A DNA stretch of 64,000 nucleotides from contig NZ_CP010515.1 of the NCBI RefSeq assembly GCF_003431325.1, positions 310,001 to 374,000 of the forward strand, given 5' to 3'. Below the pieces are notes generated by a model. It did not search any database and was not told the origin of the DNA. It worked only from the letters and a program-made list of their open reading frames with translations. The translations under genes and the position numbers were made by a program. This document shows, piece by piece, positions 1 to 64,000 of this stretch. Position 1 is the stretch's first letter. Each line of letters begins with the position of its first letter. Origin of the DNA: Acidilobus sp. 7A (GTDB lineage Archaea; Thermoproteota; Thermoprotei_A; Sulfolobales; Acidilobaceae).

Positions 1-687
1 AAGAAGTCTTGAAAGCGTGAACCTAGCATTCCCAAGCATCCAGTGATCGTTGTTAAAAAAGACGTAGGCCCTGCTCGGCCTGAGCGCTACTATCTCGTTC
101 ACGTCGCTGAGGAGCTCCTCCTCGCTGTACTCATAGGCGTACCACGAGGCCCTTCCGTGCATCCTGAGGTAGACGACGCCGTTGGTGCTCCTTATAAATA
201 CCCCCATGGGCGAGTCAACAGACACGAAGGTCACGCCAAGCCTTCTCAGGGCCTCAACGGCATCGTCCGAGAACCATGAGGGGTGCCTGAACTCCAGCGC
301 CGCCCTCTGTCCAAGGCCTGACCTCATCACAAATGTCTCAACCCTGGACAGGTTCTCCTCAGTGTAGGCGAAGTTGGGCGGCATCTGAAAGAGGTAGAAG
401 TCTATGAGATTGTTCATTGGCTCGAAGAGCCTCCTGAACTTGGCCCACGTGTCCGCTGCCTTATCATTAAGCCTGTGAACATGTGTTATCAGCCTGTTCA
501 CCTTAATTGACCACCTGAGACCTGAGCCCCTCCTGGACCACGAGGTCACCTGCGAGGGGAAGGGGAACCTGTAGAACGAGGCGTTCAGCTCCACGGCGTT
601 TAGCCCGCTGTTCTCAGCGTACCAGCCGAGGCTACCATCCTCGTTCCAGTCGTAGAGCCAGCCTGATGTACCGACGTAGACCTCCAA
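1..687 (-). CDS. DUF72 family protein (3' end cut by window edge)
   Basis: The minus frame is open from position 687 to the left edge, so the C-terminus is missing. The N-terminus reads LEVYVGTSGWLYDWNEDGSL, the opening of DUF72 (YecE-like) TIM-barrel proteins; later ELNASFYRFP and ALEFRHPSWF are typical family segments. About 229 residues are visible, close to the family length of roughly 240-260, so little is lost. The start is TTG (685-687), chosen because GGAGGAGGT lies just upstream at 691-699 and no in-frame ATG fits the conserved N-terminus. This ribosome-binding site belongs to a transposon-end remnant (690-725). The cellular function of DUF72 is unknown. Confidence 0.85.
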   Translation of the reverse strand, partial: MEVYVGTSGWLYDWNEDGSLGWYAENSGLNAVELNASFYRFPFPSQVTSWSRRGSGLRWSIKVNRLITHVHRLNDKAADTWAKFRRLFEPMNNLIDFYLFQMPPNFAYTEENLSRVETFVMRSGLGQRAALEFRHPSWFSDDAVEALRRLGVTFVSVDSPMGVFIRSTNGVVYLRMHGRASWYAYEYSEEELLSDVNEIVALRPSRAYVFFNNDHWMLGNARFTLSRLL

Positions 688-689
688 CC

Positions 690-729
690 GACCTCCTCCC
701 CGCCCTAAAGGGCGGGCTTTCAGCTGTAA
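690..729 (-). mobile_element. Solo IS200/IS605-type end remnant (LE fused to RE)
   Basis: Read on the minus strand, this stretch is TTAC, then about 14 nt like the left end of the element at 14011-15437 (AGCTGAAAGCC here, AACTGAAAGCC there). It continues directly into the element's right-end palindrome and GGGGAGGAGGTC tail (also at 14013-14034). It is therefore a minimal LE+RE unit with no tnpB. It sits between divergent genes, supplies the Shine-Dalgarno of the DUF72 gene, and ends where transcription from a minus TATA-like box at 751-758 would begin. Confidence 0.7.
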
Positions 730-765
730 GGCCCCTAGCTGTAGGGGGCCAGCGAGCTTATAGGA

Positions 766-1455
766 ATGGCGAAACTCCCTAATATTGGTGGACACGCCGC
801 GGAGGGCGAGAAGGGCTCTGACATTGAGGCGAAGCTGACGCAGCTGAGCCCCCTGTCGCTCTACATACTCTTCCACCTTAAGAGGGCCAACGCTGACTAC
901 GCGGGCTCGATATCTAAGGTTATCGAGGTGCCAATAGAGAAGGTTGTTGACGAGCTTGACAGGCTTGAGTCGACAGGCCTGATACAGAGGCGCGTCGGGG
1001 GCTCATCAATAAAGCGCAGTGAGGCTAGATTTAAGCTCTCCGACGAGGTACATAAGCATCACGTCTACTATGAGCTTAGCAGGGAGGGCGAGGCACTGGT
1101 CAGGGAGCTCGTGAGGGACCCCCGGAAGCTCTCAGAGTACTTTGACAGACTTGCAGGCCACAGGAACGCCCTCAAGCTGCTCCTCTTCCTCTTTGAGGCC
1201 AAGAACGAGCACGCCGGGACCCTGGCCAAGGTGGTTAATGACACGCCCTGCAACACCGTTGACCTCCTCGACAGGCTCGAGTCCCTGGGCCTTGTGGTTA
1301 AGGTCAAGGAGAAGGTCATAAAGGCCTCCCACAGGAGGGCCAAGCCGAAGCCCGAGACCAGGACGCACCACGTCTACTACAGGGTCAGCGAGATGACTAA
1401 GATGCTAATAAGGTACAGCGACCTCAGGAGAGCCTCACAGGGGGCCTACGCTTGA
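766..1455 (+). CDS. Tandem winged-helix protein, DUF2250-like
   Basis: 229 residues with two similar units (about residues 27-110 and 125-220). Each has a helix-rich segment like LSPLSLYILFHL or ALKLLLFLFEA, then a recognition-type helix (VVDELDRLESTGLIQRR; TVDLLDRLESLGLVVKV) and a HHVYY-containing strand. This is the architecture of archaeal DUF2250 winged-helix proteins, so a DNA-binding regulator is inferred; the target is unknown. The ATG is the only sensible start. The G+C-rich inverted repeat at 730-749 (GGCCCC...GGGGGCC) lies just upstream. The 3' end overlaps ribC by 21 nt in convergent orientation. Confidence 0.75.
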   Translation: MAKLPNIGGHAAEGEKGSDIEAKLTQLSPLSLYILFHLKRANADYAGSISKVIEVPIEKVVDELDRLESTGLIQRRVGGSSIKRSEARFKLSDEVHKHHVYYELSREGEALVRELVRDPRKLSEYFDRLAGHRNALKLLLFLFEAKNEHAGTLAKVVNDTPCNTVDLLDRLESLGLVVKVKEKVIKASHRRAKPKPETRTHHVYYRVSEMTKMLIRYSDLRRASQGAYA

Positions 1456-1905
1456 TCTTCCCTGCCTGACGCCCTGGCCTGCCAGGGGCCTGAGGGCCTC
1501 CAGGCCGCCCGTGAGGAGCTTGACTAGGTTCTCAGCGTGCGCCCTGGCCCTGTTTACGGCTATCTCCCTGAGTTCCCTTGGGTCCTCAGTCTCGTCCTCG
1601 TGGACTGTGACGTCGACAACTACCTTGCCCGTAAGCACGGAGAGCATGACGAGGCCTACGCTCATAGCTATGTAGCTGTACTTGTCCACCTGGGTGGCGC
1701 CGACCCAGCCAAGCGTTATCACGCCGTCGCAACCCATGTCTATAAGCCTGCGGGCGGCGCCGGGGAGGTCCTTTATGCCGGGCACTGTGTACCTGACTAC
1801 CCTGTAGTCAGGTAGCTCCTCCCTCAGCACCTCCTCGGCGACGGAGCCCATGTCGACCCTTGAGAAGGTCGTGTCAATCACTCCAACACATCTCGACTCC
1901 GTCAC
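1435..1905 (-). CDS. ribC: Riboflavin synthase, archaeal type
   Basis: 156 residues, the expected length. It belongs to the archaeal riboflavin synthase family related to lumazine synthase rather than to bacterial RibE: CVGVIDTTFSRVDMG at the N-terminus, VPGIKDLPGAARRLID and CDGVITLGWVG in the middle, and VTVHEDE near residue 100. It catalyses dismutation of two 6,7-dimethyl-8-ribityllumazine molecules to riboflavin in the cytosol. It overlaps ribB by 32 nt on the same strand, so translation is probably coupled in a ribB-ribC transcript. Confidence 0.92.
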   Translation of the reverse strand: MTESRCVGVIDTTFSRVDMGSVAEEVLREELPDYRVVRYTVPGIKDLPGAARRLIDMGCDGVITLGWVGATQVDKYSYIAMSVGLVMLSVLTGKVVVDVTVHEDETEDPRELREIAVNRARAHAENLVKLLTGGLEALRPLAGQGVRQGRSSVGPL

Positions 1906-2560
1906 AGGCGTCTATCACCTCCCTGCCGCTCACCAAGGCCAGGCCCTCCCTCTCGGCTATAGCCTTAGCCTTCTCAAGGCTCAGCGAGGGGCCGCGGTCA
2001 AGCATCTCTGCAAAAACCGTGGTAGGCTCAAGCCCGGCGAGCGCCGTGAGCGCTATGCTTAGCTCCGTGTGCCCCCTTCTGGCCTTGAGGCCCCTTGAAG
2101 CGAGCAGGGGCACGTGGCCCGGCGCCTGGAACTCATTTAGGAACTTCCTCCTTGCCCCCTCCCTATCGCCCTTCAGGAAGGCCTTAACCACCTCATAGAG
2201 CTCCCTGACCGTTGTCGACCTGTCTATGTCGCTTATGCCTGTCCTGACGGACGTGTGGTTGACCCATATCGTGAACGCCGGCCTGTCGCCGTAGAAGAGT
2301 CTCCTCTCAGTCAGGGGCCTGAGGGCCGGGACCGACGCTATCAGCTCGTCGCCCCAGGGGACGCCTAGGTAGCTCACTATGGACCAGCGTGTCGCGAAGC
2401 ATATCAGGCCCCCGGCCCTTGCCCTCAGCGCATATATGGCCTCTGGCGTAACGGCAGACGCGTGAAATACCATGTCAACCTCCGACTCCCTTGACTCTGA
2501 GTCGTAAAGTAGGACAGGCATGCCGCTCTTGAGTGCGCTTATAGCTTCATCCACGCCCAC
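1874..2560 (-). CDS. ribB: 3,4-dihydroxy-2-butanone 4-phosphate synthase
   Basis: 228 residues, single-domain RibB without a GTP cyclohydrolase II fusion, as usual in archaea. Visible signatures are the acidic loop YDSESRESEVD (residues 19-29), CFATRW, the RTGISDIDRSTT substrate motif, APGHVPLL, and GHTELSIAL with the catalytic His/Glu region. It makes the four-carbon precursor of the lumazine ring from ribulose 5-phosphate. It overlaps the upstream membrane-protein gene by 14 nt and ribC by 32 nt, giving a tight riboflavin operon. Confidence 0.93.
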   Translation of the reverse strand: MGVDEAISALKSGMPVLLYDSESRESEVDMVFHASAVTPEAIYALRARAGGLICFATRWSIVSYLGVPWGDELIASVPALRPLTERRLFYGDRPAFTIWVNHTSVRTGISDIDRSTTVRELYEVVKAFLKGDREGARRKFLNEFQAPGHVPLLASRGLKARRGHTELSIALTALAGLEPTTVFAEMLDRGPSLSLEKAKAIAEREGLALVSGREVIDACDGVEMCWSD

Positions 2561-3254
2561 GCTCGGCCACCAGCGAGAGAGCTAGGGCCAGGAGGGAGAT
2601 TATTAATAGAGCGTACGGCGTCTCCAGCCTCGCCCTTTGGGAAGTCAAGCCGCTGCTAATTGACATGGGTGGGGGCAAGCCGCTCGCTGTGCCCTCAGCA
2701 GCGCCAGGGGCGCCGCCCATTATAATGTCAAGGTACCAGCCGCTTCCGCTCACTGTGATTGAGAGCCACGAAGTGTTAGTAAAGTACGTCAACAGCTGAT
2801 ACTCGGGCGTGCTGCCGTAAAATGCCAGCTCCTCGCCGCAGCTGGCGTTGCTTTCATGAAACACAGAGCTAAGCCCAGGAACCTCCGTCAGGTTAACGTA
2901 GGTGGGCCCCTGCCACATGCCCCTGGGGGAAGCGCCGGAGCCGTTAACGCATAGCACAACGTTAGCCGTCCAGGCCCTCAGGAGGGCCGAGTATTCAGGG
3001 GTCGCGTTGATAAGCTCAAACGAGGTGTTTGATATAATTATAAGGACGTTCCCGTGGCTCAGGGGGTAAATAGATGCCCTAGAGGGGCCTCCAGTTATGT
3101 TAACCAGGGTCACGCTGACCCCGTTGACCGCCAGGCGCCCAACGCCAGGGCCCGGGAGGGCCAGCGTCCCGTTGGTCAGCCCCGCGGAGAGGTTGCCTAT
3201 GAACAGGGCAATCGCCGCTGCGGAGAGGAGCAACAGCGACGCCAACGGCCTCAA
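2547..3254 (-). CDS. Secreted or membrane-anchored protein, unknown
   Basis: 235 residues, not recognised. The N-terminus has a hydrophobic signal segment (LASLLLLSAAAIALFIG, residues 4-20). A Ser/Thr/Asn-rich extracellular region with several NxS/T sequons (NLS, NGT, NIT, NTS, NLT, NAS) follows. A C-terminal transmembrane helix (YALLIISLLALALSLV) and a short basic tail complete it. The predicted topology is an outward-facing domain held by one C-terminal anchor. It overlaps the SpoIIM-like gene upstream by 4 nt and ribB downstream by 14 nt, so it is probably cotranscribed. A link to the riboflavin pathway is not evident. Confidence 0.75.
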   Translation of the reverse strand: MRPLASLLLLSAAAIALFIGNLSAGLTNGTLALPGPGVGRLAVNGVSVTLVNITGGPSRASIYPLSHGNVLIIISNTSFELINATPEYSALLRAWTANVVLCVNGSGASPRGMWQGPTYVNLTEVPGLSSVFHESNASCGEELAFYGSTPEYQLLTYFTNTSWLSITVSGSGWYLDIIMGGAPGAAEGTASGLPPPMSISSGLTSQRARLETPYALLIISLLALALSLVAERGRG

Positions 3255-3922
3255 GTCAGGGCACCGCTAGTGCCATTGACTATCATGTGCAGGGCAGTTC
3301 TGTTAGTCAGCGCCTGCACCAGTGACCCCACTACAAGGGTCACGCTGGACTCCATAATGGCAGCCACCACCAAAAGCAGCACCGAGAGCACCAGCAGGGA
3401 GAACGCCAAGGCATAGGTTCTCCCTATGCCACGCTTAAAGAACAGTACCATGGAGGACGCGACGAGGCTGAAAGCGGGTATCTCTATGACGCCGTGTGGA
3501 GCGAGGAAGTAGAATATTGCCAGGGCGTTGCCGTGCAATGGAAGGGTGTAGACGCTCACAAAGCCCACGAGCCCTCCGTTAAGCACTATTACGAAGATTG
3601 GGAAGACTATTGTGATCAGCAGTGCGTAGTCTATAATGTCCGTGAGGGAGTTCTTCGCGAATATAATGCCTGGGAGCGCCGCATAGAAATATGGACCACT
3701 GGTGTTAGCAAAGCTTGCAATGCTCCTTATGGACTGCGTCTCGTTAAGCAGGTACTGACCGGGGTAGCCGCTCACTATCTTATTGTAAAACGTCGCCACG
3801 AGCATTGCAACGACGCCGAAAAGAACTATGAACGCGTACCAGGCCCGCCTGTACAGGCTGTCCTGTGCTATCTCGTCAACAGCGTCATCAAGAAACCCCA
3901 TCTCTATCACCTCCATCATCAA
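3251..3922 (-). CDS. SpoIIM-like (DUF95) integral membrane protein
   Basis: 223 residues with about five hydrophobic segments (near residues 30-50, 95-120, 125-145, 150-165, 175-200). The segment LAPHGVIEIPAF matches the family hallmark (PHG.xE.PA) of stage II sporulation protein M/DUF95 membrane proteins, which are widespread in archaea that do not sporulate; the role is unknown. Several Met codons cluster at the start (MMMEVIEMGF), so the true start may be a few residues later. It overlaps the upstream small ORF by 35 nt. Confidence 0.8.
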   Translation of the reverse strand: MMMEVIEMGFLDDAVDEIAQDSLYRRAWYAFIVLFGVVAMLVATFYNKIVSGYPGQYLLNETQSIRSIASFANTSGPYFYAALPGIIFAKNSLTDIIDYALLITIVFPIFVIVLNGGLVGFVSVYTLPLHGNALAIFYFLAPHGVIEIPAFSLVASSMVLFFKRGIGRTYALAFSLLVLSVLLLVVAAIMESSVTLVVGSLVQALTNRTALHMIVNGTSGALT

Positions 3923-4073
3923 CTAGAACCACGCAGTCCCTATCTATATGAGGCGCTATAGCGAGAAGCGTGTTTGACGTGGTCTTAACATACTTCCACT
4001 CCCTGCAGAGCCTCACGCAGTCCTCGGGGTCAGCGCACTGCATGAACTTTACTTTAAAGCCTACCTCTTCCAA
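3888..4073 (-). CDS. Small ORF of unknown function (start uncertain)
   Basis: From the only canonical in-frame start (TTG 4071-4073) the product is 61 residues, containing CADPEDCVRLCREWKYVKTT and LLAIAPHIDRDCVVLVDDGG. The frame stays open upstream to a TGA at 4206-4208, about 44 more codons including LSVPKNIAALGRHAETVHL, with no ATG, GTG or TTG. Either the gene starts at TTG 4073, a non-canonical start is used, or the upstream openness is chance. It shares 35 nt with the SpoIIM-like gene and could be its upstream operon partner. I do not recognise the protein. Confidence 0.45.
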   Translation of the reverse strand: MEEVGFKVKFMQCADPEDCVRLCREWKYVKTTSNTLLAIAPHIDRDCVVLVDDGGDRDGVS

Positions 4074-4207
4074 CCGCGCCCTCTTACTCTTTCCAGCTCC
4101 AGCAGTTAAATGAACTGTTTCAGCGTGCCGGCCTAGCGCGGCGATGTTCTTGGGTACTGACAGGACGTGAGACCTTAGGTTGCGCCCAGCCGCTGCAAGG
4201 TAAAATC

Positions 4208-4217
4208 AATATAAGTG
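4208..4217 (+). promoter_or_regulatory. TATA box for the 18-codon ORF and DUF2192 gene
   Basis: AATATAAGTG lies in a G+C-rich surrounding, 24-29 nt upstream of ATG 4237. A transcript starting at the usual archaeal distance would begin at that ATG and be leaderless. The motif is close to symmetric and may also serve the minus-strand small ORF. Confidence 0.6.
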
Positions 4218-4236
4218 TCGCCTCAGCCCCTGTGAT

Positions 4237-4293
4237 ATGGAGAACCCCGTGGTGAAGCGCCACGAAAGGAAGGACAAGCGCAGCAAGGTCTGA
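4237..4293 (+). CDS. 18-residue basic micro-ORF (possible leader peptide)
   Basis: ATG followed by 17 sense codons and TGA: MENPVVKRHERKDKRSKV, strongly basic (nine Lys/Arg plus His). It starts about one TATA-to-start distance from the TATA box at 4208-4217, so it would be the first codon of a leaderless mRNA. It ends 7 nt before ATG 4301 of the DUF2192 gene, whose Shine-Dalgarno-like TGAGG overlaps the micro-ORF stop codon. That layout favours translational coupling. It could be a ribosomal-like basic micro-peptide, a leader, or non-coding 5' UTR; only the geometry supports coding. Confidence 0.4.
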   Translation: MENPVVKRHERKDKRSKV

Positions 4294-4300
4294 GGCCTTG

Positions 4301-5002
4301 ATGAACACCTGGAATGAGATAACTAGCGCGTGGGACTCCGGCGAGCAGGTGAGCAGGGAAAGGGCCATAGAGCTGCTCAAGGCTGAGTACTCGAAGCTAA
4401 AGGTGAGCCCCATAAAGGGCTCAGCCGAGCCTAAGGACCTTTATGACAAGGAGCTCACCAGCCTCTACGTGATAGGCAAGTATGGTATGGGGCTTGACTC
4501 GCAGTACCCTGAGCAGTTCGACTCCCTATTCAACCTGGAAGTGAAGCTTGAGCAAGCAGCGTCACTGCTAACATCAGGCGACCCCTCGGCAAGAGTGAAG
4601 GTGACGGCCCTCCTTGGAGGCCTTGATGGAAACCTGGTCGCCAGGATGCTGAGGATAGGCCTTACAAAGGTCTACTTAGGCTACGCCGACGACTCATACA
4701 TGAAGGAGCTAAGCGACGCCATAACTGGGGCCTTCCCAGAGATGGCTGATGACGTCAACAGGTTCCTCAAGTTCTACTCCGCGTTCAAGGTAGCCATGGC
4801 TATAGAGCAGGGCTCCGTGAGGGACCGGATGACCAAGGAGGCCATGAAGGAGGCCGTCGCCATCCAGCTCGGGAGGGGAAAGGCCACGCTGCCAAGCGAC
4901 CTCTACATAGTTAAAATAGCGAGGGACGTCTTCAAGGTGCCGGGGAAGGTCCTCTGGCAGGTCTTTGGGAGTATAGCGGAAAAGGTCAGGGAGGGTAGGT
5001 AG
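4301..5002 (+). CDS. DUF2192 family protein
   Basis: 233 residues, mostly helical and acidic-basic mixed, without membrane segments. The segments IGKYGMGLDSQYPEQFDSLFNLE and VARMLRIGLTKVYLGYADDSY resemble the crenarchaeal DUF2192 family, whose function is unknown. I take ATG 4301 rather than the adjoining TTG 4298, because TGAGG at 4291-4295 sits 5 nt upstream. It is preceded by the 18-codon ORF and converges on the acyl-CoA dehydrogenase gene with a 1-nt gap. Confidence 0.8.
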   Translation: MNTWNEITSAWDSGEQVSRERAIELLKAEYSKLKVSPIKGSAEPKDLYDKELTSLYVIGKYGMGLDSQYPEQFDSLFNLEVKLEQAASLLTSGDPSARVKVTALLGGLDGNLVARMLRIGLTKVYLGYADDSYMKELSDAITGAFPEMADDVNRFLKFYSAFKVAMAIEQGSVRDRMTKEAMKEAVAIQLGRGKATLPSDLYIVKIARDVFKVPGKVLWQVFGSIAEKVREGR

Positions 5003-5003
5003 G

Positions 5004-6203
5004 TTAAATCCTCAACCCGAAGGCCTGTCTGATCATCTCCCTGACTATGGTCAGCCTCTGTATTTCGTTCGTCCCCTCGTATATAGTTGTTATTATGGCG
5101 TCGCGCAGGTACCGCTCGACGCCAGTCTCAAAGTCGACGCCGTAGCCTCCGTGTATCTGAACAGCCTGCCTCGCTATCCACTCAGCGGACTCCGTGGCGA
5201 AAGTCTTAGCTATGCTGGCGGCTATAGCGTACTCCGACCTGCCCTCGTCAGCTAGGCTCGCAGCCCAGTATGTGAGAAGCCTTGACGCCTCAAGCCTTAT
5301 GTACATGTCGGCCAGCTTCTCAACTATCATTTCAAAGTTTATCATGTTCTGGCCAAAGAGCTCCCTCTGAAGGGCGTAATTGACCGCTTTCTCAAAGGTA
5401 GCCTGGGCTATCCCTACAGCCTGAGCCGCTATGCCTATCCTTGTATGATCATAGGTAGTCACCACGACCTTGAAGCCCTCGTTCTCCTTTCCAACAACGT
5501 TCTCGGCGGGTACCTTGACGTTGTCAAGTACAACCTCATATGGCTGCTCCCCCCTCATGCCTATCACTCTGAACTGCTGCCCTATCTTGACGCCCGGCCA
5601 GTCCCTCTCGACCACAAACGTAGTTATGCCCCACCACCTCTTGCCCTCCTGTGGCGGGTTTGTCCTTGCTGAGACCAGGAGGTAGTCGGCCTCGCCAGCG
5701 GCGCTTATGAAGACCTTCCTCCCAGTGATTATGTAATGGTCATTCTCTTTGACCGCCCTTGACTGGATGCCGGCCACGTCACTGCCGCCGCTTGGCTCCG
5801 TGTTCGCATGAGCTCCTCTTTTTTCGCCCCTAGCTATGGGCGTCACGTACCTCTTCTTCAGGTCCTCGGCGCCGAACTCAAGGACAGGAACTGCAAACAA
5901 GTGATTGACCCCTATTGCAACTGCCAGGCTTGGCACGGCCCTGGCTATCTCTTCCATGGCTATAGCTGTTATGAGCTGCCCCCCTCCCTGGCCGCCGTAC
6001 TCCTCGGGTATGCCAATGCCCGTTATGCCCTGCTCGGCGAGACCCTTGAGTATCTCAGGCGGTATTCTGTTGCTCTCCTCTATCTCCCTCCACCTCGGCA
6101 TGATATCCTTCTCAACAAACTCGCGCACGGACTTCCTGAAGAGCTCGTGTTCCTGGGTCAGGTTTACCTTAAAGTCCTCAATACTCTTGAATGGGAACAC
6201 CAT
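5004..6203 (-). CDS. Acyl-CoA dehydrogenase
   Basis: 399 residues, full length for the FAD-dependent family. The order is the N-terminal helical domain (LTQEHELFRKSVREFVEKDI), the middle beta domain with TEPSGGSDVAGIQ and FISAAGEADY, and the C-terminal helical domain with RELFGQNM, QIHGGYGVDFETGVERYLRD and YEGTNEIQ. The Glu of YEGT is the expected catalytic base. It oxidises acyl-CoA to enoyl-CoA; an enoyl-CoA hydratase lies at 29 kb. An A/T-rich TATA-like stretch at 6232-6244 gives a nearly leaderless start. Confidence 0.95.
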   Translation of the reverse strand: MVFPFKSIEDFKVNLTQEHELFRKSVREFVEKDIMPRWREIEESNRIPPEILKGLAEQGITGIGIPEEYGGQGGGQLITAIAMEEIARAVPSLAVAIGVNHLFAVPVLEFGAEDLKKRYVTPIARGEKRGAHANTEPSGGSDVAGIQSRAVKENDHYIITGRKVFISAAGEADYLLVSARTNPPQEGKRWWGITTFVVERDWPGVKIGQQFRVIGMRGEQPYEVVLDNVKVPAENVVGKENEGFKVVVTTYDHTRIGIAAQAVGIAQATFEKAVNYALQRELFGQNMINFEMIVEKLADMYIRLEASRLLTYWAASLADEGRSEYAIAASIAKTFATESAEWIARQAVQIHGGYGVDFETGVERYLRDAIITTIYEGTNEIQRLTIVREMIRQAFGLRI

Positions 6204-6291
6204 CCAGGTCCCACTCTAGAGGGCTAAGGGGAAAATTTATATTAGAAAGCTTGGCGCGCTCATTGTCCGCCCTACATGGTGCCTTTAAACG

Positions 6292-6317
6292 AGCCCTGGC
6301 TACGGCAGACCAGGGCT
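6292..6317. repeat. Inverted repeat between acyl-CoA dehydrogenase and DMT genes
   Basis: AGCCCTGG and its exact complement CCAGGGCT are separated by 10 nt. The repeat lies 3' of the transporter gene and upstream of the acyl-CoA dehydrogenase promoter. It could be an mRNA 3'-end hairpin or a regulator site; no T-run follows. Confidence 0.4.
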
Positions 6318-6338
6318 GAGCTTTACTTAATGACAGTT

Positions 6339-7172
6339 TCAACCTAACTGAACTACCAGCGCCCCAGCTATCACGGCAGCCGAGGCTATAGCCTCAAGCG
6401 GCGTTGGGACCTCCCTAAACATCACGGCAGTGGAAAGAATAGCAACTATAGGCGTCAGCATGGATATAGAGCCCGCCCTGACGCCCCCAAGCGCCTTAAC
6501 GCCGTAGAACCACGAGAACCAGCCGACGGCCTGTATAACCACTACAATGTAAGCTATCAGTGCCGCCGAGAGGGGCGTGAGCTTCAAGTACATCCCCAGG
6601 GGCCAAAAGGCGAGCACTAATGGCGTTGAGGAGAGCGACATGAAGGCCGTGGCGGCCACAAGGTCCAAACCTTCAGGGACCACGCGCTTCTCATAGTAAA
6701 GCGTGCCCGCTGACCACAGTACGCCGCCCAGGAGACCTATGAGGATTCCAATGTTAAGCTTAGCAGCGTCGGCAAACACTAAAAGCGCTATGCCAGCCAT
6801 GCCAACCCCCACGCCTGAGTACTGGCGCCCGCTCACCCTCCTGCCCATGACGAAGGGCGTGGCCAGGGCTGTGAACAGGGGTTGCGTGTATATCATCACT
6901 GCGGCGAGCGACGGGTTGGACGACAGAGCTATTGCGAGGTTCAGCAGGACCAGGAAGGCACCTATGTTTATGAGGCCTGCTATGAAGACCTTAAGGTTAG
7001 CCGCGAGCCTCCTAGCTATGGCTGCCAGCACTGCGCCTCCTATTAAGGTCCTGAGGGCGGCCAGGGCCACAGGGGACACGTACCTCTCGGCTACACCTAT
7101 TATAGGATAGGCCGTTCCCCACACCAAGATCGCGAGGGCCAGCGAGACGTAGCCAAGCCTACGGGACGTCAC
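6339..7172 (-). CDS. EamA/DMT-superfamily transporter
   Basis: 277 residues with about ten hydrophobic helices in two homologous halves. WGTAYPIIGVAERYVSPVALAALRTLIGGAVLA at the N-terminus and the second half starting near GILIGLLGGVLWSAGTLYYEKR fit the EamA fold. The substrate cannot be read from sequence; family members export amino acids, nucleobases or other metabolites. The start is GTG 7172. It is transcribed divergently from the DUF2286-like gene, with TATA-like CTTTTAAGC in the shared upstream region near 7205-7213. Confidence 0.88.
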   Translation of the reverse strand: MTSRRLGYVSLALAILVWGTAYPIIGVAERYVSPVALAALRTLIGGAVLAAIARRLAANLKVFIAGLINIGAFLVLLNLAIALSSNPSLAAVMIYTQPLFTALATPFVMGRRVSGRQYSGVGVGMAGIALLVFADAAKLNIGILIGLLGGVLWSAGTLYYEKRVVPEGLDLVAATAFMSLSSTPLVLAFWPLGMYLKLTPLSAALIAYIVVVIQAVGWFSWFYGVKALGGVRAGSISMLTPIVAILSTAVMFREVPTPLEAIASAAVIAGALVVQLG

Positions 7173-7247
7173 GCGCGGTCCTAGCCCAGGGAGCCTCCAG
7201 CTTCGCTTTTAAGCAGCCCTGAGATAAGTCAGGTGGGTTAAGGAGCG

Positions 7248-7700
7248 TTGAAGGTACTCACTATAAGGGCCGAGAGGGGGAAGATCATAAAGAGCGAGGT
7301 GGTCGATGGGGACCTGAAGGATCTCGTCAAGAGGAAAGCCCAGGAGGCCATGAACGAGTGGGACCCTGAGACCAGTGACTTCATAGTACTTAAGGACAAC
7401 AGGGAGCTTGAGCTACCCCTCCCCCTCAAGCCTGAGCTCGTGGACCTTTTCAGGAGCATTGGCAACATCTCAAGGACCAAGGATAAGGCGATAGGCTCCT
7501 TCCCCGTCTACACCATAAGCTTTGAGAACAGAATGCTAAGCGAAGATAAGTACGTCGAATACAAGATCTACCTCCTCGCGCCTTACATAAACGACGACGT
7601 TAAGACCGAGCTGGAGGCTGAAGCCCAGGACATCACCACCGAGAAGGAGGGTCCTGAGGGCATCGAGGAGGAGGGCGAGGAAGAGGAGAAGGAGAGTTGA
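7248..7700 (+). CDS. Conserved crenarchaeal protein, DUF2286-like
   Basis: 150 residues, soluble, with the segment WDPETSDFIVLKDN and LPLPLKPELVDLF in the middle and a very acidic Glu-rich tail (last 20 residues mostly Glu). It resembles crenarchaeal DUF2286 proteins, recalled rather than searched. TTG 7248 is chosen as the start because GGAG lies 6 nt upstream. Its stop TGA overlaps the TTG start of the MarC gene, so the two genes are cotranscribed and probably translationally coupled. Confidence 0.65.
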   Translation: MKVLTIRAERGKIIKSEVVDGDLKDLVKRKAQEAMNEWDPETSDFIVLKDNRELELPLPLKPELVDLFRSIGNISRTKDKAIGSFPVYTISFENRMLSEDKYVEYKIYLLAPYINDDVKTELEAEAQDITTEKEGPEGIEEEGEEEEKES

Positions 7701-8287
7701 CAGGCATTGAGAAGGACCTCGTGGGCCTCGGCGAGGCAGTGGTCACTCTGTTCATAGTGCTTGACCCGTTCACAGTTGTGCCGTTCTACGTGAGCGCTGC
7801 TGAGAAGCTGCCGCCTGAGAGGAGGGGCGGCTTCCTCAACACGTTGATATACTCGGCGGTCTTCATGCTCCTGGCGTTCATAGTTATCGGCGACTACCTG
7901 TTTGAGCTGCTAGGCGTCACGCTTAAGGACTTCAGGATAGCGGCGGGTCTCATACTTCTCGTGTACGCCATATCGAGCCTCTTTGACATAGAGATAGGCG
8001 CCCCCAGCAGCTCCGAGTCCGTGGAGAGGCAGGCCATAGTGCCGCTGGCGACTCCCCTGCTGGCAGGGCCGGGCAGCATATCAACGGCCCTCTACTTCAG
8101 GTACATCTACGGCTACCCTATAGCTATAGGGAGCGTCCTCATTAACGCAGCGCTGGCGTACGTGATCCTCTACTTTGGCGAGAGGCTCATGAGGCTCCTG
8201 GGCAAGCACGGGGCCCTTCTGATAGACAAGTTCATGAGCCTGGTGCTGGCAGGGTTCGCTGTGAGCCTCATAAGGGCCTCGCTCTGA
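7697..8287 (+). CDS. MarC family integral membrane protein
   Basis: 196 residues with six predicted helices. LFIVLDPFTVVPFYVSAAEKLPPERR and IVPLATPLLAGPGSISTALYF are the two family landmarks (DP.G..P and P.A.PL.aGPG). MarC proteins are multi-spanning membrane proteins of unresolved transport function. The start is TTG 7697, overlapping the stop of the preceding gene by 4 nt. Confidence 0.9.
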   Translation: MTGIEKDLVGLGEAVVTLFIVLDPFTVVPFYVSAAEKLPPERRGGFLNTLIYSAVFMLLAFIVIGDYLFELLGVTLKDFRIAAGLILLVYAISSLFDIEIGAPSSSESVERQAIVPLATPLLAGPGSISTALYFRYIYGYPIAIGSVLINAALAYVILYFGERLMRLLGKHGALLIDKFMSLVLAGFAVSLIRASL

Positions 8288-8312
8288 GGCCTGCCACTGG
8301 ACTTCTGGAATG

Positions 8313-8370
8313 CGCCTCAGCCGGGGACAGCGTCCTCATCAGCTCAGTCCTATCGACATCCTCATCGGCG
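8313..8370 (-). ncRNA. Box C/D guide sRNA candidate
   Basis: On the minus strand the order is a terminal-stem GCC, C box (GATGA, 8362-8366, degenerate), a 14-nt spacer, D' box CTGA (8344-8347), C' box TGATGA (8336-8341), a 15-nt spacer, D box CTGA (8317-8320) and closing GGC. Size (about 58 nt), box order and a GCC/GGC terminal stem fit archaeal C/D sRNAs. The D guide (CGCTGTCCCCGG) pairs at 11 of 12 positions with 23S rRNA encoded at about 17349-17360. The C box mismatches and a short D'-C' gap lower confidence. Confidence 0.6.
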
Positions 8371-8466
8371 TTAAGCTACAGGCCCTCTGCAACACAGGCC
8401 CTGATCATCGGTACTCACGCTTGCAGCGCTCTTCATCGGGCCACTCTGACGCTTTGTCTCCTAACG

Positions 8467-8475
8467 TTTATAAAA
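8467..8475 (+). promoter_or_regulatory. TATA box of the universal stress protein gene
   Basis: TTTATAAAA stands out in a 210-nt intergenic region, 23-31 nt before GTG 8498. Initiation at the normal distance gives a leaderless mRNA beginning at or next to the start codon. Confidence 0.65.
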
Positions 8476-8497
8476 TCTAGACTTCAATAACAAGCAC

Positions 8498-8938
8498 GTG
8501 GTGGGCCAGGTGTATAAGAAGATACTTGTTGGTTATGACGGCAGCGAGGGCGGCGAGAAGGCGCTTAACAGGGCTCTCGAGCTTGCCAAGAGCTTCAACA
8601 GCGAGCTCTGCCTCCTGACAGTTATACCGCCCAGCTCCATGGCCTTTGGGGAGATAGTTGTCCCTGACGCCATCAACCTGTCACTGATAATAGAGTCCTC
8701 GAGGAAGAAGCTTGCTGACCTCTCGTCAAAGCTGAGCGCCGAGGGCTATAAGGTCAGGTTTGAGGTCCTCACTGGGGACCCTGGTGATACCATAGTGAGC
8801 TATGCCGAGGTCAACGGCTGTGACCTCATAGTCCTTGGCAGAAGGAGGCTCTCGAGGCTTGAGAGGCTCGTGCTCGGCAGCGTCACCAGCAAGGTCGCTG
8901 GCAAGTCCACTAAGGCCGACGTGCTGGTCGTCCCCTAG
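8498..8938 (+). CDS. Universal stress protein (UspA family)
   Basis: 146 residues, one Usp domain. YKKILVGYDGSEGGEKALNR forms the first strand and helix. GDPGDTIVSYAEVNGCDLIVLGRRR and LVLGSVTSKVAGKSTKADVLVV form the nucleotide-binding end; the usual G-2x-G-9x-G(S/T) loop has Arg where the second Gly is expected. It is probably an ATP/AMP-binding stress protein, with the partner unknown. GTG 8498 and GTG 8501 are both possible starts. Its 3' end overlaps the convergent MFS gene by 29 nt. Confidence 0.92.
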   Translation: MVGQVYKKILVGYDGSEGGEKALNRALELAKSFNSELCLLTVIPPSSMAFGEIVVPDAINLSLIIESSRKKLADLSSKLSAEGYKVRFEVLTGDPGDTIVSYAEVNGCDLIVLGRRRLSRLERLVLGSVTSKVAGKSTKADVLVVP

Positions 8939-10112
8939 GCAGCATGACCAGCATAGCAGAGGAGGCAACTGCGAACGCAGCGAACATCCACATGGTGGAG
9001 TAGATCGGCGTCAGGCCAAGGAACCCCCTGCCCTGCAGCAGCAGGCCGCCTATGAGGGCCCCCACGGCGCCGCCGACGGTGTTCCCCACGCCCCACACGA
9101 GCGAGTTCGCCTGAGCCCTCACGCTGGGGTCCACGACCTCTGAGACATAGCCTAGGAGCACCGGGAACCCGCTGAGGGCGAAGAAGCTGTAGAGGCCCAG
9201 AAGGACAGTCATCATGACGACGCCGCGCGCCAGCAGGAAGACCACGTAGAGCAGCGTCGACGCCAGCGTAGTAATTATGACGACGCTCCTTCCCCCGAGC
9301 CTGGTCACCAGCCAGCCAAAGATGGGCTGGCCAACCACCGCCGTTGCGTAGGACACCGTTATTATTACGCCCATGAACACCTTCGACCTGACTATGTCAA
9401 CCACGTAGGTTGGCGCGTACGTCATGACGCCATTCATAAACATGGCCCTCACGAAGACCATAGCCGTCAGCGGCACCAGCAGAAAGCTGTACCTGGAGAG
9501 CCTTGAAAATGAGCTGGAGGCGCTCTCGTGAAGGGCAGGCATCTTGACGTCGTGGAGGCCGGCCTGTATTATGAGAGCTAGAACTACCACATAGGCAGCT
9601 ATGAGGGACAGGGCCTCACTGCCCCCAAGGTAGGCGACGGCAAGAACCATTACCGTGGGGAAGATGGCCCTCCCCACGCTGCCAAGGGAGCCGTTTATGC
9701 CAAGCGCCCTGCCAGCCTGGCCCTCGTAGCTGTGCTGTAGTATGGCGCCGCCCAGCGGGTGGTAGAAGGAGAGCCCGAGGCCTAGGAGGACTGAGCCTAG
9801 GCCTATGAGCGCCAGCCTGGCGACCCCGCCGTAAATGAATGTGGCCGCGAAGGCTGCCAAGGAGCTCGCTATTAGGGCGAAGCCGACGGTCATGAGCGTC
9901 ACGTGCCTGCCCGTCCTGTCAGCAGCGTTGCTGACAAGGGGACTGGCCAGGCCTGAGGCAAGGTTCACGAGAGCTGCCATGCCGCCTAGGAACGCCGCCG
10001 GCACGTGCATGTCTATGTAGTACGTTATGAGGATTGACACAGTCACCAGGAAGCTGTCGTTTAGGAAGTGGGCAAGCGACGTGAACAGCAGCATCCTGCC
10101 CCTGCTGTCCAT
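8910..10112 (-). CDS. Major facilitator superfamily transporter
   Basis: 400 residues, about 12 transmembrane helices in two halves. The loop between helices 2 and 3 carries NAADRTGRHVTLM, the MFS motif A (G/N..aDr.GRr). FLNDSFLVTVSILITYYIDMHV and the overall pattern resemble Fsr/fosmidomycin-resistance-like or sugar-acid MFS exporters. The substrate cannot be assigned. A TATA-like AAATTTTTATC lies upstream near 10145. Confidence 0.88.
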   Translation of the reverse strand: MDSRGRMLLFTSLAHFLNDSFLVTVSILITYYIDMHVPAAFLGGMAALVNLASGLASPLVSNAADRTGRHVTLMTVGFALIASSLAAFAATFIYGGVARLALIGLGSVLLGLGLSFYHPLGGAILQHSYEGQAGRALGINGSLGSVGRAIFPTVMVLAVAYLGGSEALSLIAAYVVVLALIIQAGLHDVKMPALHESASSSFSRLSRYSFLLVPLTAMVFVRAMFMNGVMTYAPTYVVDIVRSKVFMGVIITVSYATAVVGQPIFGWLVTRLGGRSVVIITTLASTLLYVVFLLARGVVMMTVLLGLYSFFALSGFPVLLGYVSEVVDPSVRAQANSLVWGVGNTVGGAVGALIGGLLLQGRGFLGLTPIYSTMWMFAAFAVASSAMLVMLPRGRPARRP

Positions 10113-10211
10113 ACTTTGACACCTGCGGTCTCACGGCGTCCTACAGATAAAAATTTACCTTATGAAGATAGCGCCGCCCCTGGGAGCTTTTAAGCGGCCG
10201 CTGGCTGGAAA

Positions 10212-10220
10212 CTTTTAAGT
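10212..10220 (+). promoter_or_regulatory. TATA box of the sugar nucleotidyltransferase gene
   Basis: CTTTTAAGT is 37-45 nt upstream of GTG 10257, predicting a short 5' leader of about 15 nt. A second similar motif (GCTTTTAAGC) occurs near 10186-10195. Confidence 0.5.
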
Positions 10221-10256
10221 ATTGCAAGGCGATGCTAGTCCTAGGGGCGCTCCTCT

Positions 10257-10988
10257 GTGTCCCTGACAGCTGTTATACTTGCTGGCGGCGAGGGGACGAG
10301 GTTCAGGCCCTACACGGACCTGATACCGAAGCCTATGATACCACTAGGACCTGAGGAGAAGCCGGTCGCTGACCACATCGTGAGCACCCTCATCAAGGGC
10401 GGCGCCACTCACGTAGTCTTCCTTGTTGGCTACAAGTGGAAATACGTGAGGAACTACTTCGGCTACGGCGACAGGTTTGGCATAAAGATAGACTACAGCG
10501 TAGACGACGAGACCTACAAGAACACCGGCGGGTCCCTCCTAAAGGCTTACAAGCAACACCTGCTGGACAGCGACCCCGTGGTCGTGTGGTACGGTGACAT
10601 ACTGGCGCCCCTCAATGCCAGCGAGCTAGCTAAGGAGCACGCGAAGCTGGGGGCCGACGCGCTCCTAGTTGTTGCCAACGCCTACCAGGTACCCGTGGGC
10701 GTCGCCGAGATCAACGAGAGCGGTGATATTGTTGACCTAAAGGAGAAGCCGTGGGTCAACATGAAGGTGACCATAGGGGTGCTGACGCTGAGGCCCAGCC
10801 TGCTCGAGGAGTACGAGGGCAAGCTGGGGACCTCCTTTGACATAATGGGCGACCTCGTGCCAGAGATGATAAGGTCAGGGAAGAAGGTCAAGGCCTACAT
10901 ATATGACGGCCCCTGGATAGACGTCGGCAGCCTGGAGAGGTATAAGAAGATAGACGAGTCCCTGCTGAGGCACATCACGCTCTCCTAA
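10257..10988 (+). CDS. Sugar-phosphate nucleotidyltransferase
   Basis: 243 residues. The N-terminal signature LAGGEGTRFRPYTDLIPKPM is the NTP-transferase P-loop-like motif (GxGTR...PK). WYGDILAPLN gives the metal-binding Asp, and KEKPW and YDGPWIDVGSLERYK complete the fold. It activates a sugar 1-phosphate with an NTP to an NDP-sugar; glucose-, mannose- and thymidylyl-type enzymes cannot be separated by eye. No C-terminal beta-helix is present, so it is the short form. GTG 10257 is the start. Confidence 0.9.
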   Translation: MSLTAVILAGGEGTRFRPYTDLIPKPMIPLGPEEKPVADHIVSTLIKGGATHVVFLVGYKWKYVRNYFGYGDRFGIKIDYSVDDETYKNTGGSLLKAYKQHLLDSDPVVVWYGDILAPLNASELAKEHAKLGADALLVVANAYQVPVGVAEINESGDIVDLKEKPWVNMKVTIGVLTLRPSLLEEYEGKLGTSFDIMGDLVPEMIRSGKKVKAYIYDGPWIDVGSLERYKKIDESLLRHITLS

Positions 10989-11370
10989 TGACCCTGACTG
11001 TGCCGGCGCCGTCAAGCTCAACAACGTCCCCGTCCCTAACCTTGGAGAGGGCCTCCTCGGGCACCGAGTCTACTAGCGGCACTCCGGCCAGCACGCAGCC
11101 TGCTACTATTATTGGGTCAACCCTCGACATCACTATGGCGGCCGGGGCGACGCCGTTCACCTTTAGGGCGTAAATTATGTAGCTTCCCACTGTGCTCCCC
11201 CTGGGCCTCCTGGCGACTATCACCCTTGAGGCCGCTCTTCTCCCGTCCTGCATGACGCCGGTCCTGGGGTCAACGTCGCCGTAGAAGCTTATGGCGTCGA
11301 GGGTCAGCGCCTCCCCCGTTGCCCTGCCAGCGACGAGCTGCCTCCCCCTGAGCTCAAGCACGACGCTCAA
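10975..11370 (-). CDS. Aconitase X small (swivel) subunit, phosphomevalonate dehydratase
   Basis: 131 residues, DUF126/AcnX swivel domain. ISFYGDVDPRTGVMQDGRRAASRV and PRGSTVGSYIIYAL are the family landmarks (FwGgvDp.tG.i.d..Hp and P.grGSs..s.vl.el). With the adjoining large subunit it is expected to dehydrate (R)-5-phosphomevalonate in the archaeal mevalonate pathway. That role is established for the Aeropyrum enzyme and inferred here by homology. It overlaps the large-subunit gene by 4 nt. Confidence 0.88.
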   Translation of the reverse strand: MSVVLELRGRQLVAGRATGEALTLDAISFYGDVDPRTGVMQDGRRAASRVIVARRPRGSTVGSYIIYALKVNGVAPAAIVMSRVDPIIVAGCVLAGVPLVDSVPEEALSKVRDGDVVELDGAGTVRVIRRA

Positions 11371-12584
11371 CGCCTCTCACCCAGCCTCATGGCTAGGTCC
11401 TCCATGGACTCAAGGCCAACCTTTAGGCCGCGCCTTGAGAGGTAGAAGAGCGCCTTGTAGCTGTAAGTGGCCACCCTAAGGCCCCTGGACCTTAGGCTTG
11501 ACACTACGAGGCACGTGTCCCTTAATATTACCGCCCCGTACTCCCTGAGCACCTTCATGGCCTCAGCGCTCACCCTTGACTCCTCAAGCCTTGACGTGGT
11601 TATCAGCAGCCCCGGCCTGTGGGGCCTGGGCCTGAGCCTGCTGAGAAGCCTGGCAAGCTCCTCTATCTCCTCATGGGACGCGTGTGGGCAGCCGATGTAG
11701 ACTATATCAACGTCGTCAAGCCTCTTCGACTCGAGCTCATCCTCTACCTCCCTGTAGTCTAGCGTCTCGACGGCCTCAAGCCTCTCCGGGGGCCTCTCAG
11801 GGGTGAGGCCGGGGACGAATACCATCGCTATGTCCCCCTCCGCCCCCACCGCGGCCCCAAGCTCCTTGAACCTCTCAGCGTCTATGGGCGCCATCAACAT
11901 GGGCGGCCCCTCGGACCTGTGGAGCCTGGCCAGTAGCTCCCCCAGGGCGGCGGCCCTGGCGTAGTCCAGCCTGTAGCCGTCAGGGGCCTCAAGCCTGTAG
12001 GCCACCCTGGGCAGCCTGCCCTCCGGCGTATGCATGCCATAGTAGTACGTCCTCCCAGCTATGGCCGCCATGAGGGCCACAGGCCCCCCTTCCCTGTTGG
12101 TCCTTAGGCCTAGGACGCTGTTTGCGTAGACCACGGCGTTGGACTCGCCCCAGGCGACGCTGTCGCCGGGCCTGAGGGACCTGACAGATGGTATGTAGTA
12201 GGGCGTGCACGTCAGCGTCAGAGCCGCCCCCATGCGGAGCAGCGCAGCGGTTATCGCCCTCTGGCCCTCCTCAACCTCCCGCGGCACCGCCACCAGGTCA
12301 GAGGCCTGGGGGCTCTCCAGGTCGAACCCTACTGGGTTCACAGTGGTTGGCACTGAGAACCTGGCTCCCATTGAGGCCAGGTCCTCTATTAGCCTCCTGC
12401 CGGGCTCCCCAATGTTGTTATATGACACCCCCGAGACGTGGGCGTGCACTATCGGCTGAAGCCTCGGGGCCCCCAGGGCCTCGCCCACCTTAACTATGAC
12501 CTCCAGCGCCCTGGCCCTTGCCTCGCCCTCGTCGCCCTTAAGTATCCTCTCCTCCTCCCTGGTCAGGTACATCAGTACCACCAC
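11367..12584 (-). CDS. Aconitase X catalytic subunit, phosphomevalonate dehydratase
   Basis: 405 residues, DUF521/AcnX catalytic domain. Visible landmarks are LTREEERILKGDEGEARARAL at the N-terminus, AHVSGVSYNNIGEPG, TPYYIPSVRSLRPGDSVAWGESNAVVYANSVLGLRTNREGG, YIGCPHASHEE and a late CLVV Cys. Cys residues at TCTPYY, IGCPH and RDTCLV are the likely [4Fe-4S] ligands. Together with the small subunit it makes trans-anhydromevalonate phosphate for isoprenoid lipids. It overlaps the upstream Cys-rich gene by 13 nt. Confidence 0.9.
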   Translation of the reverse strand: MVVLMYLTREEERILKGDEGEARARALEVIVKVGEALGAPRLQPIVHAHVSGVSYNNIGEPGRRLIEDLASMGARFSVPTTVNPVGFDLESPQASDLVAVPREVEEGQRAITAALLRMGAALTLTCTPYYIPSVRSLRPGDSVAWGESNAVVYANSVLGLRTNREGGPVALMAAIAGRTYYYGMHTPEGRLPRVAYRLEAPDGYRLDYARAAALGELLARLHRSEGPPMLMAPIDAERFKELGAAVGAEGDIAMVFVPGLTPERPPERLEAVETLDYREVEDELESKRLDDVDIVYIGCPHASHEEIEELARLLSRLRPRPHRPGLLITTSRLEESRVSAEAMKVLREYGAVILRDTCLVVSSLRSRGLRVATYSYKALFYLSRRGLKVGLESMEDLAMRLGERR

Positions 12585-13570
12585 GTGTCCATGAAGTTGT
12601 GCTCAGGCACCATGTAGAGCCTCTCAGATGAGGCCCTGCAGGCTGGCAATAATATACACCTGTCCCCCTCGCAGCCCCCTGCCGAGGAGCACCTTGCTGA
12701 GCAGCCGGAGATGCAGGCGGGCGCCTCAAAGGTGCAGCAGGACCTGCCGAAGGACCAGAGGAAGTCGTCCATTATGAACGGGTCTACGCCGGCCTCCTGG
12801 GCCACAAGCCTGTAGGCCTCCCTAACCGCGAGCCTAAGCATGACGTCCTCCTGGGGCCTGAAGGGGGCGCCAGCGGCTATGAGCTCCAGGGTCTCCCTGT
12901 CAACATCAACTATGCCAGTCCTCAGTGCCACCCTGGTCAGGTGGTTGTCAACTGGCACCTCCTTGTTCTGGGGGTCCTGAAATATCACCACCTCCCTCCT
13001 CTCTATGAACTTAGCCAGGAGGAAGGCCTTTTTCTCCACGGGGTCCTGGTAAGCCTTAAACACCTTGAGCAGGTCTATGAAGCCCTGGCCGACCCCCCTC
13101 CTAAGGTAGCCGCCTGACTCAACCACTATCCTGTAGGGGTCGCCGTCGAAGAGAGCCTTCAGCTTGACCCCCAGGTCCCTGAGCAGCTCCGCCCTGACGT
13201 GGGCGTCAGGGGGCCTGGCGCCCTCGACGCTGAGCCAGGAGAGCACGTCGTCGTCGTTCACGAGGGCCAGCCTGTCAGCCGTGAAGAAGCCTGGGTCCTC
13301 GGAGAACCTCTTTGAGCCAAGCCTGTAGAGCAGGTCAGCCCCGTGAAACCTTGAGCCCCCCACGGAGGCCTCGTACTGCCTCCTGCCCCTACTCAGCCTG
13401 TGGTCCATGGCTACCATCACCAGGAAGTAGGCCATCACGTCCCTCCTGGGCGCGTCCCTGGGCGGGTAGTACCTTGGGTCATCAAACGCGTCAGCTGGCG
13501 TCTTGGACACAGCCTTAGCTATGGCCCTGCCTAGGGCCTTTGCCCTCTCCCTGTTCACCTCGACCCTCAA
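12572..13570 (-). CDS. Cys-rich protein resembling the HhH-GPD glycosylase fold, function unknown
   Basis: 332 residues, soluble. The central part contains VPVDNHLTRVALRTGIVDVD, a pattern like the helix-hairpin-helix segment (PVD.h..R...R.G) of HhH-GPD DNA glycosylases. AGVDPFIMDDFLWSFGRSCC leads into a cysteine cluster with eight Cys in about 38 residues (residues 275-312), suggesting an Fe-S cluster or zinc site. No definite catalytic Lys/Asp could be assigned. It is the first gene of a run with both aconitase-X subunits, which may be only transcriptional linkage. A base-excision or N-glycosidase role is speculative. Confidence 0.6.
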   Translation of the reverse strand: MRVEVNRERAKALGRAIAKAVSKTPADAFDDPRYYPPRDAPRRDVMAYFLVMVAMDHRLSRGRRQYEASVGGSRFHGADLLYRLGSKRFSEDPGFFTADRLALVNDDDVLSWLSVEGARPPDAHVRAELLRDLGVKLKALFDGDPYRIVVESGGYLRRGVGQGFIDLLKVFKAYQDPVEKKAFLLAKFIERREVVIFQDPQNKEVPVDNHLTRVALRTGIVDVDRETLELIAAGAPFRPQEDVMLRLAVREAYRLVAQEAGVDPFIMDDFLWSFGRSCCTFEAPACISGCSARCSSAGGCEGDRCILLPACRASSERLYMVPEHNFMDTWWY

Positions 13571-13624
13571 GGCAGCCCGGAAACGCTGTTAAGCGCCTCC
13601 AAAGATAAGCTTAGAGGAAGAGAA

Positions 13625-13927
13625 GTGAGCGAGAGCTGGGAGCTGGCCGCGTCGCAGCTGCTGGAGAGGGCCAGGTCCCTCAAGGGAGACCTGAGGGAGG
13701 CGTTCATCTACCTGCTTGACAACGTCTCTGTCGGGGACCTGAGGGCAGCGCTTGACCTGAAGAGAAAGGGGCTGCAGGACCCGGTGGGGACCCTTGAGAG
13801 GCTGGTAGAGATGGGCCTTGCTGAGAAGGGGAGCGAGTGCTACAACCTGCCGTGGCCCATAAGGAAGCTCATAGCAGAGAGGGGGGTAGGGGTGGCTGAG
13901 AGGGCCCTCGGCGTGGGCCCTGGCTAG
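13625..13927 (+). CDS. Small winged-helix protein
   Basis: 100 residues. Segments FIYLLDNVSVGDLRAALDLKRKGL and DPVGTLERLVEMGLAEKGSECYNL fit a winged helix with a recognition helix and wing. It is a probable DNA-binding regulator; no named family is recognised. The GTG 13625 start follows AGAGGAAGAGAAG. Its stop TAG (13925-13927) overlaps the stop of the convergent fragment on the other strand. Confidence 0.6.
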   Translation: MSESWELAASQLLERARSLKGDLREAFIYLLDNVSVGDLRAALDLKRKGLQDPVGTLERLVEMGLAEKGSECYNLPWPIRKLIAERGVGVAERALGVGPG

Positions 13928-14010
13928 GCGCACAGCTTAGGCCTTGCAACGCTCTCAACATAGGCCCTCCTCACCCTCTCCCTCATGGACAGCGCGGCCG
14001 GGTGAACTAT
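13924..14010 (-). pseudogene. Detached 3' tail of the DUF1464 gene (probable)
   Basis: 28 sense codons with host-like codon use, then TAG: IVHPAALSMRERVRRAYV followed by ESVARPKLCA. The frame has no start of its own before the transposon right end at 14011. If the element 14011-15437 is removed, TAC (15438-15440) of the DUF1464 gene joins ATA (14008-14010) in frame, giving VVDYIVHPAALS. The stop overlaps that of the convergent gene, a common end-to-end layout. Alternatively it is unrelated intergenic sequence that is open by chance. Confidence 0.55.
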
Positions 14011-14027
14011 ATGACCTCCTCCCCGCC

Positions 14028-15232
14028 CTAAAGGGCGAGGGTTCCCTTAGGGCGGTTCACAGGTTCCCCCCATCTGTTCGGGCTTACATCTGTCACCTGG
14101 GGGGCAGTCGGGGCAGCCAGAGGTCCCCCCATCTGGCTAAGCGCCCTCCCCTCAATGTTCAGTATAGCTATTGTGTCCCTGTCGGCCTCAAGGCCGCAGC
14201 TAGGGCACCTGAGCCTGCGATGCCCTACTTCTACAAGTTTAGCGCCGCACCTTGGACACGTCGTGGATGTGTTGGTAGGGTCAACAACGAACAGCGGCAC
14301 TCCGCCCTTCTCGGCCTGCCAGTCAATCCAGAACGCCAGCCTCCTGTAGCCGAGCGCTATCAGGGCTGTCCTGTGCCCCTTCGGGAGCTCCCTTAGGCTC
14401 TCCACCAGCCCCGTGAGGTCCTCCCTGGCTACCGCCAGCTGGCCCTGCTTCGCTAGCGACACGATTATATGAGCCGTCCTCCTGGCCCAGTCCTCTATGA
14501 TGTTCCTGGCCTTCCTGCGGAAGTGCCTTATCCTCCTCCTTACCCCGCTCCTCCTGCGCCAGGCGCTATACCTTGAGGGAGGAGTACTTCCCCTGAAGCC
14601 TTTCAGCGAGCCTCCTGTAGCGCAGGGCCCTCTCAACTGGCGTCTCTATCCTTTGCTCAACGCTTGAGTTGCCAACTACTATCTGCCTCTCATTTATATC
14701 AACGGCAAGCACCCCCCTTAGGGGCGTACTTTGCTGGCCTAGGCACCTGTTTAGTTATGTAGAGCGTAAACTCGCCGTCCCTAAATACAAGCCTGGCCTC
14801 CCTATTAGGGAAGTCGTCATACCTCCCGTCCCAGCCGATGACTCTGAGCCTGTAACCCCCTGCCAGCTCCATATGGTTATCCTTTATCCTGTAGCCCTGT
14901 TCATGAGTCAGCCACACGCTCAGGCGCTTAGCTGTTGGTATATCGCCCCTTTTCGGGTTCTTAAGCCAGGACCTGGCTATAGCGATGACCTCCCTGTAGC
15001 AGTCCTGGGCGACCCTGGCTGGTAGGCCGTACCTCTCCCTCAGGTCATTATACAGGAGCTTGTGGGCCTTGGTGAGGCTCAGGGCCCTGCTCGCTATTAC
15101 TGCCCTTATTGAGTAGTTTAGTGCGTCTCCGTACCTCCTCATGAGGTCCAGCAAGGCCTGCTGGCTTTCGGGCTCGGGGCTAACCCTCATTTTAACACTC
15201 AGGGTTAGCTCTCCCTCACCGCCCGCAGGCAT
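14028..15232 (-). pseudogene. tnpB: tnpB (IS605 OrfB), two frameshifts
   Basis: TnpB is the RNA-guided nuclease of IS605 elements. The N-terminal part (ATG 15232) runs to PAKYAPKG, where a run of six G (14712-14717) throws the frame into a stop at 14699. In the next frame GVLAVDINERQIVVGN (RuvC-I Asp) continues to YSSLK, then a TAG (14566-14568). A second shift restores RYSAWRRRSGV, FRRKARNIIEDWARR, VAREDLTGL (RuvC-II Glu), the zinc finger CPRC/CPSC and ADRDTIAILNI (RuvC-III Asp). All catalytic residues survive, so the damage looks recent. The stop TAG lies in the right-end palindrome, as is typical. Confidence 0.85.
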
Positions 15233-15355
15233 TCACTCCACCCTGTTCTTCTGAATGTCCACCTTCCTCATACAGTTGGGGCATGTGACGTAGCGAGTCT
15301 TCTTACCCTTGTACTCCCAGACGTAGCCGCAGTACGGGCACCTTAGCTTTACCAC
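15233..15355 (-). CDS. Zinc-ribbon micro-protein of the IS605 element
   Basis: 40 residues with two CxxC pairs: LRCPYCGYVWEY and TCPNCMRKV. Small zinc-ribbon proteins of this type commonly precede tnpB in crenarchaeal elements. The stop TGA directly abuts the tnpB ATG (GAGTGAATG), suggesting coupled translation. GTG 15355 is chosen after GGAGGTG; GTG 15358, GTG 15367 and TTG 15373 are in frame upstream. Whether it regulates tnpB or the transposase is unknown. Confidence 0.75.
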   Translation of the reverse strand: MVKLRCPYCGYVWEYKGKKTRYVTCPNCMRKVDIQKNRVE

Positions 15356-15431
15356 CACCTCCACCACCTCCAATAGGGAAATGAGGCCTTATAGGCTTTC
15401 CTATCCATCCCCGTCCTAAAGGGCTAGGCTT

Positions 15432-16514
15432 TCAGTTGTAATCCACTACAGTGCCGCACGCCGAGTCGACCTCCGCCGTCTTCACGACCTCCTCAAGGAG
15501 CCCCTCTCCCCCGCCGGCGGCGTGGGCAACCATGGCCGCGTAGCCCTGGGAGGCCTCCTTGGTTATCGAGGAGCCCGGCAGCCTGCTGCCTTCGACGACC
15601 TCAATGTCAGGCATGGCCTCCATCAAGGCCTCCCTGAGGCTCCTCAGCGAGGAGTACCTGCCGTTCAGAACTACCGTGCCTGCCTCCTTGCCGAGGGGCA
15701 CGAAGGCCCTGGCCACGTCCTTCACAGCGCCCTCAAGCCACGCCCTGAAGGCTGAGGCGCACGGCTCCTCCCCCGCCTCATACATGCGCTCGGCCTCCCT
15801 GAGGTCGTGGAGGCCGCAGACCTCGGCGAGGCCCCCCTTGTAGACGTCGAACCTGGCCCAGGAGGGCGCCCCTACAACTACCTCAAGGTCCATGGCCCCC
15901 GCCGTCAGGGGGCCGTAGGAGGCGTAGGTGCCCCCTATGCCGTCAACGACCTTCCCCCTGAGCACGCTTATGGCTGAGTTGTAGCCGAAACCGAGCTCCA
16001 GGATGACGGCGCTGACCTCGCTCGGCTGGAGGCCCTTGGACTTGGCCAGGTGGTGAACGGCTATGAGGGCTGATGCGAGCTTGTCAGCGGTCCCCATGTC
16101 GACCTTGTTGTACTTCCTGTAGGCCGGCACGGTCCTGAGAAGTATCACAGAGGGCACAAAGGCCGCCCTGAGGTTGGCCTTCGAGAGCTGCTCAACTACG
16201 AAGGCCAGAGCCTCGTAGACCTTGACGCCCAGCTCCCCTGAGGCCTTGGCTATCTGTTCAGGGGTGCTGAGGAGCAGGACCTCGTAGACAAACCTCGCGG
16301 GGTCCCTGACCTCGTCAGCCCAGCTGAAGGGCACGCCGTAGCCTGAGGGCGCAGCTATTACATCTGGCCTTGAGGCCTCGACTGCCCTCATGAGGCTCTC
16401 TGGGTCATCAGCCACCCTGGCTGCGGGTACGCTGGCCTCATAGACTACCCTATCACCGTCGACAACCGCTAAGTCAAAGGTTCCCGTGCCTGGGTCTATG
16501 CCTAGGGCCCTCAA
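15432..16514 (-). CDS. DUF1464 family protein, C-terminus altered by insertion
   Basis: 360 residues. The N-terminus ALGIDPGTGTFDLAVVDG is the phosphate-1 motif of an actin/hexokinase-like ATPase fold; ILELGFGYNSAISV and VVLNGRYSSL follow in the order expected for the archaeal DUF1464 family, whose substrate is unknown. The last codon (AAC, Asn) and the TGA stop lie inside the left end of the IS605-type element, so the natural tail has been replaced after VVDY. The likely original tail is at 13924-14010. The start is TTG 16514. Confidence 0.82.
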   Translation of the reverse strand: MRALGIDPGTGTFDLAVVDGDRVVYEASVPAARVADDPESLMRAVEASRPDVIAAPSGYGVPFSWADEVRDPARFVYEVLLLSTPEQIAKASGELGVKVYEALAFVVEQLSKANLRAAFVPSVILLRTVPAYRKYNKVDMGTADKLASALIAVHHLAKSKGLQPSEVSAVILELGFGYNSAISVLRGKVVDGIGGTYASYGPLTAGAMDLEVVVGAPSWARFDVYKGGLAEVCGLHDLREAERMYEAGEEPCASAFRAWLEGAVKDVARAFVPLGKEAGTVVLNGRYSSLRSLREALMEAMPDIEVVEGSRLPGSSITKEASQGYAAMVAHAAGGGEGLLEEVVKTAEVDSACGTVVDYN

Positions 16515-16561
16515 GGTGAGTCCCTCGCTCAGTTAACATAACCGGTCTGAGCTGAACGAGG

Positions 16562-16598
16562 AAAAAGCAAGGACAAGCATGAGCGCCGCCCACCCGAT
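16562..16598 (-). terminator. rRNA operon 3' end: processing-stem arm and T-run
   Basis: 16579-16598 is an exact 20-nt complement of 19789-19808, forming the outer processing stem around 23S rRNA. On the minus strand it is followed by CTTGC and five T (16562-16566), a plausible archaeal terminator before the DUF1464 gene. Confidence 0.6.
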
Positions 16599-16639
16599 AA
16601 GGCCGGCTGAACCCTCTGAGCCCAGCCCCACCAAAGGTC

Positions 16640-19746
<3,107 letters not shown>

Positions 19747-19788
19747 GTGCCCCTGGTGGGGCCAGGCCCAGATCTGGGCGCTGGCCCC

Positions 19789-19808
19789 ATCGGGTGGGCG
19801 GCGCTCAT
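19789..19808 (-). other. Pre-23S processing stem, 5' arm
   Basis: Perfect 20-nt inverted match to 16579-16598. The two arms would bring the 23S ends together; in archaea such stems carry the bulge-helix-bulge cut by the splicing endonuclease. It lies in the 16S-23S spacer, which contains no tRNA. Confidence 0.75.
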
Positions 19809-19921
19809 TGGGCCTCAGCTCAGAGGCCCTAGCGCCCTTCGCTCACAAGCTTAGCTTGTGAGCTGCATCGGCGTCAAGGGGTCCGTGGGCTTTCACGCGA
19901 CAGGGCGCCCAACTGCCGTCG

Positions 19922-21417
<1,496 letters not shown>

Positions 21418-21605
21418 TCAGCCGCAAGGCGCGGCTGAGGCGGTTGGGCACACCTGCCGTTACGTGGCCCACGGGCCCCTGTCAGACCTAAGCGTCCCTG
21501 GAGTACCACTTCCAGGGTTTGCTTAGGCCCCCATTTACTCAGCGTCCTAGGCCCCTGCTCGGGGCCGTAATCTCTTCTTTCTGTGCCAGGGTTAATAACG
21601 TTTAC
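21418..21605 (-). other. 16S leader with processing-stem 5' arm
   Basis: Non-coding leader of the rRNA transcript. 21467-21479 pairs with 19878-19890 (12 of 13 positions), and 21443-21449 pairs with 19907-19913, forming the pre-16S processing stem. A local hairpin GCCGC...GCGGC lies next to the 16S 5' end (21421-21435), and CCTGG...CCAGG at about 21510-21525. Positions 21606-21784 hold the promoter and the 3' flank of the VTT-protein gene, with no further gene seen. Confidence 0.65.
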
Positions 21606-21629
21606 GAGTAGCTGACACCTCGCGACAGG

Positions 21630-21637
21630 AATATATT
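21630..21637 (-). promoter_or_regulatory. rRNA operon TATA box
   Basis: AATATATT is the only strong A/T octamer upstream of 16S on this strand. Initiation about 25 nt downstream (near 21605) gives a leader of about 190 nt that contains the whole 5' processing arm. Confidence 0.6.
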
Positions 21638-21784
21638 GCAATGCCTTGCACGCCCGGTGTCCCCGCAGCCAGAGGCCGGGCCTCATGCTGGGAGCGACGA
21701 CTCCCCGTTAGCCCAGCGCCGCCGGGCGAGCAGCTGCGGGGCCACCTCTACGTTGGCGGCCAGGCCTTTTAGGGCTGACGGAGC

Positions 21785-22360
21785 CTAGGCCCTCAGAAGC
21801 CCGAGCCTCCTGGCAAGGGCCTCCCAGTCAAGGGCGAAGACCAGGAGCCCAGCCACGACGCCAGCGACGCTGACGGCAGCTATGAGAGCGAACTCTGACA
21901 GCCTGAGGGCTGACGATATGAAGCCAATGGTAACATTGAGTATGTAGACCTCCATGACAGTCTTTATCAGCTTCGCTGCGGCTGCCATGAGGCCCATCAG
22001 TTTAGCCCTCATGCCTGAGGCGCCTCCAACCATGTAGACGAAGTCGTCAAGCGGCAGCACGGGCACTATCGCTGCCACGAAGGCAAACAGGTAGGCCCAG
22101 CTGGAGTTAGCGTACCTTGAGAGGAACCTCACGTTCCTGTTCCTCCTCAGGACCCCCTTGAGGCCGATGCCGAGGTAGTACATGACCAGCTTGGCTGCTG
22201 CTGCGCCGAGGGACGCGGCTATGACTGGCGGCCAGAAGCCGAGGCCGCCGTACTTGACCTCTAGGATGACGACAGTGACGTAGGGAGGGGCGCCAAGGGG
22301 TACCAGGTTAAACACGAGGGCGACAGCAAAGCTGGTCAGGATGACTTCGAGTGCCCTCAA
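21785..22360 (-). CDS. VTT/DedA-like membrane protein
   Basis: 191 residues with about five hydrophobic segments. The arrangement GAPPYVTVVILEVKYGGLGFWPPVIAASLGAAAAKLVMYYLG, then PVLPLDDFVYMVGGASGM, matches the two re-entrant-loop halves of VTT/DedA (SNARE-associated) proteins. Some members act as lipid scramblases or flippases; the substrate here is unknown. It starts 4 nt after the EF-1beta stop on the same strand, so it is likely the last gene of that operon. Confidence 0.65.
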   Translation of the reverse strand: MRALEVILTSFAVALVFNLVPLGAPPYVTVVILEVKYGGLGFWPPVIAASLGAAAAKLVMYYLGIGLKGVLRRNRNVRFLSRYANSSWAYLFAFVAAIVPVLPLDDFVYMVGGASGMRAKLMGLMAAAAKLIKTVMEVYILNVTIGFISSALRLSEFALIAAVSVAGVVAGLLVFALDWEALARRLGLLRA

Positions 22361-22364
22361 GGCC

Positions 22365-22640
22365 TCACTCGCTCATCCTGGTCACTGCCTCCACCTGCAC
22401 GTCCTCCACGTCAGGCACAGACCTCAGGAACTCCTCGAGGGTCTCAGTGCCTCCCTCCACGTCCTCAGGCATCGCTATTATAAGTTTCAGGGCCTTGAGG
22501 CCGAAGGCTATGGGCTCCTCGCCCGAGTTGAGGACCTCGTAGCCCTGCGGCAGCGAGCCCTTTATCCTGTTAAGGAGGTCACTGAGGTTGACGTCCACCG
22601 AGGAGGGCGTAACGCTCACCAGCACGGCGACCCTTGCCAT
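22365..22640 (-). CDS. ef1b: Translation elongation factor 1-beta (aEF1B)
   Basis: 91 residues, the archaeal single-domain form: MARVAVLVSVTPSSVDVNLSDLL, YEVLNSGEEPIAFGLKALKLIIAMPEDVEGGTETLEEFL and VPDVEDVQVEAVTRM. It is the guanine-nucleotide exchange factor of EF-1alpha. The frame is open 7 codons further upstream, but ATG 22640 is chosen because GAGGTGG lies 5 nt before it. The zinc-ribbon gene ends 10 nt before this start, the usual archaeal neighbour. Confidence 0.92.
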   Translation of the reverse strand: MARVAVLVSVTPSSVDVNLSDLLNRIKGSLPQGYEVLNSGEEPIAFGLKALKLIIAMPEDVEGGTETLEEFLRSVPDVEDVQVEAVTRMSE

Positions 22641-22650
22641 TCTGTCCACC

Positions 22651-22860
22651 TCATGGCCCAACGAAGCCGCAGTTGGGGCACCTGTACGGAGTGCCCTGCT
22701 TCCTGCACTTGGCGCAGCGCCAGAGGAGGGCCTTGCCGCAGTTGGGGCAGTAGAAGGCCACGGCCTTCTCCTTGGGGTGAATTATCCTGCCGCAGCTCAC
22801 GCAGACTGGGGGCTGAACGGTGTCAAGCATGTCTATCTTTCTCACGAGCGATACCGACAT
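22651..22860 (-). CDS. Small zinc-ribbon protein linked to EF-1beta
   Basis: 69 residues with four CxxC-type pairs: CVSCGRII, FYCPNCGKALLWRCAKC and YRCPNCGFVGP, i.e. two zinc ribbons. It resembles the archaeal DUF1610-type zinc-ribbon protein commonly encoded just upstream of EF-1beta. It probably binds RNA or a translation factor, an inference from context only. TATA-like CTTAAAATACC near 22894-22904 lies upstream. A start at the internal Met of MLDTVQPP is also possible. Confidence 0.8.
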   Translation of the reverse strand: MSVSLVRKIDMLDTVQPPVCVSCGRIIHPKEKAVAFYCPNCGKALLWRCAKCRKQGTPYRCPNCGFVGP

Positions 22861-22980
22861 ATCCTTACTCCCGCCAGTCCGTGGACGCTCCCAGGTATTT
22901 TAAGCCTGCCTACGGCCTTCCCGAAGGCTTAGCGTGGCGCCTTCCGCAGCTGTTTAGAGTTTCACATAGTTTTTAGGGCT

Positions 22981-22989
22981 CAATATATC
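22981..22989 (+). promoter_or_regulatory. TATA box of the 23.0-kb RNA candidate
   Basis: CAATATATC follows GGGCT and is the clearest plus-strand TATA motif in a 350-nt gene-free stretch. The zinc-ribbon gene on the other strand has its own TATA, so this box has no other obvious client. Initiation is expected near 23010. Confidence 0.5.
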
Positions 22990-23009
22990 ATCATGTCTAT
23001 CGGCGAGGT

Positions 23010-23215
23010 CCCCTTGAGGGGTGAAGAGCCGCCAGCCCCCAGGGCTACTCAGGGCGTGGGGCCCCAGGTAACCCTGAGCGCCCCAGGCCCTATGAGGGCC
23101 CCGAGCGGGGCGCGGGGAACAGGGGGTGAGGCGATTACTGTAAAACGATGAACCCGTGTAGGAGCTGAACCCCTGGCGCTACCTGCCAGCGCCTGCTCCG
23201 TCGGCTATGAAGGAA
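23010..23215 (+). ncRNA. Structured non-coding RNA candidate, unassigned
   Basis: The gene-free region 22871-23219 has no credible ORF on either strand, but from 23010 it folds into consecutive G+C-rich helices. These are CCCCTTGAGGGG (23023-23034); CTCAGGG...CCCTGAG (23049-23079); GCGCCCC...GGGGCGC (23079-23113) enclosing AGGCCCT...GGGCCC; and GGAGC...GCTCC (23160-23202) enclosing GGCGCT...AGCGCC. A single-stranded patch GATTACTGTAAAACGATGAA lies between. It lacks the RNase P GGAAAGTC core, the SRP GGAAGGGAGCA loop and 5S landmarks. It may be a new RNA, or an untranscribed G+C-rich spacer. Confidence 0.45.
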
Positions 23216-23219
23216 GCCC

Positions 23220-25169
23220 TTAGCCCTCGCCCCCTGATGGCCACCTAGGCCTCATGAGCCCCTGGGCTAGGCCTCTCCTAGCGCGCGATACAGAGGCCCT
23301 GCCGGGCAGCCTGAGGGCCACCTCCGAGGGGTCAACCGCGCCGACTATCTCAACGTCCTTGGCAACCCTTGAAAGCTCCTCAACTATTTCCTTGGCAACG
23401 TCCTCAACCTTCCCATTGCCTGGCGTCACCCTGAGGTATGCCACCGCCTGGGGGGCCACAACGCTCTCAGGCCCAACTATAACCACCGGGAGCCCCTCCT
23501 CATCTAGGGCCACCCCAAGATATACCTCGACCTTGAGGGGCCTCAGGTAGTTCTTCTTGCCGTAGACCATGAAGGAGCCCTTCGTCAGGTACTCGCCCGA
23601 GGGCGGGCTCTTCGACACCTGGGAGCCGTAGGCCCAGTAGACGCTGACGCTAGCCATGCCCTCCTTCCAGGCCCTGCTGTAGGCTGCCGTGAGCGTCGCG
23701 GCCTCCTCAACGTCCTGCTCAGTGAACTTGCCCCCGGGGCCAGTCATGAGCACCACTGCAGGGGCCCCGTGAACGTCGGCATGGAGGAAAACATCATTGG
23801 GTCCCAGCATTCTCCTAACAAGGCTCTCGTTTTGGTCTGCGTCCCTCCCCCCAACCGCAAGTAGGCCTGATGACGTTACAAGCCAGTGGTACCTCTCGTA
23901 CCAGGCCCTCCGCCTGCCCCTAGCCTTAGCCCTCAGCTCCTGGAGGGCGAGCTGGCGCTCCAACTCCTTCAGCCTGGCCTCTATGTCAACCTCCGACCTC
24001 TGGGCCCTCTCGGCCTTGGCCCTCAGCTCGCCCGCCTCGCGGTAGAGCCTCTTTATGGCGTCGTCCACGCTCTCGTAGAGGTAGACCTTGACGTCAATGC
24101 CCGAGAGCTCAAATACCGCGTACCCCTGCCTCCTGTTGACCTCCTTGGCGCCGCAGCCCTCCCCTCCCTCCCTTATGCACCTGAGGGCGCCCGCGACGTC
24201 ATGATATGTCGAAGCTATGGCATTTGCCTGCGCCTCGAGGAGCTCGGCCTGCTTAAGGTAGTCCTCCGCCTCCCTCCTGGCCCTCTCAAGGCTGCTCATC
24301 AGCTTGGCCCTCTCGGCCTCAAGGGGGCTTGGCCTCCTCGGCGCTGAAAGACTGAAGTACAGGTCCAGCGCCTCGTCGAAGCTGTTGAAGGCCTGCTCCC
24401 TCATGCCCGTAGCTGATGTCACCCTGAACGGCGTCGCCTGTGCAGGGGCCCCGTCAGGGCCTATGTAAACGTAGCCCCTCCCCTGAAGCGACTCGTCAAG
24501 TATCGTCCTTAGAGCGCCCGTAAGTCCCGCCAGGTCCTGGGACCCCAGCGACTGGGGGCTCACGTCAGCCCTGAGCCCGGCCCTGAAGACGGCCTCCTCC
24601 GCGGCCTCGCCTGGGACCCCCAGGGAGAGCACGAGGGACCTTACCAGGTCCTTAGCGCCTGAAGCCCTTATTCTCATCCCAAGCTCCTCAGGGTTAAGCG
24701 TGAAGGGGTTCTCGGACCTCAGGGGCGGGTATGAGTACTGGAGGCCCCTCTTGACGCTCCTGTCCTTGGCCTCAAAGTATGAGGAGGCCGAGATCACCTT
24801 GCCGTCCGGCGAGACAAGAGCTACGATGCCCCTTGGCAGGAGCTCCGCGATAACCCTGTGACCGTCCTCGAAAGCTAGCTCCACGAGCCTATCAAAGCCT
24901 ACCTGCTTAACCTCAGCTATCCTCAGGTCCCTTATCGACTCCCTCATGGCTTTGGCCAGGGGGCCCAGCTCCCTGCCTGGCTGATACCTTGAGCTCAGGT
25001 GAACCCTCACGGCGGGCTGCATGACGAGGAAGTCGCCGTGGGGCACCCTAACCCTTAGGGCCAGCGCGTCGTCCTGATACACGTTATCGACCCTCTGCCC
25101 CCTGAGCTGGCCGGCGTTCGCCGTGACCCAGGCCATCACGTCAAGGGAGCTCATTGACTTCCTGGCCAA
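23220..25169 (-). CDS. NFACT family protein (Rqc2/RqcH-like)
   Basis: 649 residues. The NFACT-N domain starts at MSSLDVMAWVTANAGQLRGQRVDNVYQ. It is followed by an HhH-like middle part, a coiled coil (residues 275-400) and the NFACT-R domain with ERYHWLVTSSGLLAVGGRDADQNE, then ADVHGAPAVVLM and TAAYSRAWKEG. This is the full domain order of eukaryotic Rqc2 and bacterial RqcH, which bind split large subunits and peptidyl-tRNA in ribosome-associated quality control. The archaeal role is inferred. It starts directly after a 144-residue ORF on the same strand with no gap. Confidence 0.92.
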   Translation of the reverse strand: MARKSMSSLDVMAWVTANAGQLRGQRVDNVYQDDALALRVRVPHGDFLVMQPAVRVHLSSRYQPGRELGPLAKAMRESIRDLRIAEVKQVGFDRLVELAFEDGHRVIAELLPRGIVALVSPDGKVISASSYFEAKDRSVKRGLQYSYPPLRSENPFTLNPEELGMRIRASGAKDLVRSLVLSLGVPGEAAEEAVFRAGLRADVSPQSLGSQDLAGLTGALRTILDESLQGRGYVYIGPDGAPAQATPFRVTSATGMREQAFNSFDEALDLYFSLSAPRRPSPLEAERAKLMSSLERARREAEDYLKQAELLEAQANAIASTYHDVAGALRCIREGGEGCGAKEVNRRQGYAVFELSGIDVKVYLYESVDDAIKRLYREAGELRAKAERAQRSEVDIEARLKELERQLALQELRAKARGRRRAWYERYHWLVTSSGLLAVGGRDADQNESLVRRMLGPNDVFLHADVHGAPAVVLMTGPGGKFTEQDVEEAATLTAAYSRAWKEGMASVSVYWAYGSQVSKSPPSGEYLTKGSFMVYGKKNYLRPLKVEVYLGVALDEEGLPVVIVGPESVVAPQAVAYLRVTPGNGKVEDVAKEIVEELSRVAKDVEIVGAVDPSEVALRLPGRASVSRARRGLAQGLMRPRWPSGGEG

Positions 25170-25604
25170 CTAGGCCACCCTCTCTGACCTGAGGCCCTTG
25201 AAGAGCCAGCTAAAGTCATCGTAGAGGGAGCAGTCTATTATAATGTCTTCGCCCTCCCTTATCACCGAGAGCCCCTCAAGCGGGTTACTGGGCGGCTCCG
25301 GCAGCCCCCTGGGCCTCTCGTGACCTGCATATATCAACCTCCTCTCCCCCTTCCTCCACCAGTACCTGCCGTAGTACTCATAGACCCTGACGACGCCGTT
25401 TAGCCTCTTGTAGACCTTGTGGACGGGCTTAAGGTAGTAGCCCTTTCTTGAGGCCACCTCATTATACCTGTATATAGCCTCCTTTACGTAGCTCAGGACG
25501 GTAAGTATAGCGCTGTAGCCGCCGTAGACCCTGACCCTGCACTGGGGCTCACTCGGCTTTTCCCGCTCATCCCTTTCAGGTCGCCTCGTCGCAGGTTCCA
25601 TCAC
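25170..25604 (-). CDS. Hypothetical protein
   Basis: 144 residues, not recognised. The N-terminal 22 residues are charged and probably disordered. The core is unusually rich in Tyr/Arg/Trp (AIYRYNEVASRKGYYLKPVHKVYKR, YEYYGRYWWRKGERRLIYAG), suggesting a basic nucleic-acid-binding surface. It ends directly at the NFACT start codon, so the two are cotranscribed; a role in ribosome quality control is possible by context only. Confidence 0.65.
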   Translation of the reverse strand: MMEPATRRPERDEREKPSEPQCRVRVYGGYSAILTVLSYVKEAIYRYNEVASRKGYYLKPVHKVYKRLNGVVRVYEYYGRYWWRKGERRLIYAGHERPRGLPEPPSNPLEGLSVIREGEDIIIDCSLYDDFSWLFKGLRSERVA

Positions 25605-25637
25605 AGCCCCTTTACTGCGTCCCCGGCCAGGGCTAAA

Positions 25638-26354
25638 TTAGCTGAAGAAGGCCTCCAGGCCAGCCTTGACCTCCCTGACCCAGACAGGGGCCCTGTTAAG
25701 CGGAAAGGCCACGTTGTACACAGGAACTCCAGCGACTACGGTGAACCTTGAGCCCTTGTGGGCGTGGCCGTGCACGGCGATGGTTGGCCTCTCCTCAGCT
25801 ATGACCCTCTCAAGCCTTGAGCTGTAGAGGTTCGCATAGAACCTTGGATCCTCACCCTTAAGGTTGCCCCTTGCAAGGGCATAGTGGGAGAGGAGCACGG
25901 TGACGTCAGCCGACTTCTTGGCCTCCCTTATGAGGCCCCTGACAACCTCCACTCTCCTCCTGTAGACCTCCTCTATTCCCTTAATGTGAGCCTCCTGCCA
26001 CTTGGTCGGCCTGTCAAGGGCCCCAGGGGTGCCCACAACCGCCACTTTAACGCTGCCGCAGGTGTAGACTCTCAGCTCGTCAACGAGCCAGTCCACCTGC
26101 TGGTACCTTCTCCTCAGCTCGTCCCACCTGTCCTGGAACTCGTCGTTGCCAAACGTAGCAACTATCTTAACGTTAAACCTCTCCTCTATGGCTCTGAACA
26201 CGGACTCAGCCATGGCGACGTTGCCCCTGTCGACTATGTCGCCCGCCAGGAGGAAGAGGCATGGGCTCTTCCCCAGGCCCGCGAGCGACTCCGTGAATTC
26301 CTTGAGGTACTCTGGCGAGTGAATGTCGGACGAGGCCAGCAGTCTCAGCTCCAA
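25638..26354 (-). CDS. Calcineurin-like metallophosphoesterase
   Basis: 238 residues. The five metal-binding blocks are visible in order: SSDIH (DxH), LAGDIVDRG (GDxxDxG), FGNDE (GNHD/E with Asp in place of His), LLSHYA and VHGHAHKG (GHxH). The GND variant is common in archaeal DNA/RNA phosphoesterases of this class. The substrate is unknown. It is a single-domain cytosolic protein, placed upstream of the NFACT pair with a 33-nt gap. Confidence 0.9.
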   Translation of the reverse strand: MELRLLASSDIHSPEYLKEFTESLAGLGKSPCLFLLAGDIVDRGNVAMAESVFRAIEERFNVKIVATFGNDEFQDRWDELRRRYQQVDWLVDELRVYTCGSVKVAVVGTPGALDRPTKWQEAHIKGIEEVYRRRVEVVRGLIREAKKSADVTVLLSHYALARGNLKGEDPRFYANLYSSRLERVIAEERPTIAVHGHAHKGSRFTVVAGVPVYNVAFPLNRAPVWVREVKAGLEAFFS

Positions 26355-26461
26355 GGGCCCTCCCAGCTGAATGCTAGCTCAGGGAATTTTATTGTGTGGT
26401 TATAACTGCGTGTACTGGCATCTAATGGAGGGCCTGTGATGGGCGATGGGCAGCCCGAGCG

Positions 26462-27742
26462 GTGAGGTCAAACGACTTCCTGAGGCCCGCATTGGTTAAT
26501 AACGCGCTCAAGGCCCCCCTTCTAAGGTTGAGCGCCTTGGAGCGCGTCGCTGACCCCGTGGAGCAGGCAACGGCTGTGCTCTCGAAGTACCCGCTGTGCG
26601 ATAGGTGCCTTGGAAGGCTCTTCGCGGGCCTGGGGCGAGGCCTTAGCAACGCCGAGAGGGGCAGGGCGCTGAAGCTCTCAATTCTTATGAGGATCCATGC
26701 GGCCGCCCTCGCGGGCCAGGCGCCAGGCTACGCCAAGGAGGTGCTGACCAACATGGGCCAGACGGCTGAGGGGCTATATGAGCAACTCTTCGGCTCTAGG
26801 CCTGAGAGGAGGGCCTGCTACATCTGCAACGACAAGCTTGATGAGTTCCTTGAGAGCACGCCAGAGAAGGTAGCGAGGGCCGTGAGGGAGTGGGGAGGGA
26901 CTACATTTCTGGTCGGGGCCTCTGTTGACCCGGAAGTGGTGCAGCGCGAGGAGAAGCTGAAGGCCGAGTTCAAGCTGGCCCTTGGGGAGTCCATAAAGTC
27001 GGAGATCAAGAGAGAGGTGGGCAAGAGGGCCCAGGCCCTCGGGCTTAGGGTTGACTTCGCTAGGCCTGACGTCGTTGTGCTGGTGCGCTTCCCCAGCGGC
27101 GATGCTGAGCCTCAGCCCAGGAGGCTCATGATAAGTGGAGTATACAGGAAGCTGAGGAGGGACTTGAGCCTAAGCCCGCGCGAACCCTCGCTTAACCCCC
27201 TGACTTCAAGGCTCCTGGAGATGACACAGTCGTCCAGGGTTGGCATCAAAGGCCTTGTGAGGGATGAGAGGGGTGTCAGGGCGCTCGGCCTTGGTATACC
27301 CGTGACATTCCTACTCGGCGGCTCCCGGGTCAGGTCAGCGCCCCCTGAGGGCACCGTGATAGAATCAGAGGGCGCCTCACTTGAAGTCAAGGGTGACGCC
27401 GCCGCTGTGGCTGATGAGGATCTATCTAGAAGGGTCAGGGTTTACAGGTGCGTCATCTATGCCGAGGGCGCCTCGCCCGCTGAGGTCAAGCTAGCGGCTG
27501 AGTCCTTGAAGGGCAGGGAGGCCAGACAAAAGGTTATGGGAAGAACTGTGAGCGGCGTCGTGAGGGAGGCCGCCTGCAACATAGTTGGGGACCTGGTGGA
27601 GTGCCTCATATCCCTTGACGAGAAGCTCTATGTTATGGAGCTCGTGAGCGGAAGGGGCTCTGAGCCCAGCCTGAGCGGCCTGCTGGGCAAGGAGGCCACG
27701 TGCGTCGAGGCTGACCTCCTTGGGGTCATAAGCCTCAGGTGA
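26462..27742 (+). CDS. pus10: tRNA pseudouridine synthase Pus10 homologue
   Basis: 426 residues. The N-terminal zinc/THUMP-like part has CDRCLGRLFA and CYICNDKL. The C-terminal catalytic domain has LMISGVYRKLRRD, then VRDERGVRALGLG, and ends with VMELVSGRGSEPSLSGLLGK. Pus10 makes pseudouridine 54/55 in archaeal tRNA. The usual catalytic motif G-R-E-D-x-D-x-R-x-L-G is here V-R-D-E-R-G-V-R-A-L-G, so the catalytic Asp position holds Glu; activity is uncertain. The start is GTG 26462. The stop overlaps the GTG start of the permease gene. Confidence 0.85.
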   Translation: MRSNDFLRPALVNNALKAPLLRLSALERVADPVEQATAVLSKYPLCDRCLGRLFAGLGRGLSNAERGRALKLSILMRIHAAALAGQAPGYAKEVLTNMGQTAEGLYEQLFGSRPERRACYICNDKLDEFLESTPEKVARAVREWGGTTFLVGASVDPEVVQREEKLKAEFKLALGESIKSEIKREVGKRAQALGLRVDFARPDVVVLVRFPSGDAEPQPRRLMISGVYRKLRRDLSLSPREPSLNPLTSRLLEMTQSSRVGIKGLVRDERGVRALGLGIPVTFLLGGSRVRSAPPEGTVIESEGASLEVKGDAAAVADEDLSRRVRVYRCVIYAEGASPAEVKLAAESLKGREARQKVMGRTVSGVVREAACNIVGDLVECLISLDEKLYVMELVSGRGSEPSLSGLLGKEATCVEADLLGVISLR

Positions 27743-29058
27743 GGTCCATGTACTACGCCTTGAGGGAGGTCCTGGGAGGGCTCATAATACTCGTAATCTT
27801 AGTGGGGCTCATATTTAGGTCCAGGTACTTCCACAACGTACCTATATGGACTATAATGTCACTGGCTGCCTTCATAGCGATAGTTGGGGGCCTTGTCAAG
27901 CCTAACAACGTTGAGAGCTACGTTAACTGGGACGTCATACTTTTCCTTATAGGAATGTTCAGCATCGGAGCCCTGGCAGAGGAGTCCGGCCTGCTGGAGT
28001 ACGTTACCTACGCCATTGCCTACAGGGTTAATGATAGGCTTATGCTTGTGGTTGCCCTCACCGCGGCCCTAGGCCTGATGGCAGCCCTTACAGTTAACGA
28101 CGCGGTGGCAGCCATGGGCTCAATGATTATAGTGCCCATGGCAAAGGTGATAGGTATCGACCCAGAGCTTGCCATACTCGTGCTGGCCTTTTCAATAACT
28201 ATAGGCTCTACCATGACCCCCCTTGGTAATCCCCAGAACATGCTTATAGCCATAGGATCTGGCGTGAGGGCCCCTCTGAGCACCTTCCTCCTCTACCTTG
28301 GCGTGCCGACCGTGGTGAACCTTCTTGTGACTGGCTACATCCTTGCTAAGATCTACGGCGTCAGCCACGGCAAGGTTACGTTGTACAAAGTGCCTGAGGA
28401 AGCGATAAAGAGCAGAAGGGATGCCATGCTTGCCGCAGCAGCTATAATCATAGTAATAGCGGCCCTCGCAGTTGATGACGCCCTTGAGCTGCTCAGGAGG
28501 CCTGCGCTAACTGAGATAGGAGTTATACCATTTACGGTTGCCGCAATAATATACGTTCTTTCGAGCAACCCAAGGGATATGATAAGCAGGGTAAACTGGA
28601 GCACTATACTCTTTTTCATAGTAATGTTCATAGCTATGGCCGGCGTCTGGGACTCCGGCGTCCTCCTGCCTCTCATGCACGCTTTCCTGCCAGCTGTCAG
28701 TGGGACCGTTGACGATGCTATCAGGATAACGGCGTCCTCACTTGTCCTGAGCCAGGTCCTTAGCAACGTGCCGTTTGTGGAGCTCTTCATGATCTACATG
28801 CAGAGCATAGGGTTCGCCTCGTCAAATTACCTGGCGTGGCTAACCCTTGCCATGGCGTCAACTATAGCTGGAAACCTCACAATACTGGGGGCCGCCTCTA
28901 ACGTCATAATCCTGGAGACCACGGAAGCCAGGTACGGGGTCTCCGTGAGCTACTGGAAGTTTATGAAGATAGGGAGCCTGGTGACGCTGATAAACGTCAT
29001 CATATACTTGGCTTACATTATTCCCCTGGCGCTAGTGCTTCACATAGCACCCTACTGA
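27739..29058 (+). CDS. ArsB/NhaD/SLC13-type permease
   Basis: 439 residues, about 11-12 transmembrane helices. YVNWDVILFLIGMFSIGALAEESGLLEYV, the pair ALTVNDAVAAMGSMI and ITIGSTMTPLGNPQNML, and VNWSTILFFIVMFIAMAGVWDSG show the inverted-repeat ion-transporter fold with its two substrate loops. The substrate could be arsenite, Na+/H+ or a dicarboxylate; sequence alone does not decide. Starts GTG 27739 and ATG 27748 are both possible; translation is likely coupled to pus10. Confidence 0.88.
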   Translation: MRSMYYALREVLGGLIILVILVGLIFRSRYFHNVPIWTIMSLAAFIAIVGGLVKPNNVESYVNWDVILFLIGMFSIGALAEESGLLEYVTYAIAYRVNDRLMLVVALTAALGLMAALTVNDAVAAMGSMIIVPMAKVIGIDPELAILVLAFSITIGSTMTPLGNPQNMLIAIGSGVRAPLSTFLLYLGVPTVVNLLVTGYILAKIYGVSHGKVTLYKVPEEAIKSRRDAMLAAAAIIIVIAALAVDDALELLRRPALTEIGVIPFTVAAIIYVLSSNPRDMISRVNWSTILFFIVMFIAMAGVWDSGVLLPLMHAFLPAVSGTVDDAIRITASSLVLSQVLSNVPFVELFMIYMQSIGFASSNYLAWLTLAMASTIAGNLTILGAASNVIILETTEARYGVSVSYWKFMKIGSLVTLINVIIYLAYIIPLALVLHIAPY

Positions 29059-29837
29059 GCCTTGCGCTCGCCCCTCACAGCGGCTGGCTTAAGCTTCCTC
29101 GACTTGAAGAGCTCCATCCTTTCCTTAGCGTCGCGCGTCAGTACTAGCTCAGCCAGCCTGTCAATGACCTCCCTCACGGCCTTAGCGTCTATGTCCCGTT
29201 GTGTGAACTTCTTTATTGACTCAAGCGCCTCGTCTGGGAAAGAGACCAGCGTGCTGAGTATGTCATCTACGGTCTGATCAACGTCCGACTGAGGCACCAC
29301 CTCGTCAACTATGCCGAGGACTGCCGCCTCGCTCGCGGATAGCCTTCTGCCCGACATAGCTAGGTACCTAGCCCTCCTGTAGCCGAGGGCCCTTGTGCCC
29401 ACGCCCAGCAGGAAGGGCGGTATGAGGCCTAGGGCCACCTCGGGGAAGCTTATCCAGGAGTTCTCTGCTGCAACTACTATGTCGCAGGCCAGCAGGAGCT
29501 CGGCGCCCCCTCCGGCTGCGAGGCCCTTAACGGCACATACTATGGGCTTGTGGCAGCTGCTCATGGCAGTAAACACGTTGTATATCTTTTCAAAGAAGCC
29601 CTTCGCCTCCTCGGGCGTGTAAAGCCTGTACATAGCGTCTATGTCATCACCTGAGCTGAAGGCGCTCTCGGTGCCTGTCAGAAGTATTGACTTGAGTTCA
29701 GTGGAGCAGCCACGGTCGAGCTCCTTAGCTAGCGCATCCCACATCTCGTCATTTATAGCGTTGAGCTTCTCGGGCCTACTTATGGTAATCTTGTAGGCCA
29801 GGTCCTTATAGGGCTCCCCGTATACATAGCTGGGCAT
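29052..29837 (-). CDS. Enoyl-CoA hydratase/isomerase
   Basis: 261 residues from ATG 29837. Crotonase-fold landmarks are ISRPEKLNAINDEMW, FSSGDDIDAMY, the oxyanion-hole segment VKGLAAGGGAELLLACD (first catalytic Glu position) and SWISFPEVALGLIPP (second Glu). It hydrates trans-2-enoyl-CoA, downstream of acyl-CoA dehydrogenase. The frame is open 18 codons upstream, but a TATA-like AAATACTTT near 29868-29876 would fall inside that extension, so the shorter start is preferred. It converges on the permease gene with a 7-nt overlap. Confidence 0.92.
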   Translation of the reverse strand: MPSYVYGEPYKDLAYKITISRPEKLNAINDEMWDALAKELDRGCSTELKSILLTGTESAFSSGDDIDAMYRLYTPEEAKGFFEKIYNVFTAMSSCHKPIVCAVKGLAAGGGAELLLACDIVVAAENSWISFPEVALGLIPPFLLGVGTRALGYRRARYLAMSGRRLSASEAAVLGIVDEVVPQSDVDQTVDDILSTLVSFPDEALESIKKFTQRDIDAKAVREVIDRLAELVLTRDAKERMELFKSRKLKPAAVRGERKAQ

Positions 29838-29929
29838 CTGAGTCCCAGCTTTTCGTATAGGCTTGCTGAAAGTATTTGAGCTGTTGCACATGAGATGCTA
29901 TGTCGCCTGAGGTCACTAAGCGCTAGACG

Positions 29930-30015
29930 CGCCGGGGGTGGGATTTGAACCCACGCGCCCCTGGTGGAGCAACGGGTCTCCAGCCCGTCCCCTTGGGCCG
30001 CTCGGGCACCCCGGC
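29930..30015 (-). tRNA. tRNA-Ser (GGA)
   Basis: Class II cloverleaf of 86 nt: acceptor GCCGGGG/CCCCGGC, anticodon stem ACGGG/CCCGT with loop CTGGAGA (anticodon GGA), long variable arm, and T arm GTGGG-TTCAAAT-CCCAC. The discriminator is G. No intron, and CCA is not encoded. TATA-like GATTTAAGG lies about 30 nt upstream (30040-30050). Confidence 0.95.
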
Positions 30016-30190
30016 GTCGCTGCAAATAGTAAGGCTTGCGCCTTAAATCTATTCGCAGTCGTTCCAAGCCTTGAGTGAGCATAACATGGCTTTAGAGCTC
30101 TCACTTAGTTTAACTACATCGGTGAAGGCTTTTGCGCTGCCAGGCAAAGCTTGAGGACTACACATCAATGACTTGTCGTGTTATTGTTAA

Positions 30191-30206
30191 GGCGGCTTCG
30201 GCCGCT
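30191..30206 (-). other. Hairpin across the cbf5 stop codon
   Basis: GGCGGC-TTCG-GCCGCT forms a 6-bp stem with a UUCG-class tetraloop in plus orientation (CGAA on the mRNA strand). It begins inside the cbf5 TAG stop (30205-30207) and is followed on the mRNA strand by TTAACAATAAC. It may be a 3'-end stabilising or termination hairpin. Confidence 0.35.
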
Positions 30207-31274
30207 AAGCCTTGCCAGACTTCCACATACGTGGGTAGACGCCGCGTGGCATCACAATGCGCTTAGGCTTAACTGCTATCCCCTTCTCGCTCCTCATTAT
30301 CTCGTCAGCACCCATCGCAGCCTCGCCAAGCCCTACCAGCTCACCCTTAAGGGTCATCATCGCGACCTGGCTACCCGCCTTTACGTCGCTTGTGAGCAGC
30401 GATATGCCTGGAACGGCCAGCAGTGCGCCGTTCACGACGCTCTCAACGGCGCTGTCCCTGAGCACCACCTTAGGTAGCTCGCACACGGCAAACTCCCCTG
30501 GCATTACGACATTCCTGAGGTAGTCGCACTTGCCCTCCACCTTGAACCTGTAGACCGCCTCGGAGAGCTGCTGAAGCGTCACGAGGCCGTGGTCCTCGTC
30601 GAAGGGACCCGTCTTAACCCTCCTGAGCTCCCTCATGTGAGCCCCAATGCCGAGGACAAGTCCCATGTCCCAGCATAGCTTCCTCATGTATGTGCCGGGG
30701 TCCGACTCCACCCTGAGCAGGGCGAGCCGACCCCGGGCCTCGAGGAGCTCCATGGAGTATATGTTCCTCACCCTCAGGGCCCTCTTGACGTTGCTCCTCA
30801 CAGGGGGCCTCTGGTATATCAGTCCCGTGAACTCCTTCACCACCTCCCTGAGCCTGTCCTCGCTGACGTCGCCATGAAGTTGCATGACGCAGATGTAGAC
30901 CTTCCTCGAGTGCACGACCGAGCCCATTATCTTCGTCATGTTTTCAAGCGCTATCGGTAGGACGCCCGTTACCTTGGGATCTCCCCGCCCAGCCCCATGG
31001 GGCTGGGCTCAAGGGTCCCGCCGTGCCCAGCCCTCTTCACCCCCAGGATCCTCTTGACCCATGCCGTCACCTCATGACTTGTGGGCCCTGGGGGCTTGTC
31101 AATGTTGACCACCCCGTAGCTTATATGTTGGGGCAATGGCCTTGCTGTAGGGATCGTCCCGTAGTCCGGCGACGTGTCCTCGGGAAGCTTCTCAAGCCAC
31201 TCAGCGCTGTGGCCGCAGAAGGCGTTCACAGAGTTCAAAAACTCCCTTCCAAGCCTTGTTACATCTGAGCTCAA
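30205..31274 (-). CDS. cbf5: tRNA/rRNA pseudouridine synthase Cbf5, split by an intron
   Basis: Catalytic subunit of the H/ACA RNP. Exon 1 (31009-31274) encodes [16 protein letters not shown] and RAGHGGTL. Exon 2 (30205-30979) encodes [16 protein letters not shown] through the PUA domain ([27 protein letters not shown]). Without splicing exon 1 runs into a stop after GHGGTLE. Removal of 29 nt (30980-31008) restores the catalytic motif GHGGTLDPKVTG and a 346-residue protein, the normal length. The start TTG 31274 is 16 nt after the eL14 stop. The H/ACA partner Nop10 is at 50 kb. Confidence 0.93.
30980..31008 (-). other. cbf5 mRNA intron (29 nt)
   Basis: The insertion interrupts the codon of the catalytic Asp (GA|T). 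Because GA recurs at both ends, the cut can be placed at three equivalent positions. It contains a G+C-rich hairpin GCCCAGCC...GGCTGGGC. Introns in cbf5 are established for several crenarchaea and are removed by the tRNA-splicing endonuclease. I could not draw a strict bulge-helix-bulge here, so a relaxed motif is likely. Confidence 0.85.
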
Positions 31275-31289
31275 AACTCAACACCGGCC

Positions 31290-31580
31290 TCAGGCTAAGG
31301 CCTTCTCAAGCTTGACGCGCTCCCTCATGAAGTCTACTAGCCCTGCGGCCTCTATGGCTTTCATTACCTCCTCGTCGCTGGCCCCCTTGTTTATCTGCAC
31401 AACCTTGTCAAGTGACACTATATGCGATATGTTTACCCTCCTCCTTCTGACGCCGGTCAGGCTCTTAGGGCCTGTCACCAGGACTGTATTCTCGTCAACT
31501 ATGTCAACTATGACACACTTCCTGCCAACCTCACGCCCCCTAGTCTTATAGCAAACCCTGCCAACCTCTATGGCCGGCAT
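31290..31580 (-). CDS. rpl14e: Ribosomal protein eL14 (L14e)
   Basis: 96 residues, the archaeal length: MPAIEVGRVCYKTRGREVGRKCVIVDIVDENTVLVTGPKSLTGVRRRRVNISHI. KOW-type SH3 fold of the large subunit. It is cotranscribed with cbf5 16 nt downstream, a common archaeal pairing. TATA-like TTTTAAATC lies about 40 nt upstream (31616-31625). Confidence 0.95.
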   Translation of the reverse strand: MPAIEVGRVCYKTRGREVGRKCVIVDIVDENTVLVTGPKSLTGVRRRRVNISHIVSLDKVVQINKGASDEEVMKAIEAAGLVDFMRERVKLEKALA

Positions 31581-31755
31581 CTTAAGGTCCCCGGAGAGGC
31601 TGAGGAGTGCCTTTGATTTAAAACCGTTCCGCTAATCGTTGGTCTAGCCAGGCCTTAGGCTTCTACGACACCTTGTAGTCCTCCGCGCGTTGTTAACGTG
31701 TGGTTGGACTGCTGGAGCCTAGAAGTGCCTCCCACCCGCACATGAGCAGAGCAAC

Positions 31756-32493
31756 TTAGCTTACCTTTGTCGCTAAGTCAGCCTGCCTCAGGTCGGTCTC
31801 CCTAATCTCCTGGTCCCCAACTATGAAGTACGTGCCGCTTGCTCTAACCTCCTTCTTCCACACTGGGGCCTCATGCTTCACGTGTTCAACCAGCCACTCG
31901 AGAGCAGGGAAGACGTTCTTGCGCGACTCCCCTGAGACCCCAACAACCATTGTGAGCTCACCAGGGTTCCTGACGCCGACGAAGTGAACGACGCAGACGC
32001 GTGAAAGCGAGAACTCCTTTATTGCTTCATAGGCCAGCTCCTTAAGTTTAGGCTCCATGAGTTCCTCCGAGTGCTCATAGTCAAGCTCTTTAACCACCTC
32101 ACCCATGTTGATGCCCCTCACTACACCGATGAAGAAGGCAACAGCGCCGACTTTGCGGTCGCCCGCGTAGAGGAACTTTGTGAGCTCGGAGAGGTCAACG
32201 GGCTCGTTACCCTTGGCCACCCTTACCAGGACCCTCTCGTCGCCGCCCGAGGAGGGCGGCAGGACATGGACCACCCTGGCGTCGGCTGGCAGGGCCTGCG
32301 AGAGCGACAGGGCCTTACCGTCAACCACTACCTGCAGCCCTCCCTTAAGCTCCCCCATGAGCTTGCCAAGCCCTAGCGAGGAGAGGGCCCCAAGCAGGTC
32401 CGCCACCCTAGCCCCTTCCTCCAGCTCCAGCTCCAGCTCGCCCCTTCCCATGGCCTCACGCAACACGGAGTAAAGCTTCACTTTAACCCTCAT
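31756..32493 (-). CDS. MoaD-MoaE fusion (molybdopterin synthase)
   Basis: 245 residues. Residues 1-84 are a MoaD ubiquitin-like domain (VKVKLYSVLREAMGRGELELEL ... VVHVLPPSSGG). Residues 90-245 are MoaE (GAVAFFIGVVRG, YEHSEELMEPKL, VCVVHFVGVRNPGELTMVVGV, KHEAPVWKKEV). MoaD must carry a C-terminal Gly-Gly thiocarboxylate to supply sulfur. Here the GG at about residues 83-84 is internal, so proteolytic release, or a non-thiocarboxylate role, has to be assumed. It overlaps the upstream zinc-finger gene by 1 nt. Confidence 0.92.
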   Translation of the reverse strand: MRVKVKLYSVLREAMGRGELELELEEGARVADLLGALSSLGLGKLMGELKGGLQVVVDGKALSLSQALPADARVVHVLPPSSGGDERVLVRVAKGNEPVDLSELTKFLYAGDRKVGAVAFFIGVVRGINMGEVVKELDYEHSEELMEPKLKELAYEAIKEFSLSRVCVVHFVGVRNPGELTMVVGVSGESRKNVFPALEWLVEHVKHEAPVWKKEVRASGTYFIVGDQEIRETDLRQADLATKVS

Positions 32494-32741
32494 CAGGCTA
32501 TCACCTTTGAACGGCCTTCCCTTCTCTTCTCGACAGCCTCGCGAAGCTCTTTAGAGATTTGTTTGATAGGCCCCTCTACACATGAAGCGTCTGACCTCTC
32601 AACGAGGAGCCTTAGAAACTTGGAGGCACAGCGGGCGCTGTGGAACTCAAGCACGAGGTCGCCCCTCCTTATTACAATGCCCTGGCCCTCGTGGAAGGGC
32701 CTGCCGCACACAATGCAGGTATGAACCTCCTCCTTTGCCAT
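32493..32741 (-). CDS. Small treble-clef zinc-finger protein
   Basis: 82 residues. CIVCGRPFHEGQGIVIRR and LEFHSARCASKFLRLL give a CxxC...(H)xxxC treble-clef like eL24/TRASH domains, followed by a charged helical tail. The function is unknown; it may bind nucleic acid or metal. The ATG lies close to the divergent Lhr promoter, and its stop overlaps the MoaD-MoaE start. Confidence 0.7.
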   Translation of the reverse strand: MAKEEVHTCIVCGRPFHEGQGIVIRRGDLVLEFHSARCASKFLRLLVERSDASCVEGPIKQISKELREAVEKRREGRSKVIA

Positions 32742-32837
32742 CTACGGAGCCCTGGCTAGCGTGGCGCGCATTCTATTTAAGGTCAGGCGGCCCAGAGGTA
32801 GAAGGTTTGCGCCACGCCTAGAGATGGTAGAGCAGAC

Positions 32838-35654
32838 ATGCCAGAGGTGCAGCTGAGGCCTGAGATACTGACCCTTATGAGCAGGAGGGGCTGGAATGGC
32901 CTCACGCAGATGCAGGTGAGGGCAGCCAGGGCCATATTGGCTGGCAAGAACGTCCTGATAATGGCCCCCACGGGCGAGGGCAAGACGGAGGCCGCCCTGC
33001 TGCCCCTGCTCACAAGGGTAGCAAACGATGGGGACGCAGAGCCCGTGGCAATCCTCTACATAACACCCATGAGGGCGCTTATAAACGACCTCCACAGGAG
33101 AGTAAAGTATTGGGCTGAGCCTCTCGGCCTAAATGTTGCCAAAAAGCACAGCGACGTGCCGAGCTCCGAGAGGTCACTGCGCCTGAAGTCACCCCCTCAC
33201 ATACTTCTGACAACCCCGGAGAGCCTCGAGATAGACCTTGACTGGGCCCCAAGGTTTAGGGAATATTACAGAAACCTGAAGGCCGTGATCATCGATGAGG
33301 TCCACGAGCTTTTCTCGTCAAAGAGGGGGGCGCAGCTGGCGCTACTGCTAGAGAGGCTCATGAGGCTTGCCGGTGACTTCCAGAGGATAGGCCTCTCGGC
33401 CACTGTTGGCAACCCAGAGAAGATGCTGAGGATCCTAAGCGGGAGCAGCTCTAGGGAGGCGGAGGTCGTAGCTAGCGAGAGCAGGAGGCTGTTCACCTTT
33501 AACGTTAAGTATGTTGGCAACCTAGAAGATCCATGGCCTAAGGTCGCTGAGGATGTGCTCTCAGAGGCGGCTGGCCCAACTCTGGTGTTCACTAACAGCA
33601 GATACGCGGCTGAGAAGTTAGGCCACGAGCTTCAGAAGAAGAGCGCCAATAACGTGTACGTGCACCACTCGAGCGTCTCGGCCGAGATAAGGGAGAACGT
33701 TGAGGAGAGGCTCAGGCGTGGCGAGGACCTAATGGTTGTCTGCACTAAGACGCTGGAGCTAGGGATAGACATCGGGTCTATAAGGAAGGTGCTTCAGATC
33801 AGGGCGCCAGGCTCCGTCGCAACCCTTATTCAAAGGGCTGGCAGGAGCTTTCACGTGCTGGGCGGCACGTCAAGAGGGACCATAATTAGTCTTGACCCTG
33901 TTGATCTAGCAGAGGCGCTGGCAGAGGTAAAACTGGCTCTGTCAGGCTACGTTGAGGACGACACTATAGACGAGGCTCCAGTGGAGGTAGTTGCAAAGGA
34001 GGTCGTGGGTGCAGCTCTGTCGAAGGAATCAAACCTCAGCGTAGAGGAGTTGTACAAAACCCTGAGCGGTTCACCGCTCTTTAATTTGAGCCAGGAGGAG
34101 TTCAGGTCCCTGATAAGCTATATGAAGAAAAACGGCGTCATAGATGTAGGTGACAATTATACGATAAGAGTTGGCAAGTCATTTTTCAAGATCTGGAGGC
34201 TTCGCGGTGACAGCTCCTCCAGATCGTGGTCCCCTAGGGACTTTGGCGACTTCTTCTCAACTATTCCAAAGCGTGACATGTTTGCCGTGAGGTCACCCAC
34301 CTCCGTTGTAGGGTATGTTGACGCCTACTTCGTATACCGCAACCTCAGGGTGGGGGACGTCTTAAGGCTCGCAGGCAGCTCATGGAGCGTGAGCAGGATA
34401 GACGAGATTAGCCAGCACGTTGAGGTAGTGCCAGCCCCTAACAGCCCTGGCGAGGTGCCCCTATGGAAGGGCGAGGGGCTTACAAGGTCCACAGAGGTCT
34501 CAAGGGAGTTCTACAGGGTGATCTTTGAAGGCGTAAGGAACGCTGACCTAGGTAAGGTTCTGGAACCTATAGCTTCATGGTACAGGGCTCGCGGGATTGT
34601 CATAGGGCCCGCTGACCTCGTTTATGAGAAAGTTAACGGGGAGCACATACTTCTAGGACCTCTTGGCTCAAAGGTCGCGGAGACCCTTGCTATAGCGTTG
34701 TTCTACCTTTCCATGAAGCGCAGAGGCATGGACGTCTACTACAGGCCCTCCTTCTTTGGCATAAGCATCGCCGCTGGAGACTATGATATAGTATCAGCAC
34801 TGGAGGAGCTGAGTCCCGAGGACCTGCGGAGCATCATCTATGATGCCCTAGATTACCTGCCCATTTTTTATGAGCACGTGATGGAAGCAAGGTATGACCT
34901 AGGCAAGATAGGTGAGCTTGACAGCGACGCTGACATGCCGCTCATCAGCGAAGTTAAGAAGTTTATTGTAGATGAGGAGCTTGACATAAACGGCGCTGTC
35001 TCCCTGATAGAGGCCATCAGGGCTGGAAAGGTAAAGGTTCACAGAATAGATGGTGGTCCCTCGCCTCTGGCAGGGGAGATGCTCTCCATACCTCCTGTGA
35101 GGCCTTGGGTTCAGGACCTCGCCAAGAGGTTAGCTAAAATGCTTAAGGACTGGGCCTTCACAGCCATAGAGATAGCTGAGGAGCTAAAGCTGTCTGAGAA
35201 GACGGTGCTCAACAAGCTGAAGGACATGAGGCGCCCAGAGTACGGGGACCTGAGAGTCGTGGCGTTCATTGATACAAACAGCGACGAGTGGAGGTGGACC
35301 CTCTCCTCCTACTTTAACGCCATCGCAACAATGGAGGACTTCAGCGACAGCTTTGCACCATTGGACACCGACGCTGAGCTTAAGGTCAGCGTCAGAAAGG
35401 ACCACTTGTGGAAGCCCAGGGAGACACTAGTTAAGGTTAAGGACGTGATGGAGAGGTGGACCGACATTTACCCCTACATAGCCTGCTCCGACGAACTTTA
35501 TGAGCTCAAGGTCTCGCCTGCTGGCTACTACAGCGACTCCGAGGGCTCTGTCGTGTATCATTATGTTAACGCCAGCCACGCGAAGCTCCTGATATTAAAT
35601 GCCGCCACCTTTATACAGAGAAGTGGACAGAGGTCACAGAGGGTGTCAGTTTAA
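32838..35654 (+). CDS. lhr: Lhr-type superfamily 2 DNA/RNA helicase
   Basis: 938 residues. Helicase motifs are in order: Q-like GLTQMQVRAAR, motif I APTGEGKTEAALLP, Ia YITPMRALINDLHRR, II IIDEVHEL, III LSATVGNP, IV TLVFTNSR, V CTKTLELGIDIGSI, and VI LIQRAGRSFH. DEVH and the Lhr-core region after motif VI (winged helix and beta-rich domain) identify the Lhr family of DNA-repair or RNA helicases. It is shorter than bacterial Lhr, as usual in archaea. A TATA box CTATTTAAGG lies at about 32772-32781. Confidence 0.92.
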   Translation: MPEVQLRPEILTLMSRRGWNGLTQMQVRAARAILAGKNVLIMAPTGEGKTEAALLPLLTRVANDGDAEPVAILYITPMRALINDLHRRVKYWAEPLGLNVAKKHSDVPSSERSLRLKSPPHILLTTPESLEIDLDWAPRFREYYRNLKAVIIDEVHELFSSKRGAQLALLLERLMRLAGDFQRIGLSATVGNPEKMLRILSGSSSREAEVVASESRRLFTFNVKYVGNLEDPWPKVAEDVLSEAAGPTLVFTNSRYAAEKLGHELQKKSANNVYVHHSSVSAEIRENVEERLRRGEDLMVVCTKTLELGIDIGSIRKVLQIRAPGSVATLIQRAGRSFHVLGGTSRGTIISLDPVDLAEALAEVKLALSGYVEDDTIDEAPVEVVAKEVVGAALSKESNLSVEELYKTLSGSPLFNLSQEEFRSLISYMKKNGVIDVGDNYTIRVGKSFFKIWRLRGDSSSRSWSPRDFGDFFSTIPKRDMFAVRSPTSVVGYVDAYFVYRNLRVGDVLRLAGSSWSVSRIDEISQHVEVVPAPNSPGEVPLWKGEGLTRSTEVSREFYRVIFEGVRNADLGKVLEPIASWYRARGIVIGPADLVYEKVNGEHILLGPLGSKVAETLAIALFYLSMKRRGMDVYYRPSFFGISIAAGDYDIVSALEELSPEDLRSIIYDALDYLPIFYEHVMEARYDLGKIGELDSDADMPLISEVKKFIVDEELDINGAVSLIEAIRAGKVKVHRIDGGPSPLAGEMLSIPPVRPWVQDLAKRLAKMLKDWAFTAIEIAEELKLSEKTVLNKLKDMRRPEYGDLRVVAFIDTNSDEWRWTLSSYFNAIATMEDFSDSFAPLDTDAELKVSVRKDHLWKPRETLVKVKDVMERWTDIYPYIACSDELYELKVSPAGYYSDSEGSVVYHYVNASHAKLLILNAATFIQRSGQRSQRVSV

Positions 35655-36229
35655 TGTCTGGCTGCGCTGAGGTGGAGCGTCTAAGGGTAGTGGGCTCGAA
35701 GGCCTCCCTTTCTAAGGACTCCAGCATTAAGGCGCTGTCGTCTTCTATCATTAGCCTTGCTGACGTTCTTGAGAAAGTCTGTGACATGGTCAGCGCAGGC
35801 AAGCTACAACTGTTAATCGATGATCTTGAGGCGGCAGTTAACTCGGCCGATGTAGCGGCGGCTTCTACTGCCCTCCACAAAATAAGAGACTTCGCCACCA
35901 TGTACGGCAGAGCTACGCTGCTGCGGGTAGCCCTGGCCACCATTAGGCTAACTGCTGGCGTCTCGCTGATAATTTTTGCTTTCGTTTCACTTCTAACAGC
36001 AGCCACACCTCCTCAGTTCGAACTGGCGCCCCTAATTTTAGGCCTTGGAGTTGCAGCCAGCGCGCTTTACAGGAGAACTGAGGCCGACGCACTCCTAATA
36101 GCGGCCTCTCTAGCCCTCATATTCAGCGGCGTCTACCTCTCGCTGGTAGCCGGCCCACTTCTAGCTGCCGCAGGCGTCGGCAGCCTGACTATAAGCTTCT
36201 TGGGCTATAGACTAAGCGGAAGGGCTTAA
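35654..36229 (+). CDS. Four-helix membrane protein, unknown
   Basis: 191 residues. The N-terminal half (1-95) is soluble and helical (SIISLADVLEKVCDM, LQLLIDDLEAAVN). Four hydrophobic segments follow (about 98-118, 125-140, 146-162, 165-180). No family recognised. It overlaps the last base of the helicase stop codon, so it is likely translated from the same mRNA. Confidence 0.65.
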   Translation: MSGCAEVERLRVVGSKASLSKDSSIKALSSSIISLADVLEKVCDMVSAGKLQLLIDDLEAAVNSADVAAASTALHKIRDFATMYGRATLLRVALATIRLTAGVSLIIFAFVSLLTAATPPQFELAPLILGLGVAASALYRRTEADALLIAASLALIFSGVYLSLVAGPLLAAAGVGSLTISFLGYRLSGRA

Positions 36230-36310
36230 GTGAGCCGCAACCAAGCCCTCTTAAAAGTCCCTATAACGTTGGCTCGCTCTTGGGAGGCTACCAACAAAAG
36301 CAGCTTCAGC

Positions 36311-36505
36311 CTAAGCCTCCACCAGTTCGTCGGCTTTCAACGAAGGCGCCTCCTCCAACAACGTCTCACCCCACAGCTCCCTTTTAAGGAGCTCCCTTAC
36401 TGCAATCCTTATGACCTCGCTTCTGTTTGTGAACTTCTCCTCCTTAACGAGCTCATCTATGGCCTTCACGTAAAGCTCGGGCATCTTCACAGTTACGAGC
36501 TTCAA
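36311..36505 (-). CDS. Ribbon-helix-helix (CopG-type) regulator
   Basis: 64 residues: MKLVTVKMPELYVKAIDELV strand-helix, then FTNRSEVIRIAVRELLKREL, the classical RHH pattern with NRSEVIR in the second helix. Dimeric DNA-binding repressor by family. TTG 36505 is preferred over the longer ATG 36559, because GGTGATC lies just upstream and a TATA-like TTATAAGC sits at the right distance. Converges toward the membrane-protein gene with an 81-nt gap that holds nothing recognisable. Confidence 0.78.
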   Translation of the reverse strand: MKLVTVKMPELYVKAIDELVKEEKFTNRSEVIRIAVRELLKRELWGETLLEEAPSLKADELVEA

Positions 36506-36687
36506 GCAGATCACCGCATAAAAGCTTATAACCTCTGGTTTTAAGAGGTAAAAGCCCATCCCCGTGCCCTTTTTGTGACCATACTAGACATAGTCTAACT
36601 TGTAGCCGGAGGGCCTAACATTAACAGGTTGTTAAAAGGCGCTAGAAGCTCTTAACCCCTTCCTCACAGAGGCATTGGGGTTATATA

Positions 36688-37620
36688 ATGCGCGCGGAGG
36701 TGGAGACGGGCTCCAGGCTCCACGGAGGCTTCTACTACGCGGCTGGCGACTGGAACGTCAGGTGGGGCTCGCTCGGCTTTTACATCGACAAGCCTAAGTT
36801 CAGGGCCGCCGTGGAGCTCTCTGATGAGGAGAAATACAGGGGGCCACCAGAGCTCCTTGAGTATGTGAGGAGGGCTGCCAGGGCCGCCGGCGCCAGCGGG
36901 TTCAATGTTGAGGTGCTTGAGAGCCCACCTCTTCACTCTGGCTTCGGCACGGGCACGCAGGTGCTCCTCTCAATATACATGGCTATAAAGTTGCTGAAGG
37001 GCGAACAGCCAGAGCCAGCCGAGGAGGCAACGCTGAAGCTAGGAAGAGCTAGGCATAGCGGCGTTGGAACATTGCTATTCAAGTACGGCGGCTTTGTGAT
37101 GGACGCAGGCCTTCCTGGCAGGCCGACGCCGCTCCTGACGCTTAAGGTGCCCAGCCAGTGGAGATTTGTCATAGCGCTTCCCGGCATGGAGAGGGGGCTC
37201 AGCGAGGAAGAGGAAGAAAACATCATGGATAGAAAGCAGTGGAGCAACAGTGAGTCAAACATAGGCTTCATGGCAGAGGGCGCGCTCAGACTGGCAGCCG
37301 GCATAGCAAGGGGCGACATAGATGACGCCCTCGAGGGCCTGAGGTTAGTCCAGAGAGGCACTGGCATACTATTCTCGTCCGTTCAGGGAGGCGAGTTCAG
37401 GGGCAAGCTGGGCGAGCTGGCCGCAGAGGCCTGGCGCAGCAGGGTTATACTGGCTCAGTCAAGCTGGGGGCCAGCCATGTACACCATAGTTGAAAATGAG
37501 TATGAGGCACAGGGCGACGTAATGTTGATGAGGGAGGTCATGAGCACCGTCGGGCTCAGCGGCACAGTAATTGTGACGCCGCCAAGAAACTATGGGGCCA
37601 TGGTAAAGCTTGTCGAGTAG
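36688..37620 (+). CDS. Beta-ribofuranosylaminobenzene 5'-phosphate synthase
   Basis: 310 residues, GHMP-like fold: TGSRLHGGFYYAAG at the start, SPPLHSGFGTGTQVLLSIYMAI (glycine-rich loop), LGRARHSGVGTLLFKYGGFVMDAG, and a C-terminal SSWGPAMYTI. The enzyme condenses p-aminobenzoate-type aglycones with PRPP, the first committed step of (tetrahydro)methanopterin-type cofactors. In crenarchaea the product is a simpler C1 carrier, known from related lineages. The start ATG follows TATATA near 36682. Confidence 0.88.
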   Translation: MRAEVETGSRLHGGFYYAAGDWNVRWGSLGFYIDKPKFRAAVELSDEEKYRGPPELLEYVRRAARAAGASGFNVEVLESPPLHSGFGTGTQVLLSIYMAIKLLKGEQPEPAEEATLKLGRARHSGVGTLLFKYGGFVMDAGLPGRPTPLLTLKVPSQWRFVIALPGMERGLSEEEEENIMDRKQWSNSESNIGFMAEGALRLAAGIARGDIDDALEGLRLVQRGTGILFSSVQGGEFRGKLGELAAEAWRSRVILAQSSWGPAMYTIVENEYEAQGDVMLMREVMSTVGLSGTVIVTPPRNYGAMVKLVE

Positions 37621-37632
37621 GCCTTAGTCAGT

Positions 37633-38400
37633 TTAGGCCTGCTCCTGCTGCGCCTCAGGCTGCTGAGAGCCCTGATGAGCCTGACCCTCGGTCTGCTTTG
37701 TCTCCTGAGCCTGTGAGAGCATCACGTTCACTACCAGCTTGACCTCCTTAACTTCAAGGAGAGAAGAGAGGTCCCCCATGAGGAGCTGGAGCCTTGACTC
37801 AAGGTCTGACAGCCCCAGGATCTCCTGTGGTAGCTGAAGCTCTATCTTGCCTGCGTCGCTCTGGCTCACGGTCACCAGGTCGCGGCTAATCGGCATATAC
37901 CTTGTCACTAGGTACTTCACCTTGTCCTCCAGTGTCTCAAGCTTGCCCACAACCTCGAGCTCTACCTTAAGGTCCTTGCCTGCCAGGGGGTGATTGAAAT
38001 CTATGTAAGCGAACCTCTCCGTGACGCTCCTTATCACGCCTACCCTACCGCCTACTTCGACCCTCCTTCCAACGACTGGTGGGATGCCGTACCTGTTAAG
38101 CTGCTTTATGGGAAGCCTTATGACCAGGTCATCACGGTACGGCCCGTAGGCCTTGTCAGGGCTTGCCACGAACTCCCTCTTCTGGCCTACGTCCATCTCC
38201 CTCAGCTGTTCGTCGATTGCCTTTATGACCTGGCTTCTTCCTAAAACGACAAGGTACGGCTCGTACTTCCTGTTAGCGTCATATATTCCGGCGCTCTTGG
38301 CCACGTCCTCCTTGTTTGTGTCCCCCACAACCTCCCTGTCGCCGCTCTTCACGCTTATCACGTAGTTTATGAGCACGAAGTCGCCGTCCTTTATTGTCAC
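37633..38400 (-). CDS. FKBP-type peptidyl-prolyl isomerase (SlyD-like)
   Basis: 255 residues. FKBP core at residues 1-85 (GDFVLINYVISVKS, LVVLGRSQVIKAIDEQLREMDVGQKREFVASPDKAYG). An insert-in-flap type region follows (residues 86-150), then the core closes with YIDFNHPLAGKDLKVELEVV. The long C-terminal extension ends in a Gln/Glu-rich tail. Archaeal long FKBPs of this type are foldases/chaperones. It abuts the Nip7-like gene with no gap. Confidence 0.9.
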   Translation of the reverse strand: MTIKDGDFVLINYVISVKSGDREVVGDTNKEDVAKSAGIYDANRKYEPYLVVLGRSQVIKAIDEQLREMDVGQKREFVASPDKAYGPYRDDLVIRLPIKQLNRYGIPPVVGRRVEVGGRVGVIRSVTERFAYIDFNHPLAGKDLKVELEVVGKLETLEDKVKYLVTRYMPISRDLVTVSQSDAGKIELQLPQEILGLSDLESRLQLLMGDLSSLLEVKEVKLVVNVMLSQAQETKQTEGQAHQGSQQPEAQQEQA

Positions 38401-38925
38401 CTACCCTCCCCTCCTCAGGTACCAGCCCAGGTCCTTCACTGGCTTAACCCTGGCAACACTCCTAGATTTAAGTCTAATGCGGGAGCCGATCCCCCACCCC
38501 AGTGGCTCTAATAGGGTGTCGAGAACCACCGAGAGGCCCTCTCTAAACTTAACTATGTGATCCTCGTCGACCTCCTTACCGTAGAGGAACACCTTAGCTC
38601 CATGCTCATCCAGAACCGCGCAGTCCATTAGAATGAAGCATTTGCTTGCAAGCCTTTGGGCCAATGGAAGACCTGGGTGGAAGCCCTCCCTGTCAATGTA
38701 GCCTATGTAGAAACCGGCTGAGTAAAGGGAGCTGAACCTTGTGGCCGCCTCCTTAACGGCTCCCGTGATGTCAAAGATATCAAAGTATTTGCCCTCCGGT
38801 ACCTCAATAGCGTAAGGCCTCGAGACCACAGCTTCTAGCCTAACACCAAGTGACCTACTGAAATCCTCCAGCATCTTCAGCTCATCCTCGGTTAGGTGCC
38901 TTAGCCTAGGCGCCTCATGTTGCAT
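38401..38925 (-). CDS. Nip7/PUA-domain-like protein
   Basis: 174 residues. RHLTEDELKMLEDFSRSLG at the N-terminus, a middle region with AGFYIGYIDREGFHPGLPLAQRL, and a PUA-like C-terminus (CAVLDEHGAKVFLYGKEVDEDHI). This order fits the archaeal Nip7 (UPF0113) family acting in rRNA maturation. Overlap by 25 nt with a Nop2/Sun methyltransferase gene supports the assignment, since Nop2 and Nip7 act together in eukaryotes. A generic PUA protein is the alternative. Confidence 0.65.
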   Translation of the reverse strand: MQHEAPRLRHLTEDELKMLEDFSRSLGVRLEAVVSRPYAIEVPEGKYFDIFDITGAVKEAATRFSSLYSAGFYIGYIDREGFHPGLPLAQRLASKCFILMDCAVLDEHGAKVFLYGKEVDEDHIVKFREGLSVVLDTLLEPLGWGIGSRIRLKSRSVARVKPVKDLGWYLRRGG

Positions 38926-39908
38926 ATGAAGAACCCCTCCGTCCCCTGCCGGTGCGGGAAGAGCCTGCCGCAGCCCTTGACCCTATCGTCAAACTTAACG
39001 CCGCGGTACTCCTCAAAAGCCTCGCTGAGCGGAAACCCTGCAGGCCTCTCGGTCGCCACATAGTCTCTATCCTGAAGAACCTTGTGCACAACATACTCGC
39101 CCTCCTCCACAGCGGTGGAGCAGGCGGCGTAAGTTACGGAGCCCCCAGAGCCTACGGCGTCTAGGGCCTTGTTAAGGAGCTCTAGCTGTAGGTAGTGGAT
39201 TCTTTTTAGGTCTGAGAGTGCTGTCTTAGTCTTCCTCCTCTTATCCTTCCTTATTATGCCCTCGCCGCTTGATGGGGCGTCAAGCAGAACCTGATCAACC
39301 TTAACGTTAAGCTTCAGGTTCCTAGCATCTGACTTTATTATTATGTAATTACTAAAGCCCATCCTCTGAAGGTTTGACCTCAGCGCCCTGACCCTGTCCC
39401 TCTTGGGCTCCACAGCTATGAGCAGCGCTGAGTCCCTGGTAAGCTGGAGTATCTGCGTCGACTTGCCGCCTGGGGCGGCTGCCATGTCAAGAATTGTGGC
39501 CGAGGGCCTGGGTCTCATGATATAGACAACCAGCATGGAACCTGGGTCCTGCAGGTAATAGTAGCCCTTCAAGTACTCGTGGGTCGCCCCAGGCGATATG
39601 GGCGCCTTTGTTATTATATAGCCATGGGGGAGGAAGGGCACCCTCTCGATCTCGAAGCCGGCCTCGCCAAGCCTTGCCTCAAGCTCCCCGCAGCTTATCT
39701 TAAAGTCGTTACACCTGATGGTCTCTGACATAGGCTCCTCATTAGCCTCCAGTAGCTCCTCGGCCTCACCCCCTAGCAGCTCAAGGTATCTCTCAACTAT
39801 GTAAGGCAGGTAGCCGTAGCGCTCAGCGAGCCTTCTAGCCTCTGGCGTCGACCTGTCGCTGAATATCAGCTCGTCGCCCTTCTCCCACTCATGCTTATCC
39901 AAGCTCAA
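38901..39908 (-). CDS. Nop2/NSUN-type RNA m5C methyltransferase
   Basis: 335 residues. SAM-binding motif I DMAAAPGGKSTQ, motif II-III AVEPKRDRVRALRSNLQRMG, motif IV DAPSSGEGIIRKD and motif VI YAACSTAVEEGEYVV. The nucleophilic Cys of motif VI (normally TCS, here ACS) is present. The motif IV Cys that normally assists product release (PCSG) is Ser. The substrate, 23S rRNA or tRNA, cannot be told from sequence. ATG 39908 lies near the divergent nadM gene. Confidence 0.88.
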   Translation of the reverse strand: MSLDKHEWEKGDELIFSDRSTPEARRLAERYGYLPYIVERYLELLGGEAEELLEANEEPMSETIRCNDFKISCGELEARLGEAGFEIERVPFLPHGYIITKAPISPGATHEYLKGYYYLQDPGSMLVVYIMRPRPSATILDMAAAPGGKSTQILQLTRDSALLIAVEPKRDRVRALRSNLQRMGFSNYIIIKSDARNLKLNVKVDQVLLDAPSSGEGIIRKDKRRKTKTALSDLKRIHYLQLELLNKALDAVGSGGSVTYAACSTAVEEGEYVVHKVLQDRDYVATERPAGFPLSEAFEEYRGVKFDDRVKGCGRLFPHRQGTEGFFICNMRRLG

Positions 39909-39955
39909 GCATCACCTAAAAACCCAAGCAACATATGTGCTGAGGGGAATTTAAC

Positions 39956-40489
39956 TTGAAGAAGTACAAGAGACTGGTGTTCCCAGGCAGGTTCCAGCCG
40001 CCCCACATGGGCCACATAAACGCCATCAAGTACGCCCTCGATCTGGCGGACGAGGTCGTGGTAGTTATAGGGAGCGCGCAGGACAGTTTCTCCATAAGGA
40101 ACCCCCTCACGGCTGGCGAGAGGCTGATGCTACTTAAGGTTGTGCTAAGCCATGAGTTTGGAGAGGACTACTGCAAGCGCGTTTATTCAGTGCCAATAGC
40201 TGACGTAGAGATGAACAAGGTCTGGGTCCAGTACCTCAGGATGATGCTCGGCGACTTTGACGGCGTCGTGTCCGGCAACCACCTGGTGCTCCAGCTCTTC
40301 AGAGACGCCGGGCTGGAGGCCTTACAGCAGCCTATGTTTAACAGGGGCGAGTGCAACGGCACAAGGATAAGACAGCTCATACTTAGCGGCTCCGACGAGT
40401 GGACCCGCTGCGTCCCAAGCTATCTGCTGCCGGAGCTTGACAGACTGAACTTCGTTGAAAGGCTTCGCTTCGTAGCCTCAGAGACCTAG
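39956..40489 (+). CDS. nadM: Nicotinamide-nucleotide adenylyltransferase
   Basis: 177 residues. FPGRFQPPHMGHINAIKYAL carries the HxGH-type nucleotidyltransferase motif, GSAQDSFSIRNPLTAGER is the archaeal NadM signature, and NGTRIRQLIL is the second phosphate-binding motif. It makes NAD from NMN and ATP. The start is TTG 39956; it is divergent from the methyltransferase gene, with about 45 nt between. The following 218 nt (40490-40707) hold the promoter of the next gene and nothing else recognisable. Confidence 0.94.
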   Translation: MKKYKRLVFPGRFQPPHMGHINAIKYALDLADEVVVVIGSAQDSFSIRNPLTAGERLMLLKVVLSHEFGEDYCKRVYSVPIADVEMNKVWVQYLRMMLGDFDGVVSGNHLVLQLFRDAGLEALQQPMFNRGECNGTRIRQLILSGSDEWTRCVPSYLLPELDRLNFVERLRFVASET

Positions 40490-40707
40490 GCTGTGAAGTT
40501 AATATGGCTTAGGCCACCTAAAGGTCTTGCCATAGTAGAAGTCGTGGCTATATCTAGCTCTAACTTCATCGTTGAGGTCAGAGAGTTTCCTAAGGTGAAG
40601 CGTAAAGGGTTTTTAAGACCGAGTTGGCCACCAACACTTTATGACCGCTTGTATTTAAAAGCTACCTAGCCTTATATTTCGCGAGGTCTTTGAAGGGGGT
40701 GAGTCGC

Positions 40708-41190
40708 TTGGAGCTGAAGGTTATAGACGTCCCCATACCTGAGGGCTCTAACGTTATCATAGGCAGAAGTCACTTTATCAAGACCGCAGAGGACCTCTAC
40801 GAGGCACTTGTGACATCATCTCCAGGTATAAAGTTTGGGCTCGCCTTCTGTGAGGCCTCAGGCAAAAGGCTCGTGAGGAGGGAGGGGAACGACGAGGAGC
40901 TCATAAAGACGGCCACTGACACCTGCCTTAAGATAGGGGCCGGCCACGTCTTTGTGATATACATAAGGAACACCTACCCAATTAACGTGCTTAACGCGAT
41001 AAAGCACGTCCAGGAGGTCGTATCTGTTGACGTGGCTACGGCTAACCCCGTTAAGGTCGTGGTCGCCGACCTAGGCGAGAGCAGGGCGCTCCTAGGGGTC
41101 AGCGACGGCTTTAAACCTCTCGGCGTCGAGAGCGACGAGGATGTGAAGGAGAGGAGGGAGTTCCTAAGGAAGATAGGTTATAAACTATGA
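40708..41190 (+). CDS. Adenosine-specific kinase (DUF355 family)
   Basis: 160 residues from TTG 40708. Family landmarks are [68 protein letters not shown] and [11 protein letters not shown]. The family is annotated adenosine-specific kinase from a Pyrobaculum member; the biochemical role is weakly established. The frame is open 6 codons further (TTG 40690), but GGGGGTGAG lies just before 40708 and TATA TTATATTT (40672-40679) supports the later start. Confidence 0.85.
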
Positions 41191-41214
41191 TGCCCCACGC
41201 TCCTGAGGGTCTCA

Positions 41215-41787
41215 TTGCTGGTAGTGTGCGTAACGGGTATGCCGGGCAGTGGCAAGAGCAGCTTCGCTAAGTCCCTCTCTAGTTTCCTTAACGCGAAACT
41301 GATAGTTATGGGTGATGTTGTCAGGGAGGAGGTCAAGAGGAGGGGCCTTCCCATCACAATAACTAACGTAGAGCTGGTGGCCACAGAGCTAAGGAAGGCC
41401 TACGGCAGGGGAGCCGTCGGCGCAAAGGTGGCTGAGATGCTGAGGGGCTCTGGGGAGGACTACGTCATTGTTGACGGCGTGAGGAGCCCTGAGGAGATCT
41501 CTTACCTCCGGTCCCTCGGCGACCTCTGCGTGGTAGCGGTGCACGCGGCCCCTTCAATAAGGTACACTAGGCAGCTCAGCAGAGCCAGGGAGGGCCAGCT
41601 GACCCTTGAGGAGCTGAGGTTCAGGGACTCCAAGAACCTAGAGTACGGCATAGGCGATGTGATAGCTATGGCTGACTACATGATTATAAACGAGGGCAGC
41701 GCCAAGGAGCTTGAGGGGGAGGCAAGGAGGTTAGCTGAGGCGATAAGGGGTGGGCTCTGGAGAGGTCGTTGTGGAGGCCGAGGTTAG
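41215..41787 (+). CDS. UPF0200 P-loop kinase-like protein
   Basis: 190 residues. P-loop VCVTGMPGSGKSSFAKSL, GDVVREEVKRRG, then VDGVRSPEEISYL and the region with RYTRQLSRAREGQLTLEELRFRD. This is the UPF0200 family, related to dephospho-CoA and shikimate-type kinases; its substrate is not proven. TTG 41215 is the start. It overlaps the UPF0201 gene by 38 nt; this pair is often adjacent or fused in archaea. Confidence 0.85.
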   Translation: MLVVCVTGMPGSGKSSFAKSLSSFLNAKLIVMGDVVREEVKRRGLPITITNVELVATELRKAYGRGAVGAKVAEMLRGSGEDYVIVDGVRSPEEISYLRSLGDLCVVAVHAAPSIRYTRQLSRAREGQLTLEELRFRDSKNLEYGIGDVIAMADYMIINEGSAKELEGEARRLAEAIRGGLWRGRCGGRG

Positions 41788-42190
41788 GCCTACTGAGAGC
41801 GAGGACAAGGTGCTGAGGGCCATATATAACGTCTTTGAGCCTGAGAGGGTTGAGAAGGTCCAGGTGGGCGACCACGAGATAATAAGGGCCAGGGCCACGT
41901 CCCTCTCATCGTTATTAAAGCTTCACAGGCTCCTGAGGGTGCAGGAGATACTTGAGGCCGCAAGGAGCTACATGCTTAAGGAGGTTAGGGGCGACACTGT
42001 TACAATACTGCTCCACAAACAGGCCGCCTATGAGAGCAAGGTAAGCCTGCTCTCATGGGCCAGCGAGTCACCCTTAGGGCCTATAAAGATCAGCATCAAA
42101 CACCCTAACATAAGGGATGTCATAGACTGGCTAGCGCCCCAGACCTCACACGGCAGGGCCCTCTGGGAGAAGGGAATGCCTGACCCCTAG
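41750..42190 (+). CDS. UPF0201 RNA-binding-like protein
   Basis: 146 residues: VVVEAEVRPTESEDKVLRAIYNVFEP, ARATSLSSLLKLHRLLRVQEILEAAR and IKHPNIRDVIDWLAPQTSHG. It matches the archaeal UPF0201 family, thought to bind RNA from its fold. Start GTG 41750 is given; GTG 41771, preceded by GGAGAGG, is equally plausible and matches the usual N-terminus better. It shares 4 nt with the convergent RNase Z gene. Confidence 0.82.
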   Translation: MGSGEVVVEAEVRPTESEDKVLRAIYNVFEPERVEKVQVGDHEIIRARATSLSSLLKLHRLLRVQEILEAARSYMLKEVRGDTVTILLHKQAAYESKVSLLSWASESPLGPIKISIKHPNIRDVIDWLAPQTSHGRALWEKGMPDP

Positions 42191-43068
42191 ACATTCATGA
42201 CGAACCTAGCGAGGTCCCAAGCTAGTATGGAGTTAGGGAAGACGGAGCGCGCCTCCTGCTCCAGCTGCAGGGCCTCGTAGCCCTCATACCTGGTGCTTAC
42301 ATGAGAAAGTATTAGCTTGCCGGCGCCAGACCTTAAGGCATCCTGGGCTGCGCCCACGCTAGTGCTGTGCCCATACTGTGAAGCCTCAGCCTGCATGGAA
42401 GCCTCAAAGGTACATTCGTGTATTAGCACGTTAGCGCCAGAGGCCCCCCTGACGACGCTATCACATGGAGAGGTGTCCCCAGTGTAGCTCAGCTTGAACG
42501 GCCTTATGACCTTAAGGCCCTCGCCCCCCTCCTGAAGTAGCCTGCGGGCCTCGAGGGGCTCAACAGGGGACTCCAGCCTAGGCCCAAGCGTCCACGTGAG
42601 GGAGTACCCGTAGGCCTCTATGGAGTGACACACCCTGAACCAGCTCAGCGCGAGGCTGTCCCTGCCCTGCGTCGATAAGACTATGGAGCCTTCATCTCCG
42701 CTGACATCTATGACCTCCACGGGAAACTGCTGCTCAAACTTGTTAGCCTCCACCATCTCCCTTATAGGGTCTGCTATGTACTTTGGCGCAACTATGGTCA
42801 GCTTGCTCTTCCTACCACTCAGCTGCATTGTCCCAAGCAGGCCGGGCAGGCCGTTTATGTGATCCCCATGTCCATGCGTTATAGCAATGAATTCCACCTT
42901 TGTGGGCGATACGTCAGCTTGCCTTAGCCTCTGCTGGACGCCCTCACCAGCGTCGAGAAGCACCACATTGCCCATCCAGTCCCTTACTAGATAACCTGCG
43001 GTCTGCCTCTCCAGGCTGGGGAGAGCCGCGCCTGTGCCAAGCGTTATCAGCTCTACCTGCCTTGCCAA
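42187..43068 (-). CDS. rnz: Ribonuclease Z
   Basis: 293 residues. LGTGAALPSLERQTAGYLV, then the metal motif ITHGHGDHINGLPGL (HxHxDH; 62-76) and second-site residues in SYTGDTSPCD and LIHECTFE, ending in LILSHVSTRY. It cleaves 3' trailers from pre-tRNA; useful here because tRNA-Ser lacks an encoded CCA. Start ATG 43068. Confidence 0.94.
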   Translation of the reverse strand: MARQVELITLGTGAALPSLERQTAGYLVRDWMGNVVLLDAGEGVQQRLRQADVSPTKVEFIAITHGHGDHINGLPGLLGTMQLSGRKSKLTIVAPKYIADPIREMVEANKFEQQFPVEVIDVSGDEGSIVLSTQGRDSLALSWFRVCHSIEAYGYSLTWTLGPRLESPVEPLEARRLLQEGGEGLKVIRPFKLSYTGDTSPCDSVVRGASGANVLIHECTFEASMQAEASQYGHSTSVGAAQDALRSGAGKLILSHVSTRYEGYEALQLEQEARSVFPNSILAWDLARFVMNV

Positions 43069-43089
43069 GCCCCCTCCCAGGGCATCAAT

Positions 43090-44091
43090 CTATTGGGGCT
43101 TTTTAGCCACAACTATTTGTCTGACAAGGCCAGAGTGGACGAACTGGTCGAGAACGCTAACAACCTTGAACTCCTGCTCAACGGCATATTTATATGGCCT
43201 GAGCTCCGTAGGGCCAGCATAAACAGCGTAACCCCCGCTCCTTAGGACCCTTTTGGACTCCTTTAGGAAGAGCTCGATAAGGGAGCTGTAGCTGTCACCG
43301 GCGAGCTTTGTAGACCTGCCGTACGGCGGGTCTGTCGCTATGGAGTCCACACTCTCATCCCTGAGCGGCATGAAGGCGGCGTTAGACCTATTTATTAGGG
43401 CCTCAGCGCCTACATGCCTGACGTTTAAGGCTGAGCCGTGAACCATGGCCTTGTCCAGGTCCATACATATCACCTTGCCGCCCCAGGCTAGCCAGGCCTC
43501 AACAGCCAAAGTCCCAGTGCCACAGAAGGGGTCAAGGAAGGTGCCGCCCTCGAGAGGCCTTGAGAGGTTTACCATAGCTCTCGAGAGCCTCACGTCAAGC
43601 TCCCCTGACCTCCAGAAGGGCTTCACAGGTGGCGACCTGGTCTTTACGTCGCCCATGTCGCTGTAGGCCAGCGGCTCCCCTACTATTGCTGCACCCTCAG
43701 ACACAAAGGTCCTCACCACGTTGGCCGAGCTGAGGCTTGGGCTGGCCACCGACCTAGGCACCTTAGCGATGAGCCCCTTAAGGTCACAGCAGGGGGGCAC
43801 CTTAATTGCTGTCAACTCAAGCCTGTAGGTCCTATAGCCTCTAAGCTCCAGGGCTTTAGTTACCAGCTCTGGCAGTTCGTCACTGGAGCCGAAGGCCAGC
43901 ACAGTTCCCACCTCCTTAACGAAGGCAGCCCTATGAATGGCAGCTACAGCCTTATCTACGTCTGAGTCGAAGACGGCCAGCTGGTCAAGCCTAAGCAGGG
44001 CCCTGTAAGTTGAGCCGCCAGCCTCTATCAGGGCCTTCAGCTCCTCCTCCGGGAGCCTTGGGTGCCTGCCGGAGAGGTAAGCGTACAGCAC
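43090..44091 (-). CDS. tRNA guanine-10 N2-methyltransferase (Trm-G10 type)
   Basis: 333 residues. The N-terminal THUMP-like part (1-150) lies before a Rossmann methyltransferase with FLDPFCGTGTLAVEAWLAWG (motif I) and SIATDPPYGRST (motif IV, N2-guanine type DPPY). The order THUMP then DPPYGRS fits archaeal Trm-G10, which makes m2/m2,2G10. Upstream by about 100 nt lies tRNA-Thr in the opposite direction. Start ATG 44091. Confidence 0.88.
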   Translation of the reverse strand: MLYAYLSGRHPRLPEEELKALIEAGGSTYRALLRLDQLAVFDSDVDKAVAAIHRAAFVKEVGTVLAFGSSDELPELVTKALELRGYRTYRLELTAIKVPPCCDLKGLIAKVPRSVASPSLSSANVVRTFVSEGAAIVGEPLAYSDMGDVKTRSPPVKPFWRSGELDVRLSRAMVNLSRPLEGGTFLDPFCGTGTLAVEAWLAWGGKVICMDLDKAMVHGSALNVRHVGAEALINRSNAAFMPLRDESVDSIATDPPYGRSTKLAGDSYSSLIELFLKESKRVLRSGGYAVYAGPTELRPYKYAVEQEFKVVSVLDQFVHSGLVRQIVVAKKPQ

Positions 44092-44196
44092 GGCTCTCCT
44101 AATCAGGAGCTGGAAGGCGCGGCTTTTAGGGAGGCGTCACCTTGTAGGAGGCACAGATTGCGCTTTTAACGGGAGACAGCTAATGCCTCAACTGAG

Positions 44197-44286
44197 GCCG
44201 CCGTAGCTCAGCCGGTAGACCCTGCGCGGGCCGGGAGCGCCGGCCTTGTAAGCCGGTGGTCGCGGGTTCAAGTCCCGCCGGCGGCT
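44197..44286 (+). tRNA. tRNA-Thr (TGT), interrupted in the D arm
   Basis: Acceptor GCCGCCG/CGGCGGC, anticodon stem CCGGC/GCCGG with loop CTTGTAA (anticodon TGT at 44247-44249), T arm GCGGG-TTCAAGT-CCCGC. The discriminator is T and CCA is encoded (44287-44289). The D stem is GCTC (44206-44209) paired with GAGC, but the latter is split as GA (44218-44219) and GC (44237-44238) by 17 nt. No intron is present at the usual 37/38 site. TATA-like CTTTTAACGG lies about 30 nt upstream. Confidence 0.93.
44220..44236 (+). other. tRNA-Thr D-arm intron (17 nt)
   Basis: CCCTGCGCGGGCCGGGA; removal restores a standard D arm (GCTC AGCCGGTA GAGC). GA recurs at both borders, so the cut can be placed in three registers. 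It carries a small CCC-TGCGC-GGG hairpin. Position and size suggest a non-canonical archaeal tRNA intron removed by the splicing endonuclease. Confidence 0.8.
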
Positions 44287-44453
44287 CCAGCTCCTGTTTG
44301 AGGCGTTAGAGGAGGAAAATGTAAGACTAGAGTTTAAGCAAGAGCACAACTATGAGTAAATAGTCTGTAAAGCCAATGCTCATCAACAGCGGCAGGTAAC
44401 ACCTCCAGCGACGATGGCCGCCTGGCGCAGGCCTTCAAGTTCTGCCCTATTAA

Positions 44454-45539
44454 TCAGCTAAACCTCCACACATTCCTTGAGGAGAGCGTGTAATTGGCCA
44501 CGAAGCCAGCGAGTATGCCTATGAAGAGCGCGAGGAGTGCGTAGACGTGGAACATCTTCGCCAGGAGCTCTGCGACGAAGAAAATTGTTAGTCCAGCCGG
44601 GGCCACCATGACGTGGTACCTGAGCAGGCGTGAGTACCACCTGCCGGATCTCCTGTCCCTGAAGGTCCACAGGTCGTTCAGCGCGAAGTTGCTCAGTATG
44701 CTGACCTCTATGCCGCCCACGAAGGCCGCCGTGTAGTTGCCCAGAAGGTAAAGTACCAGGGCGGCCACGCCCTCGTTCACCCCCGTGCCGACGCCCCCTA
44801 CCAAGGCGAACCTCACGGGCCTGGAGATCTTTATGACGTGCCAGAGGTACTCAAGAATCACTTTAGTGCCGAGCTTGCTCTTCCCCCTCTCCCTCGGCAT
44901 GAATGTGTAAGGGACTTCAACAACCTTGGCCTGAGGGTTCCTGTAGAGGATCTCGAGCAGGGCCTTATAGCCAGTTGGGCTGGCCCCTTCAAGGCTGACC
45001 CTGTCCCTCCTTATCAGGAAGAAGCCTGACATGGGGTCGCTAGTCCTCCTGGACTCGGGTACAAGGAGCCTAGAGATGACAGTGGCCCCCCAGCTTATCA
45101 GCCTCCTGAGGGGGCTCCAGCCCCTGGTCCTGCCACCCTTGGCGTACCTGCTGGCGACCACTATGTCAGCCCCGCTGCCCTCCGCGGCCCTCACCATCTC
45201 AGCGACTACCTCAGGGGGGTGCTGGAGGTCAGCATCCATAACCACGACGTATTTCCCCCTTGAGGCGCCTACACCGTCAAGTATCGCGGTGGCCAGGCCC
45301 TTCCTGCTGGTCCTGAGGAGGAGCCTGACCCTTGGGTTCACCTTGGCTGCGTCCTCTATGACCTTGGCCGTGCCGTCAGGGCTGTTATCATCAACGAATA
45401 CTACCTCATAGTCCACACCGTCGAGGGCCTTTGTGAGCCTCTCGAGCAGGGGGGCCACGTTGTCCCTCTCGTTGTACGTTGGAACGACAACGCTCAGGAG
45501 CGGCTGGCTCAAGCGGAGCACCTTAGCCTGTCGCCACAA
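44454..45539 (-). CDS. GT2 glycosyltransferase fused to GtrA (DPM1-like)
   Basis: 361 residues. Residues 8-235: GT-A glycosyltransferase with VVVPTYNERDNV, VVFVDDNSPDGT, VMDADLQHPPEV (DxD) and the DPMSGFFL motif of polyprenol-phosphate-mannose/glucose synthases. Residues 245-361: four helices of the GtrA domain (FALVGGVGTGVNEGVAALVLYL). It is expected to charge dolichyl phosphate with a hexose for glycoprotein or lipid glycosylation at the membrane. Start ATG 45539. Confidence 0.92.
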   Translation of the reverse strand: MWRQAKVLRLSQPLLSVVVPTYNERDNVAPLLERLTKALDGVDYEVVFVDDNSPDGTAKVIEDAAKVNPRVRLLLRTSRKGLATAILDGVGASRGKYVVVMDADLQHPPEVVAEMVRAAEGSGADIVVASRYAKGGRTRGWSPLRRLISWGATVISRLLVPESRRTSDPMSGFFLIRRDRVSLEGASPTGYKALLEILYRNPQAKVVEVPYTFMPRERGKSKLGTKVILEYLWHVIKISRPVRFALVGGVGTGVNEGVAALVLYLLGNYTAAFVGGIEVSILSNFALNDLWTFRDRRSGRWYSRLLRYHVMVAPAGLTIFFVAELLAKMFHVYALLALFIGILAGFVANYTLSSRNVWRFS

Positions 45540-45642
45540 TGAGAGTTTCTTTTAAACGCTCGTTAAAAACCTTGCCTGCCAGGTACATTGAAAGGGTGCC
45601 GGGCCCACGCTTAACAGCTACCTCGGCTCCAAGCTAAAGCTA

Positions 45643-46365
45643 ATGGGCAGGTCGCCAGCGCTGTTACACGAGAGGAGCCGGACCCTTATAATAAGCGACG
45701 TGCACCTCGGCTACGAGGACTCCATGGCCTCACAGGGGGTGTTCCTTCCAAGGCTTCAGCTCAAGAAGGCCAAGGACGTCATAAAGGAGGGGTCGCGGGC
45801 TGAAGCTCAGAGGCTCGTAATAGATGGAGACCTTAAGCACGTCTTTGAGAAGCTTACCAAAGGCGAGAGAACAGAGGTAGCCGACCTAATAAGGTACGCG
45901 CTTGAGGAGGGCTACAAGGAGGTGGCGCTGGTTAGGGGCAACCATGATACCTTTGTGGGCCCACTGCTCAAGGACTTCGGCGTTGAGGTTGTCGAAGATT
46001 ACCTAGATTTGGGAGACGGCATAATTGTAACTCACGGACATAAGCTTATTGACTCAGTAAAGGGTGCCTCTGCCGTCATAATAGGTCATGAGCACCCCAG
46101 TCTTGAGATAAACCTTGCCGGCTCTAAGGTGAAGCTCCAGGCCCTGCTCAGGGCCCCGCTCAAGGGCGGAGGGGAGCTCATAGTGTTGCCCGCTATAAGC
46201 CTCTACCAGACGGGGACCTCTATAACGCCGAGCCCAGAGACCTATCTGTCGCCAATAGTGAAGGAGATGGCCTTACTTGAGGATGCCATGCCTATAGTAG
46301 TTGACAGGGAGATAGGAGTTATAGAGCTCCCAACCCTTAAGGAGCTGTTCTCTGGAATTATCTGA
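45643..46365 (+). CDS. Metallophosphoesterase, MJ0037-like
   Basis: 240 residues. [14 protein letters not shown] (DxH), [17 protein letters not shown] (GNHD), IVTHGHK and IIGHEHPSL (GHxH) show the complete two-metal site. The SDVHLGYE start is typical of the archaeal MJ0037-type phosphoesterases, often genomically linked to Lhr-type helicases; an Lhr lies 10 kb away. Substrate unknown. It overlaps the TBP gene by 8 nt at the 3' ends. Confidence 0.88.
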
Positions 46366-46990
46366 CGCATTTGTTCTCCTCAAGTATCTTGTGTATGTTG
46401 TTAACCGCCTCGTAGACCTCGTTCTCCCTCTTGGCGCCAGTTATGACCATCTTGCCGCTGCTGAATATCAGAAGGACCACGCGGGGCTTGTCCATCCTGT
46501 AAATCAGCCCTGGGAACTGCTCCGGCTCATACATGCTGTGAGGCAGGACAAAGGCCGCCTTCTCCAGGTCCACTACTACGTTCAAGTTAGCCGACGCCAC
46601 GATATTCTGTATCTGGATCTGAGGCCTGCCCTGTACCGCTATGCCCTTTGTCATGAACTTCTTCAATATTGCCTTGACGGCCCACACCAGCTGTTTAACG
46701 CTCTTAGCCCCTGTGACCACCATCTTGCCTGACTTGAACACGAGAGCTGTTATCTTAGGGCTCTGAAGCCTGTAGACAAGCCCAGGGAACTGGTCCGGGT
46801 TATAATCAACGTCAGGTATCCTGGCCTCTATCAGGTTTAGGTCTAAAGTGTTCTCAAGTATGATTGTTGCCACGATGTTCTCTATGTTAACCACAGGCTT
46901 CCTGGCCTCCGGGAGCTCGGCGGTCTTGGACTCTGAGGTTGTCTCCTCGTCTGAGGTAGGTATGTCATCTTCGTCAGACAAGACCTTCAC
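46358..46990 (-). CDS. tbp: TATA-box-binding protein
   Basis: 210 residues. Two direct repeats of about 90 residues: [19 protein letters not shown] ... [33 protein letters not shown], and [18 protein letters not shown] ... [32 protein letters not shown]. The N-terminal 30-residue extension is acidic and Ser/Thr-rich, longer than in many archaeal TBPs. General transcription factor that recognises the TATA boxes noted in this window. Confidence 0.96.
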
Positions 46991-47026
46991 CCTTTTAAGC
47001 TCAGCTTATAAATTGTCTAGGCCTAT

Positions 47027-47536
47027 TTATAAACTTTTACTTGACGCACCCCTTAGGCTTTTTAACCAATAGTCAAGGTTTAGGGACCAAGTCAGCGCGG
47101 GCTCCACGAGGCCCAAGGAGCCTAGGCCTACGGCCATCTCTACGTCTATAAAGGCAACGTCGCCCTCCCTAAAGGATATGCCGCTGGACAACGTGAGGTT
47201 CACCTTAAAGGTCACTAGAACCTTCTCACCCCTAGCCACAAGGACACCACCTATGTAGTGGCCGTAGAGCTTGATGAAAGAGTTAAACACCTTGATGACC
47301 CCGGCATCGATGCCGTCGTAGCTGGGGCCTAGATCCTCGAGCCTTGCCTTAGCGGTGAGCTCGGAGGCCTTCAGCAGAATCTCCTTAAACTTATCGCAGT
47401 AGGCCTGGCCCGAGGTGCAGTAGATAGGCCACAGCCCCCTCGCCCTCTTTATGGACTCCGTTGAAAGGACTTCATGGTGTCCAGTCGCAGCCTTGTATGG
47501 GCCACCAGCCGGTATTTCTCCTGACAACCACTTCAC
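47027..47536 (-). CDS. gins15: GINS complex subunit (GINS15-like)
   Basis: 169 residues. The N-terminal half is helical (ESIKRARGLWPIYCTSGQAY, FKEILLKASELTAKARL); the C-terminal half has the GINS B-domain pattern VLVTFKVNLTL, FREGDVAFIDVEMAVGLGSLGLVEPAL. Position directly after priS and pcn matches the crenarchaeal order for GINS15, part of the CMG replicative helicase. GTG 47536 gives a 65-nt overlap with priS; the true start may be later. Confidence 0.7.
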   Translation of the reverse strand: MKWLSGEIPAGGPYKAATGHHEVLSTESIKRARGLWPIYCTSGQAYCDKFKEILLKASELTAKARLEDLGPSYDGIDAGVIKVFNSFIKLYGHYIGGVLVARGEKVLVTFKVNLTLSSGISFREGDVAFIDVEMAVGLGSLGLVEPALTWSLNLDYWLKSLRGASSKSL

Positions 47537-48542
47537 CGCCAGTAATAGTTACGTAGCCTGACAAATAGAGGTATAAGGCTACCGAGGCCGGCAGGCTGAG
47601 CTCCTCACCGTTGGAGAGCGAAACCTTAAAACCCATGACAGAGGTCTGGTCAAGCGCCTTTATGGCCTTCACATCAAGCGAGCCCCTGAACGGGGATAGG
47701 TGGGGCCCAGGGGTGAAGGAGTCGCAGAGAGGAGTTACAATCATGCCCCCCTTGGCGTTAAGGGAGCCCGGGACACGAGTGAGTCTTGAGGGATCCTGGG
47801 TAACCATCACATCTATGTCAACTCCAACATCCTCGCTCGTGGCTCTCAGGTCAATCCCAAGGCTCGCGGCCAGCCCCCTCCACCCAGGGTCTGAAGGCGA
47901 GGGCGCTGCGGGTCTCACGCCCTTCTTGCTTGGGAAGAGCAGGCTAACATCAAGACCCTCGGCCCTCACCAGCTTCGCTATCTCAAGCCTCTCATCGCGT
48001 CCAAGGCTTAGGCACCCGCTGCACAGACCCCTTACGTGGAACCCCCTATGCCCAGTAAAGTAAATGAGCGGCTTGCCCCCCAGCATGTCACTGATGACCC
48101 TTGCAACGACCTTGGCCTTCTCAAAGCCCTTAACTAAGCACTCATCATCAACAAGTTCGCTCTCGCAGGTCCCGGGGTGATCTAAGTCCAGGTCGAAGAG
48201 GAGCTCAGAGCCAAGCCACCCCTTATCCTCCATGCTTGACGCTCCTGGTATCTCATAAATGCCCACGGAGTGGTACAAGTGCCTGGGAACCTTTGACTTT
48301 ATGAACCTCCTAAGCGCGTGCTCGTCACCAAAGGAGAGGTGCCTCACGTAGCTGTCTATCTCAAAGGGCTGTATTGCAAACTCCCTGCGGGCCATATCCA
48401 TGGGCAGCACTAATGGAGGATCCATATCATAATAGGCCTTGAATATGTCCTTAAGTGCCTCCCGCTCAGTCCACCTCTCTACCTCTATTACTCTCTCCTC
48501 CCGAGGGCCCTCACTCGATCCTCGGCGAGACGTAGAAGACAA
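47472..48542 (-). CDS. priS: DNA primase small (catalytic) subunit
   Basis: About 356 residues from TTG 48542. KDIFKAYYDMDPPLVLPMDMARREFAIQPF at the N-terminus, ELLFDLDLDH with the catalytic DxD, YFTGHRGFHVRG (primase RG.H motif), CSGCLSLG zinc-type pair, and LTRVPGSLNAKGG near the active site. It makes RNA/DNA primers with PriL. Start is uncertain: ATG 48560 and GTG 48551 are in frame, and the frame opens to 48596, so the gene overlaps pcn by 30-85 nt. Confidence 0.9.
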   Translation of the reverse strand: MSSTSRRGSSEGPREERVIEVERWTEREALKDIFKAYYDMDPPLVLPMDMARREFAIQPFEIDSYVRHLSFGDEHALRRFIKSKVPRHLYHSVGIYEIPGASSMEDKGWLGSELLFDLDLDHPGTCESELVDDECLVKGFEKAKVVARVISDMLGGKPLIYFTGHRGFHVRGLCSGCLSLGRDERLEIAKLVRAEGLDVSLLFPSKKGVRPAAPSPSDPGWRGLAASLGIDLRATSEDVGVDIDVMVTQDPSRLTRVPGSLNAKGGMIVTPLCDSFTPGPHLSPFRGSLDVKAIKALDQTSVMGFKVSLSNGEELSLPASVALYLYLSGYVTITGGEVVVRRNTGWWPIQGCDWTP

Positions 48543-49269
48543 GCCTTCCACCGCCTTCATAGTCGAACTGAACGCGCGCTGGTGCGTCCTGCGCATACTG
48601 CAGGGTGACCTGGTCAGCTCCCCTTGCGGCCTTTATCATATCATCAAAGTACTCCACACTATAAGTAGCCTTGTCGTGCGAGTCGACCCTTATGTCTATC
48701 AGGTTCTGGTCATCCTTGCTCAGCTCCACCTCGACCTTCTCCACGTCCCCCATCCCTATGAAGTGCAGTCTGTCATCCGAGGGAGCCGATATCGTGATAG
48801 AGTCAGCCACCTCCTCAACGGAGTTTATGGCGTCTATGAACACAGAGTTCATGAGTTTGGCCATGACAGAGAACGATATGCGTGGCTCTGGCAGCTTCTC
48901 GACGCTCAGCGATATCTGAGGTATCTTGAACTCCCTCCTCCCGCGACCCTCAAAGGCTACTATCAGGGAGTCGCCGGAGGCCTGGAGCTCTAAGCTCTCA
49001 TCATTCTGACCCCTGGCGAGCACTTTATTAAAGACATCGAAGGAGACGCCGAACATCTCGTCGCCTGACGCTGAGTACTCATCAAAGGCCTCCTTAGGGT
49101 AAAACAGGTCAACCATGACTACCCTGCTGGAGTCGAGGGCTCTAAGCGAGAGGCCCTCCGAGGTTGCCAAAAAGACCCCTTCATCTATAATGTTCTTTAT
49201 GGAGCCAACTATGTAAACCCATGTCCTGGCGTTTCTAAATCTTAGCTTCACTAGCTCCAGCACCTGCAT
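48511..49269 (-). CDS. pcn: DNA sliding clamp PCNA
   Basis: 252 residues in two similar halves: EGLSLRALDSSRVVMVDLFYPKEAF (center loop and DNA-facing helix) and VEYFDDMIKAARGADQVTLQYA near the C-terminus. Crenarchaea usually encode several PCNA paralogues forming a heterotrimer; which one this is cannot be told by eye. First gene of a pcn-priS-gins15 operon, with a palindrome-rich promoter (49276-49308) and an ATG that is nearly leaderless. Confidence 0.95.
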   Translation of the reverse strand: MQVLELVKLRFRNARTWVYIVGSIKNIIDEGVFLATSEGLSLRALDSSRVVMVDLFYPKEAFDEYSASGDEMFGVSFDVFNKVLARGQNDESLELQASGDSLIVAFEGRGRREFKIPQISLSVEKLPEPRISFSVMAKLMNSVFIDAINSVEEVADSITISAPSDDRLHFIGMGDVEKVEVELSKDDQNLIDIRVDSHDKATYSVEYFDDMIKAARGADQVTLQYAQDAPARVQFDYEGGGRLVFYVSPRIE

Positions 49270-49275
49270 AATGTT

Positions 49276-49308
49276 AAGGTGCTTGCACCTAAAAAGGACT
49301 CAAAGTCC
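49276..49308 (-). promoter_or_regulatory. pcn promoter with two palindromes
   Basis: On the minus strand: GGACT-TTG-AGTCC (49296-49308), TATA-like CTTTTTA (49290-49296), then GGTGC-AA-GCACC (49278-49289), about 10 nt before ATG 49269. Both palindromes are perfect and flank the TATA element, the arrangement expected for operators controlling TBP/TFB access. Confidence 0.5.
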
Positions 49309-49398
49309 TCAGGTAATGCAAGGCCCCTTATGCCCAGCTGCGCGTTGAGCAAGCACAAAGAATTTAAAATATCTGCCCTTGGGTAAGAGTGACCTAGG

Positions 49399-49471
49399 GC
49401 CGGGGTAGCTCAGCTGGTAGAGCGCCCGGCTGTTAACCGGGCGGTCGAGGGTTCGAATCCCTCCCCCGGCG
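49399..49471 (+). tRNA. tRNA-Asn (GTT)
   Basis: 73-nt cloverleaf: acceptor GCCGGGG/CCCCGGC, D arm GCTC-AGCTGGTA-GAGC, anticodon stem CCCGG/CCGGG with loop CTGTTAA (GTT), T arm GAGGG-TTCGAAT-CCCTC. Discriminator G; CCA encoded at 49472-49474. No intron. TATA-like TTTAAAATA lies about 30 nt upstream (49362-49370). Confidence 0.96.
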
Positions 49472-49564
49472 CCATCTAATTCTGCTGAAGCCCTCAGGAT
49501 CTGCCAGGATTGGCGCGAAACGGTTAAAAATCACTTTTAGCTTTCCTAGGCTCAGGTGCTGAGG

Positions 49565-49852
49565 TTGAAGTTCCCCAAGACTATAAGGACCTATTGCCCG
49601 CGCTGTAAGACACACACGGAGCACACGGTAACTATCTATAAGGCTGGCAAGAGAAGGACCCTCTCAGAGGGCCAGCGCCGCTACCTCAGGAAGAACGAGG
49701 GCTACGGTAGCAAGAGGAAGCCTGAGCAGAAGAGGTTCGCCAAGACGACAAAGAAGGTGGTTCTCCTAATAACCTGTACCAAGTGCGGCTACAAGAGGCA
49801 CATACTTGGCATAAGGCTGAAGAAGATAGAGCTGTCAGAGGCTGTGAGGTGA
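49565..49852 (+). CDS. rpl44e: Ribosomal protein eL42 (L44e)
   Basis: 95 residues from TTG 49565: [22 protein letters not shown], then [11 protein letters not shown] near the C-terminus, the paired zinc CxxC sites of eL42. TTG 49565 is preferred over GTG 49556 because family members start with the KFPK segment. A TATA-like GGTTAAAAATC lies near 49521-49531. The stop overlaps a Shine-Dalgarno (GAGGTGA) for eS27. Confidence 0.95.
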
Positions 49853-49857
49853 TTAAC

Positions 49858-50073
49858 GTGTCATCCCTTATCGGGGTTCCAAGGAAAAAGGTTCTCGTGC
49901 CTGAGCCTAGGAGCAAGTTCCTGCTTGTCGTGTGCCCTAACTGTGGCCATAAACAGGTAGTCTTCAGTCATGCCACGTTCCCAGTTCGCTGCCTCACGTG
50001 CGGTACCCTGCTGGTGAAGCCAACAGGTGGTGAGGCACAGATATTAGGGAATGTTGAGAGCGCCCTAGCTTAG
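49858..50073 (+). CDS. rps27e: Ribosomal protein eS27 (S27e)
   Basis: 71 residues: MSSLIGVPRKKVLVPEPRSKFLLV, VCPNCGHKQVVFSHA and VRCLTCGTLLVKPTGG, the single zinc ribbon of eS27. GTG 49858 follows GAGGTGA by 5 nt, which decides the start over the longer open frame. Cotranscribed with eL42, a standard archaeal pair; Nop10 converges with a 4-nt overlap. Confidence 0.95.
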   Translation: MSSLIGVPRKKVLVPEPRSKFLLVVCPNCGHKQVVFSHATFPVRCLTCGTLLVKPTGGEAQILGNVESALA

Positions 50074-50249
50074 GAAGCGCTCGTAGATCCTTGGGCCGCT
50101 TTAAGGAGGTACCTGTATCTAACATACTTGTCCTCTGGAGAGAACCTAGGTGGATGAGGCACTCTTAGGGGTCCCCCGCAGTAGGGACACCTGTCCTCGC
50201 TCAGGGTGTACCTGCCGCATATTGTACACTTCCTTAGAAGCCACCTCAA
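50070..50249 (-). CDS. nop10: H/ACA RNP protein Nop10
   Basis: 59 residues: MRWLLRKCTICGRYTLSEDRCPYCGG with two CxxC zinc pairs, then PLRVPHPPRFSPEDKYVRYRYLLKA, the conserved Nop10 tail that contacts Cbf5. TTG 50249 is the start. Together with cbf5 (30-31 kb) it supplies two of the four H/ACA core proteins. It lies directly after aIF2alpha on the same strand, the usual archaeal order. Confidence 0.95.
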   Translation of the reverse strand: MRWLLRKCTICGRYTLSEDRCPYCGGPLRVPHPPRFSPEDKYVRYRYLLKAAQGSTSAS

Positions 50250-50262
50250 GCCATGACTCCCT

Positions 50263-51084
50263 CTACTCGCGCTGCCTCTCGATGGAGAACTCGATGTCAG
50301 CCTTCTTGGCCTCTCTCGACATCACTTCCTCCAGGTCCGACGCAACCTGCTCAAGATCCTTATAGTCTACTCCTACAAGGTCTATCCTGTACCTAGGCGA
50401 CCCTATGGCATATACCTTGGCCGTCACCTTACCATTGCCCTTGGCGGACACCGCGCTCTCGGCGGCCTTAAGCACGCCTCTGATCTTCTCTATCCCGTCC
50501 GAGCTGAGGCTCTTTAGAGTAACTACAAGGCTTATCTTAACCTTCTTTATCTCAACGTACTTCTTCGCAGCGTCGACCAGAGGCTTAAGCCACTCCTGCG
50601 AGACCCCTGCCTCGGCAAGAGGGGCCTCGCCCTCAACTGCGGCCATCTCAAGCCCTGCCATGGCGTCGCCGTACTTACCCTCAAGCTTCCATATGACCTC
50701 TGAGTACGCCTGCTGCTCGCTCTTCTTAAGCTCCTTAGCTATCACCAGTATTATGTTTACAGCCTTCTGGGTCCTCTTCCACCACACCATCTTCCTTCTG
50801 CGCTCGTCATCTGTAACCTTCTTCAGGCTGACGTCAACGTGCCCCTTAGCCCTGTCGACTCTGATCACCTTAACTGCAACCTTCTCGTTAACCTTGATAA
50901 CGTCGTCTATAGTCTTGACAGAGCGGTTTGACACCTCAACCCATGGAAGGAAGGCCCTTAGTCCATTGAACTCGTCTAGCTCTAAGTAGGCGCCATAGTC
51001 ATGGATCTCCTTTACCGTACCTATAACTACTTCCCCTACATTTGGTAGCTGCCTTCTGCTCAGCAGAGGCAAGTGGCACCCCAT
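50263..51084 (-). CDS. eif2a: Translation initiation factor 2 subunit alpha
   Basis: 273 residues from ATG 51084. S1/OB domain first (GEVVIGTVKEIHDYGAYLELDEFNGLRAFLPWVEVSNR), then the helical domain and the alpha-beta C-terminal domain that binds aIF2gamma (SLSSDGIEKIRGVLKAAE, YRIDLVGVDYKDLEQVASDLEEV). The frame is open 21 codons upstream, but TATA-like TTTTTAAACC at about 51119-51128 falls near that extension, and 273 fits the family length better. Confidence 0.93.
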   Translation of the reverse strand: MGCHLPLLSRRQLPNVGEVVIGTVKEIHDYGAYLELDEFNGLRAFLPWVEVSNRSVKTIDDVIKVNEKVAVKVIRVDRAKGHVDVSLKKVTDDERRRKMVWWKRTQKAVNIILVIAKELKKSEQQAYSEVIWKLEGKYGDAMAGLEMAAVEGEAPLAEAGVSQEWLKPLVDAAKKYVEIKKVKISLVVTLKSLSSDGIEKIRGVLKAAESAVSAKGNGKVTAKVYAIGSPRYRIDLVGVDYKDLEQVASDLEEVMSREAKKADIEFSIERQRE

Positions 51085-51205
51085 CTTGCAAGGTGGACTT
51101 GGTAGTATTAAGGTCTGCGGTTTAAAAATGCCTCCATACAGTAACAAAAGTCGTTAATAGCTGCGTTGAGTGTAGTGCTAGTTACGGTATACTTGCCTCC
51201 TCGTA

Positions 51206-51583
51206 CTACCTGCCATTCTGAGGCCCTGATAATAAATCTACGAATACCGTTACACGCTGATAGAGCTTGTCAGCCTCAAGTCCTCTCTTAATCCTATACA
51301 GCCTCTCGTGCGATATGCCTAGCCTCCTCGCTGCCTTGTAAAGCGGCTCGTCACGCATTATAGCGCAGAGGAAAGAAGCTAGACTAGTGAAGGCGCCTGC
51401 GCTCGTCAGCCTCCTCCCAAACTTTGGGTCATTGCAAAGCTCCTCTATAAGCGATGCAAGCCTGGCTGAACTGCGTAGGCACTCGGCTACAGCTGGAGGG
51501 AGCTCGACTACTTTTGCCTTAATTGAACCTTGGATCATCATCCTGTTGCCATCAAACCAAATCTTAGAACAGCGGCTCTCCAC
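51206..51583 (-). CDS. Hypothetical protein with a C-terminal HTH-like helix
   Basis: 125 residues, not recognised. The middle LPPAVAECLRSSARLASLIEELCNDPKFGRRL and AGAFTSLASFLCAIMRDEPLY are helical; PLYKAARRLGISHERLYRIKRGL has the spacing of a helix-turn-helix. Probably a small DNA-binding protein. It is isolated, with about 120 nt to aIF2alpha's start on one side and 150 nt on the other. Confidence 0.55.
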   Translation of the reverse strand: MESRCSKIWFDGNRMMIQGSIKAKVVELPPAVAECLRSSARLASLIEELCNDPKFGRRLTSAGAFTSLASFLCAIMRDEPLYKAARRLGISHERLYRIKRGLEADKLYQRVTVFVDLLSGPQNGR

Positions 51584-51735
51584 CGAGGGCCCTAGACAGG
51601 GCCAAGACTACTGCTTTAAAAAGCCGCGTGCACCACATCGCCCTGCTAAACGCGGTATTTAACTAAAGCTCCCTCAGCAGGCGGCACTGCCTCTCACTTA
51701 TTAGGCCTCCCGAGCTGAGGCCCAGGGGACCCAGG

Positions 51736-51993
51736 TTGCCCCCGGCGTCACCGGACGCAATCACCAGGAAACTCCTTGAGATGCTCCATAGGAGGAGGCC
51801 TGACCTCAAGCCGGTGCTAGACGAGATTAGCAGGAGCAAGGGCGGCCAGAGAAGCCTCTCTCAGCTTTTCTCGGAGGCATATGAAGTTTACTTGAGCTCG
51901 CTAAGGCTTGAAGAAGCCTTCGACTACCTCGTGCGCCAGTTGGAGTCCATACATGCTGACTACGACGATGCAGACCTATGGGATGAAACATAA
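51736..51993 (+). CDS. Small acidic hypothetical protein
   Basis: 85 residues, helical (AITRKLLEMLHRRRPDLKPVLDEI, LFSEAYEVYLSSLRLEEAFDYLVRQLESI) with an acidic C-terminus. No family recognised. TTG 51736 start after CCCAGG is weakly supported; TTG codons make earlier or later starts possible. Codon use is host-like, which is the main reason for calling it coding. Confidence 0.5.
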   Translation: MPPASPDAITRKLLEMLHRRRPDLKPVLDEISRSKGGQRSLSQLFSEAYEVYLSSLRLEEAFDYLVRQLESIHADYDDADLWDET

Positions 51994-52041
51994 ATGCCTT
52001 GAGCAAAGCCATCGCTTTTAACGCTACTCTTATGGCTTTGG

Positions 52042-52662
52042 TTAAAGCTTAGAAATCATGTTAATTAGTTGCTCTGCTGCCTCGCCAGCTTTACCTTCAG
52101 CGTTCCTTATTATAGTCACAAGGGAACCGACCTCTACAGCGCTTGCTATAGCCGCGTACCTCGACATCTCTATGATCTCTCTGACCCCCTCCTCCCCGCC
52201 GAAGTCGGACCTGTACCTAGTGCTGTCCCTCTGCTGCCTAGCCGCTATCTCCTTGGGGTCAGCCTCCACGAGCACTATCATGTCAGGCTTCAGGATAGTT
52301 ATCACATGGCTTGGGAGGCCCGGCAGATACCCTAAGGGGGTCTTGACGACGGCATGCGTGTCAACCATGAGAAAGTCCCTCTCGCTAAGCTCCCTGCCAG
52401 CCTCCTCTACCATGGCTGTGGCAGCTGCCGCCTGCAGCTCCAGCTGCCCTCTGAAGCTTAGGTACCTTATCTGGTCCCTATTGCTAAGCAGTCCTTTTTT
52501 GACGGCGTTTTCAAGCATGTAGTCCCCAAAGTTGAGAACCTTCAGCTTCAGTCCCCTTTCGTTGGCCTTCCTCTGGGCCAGCGAGAGCACCGTGGTTTTC
52601 CCTACGCCTGGGACGCCGGTAACTATGACTACCTTGAATTCGTTGCGGCGCACGTTTGACAT
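52042..52662 (-). CDS. adkA: Adenylate kinase, archaeal type
   Basis: 206 residues. P-loop IVTGVPGVGKTT, LNFGDYMLENAVKKGLLSNRDQIRYL, DTHAVVKTPLGYLPGLP and RQQRDSTRYR, the trimeric archaeal adenylate kinase pattern. It interconverts AMP/ATP and ADP. It follows secY with a 6-nt gap, matching the conserved archaeal secY-adkA order. Confidence 0.94.
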   Translation of the reverse strand: MSNVRRNEFKVVIVTGVPGVGKTTVLSLAQRKANERGLKLKVLNFGDYMLENAVKKGLLSNRDQIRYLSFRGQLELQAAAATAMVEEAGRELSERDFLMVDTHAVVKTPLGYLPGLPSHVITILKPDMIVLVEADPKEIAARQQRDSTRYRSDFGGEEGVREIIEMSRYAAIASAVEVGSLVTIIRNAEGKAGEAAEQLINMISKL

Positions 52663-52668
52663 GAGAGC

Positions 52669-54036
52669 TCACTCCCCAACTAGCCTCCTTATCAGCGGGT
52701 AGGCTTCTAGCGCCCTCTCATATGTTATCATTGAGTAGTACTGGTACACTATGCCGACGGCAAGCAGAAGCCCAACGCCTCCGCCGTAGGCGCCGAAGAA
52801 TGCCGCGACCACGGCTATGGCACCCACTATCAGGCTACTCAATGATGTCAAGGGGTATATATACCTTGCAAGTATACCCTCTAAAACTCTCGGGTTCCTC
52901 CTCATGCCAGGTATCTCAAGCCCTCCCTTGACCAGGGACTCGGCCTGAGAGCTTGGATTAAGGCCGGCCACCTCAACCCAGACGTAGCCGAAGGCGATCG
53001 AGAGGAGCATCCAAGACACGGCGAAGACCACGGACCTTAGAGGGTTGAGCACTGTCTCGACAAGGCCGTTCGGGGGCGATAGGTAGAAGACTATATCACT
53101 GTAGGCCCTGTACGCCAACGAGTTGAGCCCGAAGAACCTGGCTATCGGGGGCTCGAAGAGCTGAAGGTCTGCCACAAATATAGCTAGAAGCAGGACGGGT
53201 ATGTTAGTCACATAAATGAACTGCAGGGGGACCTTCGTTCTAATTCCTCTGAGCTGTGGCGACGTGACCGGTATCTCAACCATCATGGCCTGAAGGTAAA
53301 CGAGAAGGATAACTATAGCGAAAGTCGCGAGGAGCCCCGTGACGTCCGGGAAGCCGTTGGCCCTGGTCAGGACTATGAATGGGTCCTTATCATAGATAAG
53401 CGCGGGGACAACGCCAAAGTCCAGGGCAAGCCTAGGGACGAATCCAAAGATGTCCCACACAACCGTCTGGGCCACCATGGCAAGTATAAAGAGGCTTATA
53501 GCGCTTCCCAGGCCCCAGCCCCTCTGAAGGGCCTCATCCATGAGGATGACTATATAGCTAGCAACGACGAGCTGAATTACAACTAGCGCCTTGAGCAACG
53601 GTGACACCGGCGTGCCGGTTGGCCAGAACATGCCGCTAAGAGTCACTACCAGGGCCTCGGCTATAGCGAATATGACCGCCAGCGTCTTCATGGCACCTGT
53701 GAACTTGACCTGATCCTCAGGGTTTGAGAGGTCGACATCTATGAGCTTGGCGCCCGCCAGGACCTCAAGTATAAGGCCTGCTGTAACTATAGGGCCTATA
53801 CCTAGTTGCATCAACGTCCCGACGCTGCTTGCGAATATTATGTTCTCCAAAGTTATTGTGGTAGCAGCCGTTGGCGTCACGGGGACGCCATAGAGTGGTA
53901 TGTTGCTCATTATGAGGTATAAAACCAGCACTATGCCTGTCCAAGCAAGCCTCCTAGTGAGGCTAAGCTTTTGCCGCGGCTTTGTCACTGTCGGCAGGTA
54001 CTCTGATACATTAGCTAGTGCGTCCAACACACCCAA
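52669..54036 (-). CDS. secY: Protein translocase subunit SecY
   Basis: 455 residues with ten transmembrane helices. RLAWTGIVLVLYLIMSNIPLYGVP at helix 1, plug/helix 2 region with FASSVGTLMQLGIGPIVTAGLILEVLAGA, and RGIRTKVPLQFIYVTNIPVLL with conserved Arg/Lys cytosolic loop contacts. Pore of the Sec translocon. The start is TTG 54036, with GTG 54030 also in frame. TATA-like AGTATTTAAAG lies 40-50 nt upstream. Confidence 0.95.
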   Translation of the reverse strand: MGVLDALANVSEYLPTVTKPRQKLSLTRRLAWTGIVLVLYLIMSNIPLYGVPVTPTAATTITLENIIFASSVGTLMQLGIGPIVTAGLILEVLAGAKLIDVDLSNPEDQVKFTGAMKTLAVIFAIAEALVVTLSGMFWPTGTPVSPLLKALVVIQLVVASYIVILMDEALQRGWGLGSAISLFILAMVAQTVVWDIFGFVPRLALDFGVVPALIYDKDPFIVLTRANGFPDVTGLLATFAIVILLVYLQAMMVEIPVTSPQLRGIRTKVPLQFIYVTNIPVLLLAIFVADLQLFEPPIARFFGLNSLAYRAYSDIVFYLSPPNGLVETVLNPLRSVVFAVSWMLLSIAFGYVWVEVAGLNPSSQAESLVKGGLEIPGMRRNPRVLEGILARYIYPLTSLSSLIVGAIAVVAAFFGAYGGGVGLLLAVGIVYQYYSMITYERALEAYPLIRRLVGE

Positions 54037-54155
54037 TGAAGGCCCCTCTTCACTGCCTACGACGCCAGGACACTTTAAATACTTAATTATTCCTTCAGGC
54101 GTAAGCCGGCAGGGCGCAAACCTTTAAAGAAGCCCCTCAACAACGTGCAACTGGT

Positions 54156-54240
54156 GCGGGGGTGCCCGAGCCTGGTCAAAGGGGACGGGCTCAGAACCCG
54201 TTGGCGTAGGCCTGCGTGGGTTCGAAGCCCACCCCCCGCA
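54156..54240 (+). tRNA. tRNA-Leu (CAG)
   Basis: 85-nt class II cloverleaf: acceptor GCGGGGG/CCCCCGC, anticodon stem ACGGG/CCCGT with loop CTCAGAA (CAG), long variable arm TTGGCGTAGGCCTGC region, T arm GTGGG-TTCGAAG-CCCAC. Discriminator A; CCA encoded (54241-54243). No intron. TATA-like CCTTTAAAG about 30 nt upstream. Confidence 0.96.
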
Positions 54241-54491
54241 CCACGCTGACCCTCAATTAGGTTGATAGGCTCTGCGCTCTAGGAAGCCTCGCAAACTGGC
54301 GGTTCCCTTTGTATAATTACACAGTATGAATCTAAGGGGACGGAAAGCCTCGCCCCTCCAGGGTGAGAAGGAGCTCAGGCACGTACTGAGTAGCCAGCAG
54401 ACTATGACGGCAATGCCAAAAGTTGACCAGGCACTTTGCTTTATATAAGGACCGCCCTTGTTAGTGATGAGAAAGGCAGAGTGACGTAGAC

Positions 54492-55670
54492 TTGAAAGAG
54501 GACGAGTTCGACCCCCTTGGATGGAAAATGATTTCGAGGACCTATGCCCAAAGGGAGAGCTTAAGCTATGATGACTTCGCCATACCTTCGCTCCCAGCAC
54601 TATTGAACTTAGCGGGCATCAAATCCATAAGAGGTCCCAACAACGTAAGCATCAGGTGGTCCTGCTGCGGCCTCTACGAAGTCTCTGTGAACTCTGGTGA
54701 GCTGGAGTCAGAAATCCCTATGAAACCGGGCAACTTCAGCACTGACATAAGGCCCTCTCACAGCTGGAACCCTGAGGGTCTTCGTGAGGGCCATATAAAT
54801 CCGTTCTCGTGGGACCTCAAGAGTCCCGTGCCCTTCTATGATGAGTCTGGCAGGCTGCTTGGCATCGCTGTCATGGAGGGCACTAGGTGGTCAGGAGTTA
54901 AGGTCTCTGAAGTCTTGAGGGCTGACTTTAAAGAATATTTGCAGGAGTGCAGACCTGGTGAGAACCTTAACATCAATGGTATCAAACTCCTGGGCAATGT
55001 TTTAGCCTGCAAGGCTAGCTCAAACGTCAGGGTTTATTCCATAGATAGTGAGCCCCTGTTCTTGAGTAGGGACTCGCATCTTGCGTTTGTCCCAGGTAAT
55101 CAAGACCTTGTAATAGCTACAGGACGCTATGACATCAAAGTATCCACTCTGTACCCATTCACTTACTTTAAAAATATCTATAGGCCCGGAGATGTGATAG
55201 AGAGCAATAGCTTGGTGCTTAAGCTATCGAAGCCTCTCTTCATATCGTCGCTGGGGCCAATTAAGGTGACACTTGATCGCGGCAAAGCCGAGGTGATGGT
55301 GAGAGGCCCAACATATGTTGGCGAGGGATCTGAGCCACAGGCCCTGAGAGCCTTGCTGCAGCTTGATAGCTGGTTTTTAGCCTGGCCCCAGGGCAAGCTT
55401 GGCTTCGTGACGGCCAACGCCAGCTCAGCCATGATATACGATGTGAGCCCCAAGAACGCTAAGATCGTCGCCCTGAATCCCACACCCTTTGATGCGCAGA
55501 TTGACATTAAGCTTAACCAGGAGGTAGAGGGTGGCACAATCTGCACGCCGCTGGGATGTTATCCGATAGAGAGGAGCCCTCAAGGCATTGTTAGGGTCCC
55601 TGCGCCCAAAGGATGTTACTGCGAGCTGTCTATAGAGACGAGACTGAAGCCTTCGCTAGGTCTTGCATGA
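54492..55670 (+). CDS. Beta-rich hypothetical protein
   Basis: 392 residues, soluble, no signal peptide or membrane span. N-terminal MKEDEFDPLGWKMISRTY, then alternating short strands (NVSIRWSCCGLYEVSVNSGE, LLGIAVMEGTRWSGVKVSEVL, SLVLKLSKPLFISSLGPIKVTL), and a C-terminal Ig-like segment (AKIVALNPTPFDAQIDIKLN, TPLGCYPI). The texture resembles carbohydrate-active or heparinase-like beta-sandwich proteins, but no catalytic motif is recognised. Strong TATA CTTTATATAAGG (54435-54446). The 250 nt between tRNA-Leu and this gene hold nothing else recognisable. Confidence 0.75.
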   Translation: MKEDEFDPLGWKMISRTYAQRESLSYDDFAIPSLPALLNLAGIKSIRGPNNVSIRWSCCGLYEVSVNSGELESEIPMKPGNFSTDIRPSHSWNPEGLREGHINPFSWDLKSPVPFYDESGRLLGIAVMEGTRWSGVKVSEVLRADFKEYLQECRPGENLNINGIKLLGNVLACKASSNVRVYSIDSEPLFLSRDSHLAFVPGNQDLVIATGRYDIKVSTLYPFTYFKNIYRPGDVIESNSLVLKLSKPLFISSLGPIKVTLDRGKAEVMVRGPTYVGEGSEPQALRALLQLDSWFLAWPQGKLGFVTANASSAMIYDVSPKNAKIVALNPTPFDAQIDIKLNQEVEGGTICTPLGCYPIERSPQGIVRVPAPKGCYCELSIETRLKPSLGLA

Positions 55671-55855
55671 CATGCACTTGGAATAGTTGTAAAGACTCCA
55701 TGTCAAGAGCAGGGATATCTTGGTATACCCTCCAGCCTCCGCCTAATAAATTTTCAGGGGCTCTCTCTTTGTAATGCCTTGAGGCAACCCGTTGCCAAGC
55801 CTTAACTCAACGGCCCGAGGCTACCCAGTGGTAAGGCTGCGCCGACTGTGTGACT

Positions 55856-56593
55856 TCACATACCTGACGTCTCGCCCTCTGTCTTGGGTACCAGCTGGTC
55901 CAGCCTGTTCTCGGCGGCAGCCACGACATAGTTTATGAAGTCCTCCTCATACGGCACGCCTATGAATGACATGATGCCGTTAAGAGCTATCGCCGGCACG
56001 CTCATGACGCCATACTTCTCAGCTATGTCCATGTTCTCATACGCCTCAACAGTGTCAGAGATAACCTTTGGGTTATTCTGCTTCCATGCCTCATAGGCAA
56101 ACATATTCGCAAGTAGAGCCGCATATGGGCAGTATGGACACGACGGCGTGACAACCGTCTCTATGTGGACCGAGCCCTTCAGCGAAGCCAATGACTTCTT
56201 AGTCTCCGGGTCCAGGCCGCTCTCGCCCTCACTTATCCTCATAATGGTCTCTATAAGTCCCCTTATCTCCTCGCCCGCCGGCGTGCCGGTATACCTTATG
56301 GCGCCGCCCAGCATCGACACAGTGGGCACCCTCTCAACGTTCTGCCTCTTAAACTCCTCCTGGTCCTCAGGCCTTGCTTTGTCAAATATCCTCAGCTGCA
56401 GCATCTTCTTGCCGTCCCTTGTTGGCGACGCGTCAGCTATAGCCTTCATCAGCTTATGAGCGTCCTCGCAGGTCTCGCAGTCAGGTCCTCCTATGAAGAG
56501 GTCTATGGTTACAGGCGACACCATGTATGCAAGCGTCTCTTTGAGCTCCTTTACCAGCTCCTCATCAAGCTCCACATCAAAGTACCTGCTCAT
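55856..56593 (-). CDS. Protein disulfide oxidoreductase (PDO)
   Basis: 245 residues from ATG 56593. Two thioredoxin-like modules: first with GGPDCETCED (CETC) and VPTVSMLGG (cis-Pro), second with TPSCPYCPYAAL (CPYC) and VMSVPAIALNG. Hyperthermophile glutaredoxin-like PDO that makes intracellular disulfides. The frame extends 11 codons upstream, but TATA TTTAAAAGG (56631-56639) overlaps that stretch's promoter region, so the shorter start is preferred. Confidence 0.93.
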   Translation of the reverse strand: MSRYFDVELDEELVKELKETLAYMVSPVTIDLFIGGPDCETCEDAHKLMKAIADASPTRDGKKMLQLRIFDKARPEDQEEFKRQNVERVPTVSMLGGAIRYTGTPAGEEIRGLIETIMRISEGESGLDPETKKSLASLKGSVHIETVVTPSCPYCPYAALLANMFAYEAWKQNNPKVISDTVEAYENMDIAEKYGVMSVPAIALNGIMSFIGVPYEEDFINYVVAAAENRLDQLVPKTEGETSGM

Positions 56594-57004
56594 TCCTGTA
56601 CACCAGACTGTTAAAGTAGCCTGCAAGGGGCCTTTTAAACGCTAGTTTAGAGCCGGAGAGCCTCGAGCGCTAGTATTGATAAGTTATGTCGTGGTGGTAG
56701 CATCTCTTTATGGTGCAACGCACTTGACCGCGCTAACCTTACAGGACATAAGGGATTGCGTGAGGAGTTTTTAAGAGAAGCACAGGATGACCTCTAAGCT
56801 ATAGCTGATGTGCCTGGAAACCCTTCTAACCCCGCTTTTAATAAAATCACCAAGATTCCCTGCCCTTTAATGCAGAAAAGGGCCTTTGCTTATCATAATG
56901 TCAAGACCGACGATAAAACAAGGTATAGGGCTGGACTTTATTAGCTTTTACCATTGAAATGAAGTTGTCCTTCAGACGTGCAGACTCTATGCCTGAGTGA
57001 GAGC
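56594..57004. other. Gene-free stretch with several TATA-like motifs
   Basis: No credible ORF. Contents: the PDO promoter (56631-56639, minus), plus-strand TATA-like GTTTTTAAG (56766-56774) and CTTTTAATAAAA (56835-56846), and an inverted repeat GCCCTTT...AAAGGGC (56862-56883) just downstream of the latter. CTTTATTAG near 56935 could serve the pilin gene. A small RNA starting near 56870 is possible but not demonstrated. Confidence 0.45.
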
Positions 57005-57493
57005 ATGCGCGGAGGTAGGATCCTAGGGAGGAAGTCTCTCTCTAATATAATAGGGGCTGTAATTCTCATAGCAGCGACCATAGTGGGCGGCCTGATGGTA
57101 TATTCGTACTTCCAGAGGTCCATGGGTGCTTTTATGAACATGGGTAACGGCGTCACTGTCACGGCCTCGGCCACGCCTATTGGCAATGGAGGAGAGCTAG
57201 TTTACATTAAGGTGGTCAACAATGAGCCACAGTCAATAACTCTAAAGGAGGTGGTCTTTGTGTTGTCAAACGGCACAAGCGAAGACGCTTATATTGAGAG
57301 CGGCAATAATGGTTACACCATAACGACGGTAGCGTCAACTGCAACTACTACACCGCCTGTACCGTTAGGGCCCAGCGGGCAGCTAGTTGCCGTGGGCACT
57401 ACAAATCTTAGCAACATACAAGATGTTTACATAGTTTATGAGATGGGTGGACAGACGTACTATACTAACCCAATGAGCGTTACGACGGGCTGA
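57005..57493 (+). CDS. Type IV pilin-like (adhesive pilus) subunit
   Basis: 162 residues from ATG 57005. A class III signal peptide: basic RGGRILGRK, then the hydrophobic N-terminal helix SLSNIIGAVILIAATIVGGL, with peptidase cleavage expected before or within GRK|SLS. The rest is Thr/Ser/Asn-rich extracellular beta (VVNNEPQSITLKEVVFVLSNGT). Archaellin or adhesive-pilus (Aap) type pilin; the following ATPase and membrane platform genes support a pilus. ATG 57005 preferred over TTG/ATG further upstream as a conventional short leader. Confidence 0.85.
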   Translation: MRGGRILGRKSLSNIIGAVILIAATIVGGLMVYSYFQRSMGAFMNMGNGVTVTASATPIGNGGELVYIKVVNNEPQSITLKEVVFVLSNGTSEDAYIESGNNGYTITTVASTATTTPPVPLGPSGQLVAVGTTNLSNIQDVYIVYEMGGQTYYTNPMSVTTG

Positions 57494-57498
57494 TACCT

Positions 57499-58905
57499 AT
57501 GTCTGGTCTTTTGTCCAAACTTAAGGAGGCTTTTCACGCCGTCTCAGAGGAAGAGCACGACAAGGGCGCTCTTGCGCTGCCCCTTGAGGAACAGAGCTCT
57601 CCTCCCTCATGGACTGTGGTTTCACGCTACAACATAGGTCCTGTGGAGTACATACTTTACAGGGGAGGGGATGGAACTCCAAGGCTTATGGTAAGGGAGC
57701 CAGAGCGCATTGAGACGGACAGGCTGCTTTACATCTCAGCAGGCATCGATAAGCCCGCTGATGAGCGTGAGAGCTACCTTGCTGAAAAGTACAGGAGCGG
57801 GTATGGGAAAATTTACCCTCTTATGATTGACCCTCACATAGAGGAGATTTCATATAGTGGGTCCCTAAGCAACGTGGTCGTTATACATAAACAGGTTCCC
57901 TCGAGATGGGTTATGACCGATATAAAACTTACTGAGGAGGAAGCTAATGGCATAGCTATCGAGCTTGCAAGGAAGGCTGGGAAGAGCGTCAGCATCGCCT
58001 CCCCTTACGCAGAGGGCCTCACAGCTGAGGGCCACAGGGTCTCAGTGTCTTTTATGAGGGAGATGAGCAGGTTCGGCAGCAGCTTTGTCATAAGGAAGTA
58101 CCCTCAGAAGCCGTTCACGATAGCCGACCTTCTTTCCAGCAAGGCCATAGATCCACTCGCAGCGGCCTACCTGTGGCTCATAGAGGAGGCCCAGGGCTTC
58201 ATAATAATAGAGGGCGCCATGGGTGCTGGCAAGACGACCGTTCTCCAGTCGCTGATAAGCCTGCTGCCTCCGTACTCCAAAGTTGTTACCATAGAGGACA
58301 CGCCGGAGCTTGTAGTGGTTGGCCCGATCTGGGACTCCCTGGTAACGCGTCCGAGGACTCCAGGCCAGGAGGTTGAAGAGATAACCCTCGAGGACCTCCT
58401 CAAGTTCGCCCTGAGAAGGCGCGCTGACTATGTTATAGTTGGCGAGGTCAGGGGCCGGGAGGGGAGGCTGCTGGCCCAGGCCGCCGCCGGCGGCTATGGC
58501 GCCATGACCACTTTACACAGCGACTCGCCCCAGGGAGCTATTATGAGGCTAACAATGGAGCCCATATCGCTGCCTCCCCTCTTCCTCGAGTCTGTGAAGT
58601 CTATAGTACAGGTGAAGAGCCTCCGTGCGTTTGGCGGGCGCGCGTCAAGGAGAGTTAACGAGGTAGCTGAGATGGATGGTGACAGGGCTGTGACCATTTA
58701 CAGGTACGGCGAGACCAGCATAGGCGACCTGGTGGACAGGAGCAGGGAGCTTGAGTGGGCGGCTGAGAAGCTCGGGATAAGCGACGTCAGAGGCGAGGTT
58801 GAGTCAAGGGTGAAGTTCCTAGAGTCCCTGGCTGGCAGGCCGCCGGATGAGCTGCGCGCGGAGCTTTCAAAGTTCTATGTAACCAGGTACGGTGACATTA
58901 TATGA
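57499..58905 (+). CDS. Type IV pilus assembly ATPase (AapE/GspE-like)
   Basis: 468 residues. Walker A EGAMGAGKTTVLQSL, Asp box VVTIEDTPEL, Walker B-region YVIVGEVRGREGRLLAQAAAGGYGAMTTLHSDS with the His box, matching VirB11/GspE secretion ATPases of archaeal pili. N-terminal half with DRLLYISAGIDKPADERESYLAEKYRSGYGKIYPL is the archaeal N-domain. It starts 5 nt after the pilin gene and overlaps the next gene by 4 nt: one operon. Confidence 0.93.
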   Translation: MSGLLSKLKEAFHAVSEEEHDKGALALPLEEQSSPPSWTVVSRYNIGPVEYILYRGGDGTPRLMVREPERIETDRLLYISAGIDKPADERESYLAEKYRSGYGKIYPLMIDPHIEEISYSGSLSNVVVIHKQVPSRWVMTDIKLTEEEANGIAIELARKAGKSVSIASPYAEGLTAEGHRVSVSFMREMSRFGSSFVIRKYPQKPFTIADLLSSKAIDPLAAAYLWLIEEAQGFIIIEGAMGAGKTTVLQSLISLLPPYSKVVTIEDTPELVVVGPIWDSLVTRPRTPGQEVEEITLEDLLKFALRRRADYVIVGEVRGREGRLLAQAAAGGYGAMTTLHSDSPQGAIMRLTMEPISLPPLFLESVKSIVQVKSLRAFGGRASRRVNEVAEMDGDRAVTIYRYGETSIGDLVDRSRELEWAAEKLGISDVRGEVESRVKFLESLAGRPPDELRAELSKFYVTRYGDII

Positions 58906-60296
58906 TGAGAAGAAAGCTCAGCGATCCAAGGCTTTATGGCCCACTAGCTATAACACTTAACAAGCTTAACGCTATCTCCGCGCCCCTATCTGTAGCCGCA
59001 TTTACGTCTGCGCTGCTCTCACGCTTTGCGCTTCACCTGAATTACGCTGTTCCCACAGCCTTTGCGGCGTTTGGAGCGCTTTTCATTGTAATGCCAGCGT
59101 TAGCTAGGAAACTTGCGATGTCACTGCTAGGTTCAGGCATAGATGATGAGATGCCAGCGCTGCTGGCTGTAATGATACCATATGTGGCCTCCTCAAGGGA
59201 CCTGGCAAGCGTCCTGACGACAGCTGCCGAGAGCCTTAAGTTGAGGTTTGTCAGGAATGAGTCGAGGAGACTTCAGTACCTCCTTTCGGCAGGCTATGAC
59301 GAGAGGAGGGCCCTTAGAATTCTTGCCGACACCACCCCAAGCGCAAGGCTCAGGGATGTTCTCAGGGAGCTTCTAGCTGTTGAGGAGCTGGGGCTTTCAA
59401 GAGCTAGGGCAGCTGCTGAGCTTTATTCAAGGACTATGGACGCGATAAAGGTTTCTTGGCAGAGCTATGCGAAGCTGGGGGAGACTATAACTGAGGCCAT
59501 AACGACTATAATAGTGTCCGCCGCCGTTCTGCTGCCCCTCTCGTTCTTTGGAAACGCTGACCTGCTCATGCCTCTTGCGGTCTTAGTTATGGTCCTCTCG
59601 CCCAGCCTTGCCATGATGCTTGCGATGCTCAGGCCCAGGCTTGGCGAGCCCGAGGGCAGCTGGTGGGTAGCTGGGCTCACTATAAGCTCAACATCCCTCG
59701 CGTCCCTGCTCTTGTTCTTAGACAGGTACTTGCCTGCAGCCCTGGCCCTGCTGGCGACGTCCATTATTAGTGAGGCCTCGTGGATTAGGCTTTCAAGAAG
59801 GGTGGCAAGCTCGCTGAGGCTCTTAAGGGAGGCCTCTGAGAGGGCGAGGCTTGGCCTGCCGTTTGGCGACGTCATATCCAGGGCCTCAGTGCTAGGCAAG
59901 TCTGTCGTCCAGGCTCTGCTGGACTCGGACAGGGTGGCCGGAAGGATAGGCGTAGGCCCGGCCATACAGGGCTTCGCGGACATACTGTATGAGTCCCTAA
60001 GGAGCCTTAGGTCGCTTCAGGTAGAGGCCTACGTCCTCATGGGAGTCTCAGCTGTGGCGCCAGCTATAGCGCTAGCTGGCGTATACGCTATTGCTAACTA
60101 CATATCATCTTCATCGTTAAGTCTCATGCTGTCGAACGTGGCTTCTGTGACGTACGCCTCTAGGCTGCTCCTGGCCATCTCGCCGCTCTCAACGCTCCCA
60201 ACAGCCGCACTATACCGCGGGAGGAGGATGTCCTCAACCCCCTCACTAGCGGCGCTACTACTCTCGCTCGCCGCGCTTCACGTGATGCATCTTTAG
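58902..60296 (+). CDS. Pilus assembly membrane platform (AapF/TadC-like)
   Basis: 464 residues, type II secretion F-domain protein with hydrophobic segments near residues 25-70, 190-245, 255-275, 375-395, 410-450 and two cytosolic regions with YDERRALRILADTTPSARLRDVLRELLAVEELG and related. Conserved partner of the pilus ATPase. Starts ATG 58902 overlapping the ATPase stop (TATATGATGAG). No prepilin peptidase gene is seen in the window. Confidence 0.88.
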   Translation: MMRRKLSDPRLYGPLAITLNKLNAISAPLSVAAFTSALLSRFALHLNYAVPTAFAAFGALFIVMPALARKLAMSLLGSGIDDEMPALLAVMIPYVASSRDLASVLTTAAESLKLRFVRNESRRLQYLLSAGYDERRALRILADTTPSARLRDVLRELLAVEELGLSRARAAAELYSRTMDAIKVSWQSYAKLGETITEAITTIIVSAAVLLPLSFFGNADLLMPLAVLVMVLSPSLAMMLAMLRPRLGEPEGSWWVAGLTISSTSLASLLLFLDRYLPAALALLATSIISEASWIRLSRRVASSLRLLREASERARLGLPFGDVISRASVLGKSVVQALLDSDRVAGRIGVGPAIQGFADILYESLRSLRSLQVEAYVLMGVSAVAPAIALAGVYAIANYISSSSLSLMLSNVASVTYASRLLLAISPLSTLPTAALYRGRRMSSTPSLAALLLSLAALHVMHL

Positions 60297-60661
60297 GCCA
60301 GGCCCCTAATGACTCTGGCTTCATAATAGGTCACGCCGCCGGTCTCGTCAACTATAGCTACAACTGGTTCATGGGCGTCAGCCACTGCACGCTCACTCCA
60401 CGCGACTATATCCATGGGTTTCACATAGGTTCCCTCGCTTAATATGAGCACCTCCGCGGCCCTGCCTGGACCCAGACTATATATGAGGGTCCTGGGCCTT
60501 GGCCCTATCGTGACTTTCTTGCCCCTCTTCCTCAGATCATAGTATACTATGAAGGTCTCAAGGTCTAGGCCCAGCTGCTCTATGAGCCTTATCGCCTTAG
60601 CCCAATCCCTCTCCCTGGATATGAAGCTTAGGACCTCATCGTAGGGGTTCCCGACGCTCAA
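60293..60661 (-). CDS. tRNA-splicing endonuclease, non-catalytic subunit (beta-like)
   Basis: 122 residues. VYYDLRKRGKKVTIGPRPRTLIY, then EVLILSEG and PVVAIVDETGGVTYYEARV follow the EndA C-terminal nuclease fold (YrDLR.RG...G...; AvvD..g.ityy). The catalytic His and Lys positions of the Tyr-His-Lys triad are not recognisable (EVLIL; HEPVVAIVD), so it should be the structural subunit that pairs with a catalytic alpha subunit, as in crenarchaea with heteromeric enzymes of broad specificity. It overlaps the DUF373 gene by 26 nt. Confidence 0.72.
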   Translation of the reverse strand: MSVGNPYDEVLSFISRERDWAKAIRLIEQLGLDLETFIVYYDLRKRGKKVTIGPRPRTLIYSLGPGRAAEVLILSEGTYVKPMDIVAWSERAVADAHEPVVAIVDETGGVTYYEARVIRGLA

Positions 60662-61799
60662 GCCCTTCCACCTTGACGACGACCTCTATGAGGGCTGCTA
60701 TTGCAGCTCCCACCAAGACTAGGACTAAGAAGCCGCTTCCTATCACTACACTATAAACGTAACTGCTGCTGACAGCAGTTGGCATCGGCAGGGACGCTAT
60801 GGAGAGCCCCATGTAGTAGAGGCCTGCGGCCAACGTTATCAAGACTGATAGGGCCTGGGCCTCCCTGAAGAGCCTGAAGCCTCTCCTTGACACCTTAAAG
60901 AAGACGTCAGCTATGATTATATATACCACTATCCCTATTATCATTGTCGTTACGTCATAGGAGACGGCATATCCAACCTTCTCGGCCAGAGGCGCTGAGC
61001 TCCTGCCAAGCATGTACATGCCATAGATACTCACTATGATGCTTACAGCTAGCGCTCCAACGCCGGCTATCTGAAAAACCCCGCCCTCGTGGAGCCTCTG
61101 AACGCCTGCCCTCACAAGGTACCACGTGCGAGACTCTAAGTCAAAGCCCTTTATAATCATGAAGAACCCCAGAAGGGCGGCTATGGCTTTAAGCGCCAGG
61201 AGAAGATAGCCTAGGATTGTCAAGAGGCCAAACACCAGTAGTAGGACCCCTGGGATGCCAAGGAAGTACCTTGAATACCTAGGGTCGTTGAGCGCCTTCC
61301 TAATGTACCTGGCCAGGAGAAGGTAGCTACCCTCAACGCCAAGGCTCTGCTCAACTATGACCTGCTTCACGCCAGCTATAGGGCCTACGTCGTTTAGAAC
61401 CTGTGCCATGGAAACCTCGTCTATGCCATCACCAACCACGTAAAGCTCGAAGCTGTCAGAGGACCCGGCCACGGCTTGCTTTAACCTTGACTTAACTAGG
61501 CTCTGTGCCAACAACATATTTTTAGGGTGGCCTCCAACGACCACTATCTCTGGGTTCCTTCCGTCAGAGGCCATCTCCCTGTACAGGTTCAGGCCGACAA
61601 ACATAGCGTTAGAGTCCGGGTCCTCAGGCCTCAATATGGCAAACTGAGTGGCGGCGCTGGTAACTTCCTCATAGCCTACTATAAGTGACCTACCTAAAGT
61701 GCTACCTATATCGTCATCTATGTCTATAACAACTATCAGCGGCCGTCTGTTGGGGGTCCCTGTCTCCATGCGCTGTCTTCTCATTTTACGTGTCAACAC
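60636..61799 (-). CDS. DUF373 family membrane protein
   Basis: 387 residues. N-terminal soluble domain (PLIVVIDIDDDIGSTLGRSLIVGYEEV, ILRPEDPDSNAMFVGLNLYREM, VGGHPKNMLLAQSLV) followed by six or so membrane helices (175-375). This is the archaeal DUF373 architecture; function unknown, the DxDDD-type acidic motif could bind metal. ATG 61799 is used; a start at MRRQRMETG or later is possible. Downstream overlap with the splicing-endonuclease gene. Confidence 0.88.
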   Translation of the reverse strand: MLTRKMRRQRMETGTPNRRPLIVVIDIDDDIGSTLGRSLIVGYEEVTSAATQFAILRPEDPDSNAMFVGLNLYREMASDGRNPEIVVVGGHPKNMLLAQSLVKSRLKQAVAGSSDSFELYVVGDGIDEVSMAQVLNDVGPIAGVKQVIVEQSLGVEGSYLLLARYIRKALNDPRYSRYFLGIPGVLLLVFGLLTILGYLLLALKAIAALLGFFMIIKGFDLESRTWYLVRAGVQRLHEGGVFQIAGVGALAVSIIVSIYGMYMLGRSSAPLAEKVGYAVSYDVTTMIIGIVVYIIIADVFFKVSRRGFRLFREAQALSVLITLAAGLYYMGLSIASLPMPTAVSSSYVYSVVIGSGFLVLVLVGAAIAALIEVVVKVEGLERREPLR

Positions 61800-61948
61800 A
61801 ACAGGCTATTAGCCTTATCTTGCTCAAAGGCCGAATGTCACAATAAACCTCTTTCGCTAAGAGCCCTTTGAAAACCCATGGTTGCGTCATCAGTGCATTA
61901 GACGCCAATGGCATGTGAAACTGGGGCTCCTGTTAGTCCTAATAACAC

Positions 61949-63118
61949 TTAAGCGCTGTTCTTACAGGCCTCTACTATTGCCTCTGGGGGCGCATCAGTT
62001 CTAAAGCCTACGGGGCTCATGTGTGTTTTAGCAAAAACGTAACCCCACGATTCAAGCTTATGTCTTATAAAGTCCATCTTGGGTATGTTATGCTTTGTCG
62101 CAGAGCAGATCTCATCTAGCCTCTGATGGAAGGCCCTCTGTAGCTTAGCTTCCTCGCCTATTAACTCAAGCACCTTGAGCGCAAGACTAAGACTTCCTTG
62201 ATAATTGTACTTAGCAATGTTATTATCAGAAAGCAGACCATTAATCATGTCTTTATCCCAGAGATCACCAATCCAAATGGGTCCATAGCAACTCTCTGAG
62301 GCCTCAACCTTCTGCATAGTTATGACACCATCCTTGATTGTGATGCACCCTAAGTTCTCCTCAAGAGTCCTTAAGGCCCTCTGGCCTCCCCGCTCAAACG
62401 TTGCAAAAACCCTGGCGTAGTGACCGACGCTGAACGAAAACAGAGGCCTCAAAGCCTTATCATGAGACGCCGCCTCCCTAGCCATAAATCCAATGAGAAC
62501 GCGCAACGCTACCTCACGGTAGTTCCTAGTGGGCGGGGGCGGACTGAGGAGCCAGTACTTTCTCTTGGCTGCATGTCTCTTCGGACCGCCGAGAACAGCT
62601 AGGTCGGTGGCGGTTACTGCCAGGACCCCTCCCTTAGAGGTGGCGGCTACGCTGGCGCTGATGAAAGGGGCCGGGCTCCCGAAGGGGTCGATCTCAACGA
62701 CGTCAAAGGTCTCCCCGATCTCGTGCGTGAGCGAAAAGAGCAGCGCGTTGGCGTCCCTGTTTGAGGCCATGGCTACGTCGTTGAGAGCGTTGAGGGCGAT
62801 ATTCCTCTTTATAAGATTAAAGGCTTCATGATCTATGTCATTTATAATAGTGTTCCTGAGTCCCCCTATCTCAAGCAGGTACCTTAGTCCCCTGACGCCC
62901 GTGCCCGCGAGCGCATCAATGGCTGACCTAAGGCCTGAGGTTTGGCTTGCGTAAGCGTTGAGCACCTGCACGGATAGGTCCCTGTTAAGTTCCATCTCAG
63001 GATTGTAGAACACCCGAAGCCAGGCCGGCTCAAGCTTGCCGCTCCTTACATTAAGGGCTGTCCTGGGGTCAGGTATGTAGAGTAAGGCCTTCCCCTCTCT
63101 TATTACCGCAAGCCTCAC
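61949..63118 (-). CDS. trm1: tRNA guanine-26 N2,N2-dimethyltransferase
   Basis: 389 residues. YNPEMELNRDLSVQVLNAYA start-region motif, ALAGTGVRGLRYLLEIGG (SAM site), NDIDHEAFNLIKRNIALN, VEIDPFGSPAPFI (motif IV DPFGSP), and the C-terminal domain. Makes m2,2G26 in tRNA. It overlaps THEP1 by 50 nt, giving the order (partial gene)-THEP1-trm1. The 149-nt gap to DUF373 holds nothing recognised. Confidence 0.94.
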   Translation of the reverse strand: MRLAVIREGKALLYIPDPRTALNVRSGKLEPAWLRVFYNPEMELNRDLSVQVLNAYASQTSGLRSAIDALAGTGVRGLRYLLEIGGLRNTIINDIDHEAFNLIKRNIALNALNDVAMASNRDANALLFSLTHEIGETFDVVEIDPFGSPAPFISASVAATSKGGVLAVTATDLAVLGGPKRHAAKRKYWLLSPPPPTRNYREVALRVLIGFMAREAASHDKALRPLFSFSVGHYARVFATFERGGQRALRTLEENLGCITIKDGVITMQKVEASESCYGPIWIGDLWDKDMINGLLSDNNIAKYNYQGSLSLALKVLELIGEEAKLQRAFHQRLDEICSATKHNIPKMDFIRHKLESWGYVFAKTHMSPVGFRTDAPPEAIVEACKNSA

Positions 63119-63668
63119 CGACGAGCCACCTTGCGAGCTCTGACGCTCTCCTCAGGTACTCATACCTGTTGCCTTCATTTAGGTATATGGCTATTCCCTG
63201 AGTCAGCAGTGAGTAAAGCCTGGGGTATACCTCATTAAGCCTATAGTAAAACGTTGCTATAACGGGCTTACTAATGTTTAACAGCAGGCTCTCTATGGCC
63301 GCCCTGAGCTCCCTGAGGCCCAGCTCCATGGGCCCCACCTCGTCCACTACTATGACGTCATAAGACCTAAGTGACGCATTCAATAGCTCTGACGCTTCGC
63401 GCCCTGCATCAGCATTAACGTAGTACCTGCCAACCCTTAGGGCGCCGGGCGTGGGCTCTGTGGTGGCGAGAGTTAATGTAATGTTCCCATCGAGGCTCTT
63501 TATAATAAAGCCTCTTCTCACTCCCCCCTCCCTGACCTCCGGTGTGACGAAGCCTCCAACGGAGCAGCCTGCGCTACTGACGCTTCTGGCTATTGTCAGC
63601 GCCAGTGTTGTCTTCCCTATTCCTGGCCTTCCTGTTATCCCTATTATCCTCCTCTGTTGCTGCTGCAA
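63069..63668 (-). CDS. Nucleoside-triphosphatase THEP1
   Basis: 199 residues. P-loop IIGITGRPGIGKTTLAL, GGFVTPEVREGGVRRGF, Walker B VIVVDEVGPMELG, all diagnostic of the THEP1 NTPase family (hydrolyses ATP/GTP and others; biological role unclear). The start is TTG 63668, preceded by GGTGAGG. Its first 95 nt overlap the C-terminal tail of the upstream gene in another frame. Confidence 0.92.
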   Translation of the reverse strand: MQQQQRRIIGITGRPGIGKTTLALTIARSVSSAGCSVGGFVTPEVREGGVRRGFIIKSLDGNITLTLATTEPTPGALRVGRYYVNADAGREASELLNASLRSYDVIVVDEVGPMELGLRELRAAIESLLLNISKPVIATFYYRLNEVYPRLYSLLTQGIAIYLNEGNRYEYLRRASELARWLVGEACGNKRGEGLTLHT

Positions 63669-64000
63669 CTACCTCACCCAAGATGCTCTCAAACTCCTCA
63701 ATTGTAAGCGCGTTGTCAAGCCAGCTTAACTCCCTTATGGAGGGGCTGCCATCCGTTACGACGAAGCTGCGGCTTCCTATGAACTCCGCCATCCTAAACA
63801 TGTTGCGGATCTTATTACTTAGCTCCCTAGGCTTCTCAGACCCATGCGGCACCGTCACGAGCGCCTTGAACTCCCCCCTTGAGAGGCAGAAGTCCAAGGG
63901 AGCCTTCCTTGTGTGGCAGAAGCCCATGTCAAGCTCCTCCAGCTTTCTCGCCAACAGCATCTCCTTCGGGCTCTCAGGCTTCGTGCCAAGGGAGGGCGTG
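63574..64000 (-). CDS. Hypothetical protein, N-terminus cut by window edge
   Basis: The frame is open from the window edge (TPSLGTKPESPKEMLLARKL ...) through LVTVPHGSEKPRELSNKIRNMFRMAEFIGSRSFVVTDG to the stop at 63574; ATG 63960 lies inside the open frame and need not be the start. Not recognised. The last 32 codons, rich in Asn/Asp/Arg (EEDNRDNRKARNREDN), overlap the THEP1 start in another frame and look like a non-conserved tail. Confidence 0.6.
   Translation of the reverse strand, partial: TPSLGTKPESPKEMLLARKLEELDMGFCHTRKAPLDFCLSRGEFKALVTVPHGSEKPRELSNKIRNMFRMAEFIGSRSFVVTDGSPSIRELSWLDNALTIEEFESILGEVVAAATEEDNRDNRKARNREDNTGADNSQKRQ

Follow-up and report, generated by a model that had tools for sequence, protein, structure and literature searches.

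A structured-RNA candidate of Acidilobus is a TnpB guide-RNA scaffold inside a tnpB-less miniature insertion element

What is the RNA candidate that lies beside the rqcH gene of Acidilobus sp. 7A? In the stretch of 64,000 nt that we analysed (hereafter the window), positions 22861-23219 are rich in G+C and contain no recognised gene, and a sequence-only reading had described there a gene-free region with a TATA box and a highly structured RNA of four consecutive hairpins, belonging to no recognised family and conceivably involved in translation. TATA-like boxes are indeed present, TTTTTAGG at 22970-22977 and AATATATC at 22982-22989, and the absence of a recognised gene was confirmed, but the region does hold a leaderless-style open reading frame of 52 aa, a relict of a TnpB C-terminus. 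The neighbours, all on the minus strand, are genes for a Zn-ribbon RNA-binding protein (22651-22860), EF-1beta (22365-22661) and RqcH (23220-25169). The tail-to-tail arrangement with RqcH was correctly described, whereas the nearest divergent gene is that of the Zn-ribbon protein, with EF-1beta, which had been given this place, behind it. As had been suspected, no known RNA family accounts for the candidate: Rfam gave no family at the region either at the gathering threshold or at a permissive one (E<=10), where the matches were at chance level, and a search for tRNA and tmRNA found none there. An H/ACA candidate (PyrR206, sub-threshold at 18 bits) was rejected as a coincidence of G+C hairpins. 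Folded as a single sequence, the candidate was barely better than its dinucleotide shuffles (z=-1.51 for 22981-23215 and z=-1.86 for 23000-23173), so that, as long as relatives are left aside, the description as highly structured comes down to the G+C content. It is from these relatives that the answer comes: the orphan RNA candidate is a TnpB guide-RNA scaffold (omegaRNA/reRNA) inside a tnpB-less miniature transposon.

The element and its copies

Judged from its sequence, the segment 22945-23173 is almost certainly a non-autonomous (MITE/PATE-like) element derived from an archaeal insertion sequence of the TnpB-only kind, within the IS200/IS605-IS607 group, running from a left end (LE) to a right end (RE) (Table 1). 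Alignment of the copies together with their flanks gave sharp limits on both sides, with nothing alike outside. Immediately left of the element, GCCTTCCCGAAGGC at 22916-22929 forms a hairpin, which possibly belongs to the upstream region of the Zn-ribbon gene or is the remnant of an older element. The fourth of the hairpins described earlier (about 23175-23194) falls into the host flank, outside the element, and the row of four gives way in the family consensus to a different fold, closed by a long-range stem.

Table 1. Features of the element and its surroundings, in window coordinates
Feature	Positions	Strand	Basis
tnpB-less TnpB-type insertion element, LE to RE, 229 bp	22945-23173	+	repeat search, covariance model, boundary alignment, tree
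CCTTC, host target site and presumed transposon-adjacent motif (TAM), left of LE	22940-22944	+	boundary from conservation
Left end (LE) CGCAGCTGTTTAGAGTTTCACATAGTTTTTAGG, including TATA-like box 22970-22977	22945-22977	+	
5' module, UCCCC-loop-GGGG hairpin, confined to 8-member subfamily	22999-23046	+	
TnpB omegaRNA/reRNA scaffold	23047-23173	+	131-position covariance model R1, 129.8 bits
Closing stem, 5' strand, partner 23154-23164	23048-23059	+	
Closing stem, 3' strand	23154-23164	+	
Right-end motif GAGCTGAACCCC, 3' boundary shared by scaffold and transposon	23162-23173	+	near-invariant among copies
Predicted guide TGGCGCTACCTGCCAGCGCC, host DNA right after RE	23174-23193	+	placed by analogy with TnpB systems
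52-aa ORF, pseudo	22993-23151	+	C-terminal part TLSAPGPMRAPSGARGTGGEAITVKR matches TnpB C-terminus ALSAPKPDESPSGVRGNRDEAMTVRQ read through scaffold; no Pfam match

Searched at the DNA level together with relatives, the own genome (1.54 Mb) proved to contain eleven further copies with 76-91% identity, and a congener partial ones. A covariance model built from 20 copies, for the 127 nt at the 3' side, located 23 loci in the own genome, 10 in G001, of the same genus, and zero in the congeners G002 and G003. The hits of the model extend to other families within the order (25 in G008, 18 in G039, 6 in G042, 5 each in G046 and G047, and one each in G052 and G037), and the omegaRNA family spans five archaeal families of the order plus further archaeal records. 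A pattern scan of viral contigs gave just two chance hits, in bacterial-phage-like contigs. At the end of contig C9 and the start of contig C16 of G039 (L145, L146), the assembly breaks within the element, with tnpB on one side and the scaffold on the other; since breaks fall inside copies, the copy numbers of draft genomes are probably underestimates.

The tnpB gene is missing from 22 of the 23 own-genome copies, one retaining it, and in 21 of these 22 the scaffold follows the LE at a distance of 71-109 nt. The layout is that of MITEs and PATEs of the IS200/IS605 group, with many copies at different sites, LE and RE in common and the interior deleted. Several types of deletion can be told apart, and the promoter-like box of the LE is kept in several of them. 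This conserved box, TTTATA/TTTAAG, also precedes tnpB in longer copies, and the first of the two boxes in the window aligns with it in other copies, tnpB-bearing ones included; the deletion of tnpB has thus left an LE with a promoter-like box directly upstream of the guide-RNA scaffold. In the tree, the window copy sits in a clade of eight rows (support 100/100), a genome-specific subfamily whose 5' module was seen neither elsewhere in the genome nor in eight relatives.

The presence of EF-1beta and RqcH as neighbours had raised the idea of an independent structured non-coding RNA tied to translation, to which we now give practically no credence: it is contradicted by a dispersed repeat family with a tnpB parent, which occupies 22 other genomic sites with unrelated flanks and has its relatives at the 3' ends of TnpB transposons. 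The orthologous spacer of the congeners, from the Zn-ribbon gene to rqcH, also lacks the element, and its length falls short of that in the own genome by about 324 bp in G003 and 310 bp in G001.

The scaffold and its tnpB parent

Among the named prokaryote genomes scanned, 21 loci carry a relative of this family's TnpB, four of which stop before the 3' end and were left out of the count. In 16 of the 17 that reach it, the RNA model overlaps the last ~40 codons of tnpB, the single exception being a relative of 37% identity, and it is therefore as the guide-RNA scaffold of TnpB that we identify the RNA. Loci with the overlap come from Desulfurococcaceae, Ignisphaera, Nezhaarchaeota, Bathyarchaeota and other Thermoproteota records, and the scaffold also lies at or over the 3' end of tnpB in L041, L143 and L150 (seen in the own genome, the congener and G052). 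In the copy L041/L144 it is preceded by an ORF of 448 aa with matches to PF07282 and TIGR01766, and in G052 an intact TnpB of 426 aa, its zinc finger complete, is flanked by this LE on one side and this RNA on the other. That the family protein is TnpB is supported by PF07282 (57-64 bits in intact relatives), by TIGR01766 (65/58 bits, above cut-off), by profile matches to Cas12f/TnpB structures and by the conserved RuvC residues D/E/D, of which the own-genome protein keeps D200, E294 and the DRD motif (L150 numbering). The same protein lacks 17 residues, including two of the four zinc-finger cysteines, so that the cognate TnpB is damaged and no fully intact partner is seen in the genome. In its gene (L144, genome C1:1498913-1500253), the only tnpB of the family in the genome, the 17 codons are gone between two CPRCG zinc-knuckle repeats, a loss that resembles recombination between these repeats, while the frame is otherwise open and continues through the scaffold. 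The two tnpB copies of the congener have full zinc fingers and are broken by a stop or frameshift and by runs of N.

Other TnpB genes were encountered along the way. At L140 (genome C1:666045-667284), the LE of the family and the first ~70 codons of tnpB are followed directly by a 400-aa TnpB of a different clade, which reads as the insertion of one TnpB element into the other or as a recombination between the two. Within the window lies another TnpB gene, frameshifted and from a different clade, on the minus strand (14028-15232), with an N-terminal ORF at 14699-15232 and a C-terminal ORF at 14028-14636 that has a guided_TnpB match; the RNA model R1 had no match near it. Another dispersed repeat, about 45 bp long and of the CTCCTCCCTACCCCTGAGGGGCGAGGCTTTCAGTTGTAA type, occurs at 54340-54378 (minus strand) and in at least 15 other places of the genome, with copy L037 adjoining one such repeat, and is apparently the right-end hairpin of another TnpB family.

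The overlap between scaffold and gene also bears on the 52-aa ORF. Its ATG lies about 20 nt past a TATA-like box and its 52 codons are open, as a leaderless gene for a small protein could be expected to look, but its C-terminal half is the reading frame of the TnpB tail, the frame is broken by stops in many other copies, scaffold lengths differ by non-multiples of three, and the ORF has no family match. We consider such a gene highly improbable and rejected it in favour of a relict of the TnpB C-terminus.

The structure of the scaffold is conserved. In an alignment of 61 copies, 92.6% of cells are paired as in the consensus, compared with 31-59% when the partners are slid, and 20 double changes were counted against 7.2 in shuffles. 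The 22 tnpB-less copies of the own genome show the same, with 97.8% of cells paired (30-59% when slid) and 9 double changes (0-1 when slid). A tree-aware covariation scan over all column pairs returned no individually significant pair (best E about 3.4), so that the covariation, proposed earlier as a check of the RNA, is supportive and not decisive. A plausible pseudoknot, GGGGU x ACCCC, at the guide flank is paired in 87% of cases versus at most 57% when slid, with 34 of 1000 shuffles equally good, and is shorter in the window copy than in the parent; pairing of the 5 nt that flank the guide with a loop is known from TnpB guide RNAs (PMC10711439, PMC12558985). What the earlier reading had sensed is supported in a different form, that of a promoter-like left end followed by a conserved non-coding RNA scaffold outside Rfam.

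Insertion sites and a proposed mode of action

Where the elements begin, the left flank is conserved over a short stretch of about GCCYNM at -6 to -1, which starts abruptly (G 75%, C 91% and C 82% in 44 copies) and is absent beyond -6. At the other side, the 3' limit of the scaffold is the RE of the transposon, as in omegaRNAs, and after GAGCTGAACCCC the sequence is unrelated between copies, with T at +1 in 67%. By analogy with characterised TnpB systems (PMC10278001, PMC10640517), CCTTC would be the TAM of the window copy and TGGCGCTACCTGCCAGCG, from 23174 on, the start of its guide. Joined flanks of the window copy and 11 others, compared with the congeners, gave no clean exact empty site, the spacers being too diverged. 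Y1-type TnpA (PF01797) is absent from the own genome and its congeners (G000-G003), and a strict assignment to IS605 is therefore not claimed. As for IS607, serine recombinases are encoded in the genome, none of them beside the family's tnpB, and position +1 of the right flank is not fixed.

The first 18 nt of the predicted guide have no second exact copy in the genome, and a single site matches with 2 mismatches in 18. This counts against domestication of the TnpB scaffold by the host as a small RNA that regulates a target (TldR-like or other), as does the scatter of the copies over sites that are not conserved, with congeners lacking the element here; although the promoter-like box, the retained structure and the subfamily-specific 5' module would all suit such an RNA, we find it very unlikely.

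Taken as a whole, the data are best explained by a tnpB-less element that probably carries a guide RNA and borrows TnpB in trans. We infer transcription, loading, guided cutting in trans and a selective benefit, and on balance favour the following course. RNA polymerase would start near 23000 (expected at about 22997-23000 from the TATA spacing); given where the box lies in the miniature copies, the start would fall at the 5' module or a little upstream of it. The transcript would comprise the 5' hairpin module and the scaffold before running through the right end into host DNA, whose bases from 23174 on would become the guide. A TnpB supplied in trans, by the L144 gene or by one that was intact in the past, would bind the scaffold and be aimed at TAM plus guide, that is, at copies of the locus without the insertion. 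Re-cutting of these would help the element to persist and to spread, in the way that has been proposed for autonomous TnpB transposons.

Alternatively, the same tnpB-less TnpB element could be inert MITE debris, its scaffold conserved only through the recency of the copies and for the right end it contains, which transposition requires in cis, and its RNA without present function. The damage to the only partner TnpB, the lack of Y1 TnpA in the genus members tested, the degradation of several copies (L138, L139) and the marginal single-sequence folding all fit this alternative. It is more difficult to reconcile with pairing that is kept in tnpB-less copies, with both sides changing, over 127 nt, far beyond a terminal transposase site, or with a promoter-like box retained in several deletion types, and we regard it as possible though rather unlikely.

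Under the explanation by a borrowed TnpB, numerous guide RNAs of the genome may stand alone and share one RNA-guided DNA cutter. We can only tentatively extend this to a working network, a doubtful picture in which one TnpB would act in trans with about 22 stand-alone omegaRNAs, each directing renewed cuts at the empty allele of its own site, so that gene-less miniatures persist on a borrowed nuclease, and in which the 5' hairpin gained by the eight-member subfamily would stabilise the short transcript. If the RNAs are made and loaded, a small genome with 22 guide copies to one nuclease gene would be a natural test of whether gene-less transposons can survive by parasitising a TnpB nuclease. 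The omegaRNA family also explains orphan calls of structured RNA in thermophilic archaea.

Comparison with known systems

What sets the present family, which is absent from Rfam, apart are gene-less copies in which a promoter-like LE is fused to an omegaRNA scaffold. In the literature covered, which takes in few subscription papers, we found nothing on this scaffold or on crenarchaeal omegaRNA copies that lack tnpB and are fused to a promoter. Scaffold copies without an adjacent nuclease gene recall the HEARO/IscB omegaRNAs, whose loci can occur away from the protein gene, but those belong to another nuclease and another, bacterial RNA family. The closest likeness is with the omegaRNAs/reRNAs of TnpB in IS200/IS605 and IS607 elements (sotRNAs in haloarchaea), which share a scaffold over the 3' end of tnpB that ends at the RE with a host-derived guide next to it (PMC10278001, PMC12558985, PMC10711439), as well as a closing stem and a possible guide-flank pseudoknot. 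Unlike these, the window element has no tnpB, its LE places a promoter-like box directly upstream of the scaffold, and its RNA has no match in Rfam. Expression is on record for haloarchaeal sotRNAs/omegaRNAs (PMC12558985), and guided nuclease activity for an archaeal TnpB from this group of transposons (PMC10640517). The solo-tnpB IS200/IS605 elements of Sulfolobus islandicus (SisTnpB1, PMC10640517) are likewise archaeal and have a conserved sequence left of the LE, which is their TAM, a conserved RE and a variable guide, with the difference that their TAM is TTTAA/TTTAT, compared with a GCC-rich left flank here, and that tnpB is mostly lost here. Finally, the palindrome-associated transposable element (PATE) of Halanaerobium hydrogeniformans, of IS605 type, consists of 28 nt of LE, the last 58 nt of tnpB and 160 nt of RE (PMC7290912), and thus shares with the window element a gene-free layout of LE, tnpB tail and complete RE; it is present in one copy, against 22 tnpB-less copies in 1.54 Mb here, where the window element in addition has a subfamily-specific 5' hairpin module and its own genome is without Y1 TnpA.
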